A stretch of DNA of 64,000 nucleotides from assembly GCA_017937125.1 (NCBI GenBank), contig JAGBEH010000001.1, positions 744,001 through 808,000 of the forward strand, written 5' to 3'. Positions 1 through 64,000 of this stretch are shown piece after piece (position 1 is the stretch's first letter; every line of letters begins with the position of its first letter). This DNA is from Alistipes sp. (lineage in GTDB: Bacteria; Bacteroidota; Bacteroidia; Bacteroidales; Rikenellaceae). The notes under the pieces are model-generated. The model did not search any database. It was not told where the DNA came from and worked only from the letters and a program-made list of their open reading frames with translations. A program made the position numbers and the translations under genes.

Positions 1-1
1 G

Positions 2-925
2 TATTTCCCGCTGATAAAGGTTACGCAGATAAACGGCCTCGACCCCGAATATATCCGCGACCGCGTGCAGTTCGAATATATGACGCCGCTGTTCCCGAGC
101 GAGAAGTTCAACCTCACGGGCAACGGCCATAATAATCTGTCGAACCGTGTCGTCGATCTGTTCTCGCCTATCGGTAAGGGGCAGCGCGGACTGATAGTCG
201 CACAGCCGAAAACGGGTAAGACGATGCTTTTGCAGTCTATTGCCAATGCCATTGCCGATAATCATCCCGAGGTTTATATGATAGTCCTGCTGATCGACGA
301 ACGCCCCGAGGAGGTTACGGAGATGGCGCGCAATGTCAAGGCCGAAGTCGTGGCTTCGACGTTCGACGAGCAGGCTTCGCGTCACGTGAAGGTGGCCGAA
401 ATGGTGCTGGAGAAGGCGAAGCGAATGGTGGAATGCGGCCACGATGTGGTGATTTTCCTCGATTCGATAACCCGTTTGGCGCGTGCTTACAACTCGGTGC
501 AGCCTGCATCCGGCAAGGTGCTGTCGGGCGGTGTGGACGCCAATGCGCTGCATAAGCCTAAAAGGTTCTTCGGTGCTGCCCGTAATACCGAGGAGAAAGG
601 GTCTTTGACGATTATCGCTACCGCCCTTATCGATACGGGTTCCAAGATGGACGAGGTTATTTTCGAGGAGTTCAAGGGGACGGGCAATATGGAGTTGCAG
701 CTCGACAGAAAGTTGGCGAACAAACGTATCTACCCTGCCGTCGATGTTATCGCATCGGGCACTCGCCGCGAAGACCTGTTGTTGTCGCGCGAGGTTATGA
801 GCCGTACGTGGATTTTGCGCAAATATCTCTCGGATATGACTACGGTGGAGGCTATGGAGTTCCTCCAGAAGCAAATGGGACTGACCGAGACCAACGAGGA
901 GTTCCTCGCCACTATGAACCAGTAA
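2..925 (+). CDS. rho: Transcription termination factor Rho, 3' part (5' end outside window)
   Basis: C-terminal 307 residues of the hexameric RNA helicase that terminates transcription; the reading frame is open from base 2, so the N-terminus and most of the RNA-binding domain lie outside the window. The first visible residues ([12 protein letters not shown]) are the end of the primary RNA-binding domain. The ATPase domain follows: Walker A in [12 protein letters not shown], Walker B in [12 protein letters not shown], the Q-loop in [17 protein letters not shown] and the R-loop region [19 protein letters not shown]. All catalytic motifs are intact. The S1/P1 nuclease gene starts 12 bases downstream and may be co-transcribed. 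Confidence 0.98.
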
Positions 926-937
926 AACCTTGCGGAA

Positions 938-1717
938 ATGAAGAGACGTCTGTTGGTTTTGTCGTTGATGCTGTCTGCGGCCTTGCAGTCGTTCGGCTGG
1001 GGGCAGAAAGGGCACGATGTTATCGCGTATATCGCCGAATGCAACCTCGCACCCGAAGCGTATGCCAAGGTCGTGAAGGCTTTGGGCGGGCATTCGCTCG
1101 TCTATTATTCCAACTGGCTCGATAATGCGAGCCATACACCCGAATATGCCTATACCAAGACGTGGCATTATGCCAATGTAGATAAGGGCCTGACATACGC
1201 CACGATGCCCAAGACCAAGCGCGGCGATGTCGTCACGGCAGTTACGGACCTGTCGGCGAAACTAAAGGCGGGCGGCTTGAATGCGGAAACGGAAGAGCTG
1301 TATTTGAAGATGTTGATACATCTCGTCGGAGATATGCACTGCCCTATGCACGCGGGGCATTTGTCGGATCTCGGGGGCAATAAGGTATTCGTGAAATACT
1401 TCGGCAGCAAGCGTAAACTCCACAGCGTCTGGGATACGGCGCTCGTGGAATCGGCGCATAAGTGGGGATATACCGAGTGGCAGTTCCAGCTCGACCGTCT
1501 GACCGACGGGGAGAAGGTATCCGCAAGCGAAGGGACCCCGACGGACTGGTTCAACCAAACGCAGGAGATATGTACCGAGATATACGAGTCCACCCCTGCG
1601 AAAAGCGATTTGTCGTTCGATTATATAGCCAAGTACACACCGGTTATCGAGCAGCAGTTCCTGCGCGGCGGCTATCGTCTGGCACGCCTGCTGAACGATA
1701 TTTATTCCGACAAATAG
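938..1717 (+). CDS. Secreted S1/P1-type zinc nuclease
   Basis: A 259-residue protein of the S1/P1 nuclease/phospholipase C family, which hydrolyses single-stranded nucleic acids with a three-zinc centre. A signal peptide (residues 1-20, ending SFG) would leave Trp21 as the mature N-terminus; in this family the N-terminal Trp is itself a zinc ligand. The other ligands are visible: His26 in GQKGHDV, Asp in NWLDNA, His in WHYANV, the cluster HLVGDMHCPMHAGH, and His and Asp in HSVWD. It probably acts in the periplasm or outside the cell in nucleic-acid scavenging. It lies 12 bases after rho and before a secreted glycosidase, so the neighbourhood is not functionally uniform. Confidence 0.93.
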   Translation: MKRRLLVLSLMLSAALQSFGWGQKGHDVIAYIAECNLAPEAYAKVVKALGGHSLVYYSNWLDNASHTPEYAYTKTWHYANVDKGLTYATMPKTKRGDVVTAVTDLSAKLKAGGLNAETEELYLKMLIHLVGDMHCPMHAGHLSDLGGNKVFVKYFGSKRKLHSVWDTALVESAHKWGYTEWQFQLDRLTDGEKVSASEGTPTDWFNQTQEICTEIYESTPAKSDLSFDYIAKYTPVIEQQFLRGGYRLARLLNDIYSDK

Positions 1718-1730
1718 ACCCATATAACCC

Positions 1731-1772
1731 GACCTTAACCTACTGTAAAATGACCTTAACCTACTGTAAAAT
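1731..1772 (+). repeat. Perfect 21-bp tandem duplication over the mannosidase start
   Basis: Two adjacent identical 21-bp units (1731-1751 and 1752-1772), each beginning GACCTTAACC and ending GTAAAAT; the match runs on for two more bases. Each unit brings an ATG in the same frame, at 1750 and 1771. The unit is seven codons, so both ATGs read into the mannosidase. Confidence 0.95.
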
Positions 1773-4332
1773 GAAACTGTTGAAAACCGCCCTGATGCTG
1801 TTGCTGTCGTCTTGCGCGGTGCAGGCCGCGACGGTGCGGCAGCCGCTCGATGCCGGCTGGAAATTCAGACAGCAGCGACTTGAAAACTGGTATGATGCTA
1901 CGGTCCCCGGGACGGTGCATACCGATCTTATGGCCAACGGGATTATCGAAGACCCGTTTTTCAGACTGAACGAGCGGGGCGTGCAATGGATCGACAAGGA
2001 GGATTGGATTTATAAAACCTCGTTCGTCTGCAATCCCGACATCTTCGGCAAGGAGCGTATAGAGCTCGTTTTCGAGGGTTTGGATACTTATGCCGACGTC
2101 TATCTCAACGACTCTCTCGTGCTGAAGGCCGATAATATGTTCCGCCGCTGGAGAACGGATGCCAAGCCGTTGCTGAAGAACGGCGACAACGAACTGAAAA
2201 TATATTTCCATTCTCCGATAAAGGTCGATATGCCGAAATGGGAGTCGCTGCCGTATCGGTATCCGTGTGCCAATGACCAGTCGGTAAACGGCGGCCTGTT
2301 CGATCGGAAGTTGAGCATTTTCGCACGCAAGGCCGGCTATCACTACGGATGGGACTGGGGTCCGCGTCTGGTTACCTCGGGCATATGGCGTCCCGTCTAT
2401 CTCGAAGCGTGGGATGATGTGCGTATAAGCGATGTCTTTTACAATCAGAAGAGTGTTACGGCCAAAAGGGCCGATGTGGATGCCGAAATAGAGATCGCTG
2501 CCGTGCGCGACGGCCGTGCCGATGTCAGAATCGTGGATAATGACACCGGCAAAGTGCTGGCTTCCGCGTCAGTGAGCCTGTCGGCGGGAACCAACAAGGC
2601 GGTTCTGCCGTTTTGCGTGAAGAATCCGCAGTTATGGTGGTCGTCGGGTCTGGGCGACCCGCATCGATACGCTTTCCGTGCGGAAATATCGTTCGACGGC
2701 AAAGTCTGCGACAGCAAAATATTGAATGTGGGGCTGCGTTCGTTGAAGCTCGTACGCGAGAACGATGACGCGGGGCGGACATTCTATTTCGAACTTAACG
2801 GTGCGCCCGTATTTGCCAAAGGCGCCAATTACATACCCTGCGACAATTTCCTGCCGCGTGTCACCCGTGCCGTGTATGAGAAAACCGTGCAGGATGCCGT
2901 TGCCGCCAATATGAATATGTTGCGCGTATGGGGCGGCGGCGTTTATGAGGACGATTATTTTTATGAACTGTGCGACCGTAACGGCATTATGGTCTGGCAG
3001 GACTTTATGTTCGCCTGCTCGCTGTATCCTGCCGAGGGGGCGTGGCTCGAAAGCGTGAAGCTGGAAGCGGCGGATAACATCAGGCGCCTGCGCAACTATG
3101 CCTGCATAGCCTTGTGGTGCGGAAATAACGAGTGCAACGATGTTTTGCAGTCGTGGAAAAAGAGATACGCCAAACGCGGCGAGTCCGATGTGTTCGAGAT
3201 AATGCGCCGACAGTTCGATACCCAGTATTATGAGGTGCTGCCGTCCGTTATGGCCGAATACGACCCTATGCGCGCATATCATCCCTGTTCTCCGTGGTCG
3301 CGCGAGGATGTACGTGCGGAGCGTAATTGCGGGGATTGCCACTATTGGGGCGTTTGGCACAGCCGCCACCCGTTGGATAACTACAATACCGTCCGCAGCC
3401 GCTTCTTCAGCGAATACGGGTTCCAGTCGTTCCCCGAGTTCGCGTCGATAAAGAGATATGCTCCCGAAGAGTGCGACTGGTCCATATACTCGGAGGTTAT
3501 GATGTCGCACCAGCGCGGCGGGACGTTCGCGAATCGGCGCATAAACGACTATTTGGAGGATGAGTATTGGCCTGCAAAGGATTTCCGTTCATTCATATAT
3601 ATGAATCAGGTTTTGCAGGGGGATGCCATAAAGACGGCGATTGAGGCGCATCGTCGCGATATGCCCTATTGTATGGGGTCGCTGTTCTGGCAGCATAACG
3701 ATTGCTGGCCGGTGGCTTCGTGGGCGAGCCGCGATTATTACGGGCGGTGGAAAGCCCAGCACTATTTTGCCAGAAAAGCTTTCGCCGACATCCTCGTACA
3801 TATGTACAACGATGACGGCAGGATGAAAATATTCGTCGTTTCGGATCGTCCGAACGCCGCAAAAGGAACTCTTGCCGTGGAGGTTATGGATTTCGACGGC
3901 AATATAGTGGCGCGGCGGGAGCAAAAAATCGTCGTAGCTCCGCGTAAAAGTTCCGATGTAATGACGGAGCCGTTATCCGACATTCTCGGAGAGACGGCGC
4001 CCGAGAATGTTTTCGTCGCTATGAAACTGACGGTCGGCGATAAGGTTTATACCAATAACGGTTATTTCGTAAAACAAAAGTATGTCGCCTACCCTGCCGC
4101 CGATGTGACGGCGACAGTCCGTACGGCCGACGGAGGTGTCGATGTTACGCTTACCGCCGATAAATTCGCCCGTGCGGTGTTTATGTCGGTGGACGGTATC
4201 GATAATTTCTTCGAAGACAATTATTTCGATATGCTGCCCGCTACGACGCGTACGGTGCATGTCTCAACGCCGCTTTCGGCGGACGAGTTCGCGAAACAGC
4301 TGCAAATTACACATCTTGCACAGACGAAATAA
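1771..4332 (+). CDS. Glycoside hydrolase family 2 beta-mannosidase, secreted
   Basis: An 853-residue GH2 beta-mannosidase that removes terminal beta-mannose from oligosaccharides such as N-glycan or mannan fragments. The ATG at 1771 is chosen because it starts directly with a signal peptide (MKLLKTALMLLLSSCAVQA); an in-frame ATG at 1750 would add MTLTYCK. The order is an N-terminal sugar-binding jelly roll (WKFRQQRLENWYDATVPGTVH), an immunoglobulin-like domain and a TIM barrel. The acid/base is Glu454 in WCGNNE and the nucleophile is Glu548 in FFSEYGFQSFP. The size fits the family. It is 53 bases from the nuclease gene and is followed by a strong terminator. Substrate beyond beta-mannoside is inference. 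Confidence 0.94.
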   Translation: MKLLKTALMLLLSSCAVQAATVRQPLDAGWKFRQQRLENWYDATVPGTVHTDLMANGIIEDPFFRLNERGVQWIDKEDWIYKTSFVCNPDIFGKERIELVFEGLDTYADVYLNDSLVLKADNMFRRWRTDAKPLLKNGDNELKIYFHSPIKVDMPKWESLPYRYPCANDQSVNGGLFDRKLSIFARKAGYHYGWDWGPRLVTSGIWRPVYLEAWDDVRISDVFYNQKSVTAKRADVDAEIEIAAVRDGRADVRIVDNDTGKVLASASVSLSAGTNKAVLPFCVKNPQLWWSSGLGDPHRYAFRAEISFDGKVCDSKILNVGLRSLKLVRENDDAGRTFYFELNGAPVFAKGANYIPCDNFLPRVTRAVYEKTVQDAVAANMNMLRVWGGGVYEDDYFYELCDRNGIMVWQDFMFACSLYPAEGAWLESVKLEAADNIRRLRNYACIALWCGNNECNDVLQSWKKRYAKRGESDVFEIMRRQFDTQYYEVLPSVMAEYDPMRAYHPCSPWSREDVRAERNCGDCHYWGVWHSRHPLDNYNTVRSRFFSEYGFQSFPEFASIKRYAPEECDWSIYSEVMMSHQRGGTFANRRINDYLEDEYWPAKDFRSFIYMNQVLQGDAIKTAIEAHRRDMPYCMGSLFWQHNDCWPVASWASRDYYGRWKAQHYFARKAFADILVHMYNDDGRMKIFVVSDRPNAAKGTLAVEVMDFDGNIVARREQKIVVAPRKSSDVMTEPLSDILGETAPENVFVAMKLTVGDKVYTNNGYFVKQKYVAYPAADVTATVRTADGGVDVTLTADKFARAVFMSVDGIDNFFEDNYFDMLPATTRTVHVSTPLSADEFAKQLQITHLAQTK

Positions 4333-4361
4333 GCCGATATGCGGGAAAATCGGTGTTTGCG

Positions 4362-4402
4362 ATACGACGGCCGGCGAATATTCGCAGGCCGTCGTATTTT
4401 TA
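4362..4402 (+). terminator. Intrinsic terminator after the beta-mannosidase
   Basis: Arms ATACGACGGCC and GGCCGTCGTAT pair over 11 bp. The loop (GCGAATATTCGC) is itself self-complementary and extends the hairpin. A T-rich run (TTTTATT) follows. Confidence 0.9.
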
Positions 4403-4461
4403 TTGCGTCGAAATGATACCGTAAAACGACTTTAGTGCAGGTCTGGTTGCCGAACACAAAA

Positions 4462-4504
4462 AGCAAAAAGCCTTACATATCGCTGATACATAAGGCTTTT
4501 TGCT
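4462..4504. terminator. Bidirectional terminator between mannosidase and tRNA-Gly
   Basis: Perfect 14-bp inverted repeat, AGCAAAAAGCCTTA at 4462-4475 and its complement at 4491-4504, with a 15-base loop. The A-rich and T-rich ends give a U-tract on both strands, so it can stop the minus-strand tRNA transcript as well as read-through from the left. Confidence 0.85.
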
Positions 4505-4535
4505 CTGATTCGCCGAAATGTGCTTCGGTACTATG

Positions 4536-4607
4536 AGCGGGAAACGGGGGTCGAACCCGCGACCCTCAGCTTGGGAAGCTGATGCTCTACCACTGAGCTA
4601 CTCCCGC
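4536..4607 (-). tRNA. tRNA-Gly (anticodon CCC)
   Basis: The minus strand folds as a full cloverleaf: acceptor GCGGGAG with TTCCCGC, D arm GCTCAGTGGTAGAGC, anticodon stem TCAGC/GCTGA with loop TTCCCAA (anticodon CCC, reading GGG) and T loop TTCGACC. Discriminator base U. CCA is not encoded (TCATAG follows). No partner tRNA is adjacent. Confidence 0.96.
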
Positions 4608-4618
4608 ATTACGGTGTA

Positions 4619-4626
4619 CAAAGATA
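4619..4626 (-). promoter_or_regulatory. Putative -7 promoter element for tRNA-Gly
   Basis: TATCTTTG on the minus strand, 11 bases before the tRNA 5' end, matches the Bacteroidota TAnnTTTG element. No clear -33 TTTG at the expected distance. Confidence 0.6.
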
Positions 4627-4754
4627 CATCGTTTTTTTATTTTTCCCAGCCTTCCGACCGCTTTTTTTCGAATTATGACGGAAATTTTCTCGACTGGTCT
4701 ATATTTCGGCCGTTTTTCGAAGGCTTTCGGCTCGGCGCCGTACGGACTGCGGTA

Positions 4755-6545
4755 TCAATCCATTTTAAGTACGGCGAGGAATGCCGATTGCGGGACTTGC
4801 ACCTGCCCTATCTGGCGCATTCGTTTCTTGCCTGCCTTTTGTTTTTCGAGCAGTTTGCGCTTGCGCGAAATGTCGCCGCCGTAACATTTGGCCGTTACAT
4901 CCTTGCGCACGGCCTTGACAGTCTCGCGTGCGATGATCTTGGCTCCTATGGCTGCCTGTATGGCGATGTCGAACTGCTGTCGGGGAATCAACTCTTTGAG
5001 CTTTTCGCACATCTTGCGTCCGAAATCGTATGCATGGTCGGCATATATCAGCGACGACAGTGCATCTACGGGCTCGCCGTTGAGCAGTATGTCGAGCTTG
5101 GCGAGTTTGCTGGCTTCGTATCCCGTGCGGTGATAGTCGAATGAGGCATACCCTTTCGATATGCTTTTGAGCTTGTCGTAGAAATCGAAGACTATTTCCG
5201 ATAACGGCATCTCGAAATTGATCTCCACGCGATCCTGAGTGATGAACGTCTGGTTCTTCATAACGCCGCGTTTGTCGATGCACAACTTTATGACGTTGCC
5301 TAGAAATTCGGTTTGCGTGATTATCTGTGCGAGTATATACGGCTCCTCGATTTTTGCTATTTTCGTTATTTCGGGCAGCCCCGACGGATTGTGCACTTCG
5401 AGCGTTTCGCCCTGTGTGGTGGTGATGCGGTACGATACGTTGGGCACGGTCGTGATTACGTCCATATCGAATTCCCGATACAGCCGTTCCTGAATGATTT
5501 CCATATGCAGCAACCCCAAAAAACCGCAGCGGAAGCCGAATCCGAGTGCGAGAGAACTCTCGGGTTCGAATGTCAGCGAGGCGTCGTTGAGCTTCAGTTT
5601 TTCGAGCGATGCGCGCAGGTCCTCGTATTGGTCGGCCTCGACGGGGTAAACACCCGCGAATACCATCGGCTTGACATCCTCGAAACCCTCTATGGCTTCG
5701 TTGCACGGAGCGGCGACAGAGGTTATGGTGTCGCCGACCTTGACGTCCGCCGACGTCTTGATTCCCGAGCAGATATATCCCACGTCGCCTGCTTTCAATA
5801 TCTCTTTGGGCTGCATCTTGAGTTTGAGGACTCCTATTTCATCGGCATCGTATTCGTTCCCCGTGTTGAAGAATTTGACATGCTCGCCCTTGCGTATCGA
5901 GCCGTTGAATATGCGGTAGTATGCGATGATTCCCCTGAACGGGTTGTATACGGAATCGAAAATCAGAGCCTGCAACGGGGCGTTTTCATCTCCTTTCGGT
6001 GCAGGTATGCGGGCGACTATGGCTTCGAGCACCTCGTCCACTCCCTGCCCTGTTTTGCCCGATGCGCATAAGATGTCGTCGGGGTTGCAGCCCAGCAGGT
6101 CTACGACCTGGTCTTTCACCTCATCGACCATTGCCGAATCCATATCTATCTTGTTCAGTACGGGGATGATTTCGAGGTCGTTGCCTAATGCCAGATACAG
6201 ATTCGAAATGGTTTGCGCCTGAATGCCCTGCGTGGCGTCCACTACGAGCAGCGCCCCCTCGCAGGAGGCTATGGCTCGCGATACTTCGTACGAGAAATCG
6301 ACGTGTCCCGGGGTGTCGATAAGGTTGAGCGTATATTTTTCGCCGTTCTTGGCGACGTATTCCATCTGGATGGCGTGGCTTTTTATGGTAATACCCTTTT
6401 CGCGCTCCAAATCCATATCGTCGAGCACCTGCGACTGCATTTCACGCTGGTTGAGCGTGTGCGTCATTTCCAGAAGACGGTCGGCAAGTGTCGATTTGCC
6501 GTGGTCTATGTGGGCGATAATGCAAAAATTCCTGATGTTTGTCAT
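4755..6545 (-). CDS. lepA: Elongation factor 4 (LepA), back-translocating GTPase
   Basis: A 596-residue ribosome-associated GTPase, normal length. The start is the ATG at 6545 ([18 protein letters not shown]); longer readings would add a non-conserved leader that overlaps the promoter. G1 is AHIDHGKS, G3 is DTPGHVDF, G4 is NKID and G5 is CASGKTG. The EF-G-like domains III and V and the LepA-specific C-terminal domain (around [16 protein letters not shown]) are present. It acts on stalled or mispositioned ribosomes. The gene stands alone on the minus strand, divergent from lysA, with a well-formed promoter only a few bases before its start codon. Confidence 0.98.
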
Positions 6546-6553
6546 AGCGAATG

Positions 6554-6585
6554 CAAATATACGAATAAGCGAGGGCAGAAGCAAA
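6554..6585 (-). promoter_or_regulatory. Promoter of lepA abutting the start codon
   Basis: On the minus strand, TTTG (6582-6585), exactly 20 bases, then TATATTTG (6554-6561): an ideal Bacteroidota promoter. Only 8 bases separate the -7 element from the lepA ATG, so the 5' leader would be a few bases at most. Confidence 0.8.
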
Positions 6586-6734
6586 TTTATTTGATTATGC
6601 CGAGCGGGAGTATATAGGGCGAAGCCAAATATACGAATTTTGTGTCATATGCAAAAATGCCGTTATATTTAGGTATAGCATTCGGAACATTGAACTTATC
6701 GGCGTGTCTTATTTTTGCCGTGTGCCGGTGCCGA

Positions 6735-6766
6735 TTTGCTTGTCTGACTGATAATGCCTACTTTTG
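6735..6766 (+). promoter_or_regulatory. Promoter of lysA-eamA
   Basis: TTTG (6735-6738), 20 bases, then TACTTTTG (6759-6766), 25 bases before the lysA ATG. A second TAnnTTTG-like site (TATTTTTG) lies at 6710-6717. The promoter position also argues against upstream in-frame starts. Confidence 0.7.
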
Positions 6767-6791
6767 CGCAGGTTATAATCAGGTTTATTTT

Positions 6792-7949
6792 ATGTTGAGC
6801 AGACAAATCGTGTCGGAACTTACCCGACTGGAGACCCCGTTTTATCTGTATGATACAGATTTATTGCGTCGGACGCTGGAGAGTGTCGTTTACGAATCCG
6901 AAAAGTACGGATATAAAGTCCATTATGCCATCAAGGCCAATTACGACGATCATATTCTCGGTATAATTCGCGAATACGGACTCGGAATAGATTGCGCGAG
7001 CGGCAATGAGGTGCGAAAAGCCGTAGAGTTGGGTTTCGATCCGAAAAGTATTGTCTATGCGGGTGTCGGTAAACGCGATAATGAGATTGAATATGCCGTA
7101 AAACAGAATATTCTTGCCATTAACTGCGAGTCGATCGAGGAACTTCATCTGATAGATGCGATATCGAAAAAATGCGGTCGTAAGACGGATGTCGCCTTGC
7201 GTATCAATCCAGACATCGATCCGAAAACGAACCATTGCATAGATACCGGTCAGGCGGACAGCAAGTTCGGCATTTCATACGAAGAGGTGCTTCAGCATGT
7301 CGATGATATCCGTTCGCTCGAAAATATCGATATCATAGGTTTGCATTTGCATATCGGTTCGCAAATTCGCGAGTTGCACGTTTTCGAGAATATGTGCGAC
7401 AAGGTGAACGTCATCGTCGAAAATCTGACATCGCTCGGATTTGCTATCGATTTCGTCGATGTGGGAGGCGGTCTCGGTATAAATTACGATCTTCCCGAGA
7501 ATGAGCCCATTCCCAATTTCGCTTCGTTGTTCGCTATAGTAAGGCAGCACTTGAATGTCGGGTCTCGGGATGTGCATTTCGAGTTCGGTCGCTCGATTGT
7601 CGGACAATGCGGCGAACTAATTACGAGAGTGCTTTTCAACAAGACGACCGCTACGGGTCGTAAACTCGTGATCGTGGATGCGAGTATGACGGAGTTGATC
7701 CGCCCTGCTCTGTACGGTTCGTATCACAATATCGAAAATATCAGTTCGCAGGATAGCGCGACCGAAAAATATACGGTTGTCGGCACGGCGTGCGAATCGA
7801 CCGACGTATTCGATGAAAATGTCGGCTTGCGTCGTACAAAACGAGGCGATTTGCTGACTATCAAATCGGCTGGAGCCTACGGGATGTCGATGGCTTCGCG
7901 ATATAATCTTCACGATATTCCCTCTGCGGTTTACAGCGATAAATTGTAG
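6792..7949 (+). CDS. lysA: Diaminopimelate decarboxylase
   Basis: A 385-residue fold-III PLP enzyme converting meso-diaminopimelate to L-lysine, the last step of lysine synthesis. The start at 6792 (MLSRQIVSELTRLETPFYLYDT) matches the family N-terminus and follows the promoter. Landmarks: the PLP lysine in YAIKAN, HLHIGS, the glycine loop DVGGGLG, EFGRSIVG and the substrate-binding CESTDVF and GAYGMSMASRYN at the C-terminus. CESTDVF supports diaminopimelate over other decarboxylases of the fold. The transporter gene follows after 6 bases. Confidence 0.93.
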   Translation: MLSRQIVSELTRLETPFYLYDTDLLRRTLESVVYESEKYGYKVHYAIKANYDDHILGIIREYGLGIDCASGNEVRKAVELGFDPKSIVYAGVGKRDNEIEYAVKQNILAINCESIEELHLIDAISKKCGRKTDVALRINPDIDPKTNHCIDTGQADSKFGISYEEVLQHVDDIRSLENIDIIGLHLHIGSQIRELHVFENMCDKVNVIVENLTSLGFAIDFVDVGGGLGINYDLPENEPIPNFASLFAIVRQHLNVGSRDVHFEFGRSIVGQCGELITRVLFNKTTATGRKLVIVDASMTELIRPALYGSYHNIENISSQDSATEKYTVVGTACESTDVFDENVGLRRTKRGDLLTIKSAGAYGMSMASRYNLHDIPSAVYSDKL

Positions 7950-7955
7950 TCCGAT

Positions 7956-8855
7956 ATGTGGTTGGCGCTCGCTTTCGTTTCGGCCGCGTTTCTCGGATTG
8001 TATGATGCGGCGAAGAAAATGGCACTGAGTTCCAATGCCGTACCTCCCGTATTGCTGCTCAATACGTTGTTTTCCGCATTGCTTTTTACGCCGTTCATCC
8101 TGTCGGCGCGATGCGGTTCGGGGTGGTTCGACGGTACCGTCCTTTACGTGCCCGAGGGCGATGCGTCGGCTCATGCGGCAGTTGCGATAAAGTCTGCTAT
8201 GGTGCTTGCTTCGTGGGTGTTCGGATATTACGGAATGAAACATTTGCCCATAACTATCGTCGGGCCGATAAATGCTACGCGTCCCGTACTTACTCTTATC
8301 GGGGCGATGCTCGTTTTCGGCGAGCAGCTGAATGCGTACCAGTGGGTCGGTGTGGCGCTGGCGCTGGTGTCGCTGTTTCTTCTCAGCCGTTCGGGCAAGA
8401 ACGAGGGGGTCGATTTCACGCATAACATATGGATCCTGTTTTTGGCTCTGGCTGCCGTAATAGGGGCTGCCTGCGGTCTGTACGACAAGTACATTATGCG
8501 GGATATGAACCCGATGTTCGTGCAGAGCTGGTATTCTTTCTACCAGTTCGTTATGATGGGAATAGCCGTTGCGGTCATATGGCTTCCCAACCATCGGAAA
8601 AGTTCGCCTTTCCGATGGTCGTGGGCCATACCCTGCATCTCTCTCTTTCTGTCGTGCGCCGATTTCGCCTATCTTACGGCGCTGAGCGACGGCGATGCGA
8701 TGATTTCGGTCGTGTCGATGATACGCCGCGGGTCGGTGCTCGTGTCGTTCGCTTGCGGGGCCTTGCTGTTCCGCGAGCGTAACTTGCGCAGCAAAGCCCT
8801 CGACCTCGTCTTCATACTCATAGGTATGATATTCCTCTATCTCGGCTCGCGTTAG
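7956..8855 (+). CDS. EamA/DMT-family membrane transporter
   Basis: A 299-residue very hydrophobic protein with about ten predicted membrane helices in two halves, typical of the drug/metabolite transporter superfamily (two EamA repeats; the conserved repeat end is visible in [31 protein letters not shown]). The substrate is unknown. Being 6 bases behind lysA suggests co-expression, so amino-acid or related metabolite export is one possibility (inference). Its stop overlaps the end of the convergent trpB2 gene by four bases. Confidence 0.85.
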
Positions 8856-10213
8856 ATCAACTTTTCGAGACGTTCGACGGTTTTCCTTATCTCCGCATCG
8901 CTCGGCGAATAATCCTTCAATGCCCCTGCGAGGTATTGCTCGTAGGCGTAAAGGTCTATTACCCCGTGCCCCGACAGGTTGAACAGGATGGTCTTGTCTT
9001 CTCCCGCCTCTTTGGCCTTGAGGGCTTCGCGGACGGCTACGGCGATGGCATGCGTCGATTCGGGTGCGGGAATTATGCCTTCGCTTTTCGCGAAGAGGAT
9101 TCCTGCGGCGAGAGTCTCGTTTTGGGCGACGGACTGGGCCTCGATAAGGCCGTCCTTGAGCAGCTGGCTGACTATGGAGCCCGCCCCGTGATAGCGCAAA
9201 CCTCCGGCATGTATGTTCGACGGCTGGAAATCGTGGCCGAGCGTGTACATCGGTATCAACGGGGTATATCCCGATACGTCGCCGAAGTCGTATTGGAATT
9301 CCCCGCGCGTGAGTTTCGGGCAGCTTGCAGGCTCTACGGCTATGACGCGTGTGGTTTTGCCCTCGGTGAGGTTCTTACGCAGGAACGGGAACCCTATGCC
9401 CGCGAAGTTGCTGCCGCCGCCGAAGCAGCCGATGACTATGTCGGGGTCGGCATCGGCCATCTCCATCTGCGCTATGGCTTCCTGCCCGATAATCGTTTGG
9501 TGGAGCAGTACATGGTTGAGTACGCTGCCGAGACAGTAACGTGTGTTCTCGGGGTGCTGCAAAGCCATTTCCACCGCTTCGGATATGGCGAGCCCGAGAC
9601 TGCCGGGGCATTCGGGGTCGCGTTCGAGCGCTGCGCGTCCCGAGCGGGTCATATCGGTCGGCGATGAGTAACATTCCGCCCCCCAGGTATTCATCATCAG
9701 TCGGCGATAGGGCTTTTGCTCGTAGCTTACCTTTACCATAAAGACTTTGACATCTATGCCGAAGTGCTGTCCTGCGAAAGCTATGGCCGAACCCCATTGC
9801 CCCGCTCCCGTTTCGGTAGTCAGGTGCTTGATTCCCTGCTCGTAGTTGTAAAAAGCCTGCGGGACGGCCGTATTCGGCTTGTGCGAGCCTGCGGGGGAAA
9901 CGCTTTCGTTCTTGAAGTATATTTTTGCGGGCGTGTCGAGCGCTTTTTCGAGACCGTATGCCCTGACGAGCGGTGTCGGACGCCATATCTTGTATATCTC
10001 GCGAACGGGGTCGGGAATATCTATGAACCGCTCTGCGGACATCTCCTGACGTATGAGTTCGTCGGCGAAGATGGTTCGCATCTGTTCGAATGTTACGGGC
10101 TTTTTCGTGGCGGGGTCCAGCGGCGGCAGCGGTTTTGTCGGCATGTCGGCCACGATGTTGTACCATTGGCGGGGCATCAGCTCTTCAGGGAGTTCGAATT
10201 TCTTGGTTTTCAT
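8852..10213 (-). CDS. trpB2: Tryptophan synthase beta-like protein, TrpB2 type
   Basis: A 453-residue PLP enzyme of the TrpB2 branch, which makes tryptophan from indole and serine, often without a TrpA partner. The PLP lysine is Lys111 in [11 protein letters not shown] (the TrpB2 form of the motif); [10 protein letters not shown], the phosphate loop [10 protein letters not shown] and the C-terminal LNLSGHG-like [10 protein letters not shown] are present. The length of about 450 with an N-terminal extension is typical of TrpB2, not of TrpB1 (about 400). The start at 10213 ([10 protein letters not shown]) is chosen; an in-frame ATG at 10252 lies inside the terminator stem. No other trp gene is nearby. 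The leader encodes a predicted tryptophan attenuator. Confidence 0.94.
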
Positions 10214-10238
10214 AATTTTGATATTGTGGATATAGATA

Positions 10239-10276
10239 TAAAAAAATCCCATTGTTCACGACGTAAACAATGGGAT
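10239..10276 (-). terminator. Attenuator terminator (3:4 hairpin) in the trpB2 leader
   Basis: On the minus strand ATCCCATTGTT pairs with AACAATGGGAT (11 bp, extended to 14 by three more pairs around a GTC loop), followed at once by seven T. It lies between the leader ORF and the trpB2 start, 26 bases from the ATG, so it must be bypassed for trpB2 to be transcribed from the leader promoter. Confidence 0.9.
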
Positions 10277-10339
10277 CGATGATTTCTGTTCCTGCGATGA
10301 TGCTATATATGCACACGACGATCTCGCTCATTGCCTACG
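10262..10339 (-). promoter_or_regulatory. Predicted antiterminator (2:3 pairing) of the trpB2 leader
   Basis: Minus-strand CGTAGGCAATG (10329-10339) can pair with CATTGTTTACG (10262-10272) over 11 bp with two G-U pairs. GATCG (about 10320-10324) can pair with CGATC (10274-10278). The second partner includes most of the terminator's 5' arm, so the two structures exclude each other. Region 2 lies within the leader ORF, a few codons after the Trp run. Confidence 0.75.
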
Positions 10340-10383
10340 TAAGTCAAGGAGCGCCACCACCAATATTGTGCATTGAAGATCAT
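10303..10383 (-). CDS. Leader peptide with three consecutive Trp codons (trpL-like)
   Basis: A 26-codon ORF on the minus strand, beginning MIFNAQYWWWRSL and ending RRVHI before TAG. Three consecutive TGG codons (10354-10362) occur at codons 8-10; Trp is the rarest residue in most proteins, so a run of three in a 26-codon ORF is very unlikely by chance. The ORF begins about 16 bases after the predicted transcription start and ends 26 bases before the terminator hairpin. Its second half encodes antiterminator region 2. It is the expected sensor of charged tRNA-Trp: stalling at the Trp codons would favour antitermination. It need not have any function as a peptide. Confidence 0.85.
   Translation of the reverse strand: MIFNAQYWWWRSLTYVGNERDRRVHI
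10325..10353 (-). promoter_or_regulatory. Predicted protector hairpin (1:2) of the trpB2 leader
   Basis: Minus-strand CGCTC, directly after the three Trp codons, can pair with GAGCG, with inner TTG/CAA pairs. It would sequester region 2 of the antiterminator unless a ribosome stalled on the Trp codons covers its 5' arm. Short stem, so moderately supported. Confidence 0.55.
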
Positions 10384-10405
10384 AATTGCTGTCTCGTTTC
10401 TTTTG

Positions 10406-10437
10406 CAAATATATGACATCGGTTTGTAAAATGCAAA
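10406..10437 (-). promoter_or_regulatory. Promoter of the trpB2 leader transcript
   Basis: On the minus strand TTTG (10434-10437), exactly 20 bases, TATATTTG (10406-10413). Transcription would start near 10400 and give a leader of about 185 bases before trpB2, long for this window and containing the attenuator. Confidence 0.8.
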
Positions 10438-10453
10438 TTCGGGAGGATTTTTA

Positions 10454-10484
10454 TTTCGATGTTTTATTAAAATATGTATCTTTG
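10454..10484 (+). promoter_or_regulatory. Putative promoter of pheT
   Basis: TATCTTTG at 10477-10484 with TTTC at 10454-10457 (19-base spacer), 32 bases before the pheT ATG and back to back with the trpB2 promoter. Confidence 0.6.
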
Positions 10485-10516
10485 TGTGTTTTTCCGAAAA
10501 ATAAAATTTACTGCAT

Positions 10517-12979
10517 ATGAATATCTCTTACAAGTGGCTTAAGAATTATATCGATACCGATCTGTCGGCCGAGGAAATTGCGGTTATACTTACCGATATA
10601 GGTCTGGAGGTGGAAAGTTTCGAGAAGATAGAGACGATACGCGGCGGATTGGCCGGCGTGGTCGTCGGCGAAGTCCTTACCTGCGTCGATCATCCCGACA
10701 GCGATCATCTCCACGTCACTACTGTGGATGTAGGCGGCGGAGAACCGCTGCAGATCGTATGCGGAGCGGCGAATTGCCGTGCTGGGCTTAAGGTCGTATG
10801 CGCTACGGTTGGTGCCGTGCTGTACCCTAACGGCGGAGACGAGGAGTTCAAGATCAAACGCAGCAAGATTCGCGGCGTGGAGTCGCTCGGTATGCTTTGC
10901 GCCGAAGATGAACTCGGCATAGGTACGGACCATGCGGGGATTATGGAGCTGCCGTCGGATGCTAAGGTCGGAATGCCTGCACGCGAATATTTCGGCATTC
11001 AGGATGATTATCTTATAGGTATCGGCCTGACGCCTAACCGTGTGGATGCCGCATCGCATATGGGTGTGGCGCGCGATCTGGCGGCTTATCTGCGCAGCCG
11101 CGGCAAGAACGTTTCGGTCAAACTGCCGAACGTGGACGATTTCAGGACTGATAACCGCGATCTCGTAATGGATGTCGCCGTGGAGAACTTCGAGGCCTGT
11201 CCGCGTTATGCAGGTGTTACGGTGACTGGGTGCAAGATAGCTCCTTCGCCCGAATGGATGCAGAATTACCTGCGCGCCGTGGGTATCAATCCCAAAAACA
11301 ATCTTGTGGACATAACGAATTTCGTATTGTTCGAGCTGGGGCAGCCTTTGCACGCTTTCGATGCAGCCAAAATCGACGGCAGGCGCATCATCGTCAAGAC
11401 CTGTGCCGAGGGGACGCCTTTCGTCACACTCGACGGCGTGGAGCGCAAGCTGTCGTCTCAGGACCTGATGATTTGCTCGGCGGAACATCCTATGTGTATT
11501 GCGGGTGTCTTCGGCGGGGCGGATTCGGGCATCGGCGATACCACGTCGGACGTATTCATCGAGTCTGCGTATTTCAATCCCGTCTGGGTCCGCAAGACGG
11601 CGAAACGCTTCGGTCTCAATACCGACTCTTCGTTCCGTTTCGAGCGCGGCATAGACCCCAATATGCAGGTGTATGCCTTGAAACGGGCCGCACTTCTGAT
11701 GAAGGAGCTGGCAGGAGGTTCGATTTCGAGCGACATTATCGATATTTGTCCCGTGCCTGCCGAAGATTTCCGTTTCGATATATCGCTGGCACGCGTAAAT
11801 TCGCTTATCGGCAAGGAGATTCCCGAACATACCGTTCGCGAGATACTTGCAGCCCTCGAGGTGAAGGTCGAGGCGGAAAAAGACGGAGTGTTGAGTGTGG
11901 CCGTACCGCCCTACCGCGTGGATGTGCGCCGCGAAGCCGACCTTATCGAGGATATTCTCCGCATATACGGCTATAACAATGTCGAGATTCCCGAACACGT
12001 CAATTCCACATTGTCGTATGTACAGAAGCCCGACAAACCTCATCTGGTGAATTCGGTGTCCGACTTCCTGACATCCCGCGGATTCACCGAGATAATGTCG
12101 AACTCCCTGACCAAGGGGTCCTATTACGAGGGGCTCGACTCGTATAAAGCCGAGAATTGCGTTCGCATACTCAACCCGCTGAGCGCCGATCTGAACGTTA
12201 TGCGGCAGACTTTGCTGTTCAATGCTATGGAGGCTGTGGAGTTGAACGCGAACCGCCGCAACGGCAATCTCAAGCTTTATGAATTCGGCAACTGCTATTT
12301 CTATAATGCGGAGAATGCCGATGCGGGAAATGCGCTTGCCCCGTATTCCGAGAATTTCCGTTTGGCCCTGACCGTAACCGGAGAATCCGTCGCGCAGAAT
12401 TGGAACGAAAAGGCGCAGAGAGCGTCGTTCTTTACGTTGAAAGCTGCCGTAGAGTTGATTCTCAAACGTTTCGGGCTCGATATTTACAAATTGAAAACGG
12501 AGACCCTGACGTGCGATATGTTCGGCGAGGCCGTCGCCCTGTATCTCAACGGTTCCGAATTGGCGAGACTGGGCGTTGTGAATACGAAGATTGTCAAGGC
12601 GTTCGGATTGAAACAGGAGGTATTTTTCGCCGAACTGGATTTCGACAAGCTGGCCAAGAGCACCAAGAAACATAAGATTGCGGCAGAAGAACTGTCCAAG
12701 TTCCCTGAGGTGCGCCGCGACCTTGCGCTGCTTGTGGATAAGTCTGTTACGTTCTCGCAATTGCGCGACATAGCGGTCGCGACCGAGAAGAAACTGCTTA
12801 AGAATGTCGCGCTGTTCGATGTCTATGAGGGCGACAAGCTGCCTGAAGGTAAAAAGTCTTACGCCTTGAGCTTTATCCTTGAGGATAAGACCCAGACGCT
12901 TAATGACAATATCATCGAACGGGTTATGTCCAACCTTCAGAAGCAGTTCGAACTGCGTGCCGGTGCGCAGATACGTTGA
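10517..12979 (+). CDS. pheT: Phenylalanine--tRNA ligase beta subunit
   Basis: An 820-residue beta subunit of the (alpha-beta)2 phenylalanyl-tRNA synthetase, full length for bacteria. From the N-terminus: the conserved start MNISYKWLKNYID, a tRNA-binding (EMAP/OB) domain at about 40-150 (VVVGEVLTCVDHPDSDHLHV), the B3/4 editing domain at about 210-390, B5, the catalytic-like core and a C-terminal ferredoxin-like anticodon-binding domain (ending near SYALSFILEDKTQTLND). The alpha subunit gene is not in this window, so pheS and pheT are unlinked here. A strong terminator follows. Confidence 0.97.
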   Translation: MNISYKWLKNYIDTDLSAEEIAVILTDIGLEVESFEKIETIRGGLAGVVVGEVLTCVDHPDSDHLHVTTVDVGGGEPLQIVCGAANCRAGLKVVCATVGAVLYPNGGDEEFKIKRSKIRGVESLGMLCAEDELGIGTDHAGIMELPSDAKVGMPAREYFGIQDDYLIGIGLTPNRVDAASHMGVARDLAAYLRSRGKNVSVKLPNVDDFRTDNRDLVMDVAVENFEACPRYAGVTVTGCKIAPSPEWMQNYLRAVGINPKNNLVDITNFVLFELGQPLHAFDAAKIDGRRIIVKTCAEGTPFVTLDGVERKLSSQDLMICSAEHPMCIAGVFGGADSGIGDTTSDVFIESAYFNPVWVRKTAKRFGLNTDSSFRFERGIDPNMQVYALKRAALLMKELAGGSISSDIIDICPVPAEDFRFDISLARVNSLIGKEIPEHTVREILAALEVKVEAEKDGVLSVAVPPYRVDVRREADLIEDILRIYGYNNVEIPEHVNSTLSYVQKPDKPHLVNSVSDFLTSRGFTEIMSNSLTKGSYYEGLDSYKAENCVRILNPLSADLNVMRQTLLFNAMEAVELNANRRNGNLKLYEFGNCYFYNAENADAGNALAPYSENFRLALTVTGESVAQNWNEKAQRASFFTLKAAVELILKRFGLDIYKLKTETLTCDMFGEAVALYLNGSELARLGVVNTKIVKAFGLKQEVFFAELDFDKLAKSTKKHKIAAEELSKFPEVRRDLALLVDKSVTFSQLRDIAVATEKKLLKNVALFDVYEGDKLPEGKKSYALSFILEDKTQTLNDNIIERVMSNLQKQFELRAGAQIR

Positions 12980-13060
12980 TGCACGTGTTCGGTTTGTCGA
13001 TGCGGAGTATTCGGGAATATCATAAAAGAAGGATCTGAAGCAGACAAATTCTATTCAACG

Positions 13061-13100
13061 AAAACGCCCCTGTCGGATACATTCCGACAGGGGCGTTTCT
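13061..13100. terminator. Bidirectional terminator between pheT and hexosaminidase
   Basis: A perfect 16-bp stem, AAACGCCCCTGTCGGA at 13062-13077 and its complement at 13083-13098, with a 5-base loop. A-rich and T-rich flanks allow it to serve both convergent genes. Its core, CCCCTGTCGGA, recurs in the hairpin at 22297-22328. Confidence 0.88.
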
Positions 13101-13125
13101 AATGCTTACAGGACGTTTCTGCGTA

Positions 13126-15291
13126 TTATAATATCGGCTTGATTTTCGGCGGCTGAATGATTACGGTCGGGGTGCCGTTGCCGTCGCAGGTCGATACTAT
13201 GCGCGCGGCTTTAATGCGTTGCGGGTTTATCAGCCGCGCTTTGCCGCCGTGAAGAACCGCCGCCCGCTCGAACGATATGCCGTCGATGCTCGTTTCGAGA
13301 AATCCCGAGTCGAAAATACATTTGGGCAGGTGGTCGTATCCAGTCGTGAATTCTATCTCGCGGCATTCGACGGGCGTGTCGAATTCGAACAGAAACCAGT
13401 CGCCTTGCTTGCAGGTGCGGACCGTTCGGGCTCCGCTTGTGTACGATTCGACGCGCGAGAACGGCGCCCGTTCCGCAGCCTCCATAGACGATGTGAGCCT
13501 GAAAGCGGGCTTGATAACGGCGTAATGCTCCGAAATGCCCGTCTTGGCGCTCGTGCCGCTGCGGTATTCGCTCCAGAAGAGGTATTCTGCGGGTTTGTCC
13601 GTCTTGAACGGATGTATGTATCGCGTCTTCGAGTTTTCATTCTCCTTGCAGTAGAATATGGTCGCATTTTCATCCGTAGAGGCGCTTAAGCGTCCGTTCG
13701 AGTAGCTTACCGACGGCGGGGCGAGCCTGAATCGGATACCCATAGATGCCAAACGGTCGTAGTGCTTGCTCCGCAGGCGGTCGGTGAAATCTTGCAGGCT
13801 GCTGCCGTATTTGCCCCAGCCTATTTCAGCGACTGCGCACAGACGGGGGAACGTCTGGTAGTGCAGGTAGTCGAGGGTTTCGGGCGTATGCGATACGTAT
13901 AACTCGCTGAAGAATGTCGCTTCGACGCCTATTACGTTGCGGAGGTGTTCCTCGGTGAACCCCTGTTCCGCGAAGTCGAACGAATAGCACTGTTCGGTGT
14001 CGAAAATGGCCGCCCAATTATGCCCGTCCTCGCGTGGAGACTGCCGCATATCGAGATAGAAATATTGCCCCGGCATAACGACCGTTTTGTATCCTTTGCC
14101 CGTTGCCGCAAGACATCGTTCCGTGTTTTCCCAGCCGTGCACGCGTACAGTTCTCGGCAATGTCCCTCCGTTTACGGCTTCGTTCCATACTGCCGGAGTT
14201 TTACCGTATCTGCCTATGATTTTCCCTGCTTCGGACATAAAACGGTCTTCCAGCCTGCGTATGTCGTCATAGCCGTTTCTCGCGGCGAAGGCGGAACATC
14301 GCGGGCATTGCCGCCATTGCGACATCTCGACCTCGTCCCCTCCTATATGGATGAATTTCGACGGGAACAGCTGGCATATTTCGCCGAGTATGTCCTCCAA
14401 AAGTTTATAATTGGACTCTTCGGATGCGCACCATGCGGAGCGATATTCGTAGCCGTTCGTCGTATTTCGGTTCGGTTCGTAGTCGCACAGGATTTCGGGA
14501 TGTATGTTCGCCATCGTCCTGCTGTGCCCGGGCAAATCTATCTCGGGGATGATCTCTATGTTGCGTATCGCCGCATATTCGATGATCTCTTTCATCTGGC
14601 GCTGGGTGAAATATCCTCCGTAGGTCTCGCCCCATTTGCCGTAGACGGATTTTATAGGCGACGAGCCTCCTCTCCACGCCCCCGCTTCCGTAAGTTCAGG
14701 ATGCGACTTTATCTCTATGCGCCACCCTTCGTCGTCGGTCAGATGCAGGTGCAATTTGTTTATTTTGTGATAAGACAGTATGTCTATATAATGTTTTACT
14801 TTATCTATGTCTATCCACGTGCGGGCAACGTCGAGCATAAAGCCGCGGTATTCGAATCGGGGGGCATCCTTTATCGTGCAACAGTTTACGGTGGCAGGCA
14901 GTCTGCATCGTCTGGTGTAGACGTCGCTCGGCATCAGTTGAAACAGCGACTGTATGCCGTTGAATACGCCGCCGTAGCTTCCTCCCTTGACGGATATGCG
15001 CGTGCCGTCTATTGCGAGTATGTATGCTTCGCCTTCTAACTCGGGGTCGATTTGCAGCAATATGCAATTTTTGGGGCGTGCCGTGCGGGAGACATGCTTT
15101 ACTCCGAGGTAATCGAGCATATACACCACGAGCGGACGCAATTCATCGTCGGAGTATACGACGGTAGTCGATGGCATTATGATGAATGCCCCGCTTTTTT
15201 CCGTTACGGACGACGGTTGCGGGACGATGGCATATGCGGCTGTTGTCAATACCGTCGCAATGAATAACAGGAGCGTAAATCTCGATTTCAT
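13126..15291 (-). CDS. Glycoside hydrolase family 20 beta-N-acetylhexosaminidase
   Basis: A 721-residue secreted enzyme that removes terminal beta-linked GlcNAc or GalNAc, for example from mucin or N-glycans. Signal peptide at residues 1-21 (LTTAAYA). An N-terminal GH20b-like domain (about 22-140) precedes the TIM barrel; the family motifs HLHLTDDEGWRIEIKSHPEL and IHIGGDEVEMSQW are present, with the catalytic pair Asp319-Glu320. The last 150 or so residues look like a galactose-binding (F5/8-type) beta-sandwich. The gene is single, convergent with pheT and divergent from mazG. Confidence 0.95.
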   Translation of the reverse strand: MKSRFTLLLFIATVLTTAAYAIVPQPSSVTEKSGAFIIMPSTTVVYSDDELRPLVVYMLDYLGVKHVSRTARPKNCILLQIDPELEGEAYILAIDGTRISVKGGSYGGVFNGIQSLFQLMPSDVYTRRCRLPATVNCCTIKDAPRFEYRGFMLDVARTWIDIDKVKHYIDILSYHKINKLHLHLTDDEGWRIEIKSHPELTEAGAWRGGSSPIKSVYGKWGETYGGYFTQRQMKEIIEYAAIRNIEIIPEIDLPGHSRTMANIHPEILCDYEPNRNTTNGYEYRSAWCASEESNYKLLEDILGEICQLFPSKFIHIGGDEVEMSQWRQCPRCSAFAARNGYDDIRRLEDRFMSEAGKIIGRYGKTPAVWNEAVNGGTLPRTVRVHGWENTERCLAATGKGYKTVVMPGQYFYLDMRQSPREDGHNWAAIFDTEQCYSFDFAEQGFTEEHLRNVIGVEATFFSELYVSHTPETLDYLHYQTFPRLCAVAEIGWGKYGSSLQDFTDRLRSKHYDRLASMGIRFRLAPPSVSYSNGRLSASTDENATIFYCKENENSKTRYIHPFKTDKPAEYLFWSEYRSGTSAKTGISEHYAVIKPAFRLTSSMEAAERAPFSRVESYTSGARTVRTCKQGDWFLFEFDTPVECREIEFTTGYDHLPKCIFDSGFLETSIDGISFERAAVLHGGKARLINPQRIKAARIVSTCDGNGTPTVIIQPPKIKPIL

Positions 15292-15344
15292 ATCGGAGGT
15301 TCAAAATAGTTTATTACAAAATTAATATTTTCGGCCGAAAAAAC

Positions 15345-15352
15345 TAACTTTG
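15345..15352 (+). promoter_or_regulatory. Putative -7 element for mazG
   Basis: TAACTTTG, 22 bases before the mazG ATG. No convincing -33 element. Confidence 0.5.
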
Positions 15353-15374
15353 CAAAGATTTAATTACAAATGTT

Positions 15375-16154
15375 ATGAGTAACAGATATGCTGAATCGAC
15401 TTTGCGCCTGCTGGAGGTGATGGATACGCTGCGCGTGCAGTGTCCGTGGGACAGGGAGCAGACGTTCGAATCGTTGAGAAACAATACTATCGAGGAGACT
15501 TACGAACTGGCGGATGCCATAGCCGACGGAAATATGGACGGCATCAAAGAGGAACTCGGGGATCTGCTCCTGCACGTGGTGTTCTATTCTAAGCTCGGAG
15601 CGGAACAGGGGGTGTTCGACTATGCGGATGTGGCCAACGGTATCTGCGACAAATTGATTTACAGGCATCCGCACGTTTACGGCGACATACACGCGGATAC
15701 GCCTGCGGAGGTGAAACATAATTGGGAGCTGCTCAAGCTGCGCAAGAAGAACCGCAAGAAAGGTACGTTGGGCGGTGTACCGCGCAGTCTGCCTGCGATG
15801 GTCAAGGCATATCGCATCGGCGAAAAGGCTGCCGGCGTAGGATTCGACTGGGAGTGTCGGGAAGACGTGTGGAGCAAGGTCAAAGAGGAGATCGGCGAGG
15901 TCGAAGCCGAGATCGCTTCCGCAGACAGGGAGCGTATGGCGGATGAGTTCGGCGACCTGTTCTTTGCGTTGATCAATGCGTGTCGGCTTTACGGTGTCGA
16001 TCCCGAGCTGGCGCTGGAGCGAACCAACAAGAAGTTCATCAAGCGTTTCGACGGTATGGAAGAGGCTGCGGCGGCCGAAGGCCGTACGCTGGGCGAGCTG
16101 TCTGCGGATGAGATGAACGAGCTGTGGGAACGGCAAAAAACGGAAAACAGGTAA
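15375..16154 (+). CDS. mazG: Nucleoside triphosphate pyrophosphohydrolase MazG
   Basis: A 259-residue tandem MazG-domain enzyme that hydrolyses NTPs to NMP and pyrophosphate and is thought to clean the nucleotide pool. The first domain (residues 10-110) shows CPWDREQTFESLRNNTIEETYEL with the metal-binding EExxE and EELGDLL; the second (about 150-240) repeats EEIGEVEAEI and DEFGDLFFALINA. The length is typical. The gene for the carbonic anhydrase-like protein starts 4 bases after its stop, so the two are probably co-transcribed. Confidence 0.96.
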   Translation: MSNRYAESTLRLLEVMDTLRVQCPWDREQTFESLRNNTIEETYELADAIADGNMDGIKEELGDLLLHVVFYSKLGAEQGVFDYADVANGICDKLIYRHPHVYGDIHADTPAEVKHNWELLKLRKKNRKKGTLGGVPRSLPAMVKAYRIGEKAAGVGFDWECREDVWSKVKEEIGEVEAEIASADRERMADEFGDLFFALINACRLYGVDPELALERTNKKFIKRFDGMEEAAAAEGRTLGELSADEMNELWERQKTENR

Positions 16155-16158
16155 GATT

Positions 16159-16689
16159 ATGGCATTGATAAAGAGTGTGCGCGGTTATGAACCGCAGGTC
16201 GGCGAGAATACGTTTCTGGCCGAGACCGCCGTATTGATCGGCGACGTTACGATAGGACGCGATTGTTCGATCTGGTACAATGTCGTTTTGCGCGGGGATG
16301 TCAATACGATAACCGTAGGCGATCGCACGAACATACAGGACGGGACCGTAATCCATACATTGTACGACGGCTCGAAACATCCGTCGCAGACACATATCGG
16401 GAATGATGTCTCGATCGGGCACAATGCCACGATACACGGGGCCGTCATCGAAGACAACTGCCTGATAGGTATGGGTGCTACCGTGCTCGACAATGCCGTC
16501 GTGGCTTCGGGATGCATAATTGCGGCCAATGCTCTGGTGCTGTCGGGTTCGCGGCTCGAACCCGACTCCGTATATGCGGGAGTACCGGCCAAAAAGGTCA
16601 AGGACGTGACGCCCGAGCAGCGTGAGGAGATAATACGACGCATAGCCAACGATTACAGGATGTATGCGTCGTGGTATGATGAAAAGTAA
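16159..16689 (+). CDS. Gamma-carbonic anhydrase-like hexapeptide-repeat protein
   Basis: A 176-residue left-handed beta-helix protein of the YrdA/PaaY/gamma-CA group. Hexapeptide repeats run through most of the chain (NTFLAETAVLIGDVTIGRDC, VLRGDVNTITVGDRTNIQD), and the zinc-binding histidines are visible in TVIHTLYDGSKHPSQTHIGN and VSIGHNATIHG. Family members are trimers; some hydrate CO2 and others have no known reaction, so the activity is not certain. It follows mazG by 4 bases. Confidence 0.88.
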   Translation: MALIKSVRGYEPQVGENTFLAETAVLIGDVTIGRDCSIWYNVVLRGDVNTITVGDRTNIQDGTVIHTLYDGSKHPSQTHIGNDVSIGHNATIHGAVIEDNCLIGMGATVLDNAVVASGCIIAANALVLSGSRLEPDSVYAGVPAKKVKDVTPEQREEIIRRIANDYRMYASWYDEK

Positions 16690-16787
16690 TGCTTCGGGGC
16701 GGGCAGGCGGTTTCCGCGCAGGCACCCCGAAACGTATTCGTAATGCCGTATGGCTTTGAGTGACCTTTTTAGCGTATATAACATCAG

Positions 16788-18119
16788 ATGAGATTGTTCG
16801 GAAAATATTCCTCGTTCACGACGCATTTTATGATGGCGTTGGGCATCAGCCTGATAATCAATTTTTCATATCTGCTGTTGCTCATAGTCGATGAACGGGA
16901 CTACGGTTCGCCCGAGTTGCGCAAATCCGAGCTGAATGAAGTGACGGATGTGCGAGGGGTATTGCGGATACATCCCGACGGGTACGGCTACCTGCTGGAT
17001 TGCGATAATGCGGATATCGACAGCGTGTATGTCCAGTCTTGGAAACTGCGCCATATCGATATTGAGGACGGCGATACGGTGGATGCTGTCGCAGTGTCGC
17101 CGTCGAGCGAGACGGGGCATTACCGCCTTGCAAAAATAGTGGCCGTGAACGGCGAGGAGGTGGATTACGGGACCATACTGAACCGTTCGCGCTACGGAGT
17201 GGATTTAACGGTGCAGATAATATATTATCTCGTATTCTCGTTGTTGATGATCCTCGTTATGACGGCCGGAACGGACCGTAAGGCTGTCTCGCTGAGACTG
17301 TTCTCGAAAAGAGTGCTGCTGTGCGTGGTGCTGACGGTCGGAATCTATTTGCTGGCACCCGTGGCAGACCGCCATACGGGGCGTTTGCTGCCTACGTTCC
17401 TTGCGCGGACGGTGTGGATGAAATTCGATGCCGTCGTCATACTCAAATGTTCGTTTTCGCTCGTGGTTTCCGCACTGTATGCTTATATTTATACCCTTAT
17501 ATACAAGCAGCAGAGTATTGTGGTCGAGAACGAGAGGCTGAAGAGCGAAAATATGACTACGCGGTACAATATGCTTGTCAATCAGGTCAATCCTCACTTC
17601 TTCTTCAACTCGCTGAACTCTTTGGCCACGCTCGTGAGGGAGAATGACAGGGAAAAGGCTTTGGTGTATATAGACCGTATGTCGTATACGTTCAGGTATA
17701 TTCTGCAAAACGGCAAAAATATGACGGTTGCGTTGCGCGAAGAGTTGAGTTTCGCGGAGGCTTACGGCTATATGTTCCGAATCCGATATGAAGACAAGAT
17801 TTTTTTCGATATAGATGTCGATGGGCGGCTTGCGGACAGCGTCCTGCCCTCGTTGTCGCTGCAACCGCTGATAGATAATGCCGTCAAGCACAATGCGATT
17901 ACGGCGCGCAATCCGATGCATATATCTATCACTGCCGAAAACGGGTATCTCGTCGTATCGAACCCGAAATATCCGTTGCTGAAGGCCGCCGAAGGTACGG
18001 GCACGGGGCTGAAGAATTTGAGCAGCCGATATATGTTGATTATCGGTCGGGACATAGAGGTGCTGGATACGGCCGACAGATTTGTCGTGAGACTGCCTCT
18101 GCAAACTGCCAAAGAGTGA
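16788..18119 (+). CDS. LytS-type membrane histidine kinase with a Rho-like cold-shock domain
   Basis: A 443-residue sensor kinase. Predicted membrane helices at about 14-34, 143-161, 175-191 and 213-238 place the N-terminus and kinase in the cytoplasm and residues 35-142 outside. The kinase part is the LytS/YehU (His_kinase) type: phosphoacceptor His270 in NQVNPHFFFNSLNSL, N-box LQPLIDNAVKHN and G-box GTGTGLKNLSSRY. The outer loop (about 55-122) contains GVLRIHPDGYGYLL, DSVYVQSWKLRHI, GDTV and HYRLAKIVAVNG, closely matching the order and spacing of the RNA-binding cold-shock domain of Rho. The response regulator gene starts one base after its stop. The ligand is unknown. Confidence 0.9.
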   Translation: MRLFGKYSSFTTHFMMALGISLIINFSYLLLLIVDERDYGSPELRKSELNEVTDVRGVLRIHPDGYGYLLDCDNADIDSVYVQSWKLRHIDIEDGDTVDAVAVSPSSETGHYRLAKIVAVNGEEVDYGTILNRSRYGVDLTVQIIYYLVFSLLMILVMTAGTDRKAVSLRLFSKRVLLCVVLTVGIYLLAPVADRHTGRLLPTFLARTVWMKFDAVVILKCSFSLVVSALYAYIYTLIYKQQSIVVENERLKSENMTTRYNMLVNQVNPHFFFNSLNSLATLVRENDREKALVYIDRMSYTFRYILQNGKNMTVALREELSFAEAYGYMFRIRYEDKIFFDIDVDGRLADSVLPSLSLQPLIDNAVKHNAITARNPMHISITAENGYLVVSNPKYPLLKAAEGTGTGLKNLSSRYMLIIGRDIEVLDTADRFVVRLPLQTAKE

Positions 18120-18120
18120 T

Positions 18121-18882
18121 ATGAGGATATTGATAGTTGAAGATGAGACGGCCGCAGCGCGAAATTTGCAGTCTATGCTGTTGCAGCTCGAACCTTCCGT
18201 CGAGATTGCGGGGGTGACGGAGAGTGTCGTCGATACCGTGGAGTGGCTTGCCGACAATCAGGCGCCGGACCTGATTTTTATGGATATACATATAGCCGAC
18301 GGTGAGTCGTTCAGAATATTCGAATCGACCGATGTAGGTGCCCCCATCGTCTTTACCACGGCTTATGACCGTTATGCGCTCGAAGCCTTCAAGGTGAACA
18401 GCATAGATTATCTGTTGAAACCTCTGAAAGAGGCGGACCTGCAACGGGCGTTGGACAAATGGCGTCGGCTGACCAATGCCGAACGTCGGGATTACAAATC
18501 GCGCGTGGAAGCTTTGGCGGCTACGCAGAACGGTCGCAGCGATCTCTTTCTCGTGCATGTCCGCGATAAGATAATTCCCGTTAAGACCGACGATATTTTG
18601 TGGTTCTATACCTGTGACGAGCGGGTGACGGCACATACCGCAGACGGTTGCGACTACCCTGTCGATAAAACGTTGGAGACGTTGCAGTCTCGGCTGTCGG
18701 AATATGATTTTTATCGAGCCAACCGTCAGTTTATCATTGCGCGCCGAGCCATAAAGGATATTTCGGTGTGGTTCGGCAGCCGTCTGGTCGTGAACCTCTC
18801 GGACGAAACGCCCGAACGGATAGTCGTCTCCAAAGCCAAAGTGCCCGATTTCAAGCGATGGCTTACGGCCGTTCACCCCTGA
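18121..18882 (+). CDS. LytTR-family response regulator
   Basis: A 253-residue two-domain regulator. The receiver (1-120) has the acidic pair Glu7-Asp8, phosphoacceptor Asp55 in LIFMDIHIADG, the Thr in FTTAYDRYALEAF and the Lys in YLLKPL. The LytTR DNA-binding domain (about 140-250) starts near DLFLVHVRDKIIPVKTDDILWFY and includes the typical YRANRQFIIARRAI. It is the partner of the kinase just upstream. LytTR regulators bind direct repeats ahead of their targets; the outer-membrane barrel gene that follows after 283 bases is a candidate target by position only. Confidence 0.94.
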   Translation: MRILIVEDETAAARNLQSMLLQLEPSVEIAGVTESVVDTVEWLADNQAPDLIFMDIHIADGESFRIFESTDVGAPIVFTTAYDRYALEAFKVNSIDYLLKPLKEADLQRALDKWRRLTNAERRDYKSRVEALAATQNGRSDLFLVHVRDKIIPVKTDDILWFYTCDERVTAHTADGCDYPVDKTLETLQSRLSEYDFYRANRQFIIARRAIKDISVWFGSRLVVNLSDETPERIVVSKAKVPDFKRWLTAVHP

Positions 18883-19062
18883 AAACGGGCGTTTGACCTC
18901 GGTTTATTGTCGTTTGACCCGATAGTCCGATGTCCGATGATGAAATTGAGGTACATTTGCGATGTGCATTTGCCGATACTATTATATTCGGCAGTTATCG
19001 GACGGATGCATATCCCCTGCAGGATTAGAGGATATTTGATGGGTTTGCAGGACAGGGGATGC

Positions 19063-19092
19063 AATCGGTGCCGTTTGATTGCGGCACCGATT
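19063..19092 (+). terminator. Terminator-like hairpin after the two-component genes
   Basis: AATCGGTGCCG (19063-19073) pairs with its complement at 19082-19092 (11 bp, 8-base loop). The following T-run is weak (ATTTAT), so efficiency is uncertain. The rest of 18883-19165 holds no gene that I can support; a degenerate -7 element (TATCTTCG) lies at 19129-19136. Confidence 0.6.
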
Positions 19093-19165
19093 TATCGGTA
19101 AGAACAGAAAATTTTATTGAAATAAGATTATCTTCGTAAATCAGTTATTCACAATCGGATTATCG

Positions 19166-22100
19166 ATGAAAAAGATTGTTTTGATTTCTTTGTCGCTCGT
19201 TTGTTTTCTCAGTGCGGCGGCCCAACAGAAAGGAAAGATTACGGCGACGGTCGTCGATGCAGTTACGAAAGAGGGCGTTATGGGCGCCGTGGTGGAGGTC
19301 TACCCCGTTTCGGCTCCCGACAATAAACGCTACTATACTACGGGGTTCGGCGGTAAGGTGGAATTCCCGTCGTTGAATTACGGCGAATACAAGGCTGTCG
19401 TGACGTTTTTGGGATATGCCGACTCGGAACAGTCGTTCAAGGTCTCGTCCGCTGTCAGGAATGTCGGTACGTGGTCGCTCGAGGAGAGCGCGACGAAGAT
19501 AGAAACCGTTGTCAAGGAGGTCAAATCTTTGCGCACGTCGCAGGACGGCGATACGCTGAGCTATAATGCAGGCGCATTCAAGGTAACCAACGATGCCGAT
19601 GTCGAGGGACTTCTGAAAAAGATGCCGGGCATAACCATCAATAACGGCGAAGTGGAAGCCCAGGGAGAAAAGGTGCAGAAGGTTTTCGTCGATGGCAAGG
19701 AGTTTTTCGGCGAAGATGTGAACACGGCTATCAAATCGTTGCCCGCCCAGGCGGTAGACCGTATCGAGGTCTTCAATAAGCTGAGCGACCAGGCCGAATT
19801 TTCGGGAATGGACGACGGCGAGGGCTACAAGGCCATCAATATTGTGACGCATAAGAATATGCGGCAGGGACAGTTCGGTAAAATGTATGCGGGTTACGGT
19901 TATCAGCCCGAAACCGACGACATAACCTCGCATCACAAATACACGGTCGGCGGCAATGTCAATATCTTTCATGGAAGCAGCCGATTGTCGGTCATAGGCC
20001 TGTTCAACAATATCAATCAGCAGAATTTCTCGTTCGAGGATATCGTCGGTGTCAGCGGCAATACTTCGGGGCGAGGCCGCGGCATCGGGCAGTATATGGT
20101 ACGACCGCAGGACGGTGTGGCGTCGGTGAACTCTATCGGTCTGAATTTCTCGGACCAATGGGGCAAGAAGGACCAGGTGAAATTCCAGGGCAGCTATTTC
20201 TTCAATAACACTACGACCAAAAATCTGTCGGATAATTATACATGGTATGAAGATCCGTCTCCCGTCGATACGTTGCATAAGACGGGACGCTCCCGTACGT
20301 TGAACAACAACCATCGTTTCAATGCGCGTATCGATTGGAAAATCTCGCAGAACCAGTCGTTGATGTCGCGTACGTCGTTCAGCTATCAGGGCAATACGCC
20401 TCAAAGCCGTTCGGTCGGTTACCAATACGGTCAAAGCGGTTTGCTGTATCTCGATGATTATTCCCGCAACCATACTACAGGCTGGAATCTCAATGAATTT
20501 TTGCAGTATCGTTTGAGACTCGGAAAACCAGGGCGCACGCTGACCGTAGACGGCCGTTTCAATTACAGGGACAATACGGGCAAGAAACGTCTTTCGTCGA
20601 ACGAAGCGCCTGCAATACCGTATGGCGATGACGCGTATGCGGACTATCTGCAACAGCTGGCCGACAATAACGGAATGATACCCGATGTGGCAGGGAATCC
20701 CGACCTGTACGATCCCGTTTATCAATATATACATACGCCGTCGCGTACGTATAACGTCCGAGGCAGCGTGAATTACAGCGAACCTATCGCCAAGAGCTGG
20801 CAATTCAATTTCTCGTATAGGTTCGATTACGAAAATTCCAATAAAAAGCAGAAGGCATTCTATACGGACGGGAATTTCAATACGGAGAGTGTCAATGAAC
20901 AGATGACCAATTCGTACGAAAGCGGTTATTGGACGCATCGCATAGGCCCGGGCATCCGTTTTTCCAAGAAGAAAAACACGTTCGTCGCCAACGTATATTA
21001 TCAACGTTCGTCGCTGGACGGCCGCGTAATCGGCGGGCAGTCTGACGACATAAACAAGAACTATAATAACGTCCTATATTTCGCGATGTTGAATTATATG
21101 ATCAACCGCGAAAATTCGATACGCCTGTTCTTCCGCTCTTATACCGATTGTCCGTCGGTGACGCAGTTGCAGGACATATACGACGTTTCCACCCCGCAAT
21201 ATCTGAGTATCGGCAACAAGAGTCTGAATCCCGCGTTTATGCACCGCATCAATTTACACTACATAAACTCGAATGTCGAAAAAGGGCGGACGTTTATGTG
21301 GATGTTTATGATGCAGAACCAGCAGAATTACATCTCTTCGTCCACGTGGTACACAGGCGGCGAGGCAGTAGAAGTCGGCGAAGGGGATGCACGCAAGGTA
21401 TACCATCCGCAGCGGGTGACGTCTTACGAGAATATGGACGGTTATTGGTATCTCCGCACCCATGTCAGTCTGGGCCTGCCGTTGTCGTTTATGAAGTGCA
21501 ACCTCAATATTATGGCGGGGGTCAATTACAGCGTAACGCCTTCGGCAGTGTATTCTTCGCTTGCAAACATGCAAAACCATATCTATACGACCAATTACGC
21601 GAATAATATAGGTTATGATGCGCAGGTTACGTTGGGAAGCAACATATCTGAAAATATAGATTTTACGCTTTCGTGGAACGGCGCATTCAACCAGTCGTGG
21701 AATACGGCGGCAAAAGTCGGCGGCAAGAATCAGAAGAACAATTATTTCAACCATACCGCGTCGGGGACGCTCAAGTGGGTGTTCTGGAAAGGATTTACCT
21801 TTACGGCAAGCTGTTCGTACGTGCAATATCTCGGTTTTACGACCGAATACGACGAGAGCTACGTGCTCTGCAACCTCTATCTCGGCAAGAAACTGTTCCG
21901 AAATAAACTCGGCGAGGTGCAGATAGGCGTTAATGACGTTGCGAACCAGAATACGGCGTTTTCGCGCAATACGGGTTCTGGATATACGCAGAATGTGACG
22001 AACAGCGTTATCGGGCGTTATTTCAGCATACAGTTCGTATACAATCTGCGCCACTTCGGCAAAAAGGGTTCGACCGATGCGAAAGATTACGACTACCGCG

Positions 22101-22177
22101 AATCTACGGGCGGCGTAGGTGTTAATAACAATGCCGGTGCGCGCCGTATGGGGCCGCCTCCCGGAATGCACAGATAG
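19166..22177 (+). CDS. TonB-receptor-like outer-membrane beta-barrel protein
   Basis: A 1003-residue outer-membrane protein of the OMP_b-brl_3 type found across Bacteroidota. A signal peptide (1-20) is followed by a carboxypeptidase-regulatory-like domain (about 22-110, ITATVVDAVTKEGVMGAVVE), a plug-like domain (about 115-225, with VEGLLKKMPGITINNGEVEAQ-type sequence and VFVDGKEFFGEDV) and a long barrel with many aromatic beta-strands to the C-terminus. The tail is unusual, rich in Pro, Gly and Met (RRMGPPPGMHR). These proteins are thought to import or export unknown substrates with TonB; none has been inferred here. No SusD-like partner is adjacent, so this is not a canonical SusCD pair. Confidence 0.88.
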   Translation: MKKIVLISLSLVCFLSAAAQQKGKITATVVDAVTKEGVMGAVVEVYPVSAPDNKRYYTTGFGGKVEFPSLNYGEYKAVVTFLGYADSEQSFKVSSAVRNVGTWSLEESATKIETVVKEVKSLRTSQDGDTLSYNAGAFKVTNDADVEGLLKKMPGITINNGEVEAQGEKVQKVFVDGKEFFGEDVNTAIKSLPAQAVDRIEVFNKLSDQAEFSGMDDGEGYKAINIVTHKNMRQGQFGKMYAGYGYQPETDDITSHHKYTVGGNVNIFHGSSRLSVIGLFNNINQQNFSFEDIVGVSGNTSGRGRGIGQYMVRPQDGVASVNSIGLNFSDQWGKKDQVKFQGSYFFNNTTTKNLSDNYTWYEDPSPVDTLHKTGRSRTLNNNHRFNARIDWKISQNQSLMSRTSFSYQGNTPQSRSVGYQYGQSGLLYLDDYSRNHTTGWNLNEFLQYRLRLGKPGRTLTVDGRFNYRDNTGKKRLSSNEAPAIPYGDDAYADYLQQLADNNGMIPDVAGNPDLYDPVYQYIHTPSRTYNVRGSVNYSEPIAKSWQFNFSYRFDYENSNKKQKAFYTDGNFNTESVNEQMTNSYESGYWTHRIGPGIRFSKKKNTFVANVYYQRSSLDGRVIGGQSDDINKNYNNVLYFAMLNYMINRENSIRLFFRSYTDCPSVTQLQDIYDVSTPQYLSIGNKSLNPAFMHRINLHYINSNVEKGRTFMWMFMMQNQQNYISSSTWYTGGEAVEVGEGDARKVYHPQRVTSYENMDGYWYLRTHVSLGLPLSFMKCNLNIMAGVNYSVTPSAVYSSLANMQNHIYTTNYANNIGYDAQVTLGSNISENIDFTLSWNGAFNQSWNTAAKVGGKNQKNNYFNHTASGTLKWVFWKGFTFTASCSYVQYLGFTTEYDESYVLCNLYLGKKLFRNKLGEVQIGVNDVANQNTAFSRNTGSGYTQNVTNSVIGRYFSIQFVYNLRHFGKKGSTDAKDYDYRESTGGVGVNNNAGARRMGPPPGMHR

Positions 22178-22210
22178 AGACCGAATTATATAAATTGCAT
22201 TGTCCCGTTT

Positions 22211-22239
22211 TCAAGCCCCGCAATATTTGCGGGGCTTGA
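22211..22239 (+). terminator. Strong hairpin after the outer-membrane barrel gene
   Basis: TCAAGCCCCGCAA (22211-22223) and its complement (22227-22239) form a 13-bp GC-rich stem with a 3-base loop. There is no T-run after it, so it may act as a 3'-end stabiliser or a Rho-assisted stop instead of an intrinsic terminator. Confidence 0.6.
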
Positions 22240-22296
22240 TCGTAAGTTCCCGCCCCGAACCAGATATCCCGCTCCTGCAAACCGTTAAAATAGAGA

Positions 22297-22328
22297 CACC
22301 CCTGTCGGAAATAGTTCTGACAGGGGTG
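22297..22328. repeat. Second copy of the CCCCTGTCGGA hairpin
   Basis: CACCCCTGTCGGAA and TTCTGACAGGGGTG form a 14-bp stem (one G-U) with loop ATAG. The core matches the pheT terminator hairpin at 13061-13100. No T-run. It lies between two convergent genes. Confidence 0.7.
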
Positions 22329-22371
22329 GAATCATTGGTCGGAGCCGTGTTGCGATATACCGTGAATCGTA

Positions 22372-23631
22372 TTATCTGGTCGCTCTTTTGGTCTGTTTGC
22401 GTATGGCCACGGTTTTTACGACCTTGTTTTTGATCCTCAGACGCAACTCCTTGTTAAGTGTCAGGTGCATAGCTATCAATGCCGTTCCTCCGTAAATGAC
22501 GGCGAGCCGCCATAATGCGGTGATTTCGGGTAAAATATCTTCGAATCCCGCACCCATATCCTGTACGCGGATAAATGCGTTTATGGCGTGGCTGCTTGGG
22601 AATATGTTGCCGATGCCGAACAGCCATTGCGGCATAGCATCTCCCGGGTACGAAACCCCGCTGAGCAAAAGCAGCGGGATGGACGACCACAATAACCATA
22701 GGATGGAGTTCTCGCGGCGCGTGAAGAGCGTCGAAACGGTAATGCCGAGAAATATGCAGGCCAGAAGATACGGCAGCATCAATCCTATTATCGTCATCGG
22801 ATGGCCGTTCATCGGGTATTTGTACAGATGATAATGTATCGTGAGTATGTATGCTGTCGTGACGGCGCATATGGACATATAAGTCAGCGTCTTTCCCAAT
22901 ACGACAGGTATGGTGGACATTCGCTCCTCCCCTACGGGTGTCAGTTTGCGGTAGAGGTCGAATTCGTGCCATGTACCTCCGATCATACCTATTCCTATCA
23001 GCAGCGTTTGCTGTATTATCGCCATAATGATGGCCGGCATAACGAATGTGCCATATCCCAGATACGGGTTGAAGAGGTTGTGCGATTGGTATATTACAGG
23101 CTGCGTGACTGCTTGCGCCTGCGGAATGTTTATCCCCTGTGCTACGAGTCGTTGAAACTCGACCATAGCGCCCGTTTGCGTCAATGTGCCGACAATCTCC
23201 TGAAAAACCTGTCGGTACATCAGAAAATAGCTGGCGTCGCAATATAACGATACATGAGCCTGCAAGCCTCCGACCAACTGCTTTTCGTAGTCGCTCGGTA
23301 TATAGACGATTCCGTATATGTCCCGATCGTAGAACAGTTTTTTTGCCTCTTCCATATCGGCCGCTTCGTATGCGACATAGGCGTTGGGGCCGGCATTGAA
23401 ACTGTCGATAAGCGCTCGGCTCGACGATGTCTTGCTGTTGTCGATGACGCCTATCGGTACATTGCGCAGTACCTGATTGCCGTATGCGAGTCCGTATAAC
23501 GTCGAATATATGAATATGGCGAATATCAGGATCAGCATTACGCCGCCGTCGGTGAAAATCGCACGATATTCATTCCGCATTACGGATGCAGCTTCCTTGG
23601 CATATAGAGATATGTATTGTTTCAGTTTCAT
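22372..23631 (-). CDS. ABC-2 type permease of an efflux operon (second)
   Basis: A 419-residue membrane protein of the ABC-2/YhbR-YhhJ permease type: one helix near the N-terminus (about 30-50), a large periplasmic domain (about 55-200) and five or so helices in the C-terminal half, ending with a basic tail (IRKQTKRATR). It is the last gene of a TolC-HlyD-permease-permease operon, 6 bases after the preceding permease. Paired with it, it probably forms the inner-membrane channel of a drug or lipid exporter. No ATP-binding subunit is encoded in the operon. Confidence 0.88.
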   Translation of the reverse strand: MKLKQYISLYAKEAASVMRNEYRAIFTDGGVMLILIFAIFIYSTLYGLAYGNQVLRNVPIGVIDNSKTSSSRALIDSFNAGPNAYVAYEAADMEEAKKLFYDRDIYGIVYIPSDYEKQLVGGLQAHVSLYCDASYFLMYRQVFQEIVGTLTQTGAMVEFQRLVAQGINIPQAQAVTQPVIYQSHNLFNPYLGYGTFVMPAIIMAIIQQTLLIGIGMIGGTWHEFDLYRKLTPVGEERMSTIPVVLGKTLTYMSICAVTTAYILTIHYHLYKYPMNGHPMTIIGLMLPYLLACIFLGITVSTLFTRRENSILWLLWSSIPLLLLSGVSYPGDAMPQWLFGIGNIFPSSHAINAFIRVQDMGAGFEDILPEITALWRLAVIYGGTALIAMHLTLNKELRLRIKNKVVKTVAIRKQTKRATR

Positions 23632-23637
23632 CGTCTC

Positions 23638-24813
23638 CTATAATTTACCCCAATATTTTTTGTCCAGACACAGCCTTCTCAGTCTCGGGATTACCGCTAT
23701 CGCCAAAACCTGGAATAACATCATATACCCCAAATCGGGCAACGCATAGGCTATCGGAGCACCGCGCATAGCTATGTCTACGTATATCCGCATATAGAAC
23801 GTGAACGGGAACACGTAGCTGAATATCTGGATTCCCATATACATAGCCATCGTCGGGAAGGTCAGTCCCGAGAATGTAAATGCCAGAACCGAGTAGCCGC
23901 CGCCGAACGACAATGCGAGTCGCAGATTGTCGAATACGGTTATCGCGAAGATGCCTATCGCCTGATAGCTGAGGATAAAGACGAGCCCCGATATTATGAG
24001 CATAGCGGAACTTCCGTTCATCGGAGCTCCGAGAATGTCGAATACTATCCAATGCATTACCAATGTCATCGCGAACATTGATATGGTGATGGGCAACATC
24101 TTGCCCGTAAGTGCTGCCAGAATCGAGCCGCCTCCCGTGTCGAGCCACTCCTTGGCGGTGGAGAATTTCAGCTCCGTACCTATCGCATAGACGGTGGTGA
24201 GCACCGAGAAGATGAGAAGCATCATAGCGAGGAAACTCGGCGCAAGGTAGTACGAATAATTGATGTACGGGTTGAAAAGTATGTGCCGCTCGAAACTTAT
24301 CGGCATCGCCTGCGCCATCGCCTGACGCGCCGTCAGCCCTTTGGCTCCTAATAGTTTCAGCTGTATGCCCGTGGAAAAGGTCTTCACGACCGTCTGCACG
24401 TCTTTCTCGAGCAGTCCATTGACCGTGATGTTGCAACCCGAGTTGTAGAACTCTATGTGGGTCTGGGTATTGCCGTTTACATCCTTTTCGAAAAAGGCGG
24501 GGATTTGCAGGATGGCGTATATCTTGCCTTCGCGCATCAGCTGCATACCCTCTTCCATATCCTGTATTTCGTATGCGACCAGCGCAGACGCGGTTTCATC
24601 GATCATCGATGTCAGCTGGCGCGATAAAGGCGTATTGTCTTGGTCGAGCACGGCGATCGGCAGGCTGTCGATGCTGTTTTTGAATATGAAGGAGAAAAAC
24701 ACGAACGAAACCAACGGCAGTCCGAACATCATCACCAGATATATCTTTTTGTCGATGATGCGCGACAACTCACGGCGGAATACGGCGTATGTATTATGTA
24801 TGAACGTTCGCAT
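23638..24813 (-). CDS. ABC-2 type permease of an efflux operon (first)
   Basis: A 391-residue ABC-2 permease with the same plan as the next gene: an N-terminal amphipathic stretch and helix (YLVMMFGLPLVSFVFFSFIF), a periplasmic domain of about 150 residues (LPIAVLDQDNTPLSRQLTSM) and several C-terminal helices. The two permeases are diverged paralogues and probably heterodimerise. It follows the HlyD-type gene by 15 bases. Substrate unknown. Confidence 0.88.
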   Translation of the reverse strand: MRTFIHNTYAVFRRELSRIIDKKIYLVMMFGLPLVSFVFFSFIFKNSIDSLPIAVLDQDNTPLSRQLTSMIDETASALVAYEIQDMEEGMQLMREGKIYAILQIPAFFEKDVNGNTQTHIEFYNSGCNITVNGLLEKDVQTVVKTFSTGIQLKLLGAKGLTARQAMAQAMPISFERHILFNPYINYSYYLAPSFLAMMLLIFSVLTTVYAIGTELKFSTAKEWLDTGGGSILAALTGKMLPITISMFAMTLVMHWIVFDILGAPMNGSSAMLIISGLVFILSYQAIGIFAITVFDNLRLALSFGGGYSVLAFTFSGLTFPTMAMYMGIQIFSYVFPFTFYMRIYVDIAMRGAPIAYALPDLGYMMLFQVLAIAVIPRLRRLCLDKKYWGKL

Positions 24814-24828
24814 TACGTATATGTACGG

Positions 24829-25818
24829 TTATTCCTTTATATCGCTCCAATTGACTATCACGCTCATACCTGGACGGATATTGGCTACGTCCGTTACGGG
24901 CTTGGCCTTTACGGCGAATGTGCGGATGTCGAATCCGCCCTGCGTGCGGGTCGCATTCCAAGTGGCGAAATCGGCCTGTACGGCAATGTAGGTCACTTCG
25001 AGCTCGACTTCGCGGTCGAGGGCGGGAATCTGTGCGTTCATCCGTGTGCCGATATGGATTTTGGGCAGCATCGTCTCCTTGATGTTGAACGTTATCCATA
25101 CGTCGGAAAGGTCGAGAAGCGTTACGACAGGGTATCCGCTGCCTACCAGTTCGCCCTGCTCGGCGATGATCGATGATATTTCGCCGTCTACGGGCGAATA
25201 TACCATTGCGTCGTTTATGTACGACTCTACTTCATTGACGGCTCCCTGCGCTTGGCGGACCTGTGCCGCAGCAGCGGCCTTGTCTTCCTTGCTCGCACCG
25301 TCGAGAACGAGGTCGTATTGCGCTTTTGCGGCGGATTCGGTCGCTACCATAGCCCTATAATTGGCTTCGGCCTCATCCAACTTCTGTGCGGGTACCACAC
25401 CATCCTTGTAGAGGTTCTGCACTCGCTCGAACGTCTTTTTGGCCAGCTCCTTACCTGCCTGCGCCTTTTGCCACATATTCAGCGCGGCCTCGATCTGTTG
25501 CACCCTCGCTCCGTCCAACGCCTTTTTGTCCAACGCCGTTGCGGCGCTCTTTATGGCCTCGACCTGTTGCAGTTTTGCATTGAGTTCGGGCGTGGAGAGA
25601 ACATAGAGCAACTCCCCTTTCCTTACCGATTGGCCCTGTATGACCTTCATATCGTCGATGCGGCCGGCGATTTTCGACGATGCCTTGTAGGTAGTGCATT
25701 CTACCGTTCCCTGAATAAGTACGGGGGCGCTCTTGACGAGATACCAGCCGAGTAAAATAACCGCTACGACTATAACCGCTACGGTTATGAAAATTCCGAT
25801 GATGTTGATGCGTTTCAT
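24829..25818 (-). CDS. HlyD-type membrane fusion (periplasmic adaptor) protein
   Basis: A 329-residue adaptor with a single N-terminal membrane helix (about 4-27), a lipoyl/barrel-sandwich half (VECTTYKASSKIAGRIDDMKV), a long alpha-helical hairpin rich in Ala, Gln and Lys (about 70-190) and the second lipoyl half with a beta-barrel (DGEISSIIAEQGELVGSG). It links the inner-membrane permeases to the TolC-like channel. It lies 17 bases after the TolC-type gene. Confidence 0.93.
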   Translation of the reverse strand: MKRINIIGIFITVAVIVVAVILLGWYLVKSAPVLIQGTVECTTYKASSKIAGRIDDMKVIQGQSVRKGELLYVLSTPELNAKLQQVEAIKSAATALDKKALDGARVQQIEAALNMWQKAQAGKELAKKTFERVQNLYKDGVVPAQKLDEAEANYRAMVATESAAKAQYDLVLDGASKEDKAAAAAQVRQAQGAVNEVESYINDAMVYSPVDGEISSIIAEQGELVGSGYPVVTLLDLSDVWITFNIKETMLPKIHIGTRMNAQIPALDREVELEVTYIAVQADFATWNATRTQGGFDIRTFAVKAKPVTDVANIRPGMSVIVNWSDIKE

Positions 25819-25835
25819 ATGTCTTTCCGTTATTA

Positions 25836-27272
25836 TTATTCTTCGAAACTTATTTGGCGCGCATTGCTGCGTCGCATATAATTGATGAATTCGTCGCTTA
25901 CGCCTGCCGCTTCAAGCAGTTTGGCCAATGCCACGTCGTAGTTGAAAGCTGCCTGCATACGTTCGATGCGGACTTTGGCGAGGTTCAGTTCGGCATCTAC
26001 CAGGTCGGTGGACGAACTCATACCCGCAATGAACGCTGCGTTTTTCATCTTCAGATACTCTTTCGCGAATGCCAGCGATGCGTCGATCGAGGTCATCTGG
26101 TTGCGATAGTTCATCATCTGGGTGTACAGGCTCTCTATCAGCACCGAAATATCCTTGTTCGCCTTGTCTTCCAGCGCATTTACACGGAGAGCGGTTTGTT
26201 TGGCCGCCGAATACTTGTATTCGCGGTTGAGTCCGTTGAATATCTTGAAATTGACTCCTACGCCTACCGCCCAGCGGGGCAAAAGTTTCGAAACCTGATA
26301 GTTGTAGAACGTTCCTCCTCCTACGGCCACTATTTGCGGATAGAACTCGGAGCGTTGCAGGCGTACGTTCTGTTTGGCGAGTTGCTTTTTCAGCGCCACC
26401 TGATTGAGCAGCGGGTTGTAATCCGTCGCCAGCTGGCGATAGTATTCTACGCCCTCTATCTGGTCGAGTACGAACATCGCCGTTGCGGGGTCTCCCTCGG
26501 CGGCGGTTCCCAATGTATTGCCGAGTGCCGCTCTGATAGTCGCGAGCTGCATCGATGCATTCAGCAGATCGCGCTCGGCCTCAGCCATTTTGAACTCTAC
26601 ATATAAACGTTCGCTCGAAGCTATCATTCCGTTGCGCTCGAGTGCGATAGCATCATTCAGATGTTTCTTGACACCTGCAACGACTTGTCGCCGCACCTCC
26701 ACGACGTGCGAAGCCAATGCATAGCCGAAATAACGCTCTACGAGTTCGGATACGAGCGCATTGCGCGTCTGGGCGCTCTGCTCGTGCACCGCCTCCTCGT
26801 TTATTTTTGCCGCCTTGTTGGCAACGTTGATTTTACCGCCCATAAAAATCGGCAAAGAGACGCTTCCTCCGACGAATCCGACGCTGCGGTCCTGAAGCGT
26901 GTATTCCCAGCTTTGCCCCATAAGCGGAGTGAGAAGCCCTCCTACGGCCTGTTGCAGAGCAGGATCGAGTGCGGGCAATATGGCCGATACGCCGTTCTTG
27001 ACCGCAGGCTTCAAATCGTTGAGATCCAAAGCTATATCCTTGCCCATATATGAATATGCACCGTTTACGCTGATTGTGGGCATTCGAAGACCTATGGCTG
27101 CCTGCCTTTCGCGTTTGGCGGCTTTTTCTTCGAATTTCGTAGCCTGCATAGACGGATTGTTGGCCATCGTCATATTCAGCGCTTCGTCGAATGTCAATGT
27201 CCGTTGCGATTCCTGAGCAGAAACGGATGCCGATAAGGCGATCATACAAACTAAAACAGGTAATCTTTTCAT
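25836..27272 (-). CDS. TolC-family outer-membrane efflux channel
   Basis: A 478-residue outer-membrane factor. Signal peptide at 1-19 (SASVSAQ), then two internally repeated TolC units with long helices (for example RTLTFDEALNMTMANNPSMQ and the coil around ALEDKANKDISVLIESLYTQ). It is the first gene of the efflux operon, preceded on the minus strand by a -7 element within overlapping palindromes at 27292-27310 that could be a repressor site. Confidence 0.92.
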   Translation of the reverse strand: MKRLPVLVCMIALSASVSAQESQRTLTFDEALNMTMANNPSMQATKFEEKAAKRERQAAIGLRMPTISVNGAYSYMGKDIALDLNDLKPAVKNGVSAILPALDPALQQAVGGLLTPLMGQSWEYTLQDRSVGFVGGSVSLPIFMGGKINVANKAAKINEEAVHEQSAQTRNALVSELVERYFGYALASHVVEVRRQVVAGVKKHLNDAIALERNGMIASSERLYVEFKMAEAERDLLNASMQLATIRAALGNTLGTAAEGDPATAMFVLDQIEGVEYYRQLATDYNPLLNQVALKKQLAKQNVRLQRSEFYPQIVAVGGGTFYNYQVSKLLPRWAVGVGVNFKIFNGLNREYKYSAAKQTALRVNALEDKANKDISVLIESLYTQMMNYRNQMTSIDASLAFAKEYLKMKNAAFIAGMSSSTDLVDAELNLAKVRIERMQAAFNYDVALAKLLEAAGVSDEFINYMRRSNARQISFEE

Positions 27273-27291
27273 AGTCCTAATATAACATATC

Positions 27292-27310
27292 TTGTATCGT
27301 ACAAATGTAC
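27292..27310 (-). promoter_or_regulatory. -7 element and overlapping palindromes before the efflux operon
   Basis: TTGTA-TCG-TACAA (27292-27304) and GTACA-AA-TGTAC (27299-27310) are perfect inverted repeats that overlap. The minus-strand -7 element TACATTTG (27302-27309) is embedded in them. This is a plausible operator for a TetR- or MarR-like repressor, but no such gene is adjacent. Confidence 0.45.
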
Positions 27311-27343
27311 TATATATTTCAATAGCGGATATACGGTATTTTA

Positions 27344-28570
27344 CTAAAATGGAATTTTCGAACGTTTTTTGATACCCTTCAAACTATTTTGTCCTTTTTC
27401 GGAACACTTGAGCGTTATGACGGTGACTTCGGGGCGAACACCTGCACGTATGAACATTCCGACATACCCTATTCCGTCGTTTATATAAAGTTTGTGCCCG
27501 TCGCGTTCGTACAGGCCGCTCCACTCCTTGTAAAACAATTTCGCGGGCGACCATTCGTAGCTGCCGATGCGTAATTTGGCCTGCATACCGTGGACGTGTC
27601 CCGCAAGCGTCAAATCACCGCGCCCGCAGGCGATTATGCTGCTCCACAACTGCGGTATATGAGAAACGGTAATATTGAACATATCCTCGGGTACGCCGTC
27701 ATAACCGTGCGAAATGTCGAAATCGGGAATATCGGTCAGATGGCGGAATTCGTGCAGTTCGTCGGAGAACGACAGCCCCGTAACCGATATGGAATCGCAT
27801 CCGCGGCGGATGTAGGCGGTGGTATCGTCCAATACCGTCCAGCCGAGAGCCCGCTCTTTTTCGAGCAGGACGCGGCTGTTTTCATATTTGGGCAAGGATA
27901 CGGAGTCAAGGATGTATATGCCCGTATCGTGGTTGCCGACAGTCGCGAAAACGGGACCGTCGATTGCCGACAGCAATTCCATCCTCCGTTCGTCGAGTTC
28001 CGAGTGCCGTATAGTGACTAAATCGCCGCTGAAGACCACGATGTCCGGATGCGATGCGTTTATCGCCTCCACCAGCGCCCGCGTCTCTTTTTCGGGATTC
28101 AGCAACGTGCCGATGTGCAGATCGGAGAATTGCACTATGCGAAAGCCGTCGAACGGCTTCGGCAGATTTTCCGAATATATTTCCGTTTCCTTTATCACAA
28201 TGTTCTTGCGTCCAATAATTAAGCCGTAAATGAGATATGAAGCGACCGATACGGCGACGGCTGTCCCTAATATGAGGGTTATGCGCCGCCTCCCGCCAGC
28301 CGGCAGAAACACATAAAACGCTATGCGCGGCAGTACCGATATAATATATATGGTAAAGAGCCACATCACCGTATTCATAACCGTCGGCGTGTTGTCTGTG
28401 ACGAAAAGCATTATCGACGGAATCGACAACGGGATTAGGTCTGTGACCGATGCGAATACGATGAACGCTATCCGTAGGGTTTTGACGGACAGTTTCGATA
28501 CGTATCGCATATATACGGCATAGTCGGCTGCGACTGTCGCCATATAAAACAGGATGAATAAATATTTCAT
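27344..28570 (-). CDS. Membrane-anchored calcineurin-like metallophosphoesterase
   Basis: A 408-residue protein with N-terminal membrane helices (about three or four in residues 1-130) and a C-terminal metallophosphoesterase domain of the YkuE/YaeI type. Metal ligands are visible: Asp and His in FSDLHIGTL, Asp in VFSGDLVTI, Asn-His in ATVGNHDTG and the C-terminal histidines in LAGHVHGMQ. Relatives hydrolyse lipid-linked pyrophosphates such as UDP-diacylglucosamine or act in cell-envelope turnover, so an envelope role is likely but the substrate is unknown. The ATG at 28570 is preferred over an upstream GTG. It is monocistronic. Confidence 0.88.
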   Translation of the reverse strand: MKYLFILFYMATVAADYAVYMRYVSKLSVKTLRIAFIVFASVTDLIPLSIPSIMLFVTDNTPTVMNTVMWLFTIYIISVLPRIAFYVFLPAGGRRRITLILGTAVAVSVASYLIYGLIIGRKNIVIKETEIYSENLPKPFDGFRIVQFSDLHIGTLLNPEKETRALVEAINASHPDIVVFSGDLVTIRHSELDERRMELLSAIDGPVFATVGNHDTGIYILDSVSLPKYENSRVLLEKERALGWTVLDDTTAYIRRGCDSISVTGLSFSDELHEFRHLTDIPDFDISHGYDGVPEDMFNITVSHIPQLWSSIIACGRGDLTLAGHVHGMQAKLRIGSYEWSPAKLFYKEWSGLYERDGHKLYINDGIGYVGMFIRAGVRPEVTVITLKCSEKGQNSLKGIKKRSKIPF

Positions 28571-28575
28571 AAGCA

Positions 28576-28583
28576 CAAATATA
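28576..28583 (-). promoter_or_regulatory. -7 element abutting the phosphoesterase start
   Basis: TATATTTG on the minus strand, five bases before the ATG at 28570. No clear -33 element at 20 bases. If used, the transcript would be essentially leaderless. Confidence 0.5.
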
Positions 28584-28725
28584 CGATTTTTTCGTCATTG
28601 CGCATTATGCCGATTCGATACTGTTGCGGAGCCTGTTATTTGGCATACATCTTGCTTAAAGGGACATAGCGCAAAAAACGTACTTACGTATTTATAAGTT
28701 ATTATAAACCAAAACAGTATTGATT

Positions 28726-30090
28726 ATGAAAACAATTCGACTCTTATTTGCGGCATCTTTAATCGCATCCGTGGTATCGACGGCATCCGCACAACGTCCG
28801 CGGCATCGTCATGCCGACCGCTATGAACCGACGGTATATCTCATATCGGTCAGCGAGACGGATACCGTTTATCGCTGCAATGCGTGTCAGGCACAACAGT
28901 ATCGCAATGCAGCCAACAATGCGGCAATGCAGCAGGCCATTGCGGATTATAACGAAACGCACCGTACGGGTTTCCAGCAGGTAGAGAAGCCGCAATTCAT
29001 CTTCAGCACGAAGAATAATAAATTCTCGTTCGCATTGGGCGGATATGTCAATCTGCGTGCGAGCTACGGCTTCGAGGGTATTCCGAACAATATCGATTTC
29101 GTACCTTACGATATTCCGATCCCCGGGAATTACGCCACTCGCCAGCAGTTCGGTATGGACGCATCGACTTCGCGCCTCTATCTGAAAGCCATCGCCAATA
29201 CCCGTGCCCTCGGCCGCGTAGTAGTGTTCGTGGACGGTGACTTCAGAGGCGGCGGCCGCGACAGCTATACCCCGCGCTTGCGTTCAGCCTACGTATCGTT
29301 CAAGGGTCTGACCCTCGGCCGCGACATAACGACGTTCTGCGATTTGAACGCCGCTCCGCAGACGGTCGATTTCCGCGGTCCCAATGCGTACAACCTCAAT
29401 TTCGCGACGATGATCCGTTATGAAATATCGTTCGCACGCGATTATCTTACTTTCGGAGCGGCTGCCGAAATGCCTAATGTGAGCGGCACTTACGGTGCAT
29501 CGTTCGCGTCTCTTCCGCAGCGTGTGCCCGATTTCCCCGTATATTTGCAGGTGAATTGGGGACGGCATCGTCAGAGCCACTTCCGTGCATCCGCGGTGTT
29601 CCGCGATATGTACATCCGCAGCACTTTGCGTGACAATAACACGACTTTGTTCGGATGGGGCGTGCAGGCCAGCGGTAATATTATGATAGGCCGAGTGCTC
29701 AACATCTTCTTCAACGGCGTATACGGCGAAGGCATAACCCCTTATATTCAGGATTTGACGGGATCGGGACTCGATTTTACTCCCAACCCGCTGCGCCCGA
29801 CCAGCATCCAGACGATGCCGATGTACGGCTGGCAGGTAGCTGCCCAGATAAATCTGCTGAAGAACCTGAGCATCTCGGGCGGATATTCGGCCGTGACCGT
29901 ATGCAAGAAGAATACGTTCTATGCCAATGACGAATACCGTATGGGACAGTATATTTTCGGAAATATCTTCTATAATATCACTCCCCGCTTCAAGATCGCT
30001 GCCGAGTATCTTTACGGACGCCGCGAGAATATGAACGATATGAAGAATCACGCCAATCGCGTAAATATTATGGCGCAGTATAATTTCTGA
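28726..30090 (+). CDS. DcaP-like outer-membrane porin
   Basis: A 454-residue outer-membrane beta-barrel. Signal peptide at 1-22 (SVVSTASAQ), a short periplasmic helical stretch containing a lone Cys pair (RCNACQAQQ) and Asn/Ala/Gln-rich coil (about 45-75), then a barrel starting FSFALGGYVNLRASYGF, the typical opening of the DcaP family. The C-terminal residue is Phe (MAQYNF), the classic barrel-assembly signal. DcaP proteins are trimeric channels for small anionic compounds; the substrate here is unknown. The ATG at 28726 is preferred over an upstream TTG. A strong terminator follows. Confidence 0.88.
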   Translation: MKTIRLLFAASLIASVVSTASAQRPRHRHADRYEPTVYLISVSETDTVYRCNACQAQQYRNAANNAAMQQAIADYNETHRTGFQQVEKPQFIFSTKNNKFSFALGGYVNLRASYGFEGIPNNIDFVPYDIPIPGNYATRQQFGMDASTSRLYLKAIANTRALGRVVVFVDGDFRGGGRDSYTPRLRSAYVSFKGLTLGRDITTFCDLNAAPQTVDFRGPNAYNLNFATMIRYEISFARDYLTFGAAAEMPNVSGTYGASFASLPQRVPDFPVYLQVNWGRHRQSHFRASAVFRDMYIRSTLRDNNTTLFGWGVQASGNIMIGRVLNIFFNGVYGEGITPYIQDLTGSGLDFTPNPLRPTSIQTMPMYGWQVAAQINLLKNLSISGGYSAVTVCKKNTFYANDEYRMGQYIFGNIFYNITPRFKIAAEYLYGRRENMNDMKNHANRVNIMAQYNF

Positions 30091-30170
30091 TGCCCGCATC
30101 GGCGGATATCGGAAGCGTATCGAAACGGCGGTTTCGCCCGCAGTTTCCGTATCCGCGATCGGAAATCTAT

Positions 30171-30212
30171 CGGAAAGGCCTGTATCCCTTACGGATACGG
30201 CCTTTCCGTTTT
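30171..30212 (+). terminator. Intrinsic terminator after the DcaP-like porin
   Basis: CGGAAAGGCC-TGTATCC pairs with GGATAC-GGCCTTTCCG (about 16 bp, one bulge) with a short loop, followed by TTTT. The end of the stem and T-run overlap the palindrome at 30206-30233. Confidence 0.85.
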
Positions 30213-30233
30213 GACGCGGCCGCGTCAAAACGG
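30206..30233. repeat. Perfect 28-bp palindrome
   Basis: CCGTTTTGACGCGG followed directly by its exact complement, with no spacer. It sits between the porin terminator and the DUF4491 gene, with the -7 element of that gene 10 bases after it. Confidence 0.9.
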
Positions 30234-30243
30234 AATAATTTCG

Positions 30244-30251
30244 TATATTTG
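30244..30251 (+). promoter_or_regulatory. -7 element for DUF4491-capA
   Basis: TATATTTG, 23 bases before the DUF4491 ATG. The expected -33 site would fall inside the palindrome, where no TTTG is in register. Confidence 0.55.
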
Positions 30252-30274
30252 CGGTATAAAATTCGGAAAATACT

Positions 30275-30562
30275 ATGGAATTGCATTTCACGGGATTGAT
30301 AATAGGCGTCGCCACGTTTCTCATAATCGGCCTTTTCCATCCGCTGGTTATCAAGGGCGAATATTATTTCGGAGTTAAATGTTGGTGGGCTTTTCTGGCG
30401 GCAGGGATAATTACCGTGTCCGCGTCGCTCTTTATCGAATCCGTATTATGGTCTACTCTTCTCGCGGTCGTGGGCGCCTCGTCGCTGTGGAGTATCGGCG
30501 AGTTGTTCCAGCAGCGTGAACGGGTGCGTAAAGGCTGGTTCCCAAAACGTAAGAAAGATTGA
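30275..30562 (+). CDS. DUF4491 family small membrane protein
   Basis: A 95-residue integral membrane protein with three hydrophobic segments (about 5-22, 38-55 and 58-75) and a charged C-terminal tail (QQRERVRKGWFPKRKKD). The conserved features of DUF4491 are visible: IIGVATFLIIGLFHPLVIKGE and the YYFG-x-KCWW motif. No function is known. The next gene begins two bases after its stop, so it is co-transcribed with a CapA-like lipoprotein. Confidence 0.88.
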   Translation: MELHFTGLIIGVATFLIIGLFHPLVIKGEYYFGVKCWWAFLAAGIITVSASLFIESVLWSTLLAVVGASSLWSIGELFQQRERVRKGWFPKRKKD

Positions 30563-30564
30563 CG

Positions 30565-31635
30565 GTGAAGCGCTGCCTCTGCATATTGTATGTCGCATTG
30601 CTTGCATCCTGCTCGTATCCCGAATGCGGAAGCGAGACGGTTGCGGATTGCATACAGGATGATGCGGCCGAGAAAATCGCACGGGCGAAGCTGCTTTTCG
30701 CGGGTGACGTTATGTGCCATATGCCCCAAGTGTATGCGGCACGTACGGACGGCGGGTACGATTTCCGACCCGTATTCGAATTCGTGAAACCTTATTTCGA
30801 ACGTGCGGATGCCGCCATTGTCAATCTGGAGACTGTAGTGTCGCCGAACGGGCGTTATTCGGGCTATCCGTCATTCGCCTCTCCCGCCGAGTTTGCGGCA
30901 GCCTTGAAATGGGCGGGCGTCGATATTGCCGTTATGGCCAACAATCATTGCTGCGATCGCGGCAGGCGCGGAATTATGGCGACGACGCATTGCCTCGATA
31001 CTCTCGGCATCTCTCGTACCGGAGTCTTCCGCGATGATGCCGACCGGCTGTCCCGCAATCCGCTGCGTTTCGACTGCGGCGGCATCGCATTCGCCCTGCT
31101 TAATTATACCTATGGAACCAACGGACTCGATGTTCCGAACGGTTGCTACGTCAATCTGACGGATACGGCCGTTATGCGGCAGGATTTGCGCCGTGCGGCC
31201 GATGCGGATTGCATTGTGGTCTGTATGCATTGGGGCGATGAATATGTGCGCAAGGCGAACCGTCAGCAACGACGTCTGGCCGATTTCCTGCATCGCAACG
31301 GCGCGGATATCGTCATAGGCAGCCATCCCCACGTCATACAGCCTGCCGATGCCGCCTGCGGCAGGATAACCGTTTGGTCGCTCGGCAATTTCGTCTCCAA
31401 CCAGCGTAAGCGGTTCTGCGACGGCGGATTGATGGCTGAGGTGGATGTCGAGAAGAGGAATGCGAACGATGTGCGCTGTCGGCTGACGTTGATACCTGTA
31501 TGGGTGTCCTTGCCGAACTATCGTATAATTACGCCCGATGCCGATAATGAACTGCCTGGGGCGGAAACGGCGGATTACGAACTGTTTATGCGGGATACGG
31601 AAAAATTGTTGTCGTCAGGTGCGGATACGCAGTGA
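30565..31635 (+). CDS. CapA-family (poly-gamma-glutamate synthesis-like) lipoprotein
   Basis: A 356-residue predicted lipoprotein with a GTG start ([16 protein letters not shown]); the lipobox LASC puts the lipid on Cys16. An in-frame TTG at 30559 is possible but adds only two residues and overlaps the previous stop. The PGA_cap (CapA) metallophosphatase-like domain follows, with metal-site motifs in [34 protein letters not shown] and [10 protein letters not shown]. CapA proteins belong to the calcineurin-like fold and are linked to capsule or peptide-polymer handling; the substrate here is unknown. Confidence 0.87.
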
Positions 31636-31662
31636 CGGCCTTGCATATAATGTTCGAATAAA

Positions 31663-31694
31663 TTTGGCATTGCGTTCGTTTATTCGTATATTTG
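31663..31694 (+). promoter_or_regulatory. Promoter of rubrerythrin
   Basis: TTTG (31663-31666), exactly 20 bases, TATATTTG (31687-31694), then 29 bases to the ATG. A textbook Bacteroidota promoter, consistent with strong expression of an oxidative-stress protein. Confidence 0.8.
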
Positions 31695-31723
31695 CATTGA
31701 ACAAGTACAAAATAAAACCGATT

Positions 31724-32299
31724 ATGAAAAGCATCAAAGGTACACGCACCGAGCAGAATCTGCTTAAGGCATTCGCCGGTGAGAGTCAGGCACGCAGCCG
31801 TTATACGTTTTTTGCAAGTGCAGCAAAGAAGGAGGGATATGAACAGATAGCGGGCGTATTCCTCGAAACTGCCGAGCAGGAGAAAGAGCACGCCAAAGTG
31901 TTCTTCAAGTTCCTCGAAGGCGGCGACGTTACTATTACGGCATCGTATCCCGCAGGTAAGATTTCCGACACTCGCGAGAACCTTATGGCGGCGGCCAAGG
32001 GCGAAAACGAAGAGTGGGACGTGCTCTATCCCGAATTTGCGGCCGTAGCCGAGGAGGAGGGCTTCCCCGAAGTGGCGCGTGCGTTCAGAAACGTGTCGAA
32101 AGTGGAGGCGGAGCACGAGAAGCGTTATCTGGCGTTGCTCGGCCGCATCACGGACGGCAATTTCTTCATTCGCGACCACGAAATATGGTGGCAGTGCCGT
32201 AATTGCGGCTTCGTATATAAGGGAACCGAAGCCCCTGCGAAGTGCCCGGCTTGCAGCCATCCGCAGGCATATTTCGAGCCCAAGAAGGAGAATTATTAG
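31724..32299 (+). CDS. rbr: Rubrerythrin
   Basis: A 191-residue non-haem diiron peroxidase that reduces hydrogen peroxide in anaerobes. The N-terminal four-helix ferritin-like domain carries the diiron ligands in [22 protein letters not shown] and [15 protein letters not shown]; the C-terminal rubredoxin domain has CRNCGFVY and CPACSHPQ (four Cys for one iron). Length and order are canonical. The ATG at 31724 follows the promoter; longer readings run back into the capA gene. Monocistronic. Confidence 0.97.
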
Positions 32300-32349
32300 C
32301 GTGAATATCCGATTTTTTGAAACAGGGGCGGACCATATGATTGTCCGCC

Positions 32350-32380
32350 TTGTTTATTTTTGTGTCTTTTAGTATCTTTG
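32350..32380 (+). promoter_or_regulatory. Promoter of the ettA-hisS-protease operon
   Basis: TTG (32350-32352), 20 bases, TATCTTTG (32373-32380), then 59 bases of leader to the ettA ATG. Confidence 0.7.
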
Positions 32381-32439
32381 CCTTCCGAAGTGAGGCGGCT
32401 TATGTGCCGTCGGAATAATATTACGACTAAATAATTTTT

Positions 32440-34113
32440 ATGGCAGACGAAAAAATCATATTCTCGATGGTGGGTGTTTCGAAGACATTTACCAATCAGA
32501 AGAAAGTATTGAACAACATCTATCTTTCGTTCTTTTACGGTGCGAAAATCGGCATTATAGGCTTGAACGGATCGGGCAAATCTACGCTGATGAAGATAAT
32601 AGCCGGTATCGACAAGAATTTTCAGGGCGAAGTCGTCTTCTCACCCGGATATACGGTCGGGTACCTTGAGCAGGAGCCGCAGTTGGACAATGCCAAGACC
32701 GTAAGGGAGGTCGTGGAAGAGGGATGTGCGGCCACCGTCGCTCTTTTGAAAGAGTATGAAGAGATCAATATGAAGTTGTGCGAGCCGATGGACGACGATG
32801 CGATGGCGAAGTTGATCGAACGTCAGGGCGAACTGTACGAGCAGATAGACCATGTGAACGGATGGGAAATAGACAGCGTGCTCGAACGGGCGATGGATGC
32901 GTTGAGATGTCCCGATCCCGACAGGTCGGTTGCCGTATTGTCGGGAGGCGAACGCCGTCGCGTAGCGTTGTGTCGCCTGCTGTTGCAGCAGCCCGACGTA
33001 CTGTTGCTCGACGAGCCTACCAACCACCTCGATGCGGAGAGCATCGATTGGCTCGAGCAGCATCTTCAGCAGTACAAAGGTACGGTCATAGCCGTTACGC
33101 ACGACCGTTATTTCCTCGACAATGTCGCGGGTTGGATTCTCGAGCTCGACAGAGGCGAGGGGATTCCGTGGAAAGGCAACTATTCGGGCTGGCTCGACCA
33201 GAAGACCAAACGCCTTGCGCAGGAGGAGAAGCAGGAGAGCAAACGCCGAAAGACGCTGGAGCGCGAGTTGGAGTGGGTGCGTATGTCGCCGTCGGGACGC
33301 CGCGCGAAGAGCAAGGCGCGTCTTTCGGCGTATGATAAAATGCTTAACGAGGATACGAAGGAGCGCGAGGAGAAACTCGAGATATTTATCCCGAACGGAC
33401 CTCGTTTGGGCGATGTTGTTATCGAGGCGAATAATGTCTCGAAAGCTTTCGGCGACCGCGTGTTGTACGAGGGGCTCGACTTCAAGCTGCCGCCTGCGGG
33501 CATTGTAGGCGTCATAGGTCCCAACGGAACGGGAAAGACTACCCTTTTCCGTATGATTATGGGGTTGGAGGAGCCGACGTCGGGTACGTTTACTGTCGGG
33601 CAGACGGTTAAACTGGCATACGTCGATCAGCAGCATAAATCCATCGATCCCGAAAAGACGGTTTATGAAGTGATTTCTCAGAACAGCGATTTGATTACAT
33701 TGGGCAACAGGCAGATACCGTCTCGTGCCTATGTCGCGAGATTCAATTTCAGCGGTGCCGATCAGGAGAAGAAATGCGGAATGCTTTCGGGCGGGGAGCG
33801 CAACCGCCTTCATCTTGCGCTCGCACTTAAGGAGGAGGGCAACGTGCTTTTGCTCGACGAGCCGACCAACGATATAGACGTCAATACCCTGCGGGCGCTC
33901 GAGGAGGGTCTCGAGAATTTCGCGGGTTGTGCCGTGGTAATATCGCACGACCGTTGGTTCCTCGACCGTATAGCCACGCATATACTGTCGTTCGAAGGCG
34001 ACTCGAAGGTCGTGTTCTATGAGGGTTCGTACAGCGAATACGAAGAGTGGAAAAAGGCGCAGGGTATGGATACTACGCCCCACAGAGTGAAATACAGAAA
34101 ACTAATGGAGTAA
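32440..34113 (+). CDS. ettA: Energy-dependent translational throttle protein EttA (ABC-F)
   Basis: A 557-residue soluble ABC-F ATPase that binds the ribosomal E site and gates the first steps of elongation according to energy state. Two ABC cassettes: Walker [11 protein letters not shown] and [10 protein letters not shown], signatures [11 protein letters not shown] and [11 protein letters not shown], Walker [12 protein letters not shown] and [11 protein letters not shown]. Between them is the EttA-type arm and linker ([21 protein letters not shown]). No membrane segments. hisS begins 5 bases after its stop. Confidence 0.97.
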
Positions 34114-34118
34114 CAGAT

Positions 34119-35459
34119 ATGCAGAAACCATCTATTCCGAAGGGTACGCGCGATTTCTCTCCCGTTGAGATGAGTCGCCGACAATATATTTTCGATACGG
34201 TAAAAAGCGTATTCCGCACATACGGGTTTTCGCCGCTCGAAACGCCCGCAATGGAAAACCTCTCTACCCTGCTCGGCAAATACGGCGACGAGGGGGACAA
34301 ACTGTTGTTCAAGATACTCAATTCCGGAGACTATTCGAACGGCTTGACTGCGGACGAGATGCGCAGCGCATCCAAAATTTGCGAAAAGGGGCTGCGTTAC
34401 GATCTTACGGTGCCGTTCGCAAGGTATGTCGTGCAGCACCAGAACGAAATCTCGTTCCCGTTCAAACGTTTCCAGATACAGCCCGTATGGCGTGCCGATC
34501 GTCCGCAGAAAGGCCGTTATCGCGAATTCTATCAGTGCGATGTCGATGTCATCGGTTCGCGTTCGCTGCTCAACGAGTTCGAACTCGTGCAGATCGTCGA
34601 TGGCGTATTCTCGAAACTCGGCATCCGTGTGGTGCTGAAGATGAATAACCGTAAGATATTGTACGGTATCGCCGAGACTATCGGCCATGCGGATAAGATG
34701 ACGGATATAACCGTGGCGATAGATAAGCTGGAGAAGATAGGAATCGAGAATGTAAAGGCGGAGTTGTCCGAACGAGGACTCGGAGCCGATGCGATATCCG
34801 AGCTTCAACCCATACTTGAGTTGAAGGGCTCGAATGTCGAAAAACTCGATACTTTGTCCGCGATTATCGGAGGTTCGGAAGTCGGCGCGAAAGGCATAGA
34901 AGAGATGCGCACCGTATTCGGTTATATCGAACGGTCGGGCATTACCCTTCCCGTGGAACTCGATTTGTCGCTTGCGCGCGGGTTGAATTATTATACGGGA
35001 GCCATTTTCGAGGTCAAGGCTTGCGACTATGCGATAGGTTCGATATGCGGCGGCGGACGTTACGACAATCTTACGGGCATATTCGGCTTGCCCGATATGT
35101 CGGGAGTAGGTATTTCGTTCGGCGCGGATCGCATATACGATGTTATGACGGGATTGAACCTTTTTCCCGAAGATGTGGATTGCTCCACTCGCGTACTTTT
35201 CGCGAATTTGGGTTATGAGGAGGAGGCCGTATCGCTGAAACTGCTGTCGGAGGTGCGCAGGGCAGGTATTGCGGCCGAAATATATCCCGAAAGCGGCAAG
35301 ATGAAGAAACAGATGGAGTACGCCGATCGCCGTGCGATTCCGTATGTCGTCATCATCGGTAGTCGGGAGCTCGAAACGCAGTGTGCGACCGTGAAAAATA
35401 TGAAGTCGGGCGAGCAGTACGGCGTTCGGTTCGGCGAGATTGTTGATGTTCTGAAATAG
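34119..35459 (+). CDS. hisS: Histidine--tRNA ligase
   Basis: A 446-residue class II synthetase. The ATG at 34119 ([13 protein letters not shown]) matches the family start; a longer frame reaches back into ettA and is rejected. Motif 2 is in [23 protein letters not shown], the histidine-specific signatures are ARGLNYYTG and [11 protein letters not shown], motif 3 is in [16 protein letters not shown], and the C-terminal anticodon-binding domain covers about 350-446. It is the middle gene of ettA-hisS-S41 with 5-base gaps on each side. Confidence 0.97.
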
Positions 35460-35464
35460 CGGTT

Positions 35465-37069
35465 ATGAAAAGGGTGTTTCGCGGTATAATAGTTATTTTA
35501 TTGTCGGCGGTTTGCGCCGTGCCCGTGCACGGACAGCGTGCCGACGGTGACGCCGTGAAGCAATTCCAGAAACTGATGCGCTTTTACCGTTATCTCAACG
35601 GTTTGTATGTGGACTCGGTCGCTATGGCCCCTTTGGTTGAGCGTGCCATAGAGGGAATGCTCGAAGAACTCGACCCCCATTCGTCGTACATCCCGCCTGA
35701 GGAGATGAAAGGCGTACGGGAACAGTTCGACGGGGAGTTCAGCGGCATAGGTATAGAATTCAACGTGTACCGCGATACGATCAGGGTCGTGAATGTTATA
35801 GCGGGAGCGCCTGCCGAACGTGTCGGCATTCGTCCCAATGATCGCATCGTGACCATCGACGGCATGAATGCCGTCGGGATGAAACGCGCCGATGTCCCGG
35901 GAAAGTTGCGCGGGAAAACGGGCTCGAAGGTCGCTGTCGGCGTACGGCGCTACGACTCCGACGGAATTATCGACTTCGTAATTACAAGGGACAGAATACC
36001 GTTGCATACGGTGGACGCCGCCTATCGGCTGAACGATACGACCGGCTATATAAGAATCAACCGTTTCGGCCGTACCACGATGAGCGAATTCGAGGAGGCG
36101 TTCGACGGTCTGGGCGGCATAAATTCGCTTATCCTCGACCTGCGCGGCAATGGCGGCGGAATTTTCGAGCAGGCTATCGAATTGTCGGAATTCTTCCTCC
36201 CTGCGGGTCGGAGCATCGTCTCGACAGAGGGGCGCACCGTGCAGCCTAAATCCTATTATGCCCGTCGCGACGGGCGTTTTACCGACGGGAATGTCGTAGT
36301 GTTGGTCGATGAATTTTCGGCTTCGGCCAGTGAAATCGTCGCAGGTGCTTTGCAGGATTGGGACCGTGCCGTCATCGTCGGACGTCCCAGTTTCGGCAAG
36401 GGGCTCGTGCAGCGGCAGGTTATGCTGGACGACAGCTCTTCGGTGCGCATAACTGTCGCCAGATACCACACTCCTACGGGGCGTGTGATACAACGGCCGT
36501 ATGAGAACGGCAAACGGGCGGAATATTACAAGGCGCATAGCGAGCGTTTCGGCGGCCGCAGTGAGGCGGATTCTGCGGGAACGGACGGCAGGCCGTCGTA
36601 TAAGACGCTGCGCAGCGGGCGTACCGTTTACGGCGGCGGAGGAATTACGCCCGATGTGATCTTGCAGGCGGATACGACCGAAGTGACCCCCTACCTTGCC
36701 AAACTCGTCTCCAAGGGCGTGGTAGCCGAATATTTATATGATTATATGGAAGTCGGACGCAAGGGGCTTAAAGCGGAATTCGGGACTTTTGCCGATTTCG
36801 ATAACGGTTTTGCGGTGTCGGATAAGATGATAGACGATCTGACTGCATTCGGAGCCGCGCGCGGTGTCGATAAGGATGCGGAAGAACTCGCCCGTTCGGA
36901 ACGGTATCTGAAAACCCTTATGAAGGCGTACATAGCGCGCAATCTCTTCTCCGATTCCGCCTATTATCAGGTTCTGAATACGGAAGGAGACCCCGTTTAC
37001 GAAAAGGCTGCGGATATTTTGCGTAATTGGAAAAACGAGGGCGGGCCTGTTCTCGACGGAGTAAAATAA
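35465..37069 (+). CDS. S41-family C-terminal processing peptidase
   Basis: A 534-residue periplasmic CtpA-type protease. Signal peptide at 1-24 (AVPVHGQ), helical N-terminal segment, PDZ domain at about 85-165 (GIGIEFNVYRDTIRVVNVI), then the S41 core. Catalytic Ser is in DEFSASASEIVAG and the Lys in GRPSFGKGLVQ; the strand LILDLRGNGGG is also conserved. A C-terminal helical region of about 120 residues ends the protein. CtpA proteases trim C-termini of envelope proteins or peptidoglycan hydrolases. It is last in the ettA-hisS operon. Confidence 0.95.
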   Translation: MKRVFRGIIVILLSAVCAVPVHGQRADGDAVKQFQKLMRFYRYLNGLYVDSVAMAPLVERAIEGMLEELDPHSSYIPPEEMKGVREQFDGEFSGIGIEFNVYRDTIRVVNVIAGAPAERVGIRPNDRIVTIDGMNAVGMKRADVPGKLRGKTGSKVAVGVRRYDSDGIIDFVITRDRIPLHTVDAAYRLNDTTGYIRINRFGRTTMSEFEEAFDGLGGINSLILDLRGNGGGIFEQAIELSEFFLPAGRSIVSTEGRTVQPKSYYARRDGRFTDGNVVVLVDEFSASASEIVAGALQDWDRAVIVGRPSFGKGLVQRQVMLDDSSSVRITVARYHTPTGRVIQRPYENGKRAEYYKAHSERFGGRSEADSAGTDGRPSYKTLRSGRTVYGGGGITPDVILQADTTEVTPYLAKLVSKGVVAEYLYDYMEVGRKGLKAEFGTFADFDNGFAVSDKMIDDLTAFGAARGVDKDAEELARSERYLKTLMKAYIARNLFSDSAYYQVLNTEGDPVYEKAADILRNWKNEGGPVLDGVK

Positions 37070-37106
37070 GTCTTAATTACTTGCATTTTACAATATTTAT
37101 TTTTAA

Positions 37107-37130
37107 CTTCGTTATAACCTAATAACGAAG
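37107..37130 (+). promoter_or_regulatory. Hairpin abutting the DUF3276 start codon
   Basis: CTTCGTTAT (37107-37115) and its complement ATAACGAAG (37122-37130) with a 6-base loop, five bases before the ATG at 37136. As RNA it would sit in the ribosome-loading region; as DNA it is a 24-bp inverted repeat. Confidence 0.6.
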
Positions 37131-37135
37131 AAGCT

Positions 37136-37480
37136 ATGATTTCGCAGTTTCCATCCGACAGCGCTAATGCCGAGTCAGCCGGACGTATTATGACCAAAAC
37201 GGTGAAGGCGGGCAAGCGCACCTACTTTTTCGATGTCTACTCTATGCGTAATTCGGATGATTATTACATTACGATTACCGAGAGCCGCAAAAAGTCCGAT
37301 GAGGACGGTTCGACATATTATGCCAAACAGAAATTGCATCTGTATAAAGAGGATTTCGACAAGTTTTGCATCGGTCTCGAAGCTGCGATAGAGTTCGTCA
37401 AGGCGAGCAAACCCGAATATTTCGCATTGCACCGATCGGATGCGGAGAGTGCGGACGATCTCGATTTCGATACGCTGTAA
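37136..37480 (+). CDS. DUF3276 / PUR-alpha-like nucleic-acid-binding protein
   Basis: A 114-residue protein of the bacterial PUR family (DUF3276), common in Bacteroidota and Spirochaetes. The single PUR repeat covers about 18-92 (KTVKAGKRTYFFDVY, DDYYITITES, KLHLYKEDFDKFCIGLEAAI). PUR proteins dimerise and bind single-stranded purine-rich nucleic acids; the Borrelia homologue binds DNA and RNA. The C-terminus is acidic (DAESADDLDFDTL). A hairpin immediately precedes the start and could be a self-regulatory site. Monocistronic. Confidence 0.9.
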   Translation: MISQFPSDSANAESAGRIMTKTVKAGKRTYFFDVYSMRNSDDYYITITESRKKSDEDGSTYYAKQKLHLYKEDFDKFCIGLEAAIEFVKASKPEYFALHRSDAESADDLDFDTL

Positions 37481-37576
37481 ATGCCGCCGTCGGCAGCGAC
37501 TTTCGGCGGCGGTTGCGGGCTTTTCGTAAGAGAAAGCAATTTTATCTGCGTTGCGATTTTTGTCGATTTAATTAGT

Positions 37577-37584
37577 TATCTTTG
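37577..37584 (+). promoter_or_regulatory. -7 element for yqaA-aroE
   Basis: TATCTTTG, 21 bases before the ATG at 37606. It overlaps an in-frame upstream GTG at 37582, which argues for the later start. Confidence 0.6.
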
Positions 37585-37605
37585 TCCGCAAATAATTCGA
37601 CGAAA

Positions 37606-38217
37606 ATGAATGCGGTAAAAAAAATATACGACTGGATGCTCTCTTGGGGCAATTCGAAATGGGGCGGCGCAGCCTTGTTCCTTTTTGCTTTCGCGGAGTC
37701 CACGTTTTTCCCTATTCCGCCCGATGTGTTGCTTATAGCGTTGTGCCTCGGTGTTACGGCCAAATCGTTCCGATACGCCGCCGTATGCTTGGGAGGTTCG
37801 GTTTCGGGTGCCGTTCTGGGATATGCGATAGGCTATTTCCTTTGGCAGACACCGTCGGGAGAATATACCGCATTGGCCGATTTCTTTTTTACCCACGTAT
37901 TTTCGGTCGAGGGATTCGAGCGTGTGGCGGCCCTGTATGACAAATATAATTTCTGGATAATCTTTACGGCAGGTTTTACCCCGCTGCCCTATAAATTGTT
38001 TACGATTACCGGCGGACTGTTCCATATCGATTTGCCGATGTTTATCATCGCGTCCGTCGTTTCGCGCAGTATGCGCTTCTTCCTGATAGCATTCCTTATC
38101 TGGAAATTCGGAGAACCTATCAAGAAGTTCATCGACAAATATTTCAATCTGTTGGCTATCGCCTTCACGGTGCTGCTGATCGGGTCGTTCATACTTGTGA
38201 GCAAACTCGTGCGATGA
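37606..38217 (+). CDS. YqaA-type VTT/DedA-like membrane protein
   Basis: A 203-residue integral membrane protein of the YqaA branch of the SNARE-associated/VTT (DedA) superfamily, whose members flip or exchange lipids such as undecaprenyl phosphate or phosphatidylethanolamine. The conserved acidic and proline motif is FAFAESTFFPIPPDVLL, and the second re-entrant motif is FTAGFTPLPYKLFTITGGLF. About five helices. The start at 37606 (MNAVKKIYDWML) is set by the promoter. Its stop overlaps the aroE ATG by four bases, so the two are translated from one message. Confidence 0.87.
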   Translation: MNAVKKIYDWMLSWGNSKWGGAALFLFAFAESTFFPIPPDVLLIALCLGVTAKSFRYAAVCLGGSVSGAVLGYAIGYFLWQTPSGEYTALADFFFTHVFSVEGFERVAALYDKYNFWIIFTAGFTPLPYKLFTITGGLFHIDLPMFIIASVVSRSMRFFLIAFLIWKFGEPIKKFIDKYFNLLAIAFTVLLIGSFILVSKLVR

Positions 38218-38942
38218 AACGTTTCGGATTGATAGGCAGACCGTTGGGACATTCGTACTCGGCCGAATATTTTTCGGACAAGTTCGCGAGGGAACACATT
38301 GCGGGATGTTACGATCTGTTCGAGTTGCCGAGCATCGACGATTTGAATTCGTTGCCCGACGATATTTGCGGCTTCAATGTCACGATCCCCTACAAGCGGG
38401 AGATTATGCCGTTGCTCAATGAAATTTCGGAGGAGGCACGGGCTGTCGGAGCCGTGAATTGCGTGGTGTGCCGCAACGGGCGACGCATCGGCTACAATAC
38501 CGACGTCATAGGTGTGAGGTCTACTCTCGATACACTTCTGGCAGACGCCGCGTCCCCCGTAAAAGCGCTGTTGCTCGGCACGGGAGGTGCGTCTCGAGCC
38601 GTGCGCTATGTGCTCGGCGAGCGGAATATCGAATTCGCGACAGTGTCGCGCAACCCTTCGGGCGGGGAGTTGTCTTATGAAGGACTTTCGCCCGAGACGA
38701 TCGCGGAGTACAGGCTTATCGTCAATGCGACCCCGTCGGGGATGTATCCGCATATCGAAGAGGCTCCGCAGCTGCCGTATGAAGCCCTTACGGAGGGGCA
38801 TTATCTTTTCGATCTGATATATAACCCTCCTGTTACCCGTTTTTTGCGGTACGGACTGTCTGCGGGGGCACATATCGCCAACGGCGAACGGATGTTCGTC
38901 GGTCAGGCCGAAGCCTCGTGGCGCATCTGGAACGCGGACTAA
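38214..38942 (+). CDS. aroE: Shikimate dehydrogenase
   Basis: A 242-residue NADP-dependent enzyme reducing 3-dehydroshikimate to shikimate in the aromatic amino-acid pathway. Substrate side: GRPLGHSYSAEYFSDKF, GFNVTIPYKREIM (catalytic Lys), GAVNCVV and NTDVIG (catalytic Asp). Cofactor side: LLGTGGASRAVRYVL. Somewhat shorter than the E. coli protein (about 270), normal for this phylum. It overlaps yqaA by ATGA, and its end overlaps the convergent DUF2007 gene by four bases. Confidence 0.94.
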   Translation: MKRFGLIGRPLGHSYSAEYFSDKFAREHIAGCYDLFELPSIDDLNSLPDDICGFNVTIPYKREIMPLLNEISEEARAVGAVNCVVCRNGRRIGYNTDVIGVRSTLDTLLADAASPVKALLLGTGGASRAVRYVLGERNIEFATVSRNPSGGELSYEGLSPETIAEYRLIVNATPSGMYPHIEEAPQLPYEALTEGHYLFDLIYNPPVTRFLRYGLSAGAHIANGERMFVGQAEASWRIWNAD

Positions 38943-39148
38943 CGTTGCGTAAGCAACCGTTTTGCCGTCTCGGTATCCTCTTCGCGCACTAACAGTTTGC
39001 TCGGGATTATCCCCGTCGGATATAGCGACGACATAATTTCGTTTTCGATTTCGGCATAAATTCCTGCGCTGCCGAGTACCGTTTTCGCCAATTCGGCTTC
39101 CATTGCGGTATTGTACTCCGACAATACGACTAAATTGTTCGCTTTCAT
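38939..39148 (-). CDS. DUF2007 domain small protein
   Basis: A 69-residue cytoplasmic protein of the DUF2007 (putative signal-transducing) family: LVVLSEYNTAMEAELAKTVL, then GIYAEIENE and LLVREEDTETAKRLL, the usual single ferredoxin-like domain. Relatives are found alone or fused to other domains; PII-like roles have been proposed but none is shown. The minus-strand gene converges on aroE with a four-base overlap. Confidence 0.8.
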   Translation of the reverse strand: MKANNLVVLSEYNTAMEAELAKTVLGSAGIYAEIENEIMSSLYPTGIIPSKLLVREEDTETAKRLLTQR

Positions 39149-39335
39149 AGTTGTTCGTTTCAGGTTATTATCATTGGGGACCGCAAAACAATCCCGTGTC
39201 GTGTCGATTTTCCGTTACCTCCCGTGCAGGTCGGTTTTGTGCCTGCGGACGACCCGTACGCAAGCTTATCATAAAATTACTATTATTGTTGATAATTTGC
39301 AATAGTCTTGCCGTGGAAATCGTATAATAATTGGT

Positions 39336-39343
39336 ATATTTGT
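39336..39343 (+). promoter_or_regulatory. -7 element for dnaE-trxA
   Basis: TATATTTG, 19 bases before the ATG at 39363. It makes the in-frame GTG at 39345 an unlikely start. No -33 TTTG in register. Confidence 0.6.
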
Positions 39344-39362
39344 CGTGAAAAACCTGAAACAG

Positions 39363-42300
39363 ATGCTTGATTTCGTACATCTTCACGTCCACTCGCAATA
39401 TTCCATTCTCGACGGACAGGCGAGCATACCCAATCTGGTGGACAAGGCCATTGCCGACGGACAGCGCGGCATCGCCTTGACCGACCACGGCAATATGTTC
39501 GGCATTAAAGAATTCTACAATTACGTCACGAAGAAGAACGACAAGAAGCATGGAAAAATCAAGGAGCTGAAGGCCCTGTCGGCATCTTTGGAGCAGGCGC
39601 TGGCCGAGCAGAGCGATATGGAGGCGTATTCGGCGTCTTTGAAATCGACGCTGAAAGAGCTTGAAAAACATAAAAACGATTCGGTCGAGGCCGCCCGCGA
39701 ATACTCCAAAACCAAAGCCCGTGCAGATGAAGTCGATGCGATGTCGTCCGAATTCGCGTTCGACCCCGAACAGGCGCGTCGGAAGATAGCGCAGCTGGAA
39801 AGCATTCCCGACTTCAAGCCTATAATCGGCTGCGAGGTGTATGTGGCGCATCGCGGCCTGAAGTTCAAAGAGGGCAAGGAGGACCAGAGCGGTTATCACC
39901 TGATACTGCTGGCGAAGAACCTCAAGGGGTATCACAATCTGATAAAGATAGTCTCCAAAGCGTGGACCGAGGGCTTCTATATGCGCCCGCGTACGGACCA
40001 TAAAGAGTTGGAGAAATATCACGAAGGTTTGATATGCTGTTCGGCGTGTCTGGGCGGCGAGGTGCCCAAACTGATAACCAAGGGGGATATTGAAGCTGCC
40101 GAGAAATCCGTATTGTGGCATAAGAATATATTCGGGGACGACTATTATCTCGAATTGCAGCTGCACAAGGCGACGGTGGAACGTGCCAACCACGACGCTT
40201 ATCCGATGCAGCAGAATGTAAATCAATATCTTAAGGAGTTCGCCGTAAAGCACAATATAAAACTCGTCTGTACGAATGACGTCCACTTCGTCAATGAGGA
40301 CAATGCCGAGGCGCACGACCGTCTGATATGTCTGTCTACGGGCAAGGATCTGGACGATCCGCGCCGTATGCTGTATTCGAAGCAGGAGTGGCTCAAGACC
40401 CGTGCGGAGATGGAGGAGATTTTCGGCGACATTCCCGAAGCTATGACCAATACGGCGGAGATTTGCGACCGGGTGGAGTTCTACTCTATCGACCACGCTC
40501 CCATTATGCCGACCTTCGCCATCCCCGAGGATTTCGGTACGGAGGCCGAATATCGGGAAAAATATACCGAGGAGGACCTGTTCAACGAGTTTACGCGCGA
40601 TGAAAACGGCAACGTCGTGATGGACGAGGCCGAAGGGAACAAGAAAATCGCCAAACTCGGAGGATACGATAAGCTTTACCGTATAAAGCTCGAAGCCGAT
40701 TATCTGACGAAGCTGACAATGGACGGTGCCGTGAAACGCTACGGGGAGAATTTGCAGGACGAAATAAGGGATCGGCTGAAATTCGAGCTGCACGTGATGA
40801 AGACTATGGGTTTCCCCGGCTATTTCCTTATCGTGCAGGATTTCATACGTGCGGCGCGTGAGGAGCTGGATGTATCCGTGGGTCCGGGGCGTGGTTCGGC
40901 CGCGGGTTCGGCTGTCGCCTACTGTCTCGGCATTACCCAGATAGACCCGATAGCCTATGACCTGCTGTTCGAGCGTTTCTTGAATCCCGACCGTATTTCA
41001 TTGCCCGATATCGATATCGACTTCGATGATGACGGCCGCGGCCGCGTGTTGAACTGGGTGACCGAGAAATACGGAAAAGAGAAGGTCGCGCATATAATCA
41101 CCTACGGTACTATGGCGACGAAACTCGCCATAAAGGATGTGGCGCGTGTGCAGAAGCTGCCGCTCGCCGAATCCGACCGTCTGTGCAAACTCGTGCCAGA
41201 CAAGATTCCTGACAAGAAACTCAACCTGCCGAATGCGATCGCGTATGTGCCCGAACTGAAAGCGGCCGAGGAGTCGTCGGACCCGATATTGCACAATACG
41301 ATCAAGTACGCCAAAATGTTGGAGGGCAATGTCCGTAATACGGGCGTTCATGCCTGCGGAACCATCATATGCCGCGACGATATTACGGATTGGGTGCCCG
41401 TCAGCACCGCGGATGACAAGGAGACGGGCGAGAAGATGCTCGTAACGCAGTACGAAGGTTCGGTGATCGAGGATACGGGACTGATAAAGATGGACTTCCT
41501 CGGTCTGAAAACATTGTCGATCATCAAGGATGCGGTCGAGAACATACGCAATACCAAAGGCATAAATATCGATATCGACAACATTCCGATAGACGATCCC
41601 GCTACATACAGGTTGTACAGCGAGGGTCGCACGGTGGGTACGTTCCAGTTCGAGTCAGGAGGTATGCAGAAGTATCTGAGGGAGTTGAAACCTACGGTTT
41701 TCGAGGATCTCATAGCGATGAATGCGTTGTATCGTCCGGGACCTATGGATTACATCCCCGACTTTATCGATCGCAAACACGGCCGCAGCCCCATAGTTTA
41801 CGACATACCCGTTATGGAGAAGTATCTGAAAGATACTTACGGTATTACGGTGTATCAGGAGCAGGTGATGCTCTTGTCTCGTCTGCTCGGCGGTTTTACG
41901 CGCGGACAGTCCGACACCCTGCGCAAGGCGATGGGTAAGAAGATCAAGTCGAAACTGGATGAGTTGAAACCGATGTTCATCTCGGGCGGTCAGCGCAACG
42001 GTCACGACCCCAAAGTGCTGGAGAAGATATGGGCCGACTGGGAGAAGTTCGCATCGTATGCGTTCAACAAATCGCATGCGACGTGCTATTCGTGGGTCGC
42101 TTATCAGACGGCATATCTGAAAGCCAACTATCCGTCGGAGTATATGGCTGCCGTGCTCAGCCGCAACCTTACGGATATAAAGCAGATAACCGCCTATATG
42201 AATGAATGCAAGCATATGGGCATCAGGGTGCTCGGTCCGGATATCAACGAGTCGGTGAAGAATTTCTCGTCGAATCAACAGGGTGACGTGCGCTTCGGCC

Positions 42301-43307
42301 TTGCCGCGATAAAGGGCGTCGGCGAGGCTGCCGTACTGTCGATTATCGAGGAGCGGACCAAGAACGGCAAGTTCAGGAACATTTACGATTTGATGGAGCG
42401 TATCAACTTCACTGTCGTGAATCGCAAGTGCCTTGAAAATATCGCCTATGCGGGAGGATTCGATTCGATTATAGATTTCCACCGAAGCAATTTCTTCGCA
42501 GCGGACAGTCGCGACGGCAGCGGAACCGCATTTATCGAACAGCTGATGCGGTACGGGCAGTATGTGCAGTCGGAACGTCAGAATGCACAGCAAAGTCTGT
42601 TCGGAGGCGATACGGGCAGTGCCGACATCCAGCCGCCGACAATACCGGTATGCGAACCGTGGAACCAGTTGCAGGTGCTTGGCAAGGAGCGTGAGATGAT
42701 CGGTCTGTATTTGTCGTCTCATCCGCTGGATGATTACCGCGTAGTGATCGACAATCTGTGCAAATATCAGGTCTCCGATCTCGATAATCTCGAACCTCTC
42801 AACGGTAAGGAGATCGCGGTTGCGGGCATTGTGGTAAGCGTGCAGAATATGACGACCAAGGACGGCCGTCCGTTCGGAAAGTTCAAGCTCGAGGATTATA
42901 ACGGCGCCCACGAATTTATGCTTTACAGCAAGGATTTCGAGACATTCAGGCAATACATATATCAGGATTATTTCCTGTTCATACGCGGCAAGGTACAACC
43001 GCGTCCTTACAGCAATCCGCCGATGCTGGAGTACAAGATAACTTCGATAACGCAGCTGGCCGATATGCGCGATACGATCAAGGAGATGCATATCACCGTC
43101 CCCGTCGAAGAGGTGTCGGAATCGGCGATTGCCGATTTGAGCGCAATGGTCGGGCGGTCGGGCGGCAAGGCGGTATTGTACATAAATCTTTACGACAAGG
43201 ACGAACAGGTGGCATTGAATATGTATTCACGTAAATATCACATAGATGTGACGCCTGAATTCACCGATTTTCTGGATGAAAGGGGATGGAAATATACTAT
43301 ATCATAA
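39363..43307 (+). CDS. dnaE: DNA polymerase III alpha subunit
   Basis: A 1314-residue replicative polymerase of the DnaE1 type. N-terminal PHP domain (HLHVHSQYS and LTDHGNMFG), interrupted at residues 58-149 by about 90 residues of charged, Leu/Ala/Glu-rich predicted coiled coil before FKPIIGCEVYVA. The palm has VGPGRGSAAGS and the catalytic aspartates in PDIDIDFDDD (about 549, 551 and 553). Then come the fingers, the tandem HhH region and a C-terminal OB fold. A beta-clamp motif QQSLFGG is visible near 1085. dnaN is encoded 7 kb downstream on the other strand. trxA follows after 19 bases. Confidence 0.96.
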   Translation: MLDFVHLHVHSQYSILDGQASIPNLVDKAIADGQRGIALTDHGNMFGIKEFYNYVTKKNDKKHGKIKELKALSASLEQALAEQSDMEAYSASLKSTLKELEKHKNDSVEAAREYSKTKARADEVDAMSSEFAFDPEQARRKIAQLESIPDFKPIIGCEVYVAHRGLKFKEGKEDQSGYHLILLAKNLKGYHNLIKIVSKAWTEGFYMRPRTDHKELEKYHEGLICCSACLGGEVPKLITKGDIEAAEKSVLWHKNIFGDDYYLELQLHKATVERANHDAYPMQQNVNQYLKEFAVKHNIKLVCTNDVHFVNEDNAEAHDRLICLSTGKDLDDPRRMLYSKQEWLKTRAEMEEIFGDIPEAMTNTAEICDRVEFYSIDHAPIMPTFAIPEDFGTEAEYREKYTEEDLFNEFTRDENGNVVMDEAEGNKKIAKLGGYDKLYRIKLEADYLTKLTMDGAVKRYGENLQDEIRDRLKFELHVMKTMGFPGYFLIVQDFIRAAREELDVSVGPGRGSAAGSAVAYCLGITQIDPIAYDLLFERFLNPDRISLPDIDIDFDDDGRGRVLNWVTEKYGKEKVAHIITYGTMATKLAIKDVARVQKLPLAESDRLCKLVPDKIPDKKLNLPNAIAYVPELKAAEESSDPILHNTIKYAKMLEGNVRNTGVHACGTIICRDDITDWVPVSTADDKETGEKMLVTQYEGSVIEDTGLIKMDFLGLKTLSIIKDAVENIRNTKGINIDIDNIPIDDPATYRLYSEGRTVGTFQFESGGMQKYLRELKPTVFEDLIAMNALYRPGPMDYIPDFIDRKHGRSPIVYDIPVMEKYLKDTYGITVYQEQVMLLSRLLGGFTRGQSDTLRKAMGKKIKSKLDELKPMFISGGQRNGHDPKVLEKIWADWEKFASYAFNKSHATCYSWVAYQTAYLKANYPSEYMAAVLSRNLTDIKQITAYMNECKHMGIRVLGPDINESVKNFSSNQQGDVRFGLAAIKGVGEAAVLSIIEERTKNGKFRNIYDLMERINFTVVNRKCLENIAYAGGFDSIIDFHRSNFFAADSRDGSGTAFIEQLMRYGQYVQSERQNAQQSLFGGDTGSADIQPPTIPVCEPWNQLQVLGKEREMIGLYLSSHPLDDYRVVIDNLCKYQVSDLDNLEPLNGKEIAVAGIVVSVQNMTTKDGRPFGKFKLEDYNGAHEFMLYSKDFETFRQYIYQDYFLFIRGKVQPRPYSNPPMLEYKITSITQLADMRDTIKEMHITVPVEEVSESAIADLSAMVGRSGGKAVLYINLYDKDEQVALNMYSRKYHIDVTPEFTDFLDERGWKYTIS

Positions 43308-43326
43308 ATTTATAAAACGAGTTATT

Positions 43327-43641
43327 ATGGCATTGAAAGTCACTAAAGAGAACTATCAAAGCATTATCGCTTCCGACCAGCCGGTCGTTATCGATTTTTG
43401 GGCAGAATGGTGCGGGCCTTGCAGAATGGTCGCTCCTATCGTAGAAGAGTTGGCCGAGGAATATACGGGAAAGGTCGTTATTGCAAAATGCGACGTCGAT
43501 TCCAATGACGATATTGCCGCCGAGTACAGAATCCGCAACATTCCGACCATCGTATTCCTGAAAAACGGAACAATCGTGGATAAGCACGTCGGCGCTATCG
43601 GTAAGGATGCGCTGAAGGCAAAAATAGATGCGCTGCTGTAG
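43327..43641 (+). CDS. trxA: Thioredoxin
   Basis: A 104-residue classical thioredoxin with the active site WAEWCGPCRM, the buried Asp in VVIDFWAEW and the cis-Pro in IRNIPTIVFL. Cytoplasmic dithiol reductant, length typical. The ATG at 43327 is chosen over in-frame upstream starts inside the dnaE gene. Probably co-transcribed with dnaE; a terminator follows directly. Confidence 0.97.
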   Translation: MALKVTKENYQSIIASDQPVVIDFWAEWCGPCRMVAPIVEELAEEYTGKVVIAKCDVDSNDDIAAEYRIRNIPTIVFLKNGTIVDKHVGAIGKDALKAKIDALL

Positions 43642-43670
43642 TTGCGACGTCGGGTTGTTATACTCGATAA

Positions 43671-43704
43671 AAATCGGAGACCTGCAAAGGCCTCCGATTT
43701 TTTT
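43671..43704 (+). terminator. Intrinsic terminator after trxA
   Basis: AAATCGGAG and CTCCGATTT (9 bp) with an inner CCT/AGG pairing and a GCAA loop, followed by TTTTT. It also faces the 3' end of htpG. Confidence 0.88.
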
Positions 43705-43795
43705 GATGTCACTAAAATTTGGCGACGGCGAGAACATCTCGCACAGCCGATTTTGATTTATTACAATAGTTGTTTCCGTATGGAATAGCGCTGCC

Positions 43796-45874
43796 CTACT
43801 TCTTGATTTTTTCTTCTCCCTCGATCAGAGAAATAGAACGCTGGATAAAGTCCGTCAGATTTTTGCCTTTGAGCAGCCCGTTGGACAGCAGCGCGAGATC
43901 GATTATCTGGCGTACCAACGCATTCTGTCCTCCGATCTCCCTGAGACGTTCATTGCGTTCGTCGCGCAGCGTTACGACCTTTTTCGACAACTCTTCACGC
44001 ATATTTTTCTCTTCCGTCGTGAGGTCCTCCTCTTTTTTGTCCTTTACCACCTCCTCGAAACGTTTCTCTTCTGCCACTGCGGCGTCTATCTTTTTGGTGA
44101 TACTCTTCAATTTGTCGCCGTAGGCTTTTTCCACATCTCCGAGAATATCTATTACGATCGGGTGATTTCCGTTTACGGCTATGGTGAAGTTGTCGGGCAT
44201 TTGTCCGTAGAACTGGCTCATTCCTCCGCCGTTCATCGCCGACATCTCTTTCATTCGGCGCATAAACTCGTTCTGTGTGATGACTACGGGTGCCCCGTCG
44301 GCCGACATAGCTTCGAACGATATGTTGTAATGTATCTTGTCGTCCTTAGGCATTTGGCTTTCGAATACGGGACGCATAATCTCCTGCTGCGCCTCGCTCA
44401 GCGACATCTTCATCGCATCGTCCTTGCGTATCAGTTTGTCTATGACATCGCTGTCCACACGGACGAAACGCGTATTGCGGTTCTTGGACTCGTACCAATT
44501 TATGTAATGGTTGTCGAGCTGCCCGTCGAGTATCAGAACGTCATACCCTTTCGCCTTGGCCGATTCGAGGAACGAATACTTGGATACGGGATCATCGACA
44601 TAGAGGAAAATAATGTTGTCGTCCTTGTCCGTTTGGTTCGTTTTTACGGCTTCTGTATATTCCTTGGCCGTGAAATATTTGCCGTCCACATTCTTCCACA
44701 GCATAAATTCTTGCGCTTTCTCGGCGAACTTCTCGTCGGTGAGAATTCCGTATTGTATGAAGATTTTCAAGTCGTCCCATTTGGACTCGTATTCGCTGCG
44801 CATTGTCGTGAAAAGCTCGTGCAGCCTGTCGGCGACCTTGCGGGTGATGTAACTCGATATCTTCTTGACGTTCGAATCGCTTTGCAGGTAACTTCTCGAC
44901 ACGTTCAACGGAATGTCGGGCGAATCTATGACCCCGTGCAGCAGCGTCAGATACTCGGGAACGATGCCTTCTACCTGATCGGTCACATACACTTGGTTCG
45001 AATAGAGTTGTATCTTGTTCTTCTGTATCTCGAAATTGTTATGTATTTTCGGGAAATAGAGAATACCTGTCAGATTGAACGGATAGTCGATGTTGAGATG
45101 TATGTAGAACAACGGGTCGTCGCTCAGCGGATACAATTCCCGATAGAATTCTTTGTACTGCTCTTCGGTGATGTCGGTCGGCTTGCGCGTCCACAACGGT
45201 TCGGTGTCATTGATGATATTGTCTTTGTCGGTATCGACATATTTGCCGTCTTTCCACTCCTTGACCTTGCCGAAAGCGATGGGAACGGGCAGGAAACGGC
45301 AGTATTTCTTCAGCAGTTCGTCCACTTTCGTCGTCTCCGCATATTCCAGACAATCTTCGGCCATATGGAGTATGATTGTCGTACCGCGGTCGCGGTCGTC
45401 ATCGAGCTCCTCCATTTCGAATTCGGGCGAGCCGTTGCAGCTCCAATGTACGGCCTTCGATCCGTCCTTGTAGGAGCGAGTGTAGATTTCGACCTTGTCG
45501 GCGACCATAAACGATGAATAGAAGCCGAGACCGAAGTGGCCTATGATCGCCTGGTTCTTGTATTTTTCGAGGAACTCCTCGGCGCTGGAGAAAGCTATCT
45601 GGTTGATATATTTGTCCACCTCCTCGGCAGTCATACCTATGCCGCGGTCGGTTACGGTAAGTGTTTTGGCATCCTTGTCGGCAGCGATACGGATGGCGAG
45701 GTCTCCCGTTTCGCCTTTGAATACGCCCGTCGAAGACAGCGTCTTGAGCTTTTGAGTGGCATCGACCGCGTTGGAAACCAGCTCACGCAGGAAAATTTCG
45801 TGGTCCGAATAGAGGAATTTCTTGATTACTGGGAAAATGTTTTCGGTCGTCACACCGATTTTGCCGTTTTTCAT
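43796..45874 (-). CDS. htpG: Hsp90-family chaperone HtpG
   Basis: A 692-residue Hsp90. N-terminal GHKL ATP domain: FLRELVSNAVDATQKL, TVTDRGIGM and the glycine loop GHFGLGFYSSFM. Middle domain with the conserved Arg region (GVIDSPDIPLNVSRSYLQ) and a C-terminal dimerisation domain (to about 690). It lacks MEEVD, as expected for bacteria. Separated by 125 bases from the thioesterase gene upstream, so it probably has its own promoter, though no clear TAnnTTTG is seen. Confidence 0.97.
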   Translation of the reverse strand: MKNGKIGVTTENIFPVIKKFLYSDHEIFLRELVSNAVDATQKLKTLSSTGVFKGETGDLAIRIAADKDAKTLTVTDRGIGMTAEEVDKYINQIAFSSAEEFLEKYKNQAIIGHFGLGFYSSFMVADKVEIYTRSYKDGSKAVHWSCNGSPEFEMEELDDDRDRGTTIILHMAEDCLEYAETTKVDELLKKYCRFLPVPIAFGKVKEWKDGKYVDTDKDNIINDTEPLWTRKPTDITEEQYKEFYRELYPLSDDPLFYIHLNIDYPFNLTGILYFPKIHNNFEIQKNKIQLYSNQVYVTDQVEGIVPEYLTLLHGVIDSPDIPLNVSRSYLQSDSNVKKISSYITRKVADRLHELFTTMRSEYESKWDDLKIFIQYGILTDEKFAEKAQEFMLWKNVDGKYFTAKEYTEAVKTNQTDKDDNIIFLYVDDPVSKYSFLESAKAKGYDVLILDGQLDNHYINWYESKNRNTRFVRVDSDVIDKLIRKDDAMKMSLSEAQQEIMRPVFESQMPKDDKIHYNISFEAMSADGAPVVITQNEFMRRMKEMSAMNGGGMSQFYGQMPDNFTIAVNGNHPIVIDILGDVEKAYGDKLKSITKKIDAAVAEEKRFEEVVKDKKEEDLTTEEKNMREELSKKVVTLRDERNERLREIGGQNALVRQIIDLALLSNGLLKGKNLTDFIQRSISLIEGEEKIKK

Positions 45875-45999
45875 ATTATTGAGTTTTTATGTTGTTTGCT
45901 TTACGCATAAGAAACTCAAACTGTATGCCATTACATTTCAACACGGTTTTTCCTGCCATTATGTCAGTCCGCATATGCCACGACAAAAAAATCGGACGT

Positions 46000-46419
46000 T
46001 CAATTGTCCGATTCGAGTCCGTTTTCGATGAGCAGATCGACGAACCACTGCGGTGCGCGGCATGGCCGCATCGTATCTTTCTTGAGGAATCCGAGTGTGG
46101 TGGAGCCCGTATTCAGCAACTCGCCCGATGAATCGAACACCTCGTAGTAGCCTGTGAATCGCGCTCGGGGGACATCCCTCACAGTCATACGTACGGTTAA
46201 TTCGTCGTCGTAATATGCGGAACGGCGATAGTCGGATTCGACGTGCAGAATGGGCATAACCACTCCGCGGGCCTCCATATCCGCATACGATACGCCCAGT
46301 TTGCGCATAAACTCCGAACGAGCCTCTTCGTAATAACATATGTAGTTGGAGTGATGCACCACGCCCATTTGGTCGGTATGTTTATACCAGACCCTGATTT
46401 TTACATCGCAGGATAGCAT
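46000..46419 (-). CDS. Acyl-CoA thioesterase, YbgC/4HBT hotdog family
   Basis: A 139-residue single hotdog-fold enzyme that hydrolyses acyl-CoA thioesters. The catalytic Asp is in YKHTDQMGVVHHSNYICYYE, the signature of the YbgC/4-hydroxybenzoyl-CoA thioesterase group; the conserved Glu is a few residues later (YYEEARSEFM). The acyl specificity is unknown. Its start overlaps the end of the ribF-like gene by 19 bases, so translation is coupled to it. Confidence 0.9.
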   Translation of the reverse strand: MLSCDVKIRVWYKHTDQMGVVHHSNYICYYEEARSEFMRKLGVSYADMEARGVVMPILHVESDYRRSAYYDDELTVRMTVRDVPRARFTGYYEVFDSSGELLNTGSTTLGFLKKDTMRPCRAPQWFVDLLIENGLESDN

Positions 46420-47174
46420 TTCGTAAATTCTATTTTTATGAATCCGGCAGTTCGGCCGATATTGCCGCAGAGAAAAATCCTGCCGTCATCGGTTATTCGT
46501 ATTTTTGCGGGCTGCGTGTCGATACATACGTCGTACTCGCCCGACGGGGGCAGCAGTTTGTACCTGCTGTCGCCGTAAAGTATCTCCCCTGCCTTGTTGA
46601 TATGTCCGAGAATCAGATACGGAGCGCTCAGCATCTTTTCGGCGCGTGCCATATCCCCGCTGCCGATAAGTTTCCGTATCACCGTAGAACTCACTTTGTC
46701 GGTTGCGATACGTTGCTGTTCGACTTCTGCGACCTTGAGGCCCGTATCGCCCTCCAAGGAGGACAGCAAGTTGAAATCTCCCGATTTATTGTGTCCGAAA
46801 TGGTGGTTGTATCCGACGACGAGGTATTCTATGCCGAACGGAGCTATGCAGCCGACTATGAAATCCCGAGGTGTCAATCGGCTGAATTCGAGAGTGAAAG
46901 GAATAATCACGACATTGTCGATGCCGATATGTTCCAGCAAATGGAGCTTTTCCTCGGTCGTGTTCAGCAGTTTCAGATTGTCGTCGCAACCCAATGTAAT
47001 TCTCGGATGCGGTTCGAACGTGAATACGACGCTCTCGCCGCCGGTCTCCGCCGCAAGTTCGGAAACCCGCCCCAATAATACCCTGTGGCCGCAGTGTACT
47101 CCGTCGAAAGACCCTATGGTGGCGACACCGCGTTTGAAATGCGGCAGATCTTCAAATCTGCGAAATACGTTCAT
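46401..47174 (-). CDS. RibF-like FAD synthetase with a short, degenerate flavokinase half
   Basis: A 257-residue protein. The FMN adenylyltransferase half (1-170) is intact: IGSFDGVHCGHRVLLG (nucleotide-binding HxGH), VVFTFEPHP, LNTTEEKLHLL, FIVGCIAP and TVIRKLIGSGDMARA. The usual riboflavin kinase half needs about 125 residues and motifs GxPTAN and a DLYG segment; here only about 75 residues remain, with none of those motifs clear. It probably makes FAD from FMN, or is a divergent paralogue; a full RibF may exist elsewhere. It is in the run between rex and the thioesterase. Confidence 0.82.
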   Translation of the reverse strand: MNVFRRFEDLPHFKRGVATIGSFDGVHCGHRVLLGRVSELAAETGGESVVFTFEPHPRITLGCDDNLKLLNTTEEKLHLLEHIGIDNVVIIPFTLEFSRLTPRDFIVGCIAPFGIEYLVVGYNHHFGHNKSGDFNLLSSLEGDTGLKVAEVEQQRIATDKVSSTVIRKLIGSGDMARAEKMLSAPYLILGHINKAGEILYGDSRYKLLPPSGEYDVCIDTQPAKIRITDDGRIFLCGNIGRTAGFIKIEFTKCYPAM

Positions 47175-47180
47175 CGGCGA

Positions 47181-47831
47181 TCAGTTATTGTTGTTTTCCT
47201 CGTTCTCTTTCACGAAATACGCGACTTTTTCGAGGATGGTCGTTATGTCGTAATTCTCGACGACGATGCCCTGCGGGACGTTGAAGGGGGCGGATGTGAA
47301 GTTCAACACCCCTTTGATACCTGCGTTGATGATAGGTATGACTAATTGCGAAACCACTTTTGTCGGCGAGGACAATATGACTATGCTGATGTCCTTGTTC
47401 GAAACCACATCCTCGAAATTGTCCATATGATAACAGGGAATGTCGTCTATCGTGCTGCCGACCTTTGCGGGATCGATGTCGAATGCCGCCGTAATGCGCA
47501 GTTTCAACCCTTTGCTGTTGAAATATTTCGTAATGGCCTGCCCCAGATGTCCCATACCGATTACTCCTATGTTCATCGCGGCTTCGCTGTCGAGGATGTT
47601 GTTGATGAACTCGATGAGGACCTTCACGTCGTAGCCTTTTTTCGTGTCGCTCGAAAAACCTATCAACATAAGGTCCCTACGTACCTGCACGGCCGTAATG
47701 CCGTGGATGCCTGCGAGAACGTGCGAGAAAATATGGGTTATGCCCTGCTTGTGGCACGACAGCAGCGTCCGCCGATATTCGCTCAGTCGTTCTATCGTCT
47801 TTTCGGGTATGGTATTTCTGAGATTGGCCAT
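47181..47831 (-). CDS. rex: Redox-sensing transcriptional repressor Rex
   Basis: A 216-residue repressor that senses NADH/NAD+. N-terminal winged helix (about 5-80; PEKTIERLSEYRRTLLSCHKQ and VRRDLMLIG), then a Rossmann domain (NIGVIGMGHLGQAITKYF) and the C-terminal swapped helix. The start at 47831 (MANLRNTIPEKTIERL) matches the family; a longer frame overlaps the LysM gene. It lies 8 bases after that gene and 6 bases before ribF-like. Linking a redox repressor to flavin synthesis is biologically sensible. Confidence 0.95.
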   Translation of the reverse strand: MANLRNTIPEKTIERLSEYRRTLLSCHKQGITHIFSHVLAGIHGITAVQVRRDLMLIGFSSDTKKGYDVKVLIEFINNILDSEAAMNIGVIGMGHLGQAITKYFNSKGLKLRITAAFDIDPAKVGSTIDDIPCYHMDNFEDVVSNKDISIVILSSPTKVVSQLVIPIINAGIKGVLNFTSAPFNVPQGIVVENYDITTILEKVAYFVKENEENNNN

Positions 47832-47839
47832 AATGCTGC

Positions 47840-49705
47840 TTATTCGATCGAAACCGTAAAGTCGTTGTTGTAGTTTATTCGCACCCACTCGTTATTGACG
47901 TTCAGCTCCCTGCCTTCGGGACGGGCGAAAGCGTACGGCGTTTGCAGCGGGGTGTAGCGTTTATCCGCCAGACCGTTGCTTATGTCCGAGAACATTCCGA
48001 GACAGAATATGACTGCCGCATCGTATCCGCGGTATGTGTACAGTGACGGAATCGCGCCGAACTCCGCGATATAGCGTCTGTCGAATGCCTTGACACGTTC
48101 GTCGCTTCCGTGCGAATGGTACGAGGACATAAGGGTTACCCTGTTCTGGAAGAATATCGAACGGTCGATATTCGCATAGCGGTTCCATTTCGAATTCCCG
48201 AAGACCGTAAAGTGCGACACCGTGCGTTCGCGGGCCGTAAGCGAGATGTTGGCCGAAGCGATTGCGGCAAGTATGCGGTCTACCTCCGTTTCGTTGTCGG
48301 ACAGAATGACGAAGACGTTGTTTTTGCTCCCGCGCAGTAACGGTGTCATATCGCTCGGACTCAACGGTTCGTCGGTCTTGATGCCGAGACGTGCACGCTC
48401 CTTTTCGCGCTGTTCGATCACGGACGGATGTTCGTATGCGTATTTGTGGGTGGCAAAGCGCTGTCCGTTCAGCAATGCCAGTATTTCCTGCTCGAATGCG
48501 GCATCATTGCTCTCGCCGTATATGAGCGTCACCTCCCTACTGCCGTCGAACAGGTCGCCGACCTTGTCGTATTTACGGCTCGGGGCAGGCGACATCTGGA
48601 ACAATACGCGGCTGTCGATGGACGACAGCGATGCCAGCGGGGAAACGACGGGAATGTCGTTGCTCTCCGCATATTCGGTAACTTTCGCGATTTCGGCTTC
48701 GTAAACTGGTCCGATTATGATGTCGGGACGCGACCCGCCGAAGTCGGAGCCGACTATTTCCGACACTTTTTCGGGATTATGCTCCGTATCGAAGAGGGTC
48801 AGTTCGACGGAGTACCCTTCTTTCTTCACCCTCTCCAGCCCCGACAGGAATCCGCGATAGAAATCGAGATAATTGTTGTTCGTCTCGCCGTGTTTCGTCA
48901 TCGGCAGCATCAATACGGCCCGCAGCGGCGACTGCGCGTTTACGGCCTTGAAATTCTCTGTGCGTCCGTCGGTATCGGCGGATGAGAATCCCGTTTCGGG
49001 CGGTGCTGCCGCGCGCGGCAGTTTGATTATGGTTCCGCTCTTCAGCCCTTCGGACATATCGTTCAGCGATGCGATGACGTCTTCCGTCGTGGAGAACCGT
49101 TTGCAGAGCGAATATATCGTATCGCCCGCTTGTACTATGTAATATGTGTATCCGTCGGGCGCGACCGAATTGAGTGTGTTCTTATACTCCTCCCATTCGT
49201 TGCGCACTTGTGTCTCGCGCGTCTGCCCGATTTCCGACTTGCGGATATACAGTCGCGTGCCGATACTCAGCTGTGTCGGGTCTATGTCCGGATTGTCGCC
49301 GATGATGGTATCTATCGATACGGCATATAGGCGGGAGACCGAATAGAGCGTCTCTCCGGCTGTGACCGTATGGAACTCGTAGTCCTTCCTGCGCTTTTTC
49401 GGTTCGTTGTCGGTCGGGTTCGCGCCCGCGACGACCGGAATTTTTATGGTCTGGTCCTGCTTCAGTCCGTCGGCTGCGGAACGGTTATGGGCTATAATCT
49501 GCCCTTCGTCTATGCCGTAAGCCTTGGCAATCGAGTACAACGTCTCGCCGGTCTGTACCGTATGGATGTAAAATTTGGCGCCGTTGATATATACGATCGT
49601 TCTGGAGCGCTCGAACGGCACCGACGTCGGATAAGCGTCGGCGGTGCCGATAAGCACCGGCGCCAGCAACGATAAATATATATATAAATATGCTCTTCTT
49701 CGCAT
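47840..49705 (-). CDS. Triple LysM protein with type 1 periplasmic-binding domain
   Basis: A 621-residue secreted protein. Signal peptide at about 1-26 (APVLIGTADA), three LysM peptidoglycan-binding repeats at about 45-92 (HTVQTGETLYSIAKAYGI), 110-158 (HTVTAGETLYSVSRLYAV) and 185-233 (YIVQAGDTIYSLCKRFST), then a type 1 periplasmic-binding/LivK-like fold over about 260-620 (LRAVLMLPMTKHG, PDIIIGPVYEAEIAKVTEYA, IPVVSPLAS). The fold recalls LpoA, the activator of penicillin-binding protein 1A, so a cell-wall regulatory role is plausible; this is inference. Its ATG overlaps the stop of the exonuclease gene by one base. Confidence 0.88.
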   Translation of the reverse strand: MRRRAYLYIYLSLLAPVLIGTADAYPTSVPFERSRTIVYINGAKFYIHTVQTGETLYSIAKAYGIDEGQIIAHNRSAADGLKQDQTIKIPVVAGANPTDNEPKKRRKDYEFHTVTAGETLYSVSRLYAVSIDTIIGDNPDIDPTQLSIGTRLYIRKSEIGQTRETQVRNEWEEYKNTLNSVAPDGYTYYIVQAGDTIYSLCKRFSTTEDVIASLNDMSEGLKSGTIIKLPRAAAPPETGFSSADTDGRTENFKAVNAQSPLRAVLMLPMTKHGETNNNYLDFYRGFLSGLERVKKEGYSVELTLFDTEHNPEKVSEIVGSDFGGSRPDIIIGPVYEAEIAKVTEYAESNDIPVVSPLASLSSIDSRVLFQMSPAPSRKYDKVGDLFDGSREVTLIYGESNDAAFEQEILALLNGQRFATHKYAYEHPSVIEQREKERARLGIKTDEPLSPSDMTPLLRGSKNNVFVILSDNETEVDRILAAIASANISLTARERTVSHFTVFGNSKWNRYANIDRSIFFQNRVTLMSSYHSHGSDERVKAFDRRYIAEFGAIPSLYTYRGYDAAVIFCLGMFSDISNGLADKRYTPLQTPYAFARPEGRELNVNNEWVRINYNNDFTVSIE

Positions 49706-50478
49706 TACAGTTTTCCGTTCTTTTCCCGAAAGCGTATCTCCGTAATTACCTTTTTCGTATACAGCGGGAAATCTCCGTTCATCATCCACGTGTAGTAACT
49801 CGGCTCGATCGAGAATATCTCGCTGACGGATCTCCCCTTGTATTTCCCGAATCCGAACACCTCATTGCCCTTCTCGTCATATACTATGCGTCCCGCATAA
49901 TCGACGGTCTCGCCTCTCGCCGAAAATTCGGCGAGGGCATCGACATCGTTTTCGAGTATCGGATAGCGGTCCAGCTGCGCCTTGAGGACCTCGTAAGTCG
50001 CCTTGGTGTCGGCTTCGGCCGAGTGTGCGTCGGTGAGGTCCTTGTCGCAGTAAAATTTGTATGCCGCAACGAGCGTACGCTGTTCCATTTTGTGGAATAT
50101 GTTCTGCACGTCTATGAACTTGCGTCTTTTGAAATCGACGTCGATTCCCGCGCGCATAAACTCTTCCACCAGCATCGGCAGGTCGAACCTGTTGGAGTTG
50201 AATCCGCCGAAGTCGCACCCCTGCATAAACCGATCGAGCGATTTGGCTATCTGCGCGAATATCGGGCACTCTTTCACATCATCGTCCGTAATGCCGTGAA
50301 TGGCCGTCGCCTCGGCGGGGATGTGCATTTGCGGATTTATTCTCCGAGTCTTCACTATCTCCTCTCCGTCGGGCATAACCTTGACGAGCGATATTTCGAC
50401 TATCCTGTCCTTGGCCGTATCCACACCCGTGGTCTCGAGGTCGAAAAATATTATCGGACGTTTTAAGTTCAGCTTCAT
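49705..50478 (-). CDS. DnaQ-like DEDDh 3'-5' exonuclease
   Basis: A 257-residue exonuclease of the DNA polymerase III epsilon type. ExoI is IIFFDLETTGVD (Asp13, Glu15), ExoII FNSNRFDLPML and ExoIII HSAEADTKAT (the DEDDh His and Asp). A C-terminal module of about 60 residues (VFGFGKYKGRSVSEIF) resembles the DUF3820-like part of exonuclease X-type proteins. It lies 9 bases after dnaN and overlaps the LysM gene, so it is probably the proofreading or repair exonuclease expressed with the clamp. Confidence 0.92.
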   Translation of the reverse strand: MKLNLKRPIIFFDLETTGVDTAKDRIVEISLVKVMPDGEEIVKTRRINPQMHIPAEATAIHGITDDDVKECPIFAQIAKSLDRFMQGCDFGGFNSNRFDLPMLVEEFMRAGIDVDFKRRKFIDVQNIFHKMEQRTLVAAYKFYCDKDLTDAHSAEADTKATYEVLKAQLDRYPILENDVDALAEFSARGETVDYAGRIVYDEKGNEVFGFGKYKGRSVSEIFSIEPSYYTWMMNGDFPLYTKKVITEIRFREKNGKL

Positions 50479-50487
50479 CGTTCGCTA

Positions 50488-51612
50488 TTATGCGTTGATC
50501 ATCATCGGCATAAGCAGCATAAGCGTCGAACTGCTCTGCTTGTCGTCGTAAACCGGCTTGAAGACTCCCGCACGGGTCGCGTCCGCCAATTCGATCACCA
50601 CCGTCGGCGTTTCGATATTCGAAAGTATCTCCACTAAGAACGTGGACTTGAAGCCGATCGAAATGGGCGATCCCTCATAGCTGCAATTAAGCGTTTCGTT
50701 GGCCGATACGGAGAAATCTATGTCCTGTGCCGTGAGGTTTACCTTGTTGTCGGATATGTCCATACGGATAAGGTTCGTCGTCGGGTTCGAGCAGACCGCC
50801 ACGCGGCGTATGCCGTTTACAAGCTCGATGCGGTCGATAAGCACCTTGTTCGAGTTGTTGGTCGGGATCACGGCGTTATAATTGGGGTAATTGCCCTCGA
50901 TAAGTCGGCAGACGAGCGTATGGCTTTTGAGTTTGAATACGACGTTTTTCGTGTCGAAACTTACGCTTATGGCGTCATCCTCCTTGAGCAGAACCGTCTT
51001 GAGCAGGTTCGCGGGCTTTTTGGGAAGAATGAACGACGCCTTGATGTTCGTCGCCGTTTCGGTCGTGTATTTCACGAGCTTATGTGCGTCGGTCGCAACG
51101 AAAGTGATGCCTTCGGGATCGAGATTGATGTAAACGCCGTTCATTACGGGGCGCAGCTCGTCATCCGCCGTGGCGAAAATGGTCTTGTTGATTCCATTGA
51201 CGAGCGTGTCCACATCGAGGGATATTTCGTTCTTGTCCTCGCCCAAAGACGGAATTGCCGGATAACTTACGGGGCTTGCGCCGGGAATGGAGAGCGAACC
51301 GCTTTTCCAGTTTATCTTTATTTCCCACGTCTTGTCGTTCACCTCTATTGACAGCGGCATTTCGGGAAACTCTTTCAGCGAATCGAGCATCAGCTTCGCA
51401 GGTGCGGCAATGGTGCCTTCGCTCTCGAAGTTCTCGACCGTAATCGCTCCCGCGAGCGTCGTTTCGAGGTCGGAGGTCGTGACTTTCAGGTTGCCGTCCT
51501 TCAGTTCCATAAGGAAATAATCGAGAATGGGCAATGTGTTTTTGTTGCTTATGACTTTTCCCGTCGTTGCGAGCAACGACAATAATGCGGAACTTGATAC
51601 AGTGAATTTCAT
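50488..51612 (-). CDS. dnaN: DNA polymerase III beta sliding clamp
   Basis: A 374-residue ring-forming processivity factor of normal length, made of three related domains. The N-terminus MKFTVSSSALLSLLATTGKVISNKNTLPIL is typical up to the first domain core, and the C-terminal residues (DDKQSSSTLMLLMPMMI) form the partner-binding cleft. It acts with DnaE, which is encoded in this window (39363-43307) and carries a QQSLFGG clamp-binding motif. Second gene of the minus-strand run, 22 bases after udp. Confidence 0.97.
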   Translation of the reverse strand: MKFTVSSSALLSLLATTGKVISNKNTLPILDYFLMELKDGNLKVTTSDLETTLAGAITVENFESEGTIAAPAKLMLDSLKEFPEMPLSIEVNDKTWEIKINWKSGSLSIPGASPVSYPAIPSLGEDKNEISLDVDTLVNGINKTIFATADDELRPVMNGVYINLDPEGITFVATDAHKLVKYTTETATNIKASFILPKKPANLLKTVLLKEDDAISVSFDTKNVVFKLKSHTLVCRLIEGNYPNYNAVIPTNNSNKVLIDRIELVNGIRRVAVCSNPTTNLIRMDISDNKVNLTAQDIDFSVSANETLNCSYEGSPISIGFKSTFLVEILSNIETPTVVIELADATRAGVFKPVYDDKQSSSTLMLLMPMMINA

Positions 51613-51634
51613 GGTAATGTCTTTTATCTTTCTT

Positions 51635-52510
51635 TTATATTGTTGCTAATTTGTCGAGTGCCATCGCTATCATCTGCTTTACGAACGGCTTGTAATCGGT
51701 GCAGGCGTCTTTGGCGATACGCTGCGCTATTATGGTGCATATCGTGGTCGCACGGTGTCCCATAAGCGTTGCCAGCCCCGCGAGTGCGGAACCCTCCATT
51801 TCGAAGTTGGTTATCCTGCGTCCGTTGAAATCGAACGACTCTATCTTCTCGTTCAGATGTACGTCGGCAGGCTCCAGACGTACCCAACGGCCTTGAGGTG
51901 CGTAGAACCCGGGGGCCGCGATCGTCATACCTTCGACCGTCGAATCCTTGAACAGATCCCATAATTCGGCGTCGGCATTTATGAAATACGGTTTGGGAAG
52001 CAGTTCGTTCCAGCCCGTATGTTTCATAAAGGCCTGCTCGATTTCCAAATCGCAGACGTCGTTGCGCCCCTTGTAGTAGTTCAGCAATCCGTCGAATCCT
52101 ATCGACGTGCGCGAGAAAACGAAATTCCCGACTTCTATGTCGGGCTGTATCGCGCCCGACGTGCCCAGCCTGACGAGCGTAAGGCGGCGCAATTCGGGTT
52201 TTACCTGACGGGTCGCGAAATCGATATTCGCGAGTGCGTCGAGTTCCGTGACCGATATGTCTATGTTGCCGATACCGATACCAGTTGATAATACCGTCAT
52301 ACGTTTTCCCTTGTATGTACCGGTTACGGTGTTGAATTCCCTGTTCGACACTTCGCACTCTTTCGTGTCGAAGAATGACGAAACGAGCGCTACCCTGCCG
52401 GGGTCGCCGACAAGAATTACGATGTCGGCAAGCTGCTCGGGTTTGAGGTGCAAATGGAAAATGGAACCGTCATCATTGATTATCAGTTCCGAAGGCGGTA
52501 TGATTCTCAT
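51635..52510 (-). CDS. udp: Uridine phosphorylase-type nucleoside phosphorylase
   Basis: A 291-residue nucleoside phosphorylase I family enzyme, best matching uridine phosphorylase, which splits uridine with phosphate into uracil and ribose-1-phosphate. Motifs: ILVGDPGRVALVSSFFD (phosphate site), VLSTGIGIGNIDISVTEL, LVRLGTSGAIQPD and the nucleoside-site segment FEMEGSALAGLATLMGHRATT. It is first in the run with dnaN, an unusual partner. The purine-specific signatures are absent, but the exact base is not proven. Confidence 0.88.
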   Translation of the reverse strand: MRIIPPSELIINDDGSIFHLHLKPEQLADIVILVGDPGRVALVSSFFDTKECEVSNREFNTVTGTYKGKRMTVLSTGIGIGNIDISVTELDALANIDFATRQVKPELRRLTLVRLGTSGAIQPDIEVGNFVFSRTSIGFDGLLNYYKGRNDVCDLEIEQAFMKHTGWNELLPKPYFINADAELWDLFKDSTVEGMTIAAPGFYAPQGRWVRLEPADVHLNEKIESFDFNGRRITNFEMEGSALAGLATLMGHRATTICTIIAQRIAKDACTDYKPFVKQMIAMALDKLATI

Positions 52511-52622
52511 ATTTTTGCGTGTTTTGGTTTTATAATTGGCATAAAAGTAATATATTTACATCGATTTTCAAAGAAAACGATTCTAAATTTTTTTATATAG
52601 GTATCTTAACAAAAATCAGGCT

Positions 52623-54011
52623 ATGACATTAATAAAATCCATTTCGGGCATCAGGGGGACTGTCGGAGGTAATCAGGGCGATAATCTGACGCCTATAGAC
52701 ATAGTTAAATTCACATCCGCATATGCGCGTTTTATCGGCAGCCGCAAGGAAGGGAAGCGTCTGACGGTGGTTGTCGGGCGCGATGCACGCCTTTCCGGAG
52801 AGATGGTCAATGACATAATCGAAGGTACGCTGCTCGGCTGCGGCGTAGATGTCGTCAATGTAGGTCTGTGCACTACCCCCGGTACGGAGATGGCTGTAAC
52901 GGCCTATAACGCCGACGGCGGTATCATTATCACCGCCTCGCACAATCCGAAGCAGTGGAATGCGCTGAAATTGCTTAACGAACACGGCGAGTTCCTCAAT
53001 GCGGAGGAGGGCAAGAGAGTGCTCGAATTGGCCGAACGTGAGGATTTCGAATTCCCGCATATAGACGGGATAGGAAAAGTGCTGTCGCGCCAATCATTTA
53101 ATGATGAGCATATAAAACGGGTGTTATCTTTACCTTTGGTCGATGCGGATGCCGTTCGCAACCGACATTTCAAGGTGGTGGTCGATGCGGTTAATTCCGT
53201 CGGCGGCATAGTGATGCCTAAGCTGTTGCGCGAACTCGGCTGCGAGGTCGTGGAGCTGAACTGCGAACCTACCGGAAATTTCGCCCACAATCCCGAGCCG
53301 CTGCCCGAAAATCTTACCGAAATATCGGATGTCATAGTGCGTGAAAAGGCCGATCTCGGCATAGTGGTGGATCCCGATGTAGACAGATTGGCATTCGTGA
53401 GCGAGGACGGCTCGATGTTTGTCGAGGAGTATACGCTCGTGGCGGTTGCCGATTATATCCTTTCGAATAAGGTCGGCAATACGGTGTCGAATCTGAGCTC
53501 GTCGCGTGCGCTGCGTGATGTAACCGAACGTCTGGGCGGCGAATATTTCGCTTCGGCCGTGGGAGAAGTGAATGTCGTTGCGAAGATGAAAGAGGTCGGG
53601 GCCGTTATCGGCGGCGAAGGCAACGGCGGAGTGATATATCCGGAGTTGCATTACGGCCGCGATGCATTGGTCGGTGCGGCGCTGTTCCTCACCTATCTCG
53701 CAAAGAAGAATATGACGATGACGGAGTTGCGCGGGACATACCCGTCGTACTATGCCTCGAAGAACAAGATAGAGCTTACTCCTGCAATAGACGTGGATAA
53801 AGTTTTGCTTGAGATAAAACGTAAATATGCCGGTGAGAACGTGAATGATATAGACGGCGTGAAGATAGACTTCGCTGAAAACTGGGTGCATCTCCGCAAG
53901 TCGAATACCGAGCCTATAATCCGCGTTTATACCGAGGCGAAATCGATGGATGAAGCCGATGCGCTTGCTAAGAAATTCATCGGCGAGATCAAGAATATTT
54001 GCAACCTGTAA
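52623..54011 (+). CDS. glmM: Phosphoglucosamine mutase-type phosphohexomutase
   Basis: A 462-residue alpha-D-phosphohexomutase. The phosphoserine is in GIIITASHNPKQWNALKL, the metal-binding loop is DPDVDRLAFVSEDG, the sugar-binding loop is GEGNGGVIYPE and the phosphate-binding loop SNTEPIIRVYTEAKS. These fit the GlmM group, which makes glucosamine-1-phosphate for peptidoglycan and LPS; phosphomannomutase activity cannot be excluded. It is divergent from udp and followed by a peptidase gene after 12 bases. Confidence 0.9.
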   Translation: MTLIKSISGIRGTVGGNQGDNLTPIDIVKFTSAYARFIGSRKEGKRLTVVVGRDARLSGEMVNDIIEGTLLGCGVDVVNVGLCTTPGTEMAVTAYNADGGIIITASHNPKQWNALKLLNEHGEFLNAEEGKRVLELAEREDFEFPHIDGIGKVLSRQSFNDEHIKRVLSLPLVDADAVRNRHFKVVVDAVNSVGGIVMPKLLRELGCEVVELNCEPTGNFAHNPEPLPENLTEISDVIVREKADLGIVVDPDVDRLAFVSEDGSMFVEEYTLVAVADYILSNKVGNTVSNLSSSRALRDVTERLGGEYFASAVGEVNVVAKMKEVGAVIGGEGNGGVIYPELHYGRDALVGAALFLTYLAKKNMTMTELRGTYPSYYASKNKIELTPAIDVDKVLLEIKRKYAGENVNDIDGVKIDFAENWVHLRKSNTEPIIRVYTEAKSMDEADALAKKFIGEIKNICNL

Positions 54012-54023
54012 ACAATTGTCGTT

Positions 54024-55385
54024 ATGGATGATATGAATAAATATATCGAGCAGAACAGGAACCGCTTTACCGACGAGTTGTTCGAGTTGCTGCGTATACC
54101 GTCCGTCAGTGCGCAATCGGAGCACAAACCCGATATGGTGCGCTGTGCTGAGTGGCTGGCTGCCGAACTGGTCAAGTCGGGGGCGGATCACGCGGAGGTG
54201 ATGCCTACGGACGGTAATCCCGTGGTTTTTGCCGAGAAAATCATCGACCCGTCGGCCAAAACGGTGTTGGTGTACGGGCATTATGACGTTATGCCGGTAG
54301 ATCCGCGCGAAGAGTGGCATACCGAACCGTTCGAGCCTGTCATCAGGGACGGACGCATTTGGGGGCGCGGCGCGGACGACGATAAGGGACAGCTGTTTAT
54401 GCATTGCAAAGCCTTTGAAGCTATGTGTGCGACGGATACACTGCCCTGCAACGTGAAATTTATGCTCGAGGGCGAAGAGGAGATAGGTTCCGAACATCTT
54501 TACGGTTTCTGCCGCGATAACAGGGATATGCTGAAAGCGGACATTATTCTCGTGTCGGACACCTCTATGGTCTCGATGGATACGCCGTCGATTACCTGCG
54601 GACTGCGCGGACTGACCTATATGGAGGTGGAGGTCATCGGGCCCGACAAAGATTTGCATTCGGGATTGTTCGGCGGAGCGGTCGCCAATCCCGCGAATGT
54701 TTTGGCTCGGCTCGTCGCTTCGCTGACGGATGAGAACGGGCATATAACCATCCCTCATTTTTACGATGACGTTCGAGAACTGACGGACGCCGAACGCGAA
54801 GCGTTCAATAAAGTGCCGTTCGATCTGGAAGATTATAAGAAGTCGCTCGACATAGACGATGTAGAGGGTGAAAAGGGCTATACTACAATGGAACGCACGG
54901 GTGTCCGACCTTCGCTCGATATCAACGGCATATGGGGCGGTTATATCGGTGAGGGAACGAAGACCGTAATTCCATCCAAGGCGTCGGCGAAGATCTCTAT
55001 GAGATTGGTTCCCGATCAGGATTTCAACAGGATAGGCGAACTGTTCGAAGCGCATTTCCGTGCCATAGCGCCCGCGAGCGTGAAGGTGAATGTTAAATTC
55101 CTGCACGGCGGTGCGCCATATGTCGCTCCGACGGATATGCCTGCATATAAGGCTGCGGAACGGGCTATTACGGATACGTTCGGCAAAAAGCCGCTGCCGT
55201 TTTATTCAGGCGGCTCCATTCCGATAATCAGCGGATTCGAGCGTATTCTCGGAATCAAATCGCTGCTCATAGGGTTCGGGCTTGCCAAGGATGCCATACA
55301 TTCTCCGAACGAGAGTTTCGGTCTCGACCAGTTCTTCAAGGGCATAGGGACCATCCCCTTGTTCTATAAGTATTTTGCGGAGTGA
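54024..55385 (+). CDS. M20-family dipeptidase
   Basis: A 453-residue zinc metallopeptidase of the M20 (PepV/CNDP-like) group, which cleaves dipeptides. Metal ligands are in VLVYGHYDVMPVDP (His, Asp), GADDDKGQL (bridging Asp), EGEEEIGSEH (catalytic Glu and ligand Glu) and VSDTSM; the dimerisation lid follows (about 200-330, HSGLFGGAVANPANVL). No signal peptide, so cytosolic. It follows glmM by 12 bases. Confidence 0.93.
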   Translation: MDDMNKYIEQNRNRFTDELFELLRIPSVSAQSEHKPDMVRCAEWLAAELVKSGADHAEVMPTDGNPVVFAEKIIDPSAKTVLVYGHYDVMPVDPREEWHTEPFEPVIRDGRIWGRGADDDKGQLFMHCKAFEAMCATDTLPCNVKFMLEGEEEIGSEHLYGFCRDNRDMLKADIILVSDTSMVSMDTPSITCGLRGLTYMEVEVIGPDKDLHSGLFGGAVANPANVLARLVASLTDENGHITIPHFYDDVRELTDAEREAFNKVPFDLEDYKKSLDIDDVEGEKGYTTMERTGVRPSLDINGIWGGYIGEGTKTVIPSKASAKISMRLVPDQDFNRIGELFEAHFRAIAPASVKVNVKFLHGGAPYVAPTDMPAYKAAERAITDTFGKKPLPFYSGGSIPIISGFERILGIKSLLIGFGLAKDAIHSPNESFGLDQFFKGIGTIPLFYKYFAE

Positions 55386-55403
55386 TTTCGGTCTCTGTAA
55401 GTA

Positions 55404-55448
55404 AATGCAGCACGGGTGACATTGTACGATTGTCACCCGTGCTGCATT
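55404..55448. terminator. Bidirectional terminator between convergent genes
   Basis: A perfect 18-bp stem, AATGCAGCACGGGTGACA (55404-55421) with its complement (55431-55448), and a 9-base loop. The T-runs are weak on both sides. The longest perfect hairpin stem I found in the window. Confidence 0.75.
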
Positions 55449-55549
55449 ATTATAACCTGCCGTCTTGCACGGTCAGCCGATAGATTTGCGCCATTACACA
55501 GTTCCTCGCGAATCGATACCGACGGAAAGAACGGCTGCATAACCTTGCA

Positions 55550-56512
55550 TCAGAAATCGATTCCGACACCTACTCTGAAGGTGTTGCGCCAAGGGCAGCT
55601 TTTGGCTGCGACCCAGTAGGAAGCATCGATCTGTATGTGCATAAACCGCAGTCCGAGGCCGACGGTCGCATAACCGTAGTAGTTGTATCCGTAACCTGCG
55701 CGCACTGCCAACAGCTGCATAAGCGTATATTCCACACCGACATTCGCCATAAATGTCTTCATCGATTCGGACTGATACATATATCCCAAATCGACAGTCC
55801 CTTCGAGAGCGTGTGCATCCGAAAACGGTGCGTACAAGGATGCGCCGACTTTGCCCGAAATAGGCAGGTCGGATTTAATGTCGCCGAATGAGAATCCGAG
55901 ATTCGCAGCTTTCGCACCGATATTGATTTTGGCGCCGTCGAGGATATTCAGCGGGAGGGACGAGTAGACTGCGAGGTCGAATCCGATGGTGTTGGAGTTG
56001 CTGCCTATGCCCGTTGCATAATGGCCGTAACGGGCTGTCAGCGACAGGCCGACCTTGTCGCATACTTTATAACCGTATGCGACGTCCAGGGCCTTTCCGT
56101 TCGGACGGGTGGTTTTCAGGTGTATGGGGTTGTTATTCTCGTCTTTGGGAACGAACGGATAGTTGTCCCATCCTGCCGAGACTTCCGTTAATTTGGGCTC
56201 CTGATACATCCTGCCGCCGACAGACAATGCGTGGCGATCGCTGATTTTGACATATCCGCCTAAAGACAGCAGGTAATATCCTCCTGCGACATCGCTTTGC
56301 CACGGCGTGTACGAGAATTGCGCCTGAATATTCTTGTATTCGAACAGCGGTGCCGCCGCATTTCCGAATACGGACCACGCATCGCCCGTCACGGCAACCG
56401 AAGCGTCGCCCATAGCCGATGTGCGGGCATTGGGGTTGATGGTGAGGTATTCTTGTCCGTACGTATTGGCGGCAAGGAAAGAAATGATGAATATGGATAT
56501 TATCTTTTTCAT
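55550..56512 (-). CDS. PorV/PorQ-type outer-membrane barrel protein
   Basis: A 320-residue outer-membrane protein. Signal peptide at 1-19 (AANTYGQ), then the family opening YLTINPNARTSAMGDASVAV and a FadL-like barrel ending in Phe (VGVGIDF). PorV is the shuttle that carries T9SS cargo from the translocon to the attachment complex; PorQ has a related role, so which it is cannot be said. It is encoded 16 bases after a subtilase with a T9SS C-terminal domain, so the pair is probably transcribed together. Confidence 0.8.
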   Translation of the reverse strand: MKKIISIFIISFLAANTYGQEYLTINPNARTSAMGDASVAVTGDAWSVFGNAAAPLFEYKNIQAQFSYTPWQSDVAGGYYLLSLGGYVKISDRHALSVGGRMYQEPKLTEVSAGWDNYPFVPKDENNNPIHLKTTRPNGKALDVAYGYKVCDKVGLSLTARYGHYATGIGSNSNTIGFDLAVYSSLPLNILDGAKINIGAKAANLGFSFGDIKSDLPISGKVGASLYAPFSDAHALEGTVDLGYMYQSESMKTFMANVGVEYTLMQLLAVRAGYGYNYYGYATVGLGLRFMHIQIDASYWVAAKSCPWRNTFRVGVGIDF

Positions 56513-56528
56513 ATGAGTATGGGCCTGT

Positions 56529-59012
56529 TTATTTCTTTATTACGGTTTGTGTCGTCATCATTATCTTGCCGTTTACGGCGCATTTCACCACTACCGAATA
56601 TCTTCCCGCATTCAGACCGCCGACATTCAGCGTGAGTGGCTTGTTCTGGACGAATTCTACGGCCTGGTCGAATACAGTCACCCCGATTGCGTTGCGCATA
56701 GTGACCGAACCGTTGCCGTGCATCGGAACGCCGCTTATCTCTCCGAGGCGGATATTGAGTTTGTCGGTGCACGGATTGGGATAAAAATCGGCGATCAGGG
56801 ATGTCGTATTTACGCGGACGATGAAATTTATCTCAGCGGTTTTGCCGCCGCCGTCGCGAGCCGTGACGGTAATCAGTGCTTCGCCCTCTTTCGAGGCCTT
56901 GACCGATAATTGAGAGCCTGTTACCGAGGCGGCGATGACTTTCGGATTGCCTGAAGTGCACCCGTAAGCCGTTATGTCGCCGTTGGCGTCGGTAAACCAG
57001 CCTGTCAGGTCGTATGTGAATGTCTTGTCCGTCTCGTTAAGATATACGGTGGTGTCTATGGCATCCTCGACGGGCTTGGGCGCTTCGTTGGGCGTTACGG
57101 TAAAGGTTATCTTTGCGGTCGTGGATTTCGAATCGTTTACGGCCGTCAGATCCGCCGTGAAGCTGCCGCCCGAATATTTCGAACCGTCTACTACGAGCGT
57201 AATTTCGTCGCCCGATTTGGTTACGGCTATTTTCGGGTCGCTGATGCTGTATGACGTATAGTTGCTGAGGGTGTACTTGAGCGTTTTCTTCTCGTAGTCG
57301 AGAATGGAGAAGTTGCCGGACTGCCCTGCCAGAGGACTTATGACGGGAGCATCGGGTTCGGGAGGCGTGATCGTCCCCTGCCCGCCGAGTTGCAATGCGG
57401 CTGTAGCGTCCACTAACTTCCCGATTTTGTTCCTGTATGTCGAACTCTGGTACGAGTTTATATCGCGTGCCGAATTGAACATAATCTCCTTGAGTTTCTC
57501 GGCCGTGAACCCTGTGCCGCCGCAATAGGAGACGATAAGTGCTGCTACGCCGGATACGTGCGGACAGGCCATAGAGGTGCCGCGCATCCATCCGTAGCCG
57601 GATGTGCGTACATAGTCGATTACATAGCCTTCGCTGTCGCGGTCTCCGTTTTTAATCGTCGTGGGCAATGTGCTGAGATTCCATATTTTGTAATCCTCGT
57701 CGCGTGTGGTGCTGTTCCAGCCGTCGCCGCCGGGGGCGCACAGATCCACCGTCGTGCTGTAAGTGGAATACCACGCCCGCTGGAAATTGCAGGAGAGCGC
57801 GGCGACACTGATGCATTTGGAATATGCCGCAGGGTATTCCGTTTGGTCCTTGCCGTCGTTTCCGGCCGCGAAAATCACTACTCCGCCTGCCATAGGCCCC
57901 GTTTGGACGGTGCCGTCCGACGACATACCCGCATTCGTAATGAAATAGTCGATGGCGGCTTTAGTCAAAGGCGAGCCTGAAGACCAACTCGTTTCCGTGC
58001 TCGTATACGTGTAATCTTCACCCCAGCTGTTCTGGCAGATTACCGCGCCGTTATTGGCCGCGAATGTGATGGCGTTGGCAGTGCCTCGGTCGGTAGCATA
58101 AGCATCGCCTTCGAATATCTGGCAACTCATAATCTTGACGCCGTTGCCGTTGCCCGAACCGCCTGCTATGCCCGAGATTCCTGTGCCGTTGTTGTTTACG
58201 GCCCCGATCGTACCTGCTACATGGGTGCCGTGCTCGTCGGCCGTTACTTTCGTGCTTCCCGACGAGATCGTAGTGAAGTTGCGGCCTATGCCGCTCCACA
58301 TATTGTCCTTCAGGTCGGGATGGTCGTATTGTATGCCGCCGTCTACCACGGCGACTATGACCTCGTTGCTGCCGGCGCACATACCCCACGCATCTTTCAC
58401 GTTTATGTCGGCGCCTGCTTTAGCCTGCGCATATACGCTTCCGTCGTTGATAAGCATCCACTGTTCCGACAACAGAGGGTCGTTGAAAGGCAGCTGGGAC
58501 GATGCACGGGTAGTTCCGTCCGAATGCCCGAGCCTGTCGATATCCGCCTGCGTCGCGTAACGCACCTGCGGCGTGTCTACGCGCTTGATTTTGCGTTCGG
58601 GAGTGACTATCTGCACCCCTTCCGTCGTGCTCAACTCTTTGGCCAGCTCGATGTTCGTCTTGTCGGCGCCGAGCGTGATGCAGTACCATAGGTCGAGACC
58701 CGCTTTTCTCATACGCTCCTCGCAGTGGTCTGCGGGAAATATGCGCTCCATATCGACCACTTCGTAGCGTTCGCATATCTCGTCGAAAGTGAGATTCCCC
58801 GTTTCCAACTCTCCGCTGCGGGTGCGGGTTATGCTCAATGCATCGGCCGTTTCACGATCAAGTTTTATGCAGACCGTGTTGGTAATGACGCCTTTGCGTT
58901 TGAATGATTTTTCCGTTTCCGATTCGACCGTACTTACCGACTCCTCGAAATCTTTCGTACATCCCGCAAGTATCGATAATACGGCGAACAGGAATAATTT
59001 GTTAATTTTCAT
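56529..59012 (-). CDS. S8 subtilisin-like protease with T9SS type A sorting domain
   Basis: An 827-residue secreted serine protease. N-terminal signal with a lipobox (LAGC, Cys18), then a prodomain-like segment (about 38-150), then the S8 catalytic domain with Asp224 in VAVVDGGIQ, His261 in DEHGTHVAG, Asn385 in FAAGNDG and Ser480 in GTSMACPHVSG. Two or three beta-sandwich domains (about 545-740) follow, and the last 80 or so residues (ADFYPNPCTDKLNI to VIKK) are a Por secretion system C-terminal domain. So the N-terminus looks like a lipoprotein and the C-terminus like T9SS cargo. First gene of a run with the PorV-like gene. Confidence 0.93.
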   Translation of the reverse strand: MKINKLFLFAVLSILAGCTKDFEESVSTVESETEKSFKRKGVITNTVCIKLDRETADALSITRTRSGELETGNLTFDEICERYEVVDMERIFPADHCEERMRKAGLDLWYCITLGADKTNIELAKELSTTEGVQIVTPERKIKRVDTPQVRYATQADIDRLGHSDGTTRASSQLPFNDPLLSEQWMLINDGSVYAQAKAGADINVKDAWGMCAGSNEVIVAVVDGGIQYDHPDLKDNMWSGIGRNFTTISSGSTKVTADEHGTHVAGTIGAVNNNGTGISGIAGGSGNGNGVKIMSCQIFEGDAYATDRGTANAITFAANNGAVICQNSWGEDYTYTSTETSWSSGSPLTKAAIDYFITNAGMSSDGTVQTGPMAGGVVIFAAGNDGKDQTEYPAAYSKCISVAALSCNFQRAWYSTYSTTVDLCAPGGDGWNSTTRDEDYKIWNLSTLPTTIKNGDRDSEGYVIDYVRTSGYGWMRGTSMACPHVSGVAALIVSYCGGTGFTAEKLKEIMFNSARDINSYQSSTYRNKIGKLVDATAALQLGGQGTITPPEPDAPVISPLAGQSGNFSILDYEKKTLKYTLSNYTSYSISDPKIAVTKSGDEITLVVDGSKYSGGSFTADLTAVNDSKSTTAKITFTVTPNEAPKPVEDAIDTTVYLNETDKTFTYDLTGWFTDANGDITAYGCTSGNPKVIAASVTGSQLSVKASKEGEALITVTARDGGGKTAEINFIVRVNTTSLIADFYPNPCTDKLNIRLGEISGVPMHGNGSVTMRNAIGVTVFDQAVEFVQNKPLTLNVGGLNAGRYSVVVKCAVNGKIMMTTQTVIKK

Positions 59013-59075
59013 AATATTCCTCTAAAAAATCGTATTTTGTTTTCAAAATGTGCATAAAAAGTTGTCAAATATAGC

Positions 59076-59083
59076 AAAATATA
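59076..59083 (-). promoter_or_regulatory. Putative -7 element for the protease-PorV run
   Basis: TATATTTG on the minus strand, 63 bases before the ATG. No TTTG in register at -33. It is back to back with the glyA promoter. Confidence 0.45.
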
Positions 59084-59096
59084 TTTCAACGTAAAT

Positions 59097-59104
59097 TATT
59101 TTTG
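59097..59104 (+). promoter_or_regulatory. Putative -7 element for glyA
   Basis: TATTTTTG, 33 bases before the glyA ATG, with TTG at 59072-59074 (22-base spacer). Confidence 0.5.
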
Positions 59105-59137
59105 CGAAAAATTCATTATCGAGAAATATTTCAATTT

Positions 59138-60418
59138 ATGAAAAGGGACAACCGCATTTTCGAACTTATCGAAGAAGAACGCACCCGACAAACGGGTGGT
59201 ATTGAGTTGATTGCCTCCGAAAATTTCGTGAGCGACCAGGTGTTGCAGGCAATGGGATCCGTATTGACCAACAAGTATGCCGAGGGCTACCCTGCCGCCC
59301 GTTATTACGGCGGATGCGAGGTCGTCGATAAGGTGGAGACGCTGGCGCGCGAACGCCTTTGCGAACTGTACGGTGCGAAATATGCCAATGTGCAGCCCCA
59401 CTCGGGTGCGCAGGCCAATATGGCCGTGTTTTTTGCGGTGATGAACCCCGGCGATACGTTTATGGGATTGGATTTGTCGCACGGCGGCCATTTGTCCCAC
59501 GGCTCGCCCGTGAATATGTCGGGTAAATTCTTCAAAGCCGTAGGCTACGGGCTGAATCCCGAAACGGGTATGGTAGACTACGACGCTATGGAGCGTTTGG
59601 CCGAGGAGTGCAAACCCAAACTCATCATCGGCGGTGCTTCGGCATATTCGCGCGAATGGGATTATGCCCGTATGCGTGAAATTGCGGATAAGGTGGGAGC
59701 GTTGCTGATGGTCGATATGGCCCATACGGCGGGACTTATTGCGGCGGGGCTGTTGGACAATCCCGTGAAATACGCGCACATAGTGACATCCACCACCCAT
59801 AAGACCTTGCGCGGGCCGCGCGGCGGTATAATCCTTATGGGTGAGGACTTCGAGAACCCGTGGGGACTTACGACGCCCAAGGGGGTTGTTAAGATGATGT
59901 CTCAGATTCTCGATTCGGCAGTGTTCCCAGGTATTCAGGGCGGTCCTCTCGAACACGTTATTGCGGCGAAAGCCGTCGCATTCGGCGAGGCTCTCGACCC
60001 GAGCTACAAGGAGTACCAGAAGCAGGTGCGCAAGAATGCGCAGGCTATGGCCGAGGCGTTCATAGCGCGCGGGTACAAGATCGTTTCGGGCGGTACGGAC
60101 AATCATCTTATATTGATAGACCTCCGCACGAAATTTCCCGAACTGACAGGTAAGCTCGCTGAGAAATGTCTCGTGGCGGCAGATATTACGACCAACAAGA
60201 ATATGGTGCCGTTCGATTCGCGTTCTCCGTTCCAGACGTCGGGTTTGCGTTTCGGGACGCCCGCAATCACGACCCGCGGTTTGAAAGAGGACAAGATGGA
60301 CGTTATCGTTGGCCTTATCGACCGCGTTTTGTGCGACCCCGAAAATGAGGAGAACATAGCCGCCGTACGCAAGGAGGTAAACGCGATGATGTCGGAATAT
60401 CCCCTATTCGCTTGGTAG
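59138..60418 (+). CDS. glyA: Serine hydroxymethyltransferase
   Basis: A 426-residue PLP enzyme that interconverts serine and glycine with tetrahydrofolate, the main source of one-carbon units. The start at 59138 ([18 protein letters not shown]) matches the family. Motifs: [41 protein letters not shown] and the PLP lysine in [15 protein letters not shown]. Length typical. DUF2461 begins 3 bases after its stop. tRNA-Gly is encoded in this window but is not linked. Confidence 0.97.
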
Positions 60419-60421
60419 GTT

Positions 60422-61105
60422 ATGCGGGAGGCAGTCGATTTTCTGGAGGCATTGCACGATAACAATAATCGTGAATGGTTCAATGCCAACAAGCCGTTCT
60501 ACAAACGCGCCGAAGCCGTATTCGTCGAATTCGTAGCGAAACTTATCGACGGACTGGGCGAGTTCGACGCATCGGTGCGCGGATTGCAGGCGAAGGATTG
60601 CGTCTATCGCATCTATCGCGATACGCGTTTCAGCAATGATAAGACCCCGTATAAAACGCATTTCAGCGCATTCGTCGCGCCCCACGGGAAGAAATCGGGA
60701 TACGGCGGGTATTATGTGCATATCGAACCGACGGAAGACGGTCTGATCGGCTACAGTATGCTGGCGGCAGGGCTCGTGATGCCCGAACCGATCGTCCTGC
60801 GCAGCATCCGTGAAGAGATTCTCGACAACGGACGCGAGATAGTGGATGCGGTAGACAATTCCAACGGATTTACCGTCAGCGTTTACGGACAACTCAAACG
60901 TACGCCGCAGGGTTTCCCGTCGGGTACCGAGTTCGACCACCTGCTGCGGTTGAAAGACGCCTGTACGGAAAAAAGGCTGTCGAAAGACGATATTTTATCC
61001 GACGGCTTCCTGACGCAGGTGCTCGATGATTTCCGTTCGATAAAACCCTATCTCGACCATATCAACAGGGCTGTGCAATATGCTCACGAGGAGATGATGC
61101 GATGA
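60422..61105 (+). CDS. DUF2461 domain-containing protein
   Basis: A 227-residue soluble protein of the DUF2461 family. Family features are visible: DFLEALHDNNNREWFNANKP at the start, YRIYRDTRFSNDKTPYKTHFSA and the glycine-rich GYYVHIEP segment. No catalytic motif is known to me. It starts 3 bases after glyA, so is translated from the same message. Function unknown. Confidence 0.85.
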   Translation: MREAVDFLEALHDNNNREWFNANKPFYKRAEAVFVEFVAKLIDGLGEFDASVRGLQAKDCVYRIYRDTRFSNDKTPYKTHFSAFVAPHGKKSGYGGYYVHIEPTEDGLIGYSMLAAGLVMPEPIVLRSIREEILDNGREIVDAVDNSNGFTVSVYGQLKRTPQGFPSGTEFDHLLRLKDACTEKRLSKDDILSDGFLTQVLDDFRSIKPYLDHINRAVQYAHEEMMR

Positions 61106-61166
61106 AATATGTCTCTCCGTGCCGTATGACAGGGCGGCTCGGGAGACGTGTACGGGAGATTGGAAT

Positions 61167-61199
61167 AACGGAGTGCTTTTAATCGGCACTCCGTTTTTG
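61167..61199 (+). terminator. Intrinsic terminator after glyA-DUF2461
   Basis: AACGGAGTGC and its complement GCACTCCGTT (10 bp, 9-base loop), followed by TTTTT. The 3' half overlaps the last codons of the convergent phosphatase gene. Confidence 0.85.
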
Positions 61200-61664
61200 C
61201 AGCAGCGTATTCAGCAGATTGGCGCACCCGTCTTCGAGCATATCCAGAACCGTCTCGAATCCATCGGCACCTTCGTAATACGGGTCGGGAACATATGTGC
61301 GGTCGGGGAATACGGTGAAGAAATCGCGCATTCTGTATATGCGGTTCGCATATTCCCGCGACGGCGCCAGACGATGCACCGCTTCGTAGTTCATATCGTC
61401 CATAACGACTATGGTGTCGAATTCGAAAAAATCGTTTTCCGTGATGCGGCGCGAACGGTGTACGAGATTATATCCGCGGCGTGCCGCCGCTATGCGCATC
61501 CGTGCGTCGGGCAGTTCGCCTGCATGCCCTCCGTATGTGCCTGCCGAATCTACATATATCGAGTCGGCGGCATCGTTGGCGATAACGAGTTGCCGCATTA
61601 TTTCCTCTGCGGCCGGAGAGCGGCATATGTTGCCGAGACATACGAACAGGACTTTGTGTTTCAT
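61179..61664 (-). CDS. Low-molecular-weight protein tyrosine phosphatase
   Basis: A 161-residue phosphatase. The P-loop CX5R is in VLFVCLGNICRSP (Cys9, Arg15), and the general acid Asp is in VPDPYYEG. Normal length. In bacteria this family often acts on tyrosine kinases of polysaccharide synthesis, but no such kinase is encoded nearby. The start at 61664 (MKHKVLFV) is set by homology and by the promoter. The last codons overlap the terminator of the convergent operon. Confidence 0.94.
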   Translation of the reverse strand: MKHKVLFVCLGNICRSPAAEEIMRQLVIANDAADSIYVDSAGTYGGHAGELPDARMRIAAARRGYNLVHRSRRITENDFFEFDTIVVMDDMNYEAVHRLAPSREYANRIYRMRDFFTVFPDRTYVPDPYYEGADGFETVLDMLEDGCANLLNTLLQKRSAD

Positions 61665-61668
61665 AATG

Positions 61669-61700
61669 CAAAGATAATATGAAGATGCCCGATCTCCAAA
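61669..61700 (-). promoter_or_regulatory. Promoter of the tyrosine phosphatase abutting the start codon
   Basis: On the minus strand, TTTG (61697-61700), exactly 20 bases, TATCTTTG (61669-61676), then only four bases to the ATG at 61664. A predicted leaderless transcript. Confidence 0.8.
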
Positions 61701-61758
61701 CGAGTCGCCGCAGGCTCCGCGGCGGAACGGGAACGGTATTTGCTGCGGGCAATGCATT

Positions 61759-62187
61759 ATGATTACCGAAAAAAACATACTCAGCGATTCGTATCGTCGG
61801 CCCGATACGGGCATCCTGTTCCTGCGGCTGTTCATCGGGGGCATCGTGCTGATGCATAATGTGGGTAAATTACAGACGTACAATGAAATAATAGACAGCT
61901 ACCCTGCTATGCTGTTCGGCAGTTCTGCCGTCACCTTTACCGTCTTCTCCGTTTGCGAGACTATGTTCGCCGTGATGATAATGTGCGGATTCCAAGTGCG
62001 TTTCGCCGCCTTCGTAATGGCTCTCGGAATGTTCCTGTCTCTGTTTGCCGATGGTTCGGACGGTACGGGTGCCTCCGCAACCCTGCAATTCGTATATATG
62101 GGTATATATATTTTCTTCGTTCTGGCAGGCGGCGGCAAATATTCGTTCGACTATTATATGTCCGGGGCGAACAAAGTGTCCTATTAG
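61759..62187 (+). CDS. DoxX-family membrane protein
   Basis: A 142-residue integral membrane protein with four predicted helices: about 19-36, 54-73, 78-95 and 110-128. The DoxX-type opening GILFLRLFIGGIVLMHNVGKL and the short C-terminal loop are typical. DoxX-like proteins have been linked to respiratory or redox complexes in several bacteria, but the role here is unknown. Monocistronic or weakly linked to the YtfJ-like gene, which starts 92 bases later behind its own -7 element. Confidence 0.8.
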   Translation: MITEKNILSDSYRRPDTGILFLRLFIGGIVLMHNVGKLQTYNEIIDSYPAMLFGSSAVTFTVFSVCETMFAVMIMCGFQVRFAAFVMALGMFLSLFADGSDGTGASATLQFVYMGIYIFFVLAGGGKYSFDYYMSGANKVSY

Positions 62188-62239
62188 GGCAAATTATTGA
62201 GCAGAAAGGTGAAAGTGTTTATTTCAATGATAAAATCAT

Positions 62240-62247
62240 TATATTTG
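62240..62247 (+). promoter_or_regulatory. -7 element for the YtfJ-like gene
   Basis: TATATTTG, 32 bases before the ATG at 62280. No clear -33 element. Confidence 0.55.
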
Positions 62248-62279
62248 CAACACTTTTCGTATTATTAAATAAATATACT

Positions 62280-62804
62280 ATGAAAACAAAAACTCTATTG
62301 GCGATATGCCTCGCAGCATTATGTGCTGGATCGGTCAATGCCCAGAATCCGAAATTACCGAAGAAAGTCGAAAACGTAACCATACTCGATCTTAACGGAG
62401 ACCCTGCTTCGTTGCCTTATTGGGGTGAAAAGAACCTGATGATCTTCTATATCGATCCCGACAAACATAAGCAGAATCAGAATTTTACCGACGAAATGGA
62501 GGCCAACCACAAGGCCGAAGGCGAAAACCTTTACGGGTTCGGTATTATGAACCTCAAGGATGCCCCGATGGTGCCGAACAGCGTAGCCCGTTCGATGGCG
62601 AAAAAACGCACCGAAAAGAACGGGGCGACGGTGCTTGCAGATCAGAATCTGGAGGTTGCCAAAGCCTGGGGGCTGGGCGACTGCAACAATATGTTCGTCT
62701 TGCTCGTGGTTACCAAGGAGGGCGAACTGGTGTACTGCAAGAAGGGCGAATTGTCGCGCGCCGACATAGATGATTTCTATAAGTTCATCGAGAAGTACAA
62801 ATAA
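62280..62804 (+). CDS. YtfJ-like periplasmic thioredoxin-fold protein
   Basis: A 174-residue exported protein: signal peptide at 1-21 (CAGSVNAQ), then a thioredoxin-like fold without a CXXC active site (KVENVTILDLNGDPASLPYW, NLMIFYIDPDKH and a C-terminal helix DIDDFYKFIEKY). This matches the YtfJ family of unknown function. The two Cys (in GDCNN and YCKKG) are far apart in sequence. The start at 62280 is set by the signal peptide; longer readings run into the DoxX gene. The next gene begins 9 bases after its stop. Confidence 0.82.
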   Translation: MKTKTLLAICLAALCAGSVNAQNPKLPKKVENVTILDLNGDPASLPYWGEKNLMIFYIDPDKHKQNQNFTDEMEANHKAEGENLYGFGIMNLKDAPMVPNSVARSMAKKRTEKNGATVLADQNLEVAKAWGLGDCNNMFVLLVVTKEGELVYCKKGELSRADIDDFYKFIEKYK

Positions 62805-62813
62805 TACTGCGCT

Positions 62814-64000
62814 TTGCGTCGTCTCCTCATCGTTTCGTTGTTATGTCTCTGCGGGCACGCATTCGGTGCCGAAACGCGGGACAGCATATACGTGAACAAC
62901 GCGGATACGATACGCTATCATTATACGCCGCTGACCGATACGGATTCCATCAAATCCGATTCGGCAGCGGCGGTTGCCGTTAAAGATACCCTGCCTCCGA
63001 AACGGAACTTTTTCAAACGCGTAATAGACTATTTCGGGCAGTCGGCCGTGGACAAGACTTTCGAGAAGAAAATGGACTTTACCATAATAGGCGGACCGTC
63101 GTATTCGAGTGAAAAGAGTTTGTGCCTCGGTGTACTGGCTGCGGGGTTGTATCGCATCGATCGCAGGGACTCGATTACCCCGCCGTCCAATATCTCGTTA
63201 TTCGGCACCGTCTCGATAAACGGGTTCTATTCGGTCGGGGTGTCGGGAAATACCTTTTTTCGGCAGGGCCGTCATCGGCTCGACTACGAACTCGCGGTTC
63301 AATCCGAACCTACCGATTTCTGGGGGCTCGGTTATTACAACGGTCTGAACAATGCGGCGGGCAGCTATACTGGCAAGAAATATATGCTCGACGCCAAATA
63401 TATGCACGCGGTTTTCAAAAATACGTATTTGGGACTGACCTTGAAATTCAACTATACCGAAGCCGTAAAACTGTCGCGTCCTCAATATATCCAAGGGCAG
63501 CGCCGTCAGTATGCGGGCGTTGCCGTCGGGACGTTTATCGAATACGATTCGCGCGATGTAATTACCTTCCCGACAAGAGGTTGGTACGTGAGTGTTCACG
63601 GATCGGTTCAACCCAAGGGGGTCGGTAATGCAGGCCATACGCTGTTTAGGGCCAAAACGACCTTGGATTTTTACCAGCGCGTCTGGAAGGGAGGCATACT
63701 CTGTTTCGACCTCTACGGCGAATTCAATTCGGCCCATACGCCGTGGACTATGTATGCCACATTCGGCGGCAGCACACGTATGAGAGGATATTATGAGGGC
63801 AGGTTCAACGATCTGAATATGATAACGTTGCAGGTGGAACTGAGACAGCGTATATGGAAGCGCATAGGCGCCGTAGTCTGGGGCGGCGCAGGAAATGTAT
63901 TTCGTTCTTTCGGCAGTTTCGAATGGGAACATACATTGCCCAATTACGGTGTCGGCCTGCGTTGGGAGTTGAAAAAACATATGAACGTACGCCTCGATTA
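62814..64000 (+). CDS. Omp85/BamA-type outer-membrane barrel (3' end outside window)
   Basis: An open frame of at least 395 residues starting with TTG at 62814; the frame has no ATG before a good signal peptide (MRRLLIVSLLCLCGHAFG). After a 40-residue charged, Asp/Ser/Thr-rich linker comes FFKRVIDYFGQSAVDKTFEKKM and then a barrel (DFTIIGGPSYSSEKSLCLG) with the Omp85-type features VGTFIEYDSRDVITFPTRGW and TRMRGYYEGRFND. No POTRA domain is seen, since the pre-barrel segment is too short. It follows the YtfJ-like gene by 9 bases. The function (surface antigen or lipid/protein export) cannot be told without the rest. Confidence 0.82.
   Translation, partial: MRRLLIVSLLCLCGHAFGAETRDSIYVNNADTIRYHYTPLTDTDSIKSDSAAAVAVKDTLPPKRNFFKRVIDYFGQSAVDKTFEKKMDFTIIGGPSYSSEKSLCLGVLAAGLYRIDRRDSITPPSNISLFGTVSINGFYSVGVSGNTFFRQGRHRLDYELAVQSEPTDFWGLGYYNGLNNAAGSYTGKKYMLDAKYMHAVFKNTYLGLTLKFNYTEAVKLSRPQYIQGQRRQYAGVAVGTFIEYDSRDVITFPTRGWYVSVHGSVQPKGVGNAGHTLFRAKTTLDFYQRVWKGGILCFDLYGEFNSAHTPWTMYATFGGSTRMRGYYEGRFNDLNMITLQVELRQRIWKRIGAVVWGGAGNVFRSFGSFEWEHTLPNYGVGLRWELKKHMNVRLD

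Follow-up and report, generated by a model that had tools for sequence, protein, structure and literature searches.

We found that trpB2, which encodes a stand-alone tryptophan synthase beta chain in an Alistipes sp. genome, is very probably controlled by a trpL-type, ribosome-mediated transcription attenuator, and that the gene, apparently transcribed alone, would allow tryptophan to be made from serine and neighbours’ indole when charged tRNA-Trp is scarce. The gene lies in a 64,000-nucleotide stretch of contig JAGBEH010000001.1 (hereafter the window). Our reading is based on the observed anatomy of the leader, its conservation and covariation among relatives, and gene content. Tandem Trp codons were found in the leader, a terminator was found between the leader ORF and the gene, and the antiterminator shares strand 3 with the terminator helix 3:4. 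The features are as follows:

10406–10437, minus strand: Bacteroidota-type promoter read from the sequence (TTTG at 10437–10434, 20-nt spacer, TATATTTG at 10413–10406), its consensus and spacing being what we take to be those of the phylum
10303–10383, minus strand: ORF of the leader peptide (26 aa and a stop), MIFNAQYWWWRSLTYVGNERDRRVHI; ORFs with Trp runs also precede related trpB2 genes
10354–10362, minus strand: Trp-Trp-Trp codons, the putative sensor codons; the run varies by whole codons in relatives
10325–10353, minus strand: protector hairpin (helix 1:2), present in the RNAfold minimum free energy (MFE) structure
10329–10340, minus strand: antiterminator 5' strand (strand 2), within the leader ORF; helix 2:3 covaries
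10261–10272, minus strand: antiterminator 3' strand (strand 3), doubling as part of the terminator 5' arm; from alignment and covariation
10240–10277, minus strand: intrinsic terminator, consisting of helix 3:4 and seven T (hairpin 10277–10245, T run 10246–10240), from folding and covariation
8852–10213, minus strand: trpB2, encoding a stand-alone beta chain of tryptophan synthase (453 aa and a stop), from NCBIfam profile scores

We infer that RNA synthesis would begin near 10400, the predicted transcript start, and that the leader ORF would be translated. If charged tRNA-Trp were abundant, the ribosome would clear the three Trp codons and protector 1:2 would refold behind it; terminator 3:4 would then halt RNA polymerase ahead of trpB2. 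If charged tRNA-Trp were scarce, the ribosome would stall at the Trp codons and hide the protector’s 5' arm, strand 2 would bind strand 3, and trpB2 would be read through. TrpB2 would then convert serine and indole from neighbours into tryptophan.

We folded the leader with RNAfold, as the initial annotation had proposed together with constrained alternatives. For 10405–10235 the fold had a free energy of −47.1 kcal/mol; 3 of 200 dinucleotide shuffles were equally low (z = −2.38), and the MFE structure of the segment contained the protector and terminator helices, each of which is mutually exclusive with the antiterminator. The antiterminator core consists of 12 consecutive pairs (2 of them G-U), 10340–10329 with 10272–10261, and falls, to within one base, inside the pairing originally suggested (10318–10339 with 10262–10278). 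When no ribosome was imposed, helix 1:2 formed (8 pairs) and the whole leader folded into protector plus terminator. When the RNA reached as far as strand 3 with a ribosome placed at the first or third Trp codon, helix 2:3 formed instead (11 pairs). The full-length MFE kept the terminator with every ribosome mask tried; thus, equilibrium folding is no proof of read-through, and the switch must be kinetic. Kinetic switching is a feature of the classical attenuation model.

One element of the initial annotation had to be abandoned, namely that a ribosome finishing translation would cover the antiterminator. The footprint of a ribosome extends about 15 nt to either side of its P site. Positioned at the stop codon, a ribosome would accordingly span approximately 10323–10293, which includes the 4-bp outer extension of the antiterminator (10323–10320) and leaves the core strand at 10340–10329 uncovered; the leader ORF contains the whole of this core strand and reaches its stop 23 nt later. 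In the masking folds, a ribosome held at the stop favoured 2:3 over 1:2 in the partial transcript, and the full transcript formed 1:2 plus 3:4. Because the partial transcript favours 2:3 in this state, correct termination must depend on timing or ribosome release, and what brings about termination once the ribosome has left must be protector refolding or timing, not a ribosome masking the antiterminator core.

The trpB2 start codon is the ATG at 10213. Its 453-residue product is TrpB2: it scored over both TrpB2 cut-offs in NCBIfam (NF009057, 720 bits, cut-off 366; TIGR01415, 631 bits, cut-off 519), far above its 146 bits against canonical trpB (TIGR00263), which fell under the cut-off of 392. 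The nearest solved structures are 6hul_B, 4qys_B, and 6hte_B. Because pheT (10517–12979) is divergent and an EamA-family transporter gene (7956–8855) is convergent, trpB2 is apparently a single-gene transcript and appears to be transcribed without partner genes. We also considered the hairpin as the terminator of pheT and rejected this, since pheT is divergent and the T run occurs on the minus strand only.

The 26-codon leader ORF with its three Trp codons proved to be as first described, and its Trp run is conserved. From the best 80 of 568 confirmed TrpB2 matches, 77 loci with at least 200 nt of upstream sequence were kept (L006, L055, and L074 were too short) and scanned for an ATG-started ORF of 7–45 aa within 300 nt 5' of trpB2, using dinucleotide shuffles and reverse complements as controls. 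In these 77 loci from the best 80 of 568, a leader ORF contained WW in 44 (0.65% of shuffles; 0/77 reverse complements), WWW in 32 (0.03%; 0/77), and W.{0,2}W in 46 (2.2%; 1/77); the remaining 31 loci lacked an ATG-started W.{0,2}W leader in that interval. A further 17 non-duplicate trpB2 loci came from whole genomes (20 G loci minus L100, with short upstream sequence, and the duplicates L094 and L098, L095–L097 having been removed earlier as duplicates); W.{0,2}W leaders were present in 13 and WW in 10. The run took the forms WW, WWW, WWWW, WSW, WWLW, and WRWRWW. These forms differ by whole codons, as expected if the codons count, beyond the RNA letters. One ATG ORF of the 46 (L060) was spurious, a TTG-started WWW leader being present instead, and L073 likewise had a WWW leader with a TTG start. 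Two trpB2 loci (L036, L057) carried a terminator and a leader-like ORF holding one Trp codon; possibly they are decaying attenuators.

Several Trp-codon candidates were discarded. We set aside chance as the source of the Trp codons: of the 7 occurrences of TGGTGGTGG in the source genome, all 6 outside this leader lie in same-strand stop-to-stop frames of at least 192 codons. A ‘PKWRNW’ leader that seemed to precede trpB2 at five loci from a single family was actually part of a tRNA-Leu gene (ARAGORN), and a WW ORF at L201 was taken as a piece of the upstream gene.

The W-leader rows numbered 60 (the window plus the sets of 46 and 13). Four without a terminator by scan (L014, L061, L088, L091) were dropped, leaving 56 leaders; three for which the scan took the wrong hairpin (L012, L060, L075) were then removed, leaving 53, and seven too divergent to align (L049, L052, L064, L087, L090, L093, L101) were removed to give alignment A1 of 46 leaders, in which L024 was retained though off by one base. 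The proposed promoter, which we could read as annotated, has counterparts among relatives: TAnnTTTG occurred from −70 to +12 nt around the leader ATG in 44 of the 56 leaders, compared with 5.1% of mononucleotide shuffles. In 42 of these 56, the segment pairing best with the terminator 5' arm (strand 2) began 14–20 nt past the last Trp codon. This duplex was significant at p < 0.05 in 29/56 and at p < 0.01 in 14/56 against mononucleotide shuffles, the leaders being related to one another; for the window’s own leader, p = 0.04. The place of strand 2 varies among relatives: it can lie within the ORF, as it does in the window, span the stop, or follow it.

An alignment had been proposed as a check for Trp runs and co-varying stems, and it yielded both, with helices 2:3 and 3:4 supported across the 46 leaders. 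In the antiterminator, 87.5% of cells were paired and 8 of 12 pairs showed changes on both sides; 0/500 shuffles matched its percentage or its covariation score, a comparison that ignores kinship among leaders. In the terminator, which had been annotated with its seven T just before trpB2, 92.0% of cells were paired and 11 of 14 pairs had changed on both sides, with 0/500 shuffles matching on all five measures (kinship again ignored). When the partners were slid by 1–3 columns, pairing fell to 32–51% for the antiterminator and to 34–55% for the terminator. The protector annotated at 10325–10353 held up as a clear fold in the window and fared less well over the 46 leaders: 73.1% of cells were paired and 5 of 8 pairs changed on both sides, 21/500 shuffles matched the percentage and 56/500 the covariation score (kinship ignored here too), and sliding by +3 gave a covariation score of 0.166, above the 0.158 of the proposed register, a shifted helix doing as well or better on some measures. 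A protector helix across relatives is thus weakly supported.

We then searched with R1, a covariance model for this leader type, which has no Rfam match here. In the source genome, R1 matched the trpB2 leader at E ≤ 0.1 and otherwise only the antisense of that hairpin. Of the 15 genus genomes that carry trpB2, 14 had the element directly 5' of the gene, and in the fifteenth (G012) the contig ends there; 12 of these 14 are members of the R1 training set and therefore match by construction. None of the 22 genus genomes without trpB2 gave a match at E < 0.001. A single match in the genus lay away from trpB2 (G026:C3, E = 4e-6), and no ATG-started W leader was found when it was read. Across 295 genomes of the order, 31 gave a match at E ≤ 0.001. 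We took 24 new loci from the order: in 13, a trp gene (5 trpB2, 6 trpB1, 2 trpE) was preceded by a leader with a W run; in 3, ilvD or ilvB was preceded by one with a Val run; and 8 weak matches had neither a Trp nor a Val leader and were rejected as resembling ordinary terminators. The leader of L165 equals that of L040 (training set), and that of L167 equals that of L052.

Read together, leaders of this kind precede other biosynthetic genes in Bacteroidales. Trp-run leaders were found before trpB1 (L141, L142, L158, L169, L174, L179, L180, L185, L186) and trpE (L168, L171), and Val/Ile-run leaders (e.g., MKLLNTVLVVVVVVVLKNIE) with competing hairpins before ilvD (L160, L166, L176) and ilvB (L170); L160, with an Ile/Val leader, is from a genome of the same genus; it and the trpB1 loci L141, L142, and L158 come in addition to the 24 above. 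The Trp model may have matched the ilv leaders because a GTG run looks like an out-of-frame TGG run. Gene identities were checked by profile: all 9 trpB1 products exceeded the TIGR00263 cut-off, the 3 ilvD products exceeded that of NF009103 and the ilvB product that of TIGR00118, and the three of five order trpB2 products tested (L163, L164, L172) exceeded both TrpB2 cut-offs; the 2 trpE products had TIGR00564 as best match, yet under its cut-off. Strand 2 paired with the terminator 5' arm at p < 0.05 in 2/3 trpB2 and 4/4 ilv leaders, and in 0/11 trpB1/trpE leaders. Five of these 11 paired with the terminator loop plus 3' arm at p < 0.05, L180, one of the five, doing so via another segment; perhaps the trpB1/trpE leaders use a different switch geometry.

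In three Dysgonomonas loci (L047, L056, L065), trpB2 sits within a trpB1-trpE-trpG-trpB2-trpD cluster, whose gene names were profile-checked for L047 and L065 (trpE, trpG, trpD) and assigned by reading for L056. Its position inside a trp cluster would explain why trpB2 has no leader of its own there. Both kinds of beta chain, trpB1 and trpB2, would share one operon in Dysgonomonas.

These data bear on whether the leader acts as a switch at all and, if so, on what it senses. A hairpin with a U run stands alone as a terminator, and the element might be a plain intrinsic terminator beside an unrelated small ORF, with no regulatory coupling; we regard this as extremely improbable, because the Trp run, the spacing of strand 2, and the 2:3 covariation are all kept far above chance. 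Nor do we find it credible, save as a very slight chance, that attenuation is real and the cue is a general slowing of translation or some signal other than tRNA-Trp charging. Any stall at codons 8–10 would yield the same fold, but Trp runs precede trp genes, Val/Ile runs precede ilv genes, and Trp-run length differs by whole codons. The trpL-type attenuation by Trp codons first proposed for this orphan gene was therefore upheld by conservation, covariation, and gene content.

Gene content was surveyed in the source genome (90% complete) and 36 further genomes of the genus, 37 in all. Neither trpA (PF00290) nor IGPS/trpC (PF00218) was detected in any of the 37, the source genome included. Canonical trpB was undetected in the source genome (90% complete), where the sole TrpB-like match is trpB2, and the source organism appears to have lost the tryptophan pathway. 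TrpB2 scored over the cut-off in 14/37 genomes, G015 had one further, fragmentary match where its contig ends, and the congener G007 had a TrpB match at the canonical level (173 bits). Tryptophanase (NF009709) was matched in 29/37 genomes, and the source genome (G000, 90% complete) gave no match to it. The likely role of TrpB2 is indole salvage, turned on when charged tRNA-Trp is scarce. In PMC11535334, a B. thetaiotaomicron TrpB2 homologue helped an E. coli trpA mutant to grow only beside wild-type E. coli, a benefit that its authors interpret as indole cross-feeding, and PMC11085991 refers to earlier studies of indole salvage that concern T. kodakarensis TrpB1 and TrpB2. It is nevertheless conceivable, if unlikely, that the attenuator is as described and TrpB2 serves mainly another reaction, e.g., serine deamination. 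TIGR01415 is only a hypothetical equivalog in NCBIfam with the protein name ‘TrpB-like’, and TrpB2 activity here is predicted from sequence; against this, trpB2 is under Trp-codon control, its Dysgonomonas counterpart sits in a trp cluster, and the B. thetaiotaomicron result points to indole. For indole salvage, a conserved Trp-codon switch together with no detectable trpA or trpC provides regulatory evidence for tryptophan as the product and imported indole as the substrate. The attenuator before trpB2 also offers a testable tie between indole cross-feeding and the tryptophan auxotrophy of gut bacteria.

In E. coli, trpL has a leader ORF with tandem Trp codons, followed in order by protector, antiterminator, and terminator, the last placed before the first structural gene. 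The trpB2 leader resembles it (RF00513) in its tandem Trp codons, in having a putative protector, the antiterminator, and the terminator in the same order, and in its terminator before the gene; unlike trpL, it has a one-gene target, a Bacteroidota promoter, and a strand-2 core wholly inside the ORF. The Trp_leader family RF00513 gave no match in 10100–10560 when all Rfam families were searched at E up to 5, no family matched at gathering score in 10 relative loci, and the T-box covariance model matched neither the whole window at gathering score nor 10100–10560 at E up to 5. Trp-run leaders before trpB1 and trpE in other Bacteroidales likewise have WW or WWW followed by a terminator just 5' of the gene, but differ in lacking the pairing with the terminator 5' arm (0 of 11 significant, as above).

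The kind of attenuator is already known; the novelty, within the material searched, lies in its target, lineage, and physiological reading. A 2004 study reportedly predicted amino-acid attenuators in Bacteroidetes/Chlorobi. Novelty at the level of the phylum is smaller than the initial annotation suggested because of these predictions, short ORFs in B. thetaiotaomicron, and the trpB1, trpE, and ilv leaders of Bacteroidales. What stands of that claim is that no description of trpB2 attenuation in Bacteroidota was found in the literature searched, where most subscription papers were missing. PMC7366714 describes the B. thetaiotaomicron ORFs as ‘reminiscent of leader peptides’ and places them in long 5' UTRs. 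The authors of PMC2965389 (2010) knew of no leader-peptide system beyond Proteobacteria and Actinobacteria, and PMC3766115 lists 48 Trp leaders for RF00513. Candidate actinobacterial attenuators are reported in PMC1262725 before trpB1EDGC and before a C. diphtheriae operon called trpB2A. These resemble ours as Trp-codon leaders with alternating hairpins; unlike in trpB2A, where trpB2 (so called by name) accompanies trpA, trpB2 stands alone here and trpA was undetected in the genome.

Lastly, we examined the 30 top-scoring loci from 71 TrpB2-bearing genomes of other classes of the phylum, two of which (L194, L198) had <100 nt upstream. W-rich leaders preceded trpB2 in 8 of the 30 (L187–L191, L193, L199, L200; L188 with a GTG start). 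Tentatively, and at somewhat less than even chances, a class of ribosome-mediated attenuators, as yet undescribed, may extend throughout Bacteroidota, some of its members using another antiterminator geometry; in gut species without the pathway, a sensor of tRNA-Trp charging would drive an indole scavenger, and neighbours’ indole would be used only when tryptophan is short. Five of the eight (L187, L188, L189, L191, L199) share a common terminator form, AGCCGTG...CACGGCTTT, that is unlike the Alistipes terminator, and the W-rich trpB2 leaders of these distant classes are possibly of independent origin.
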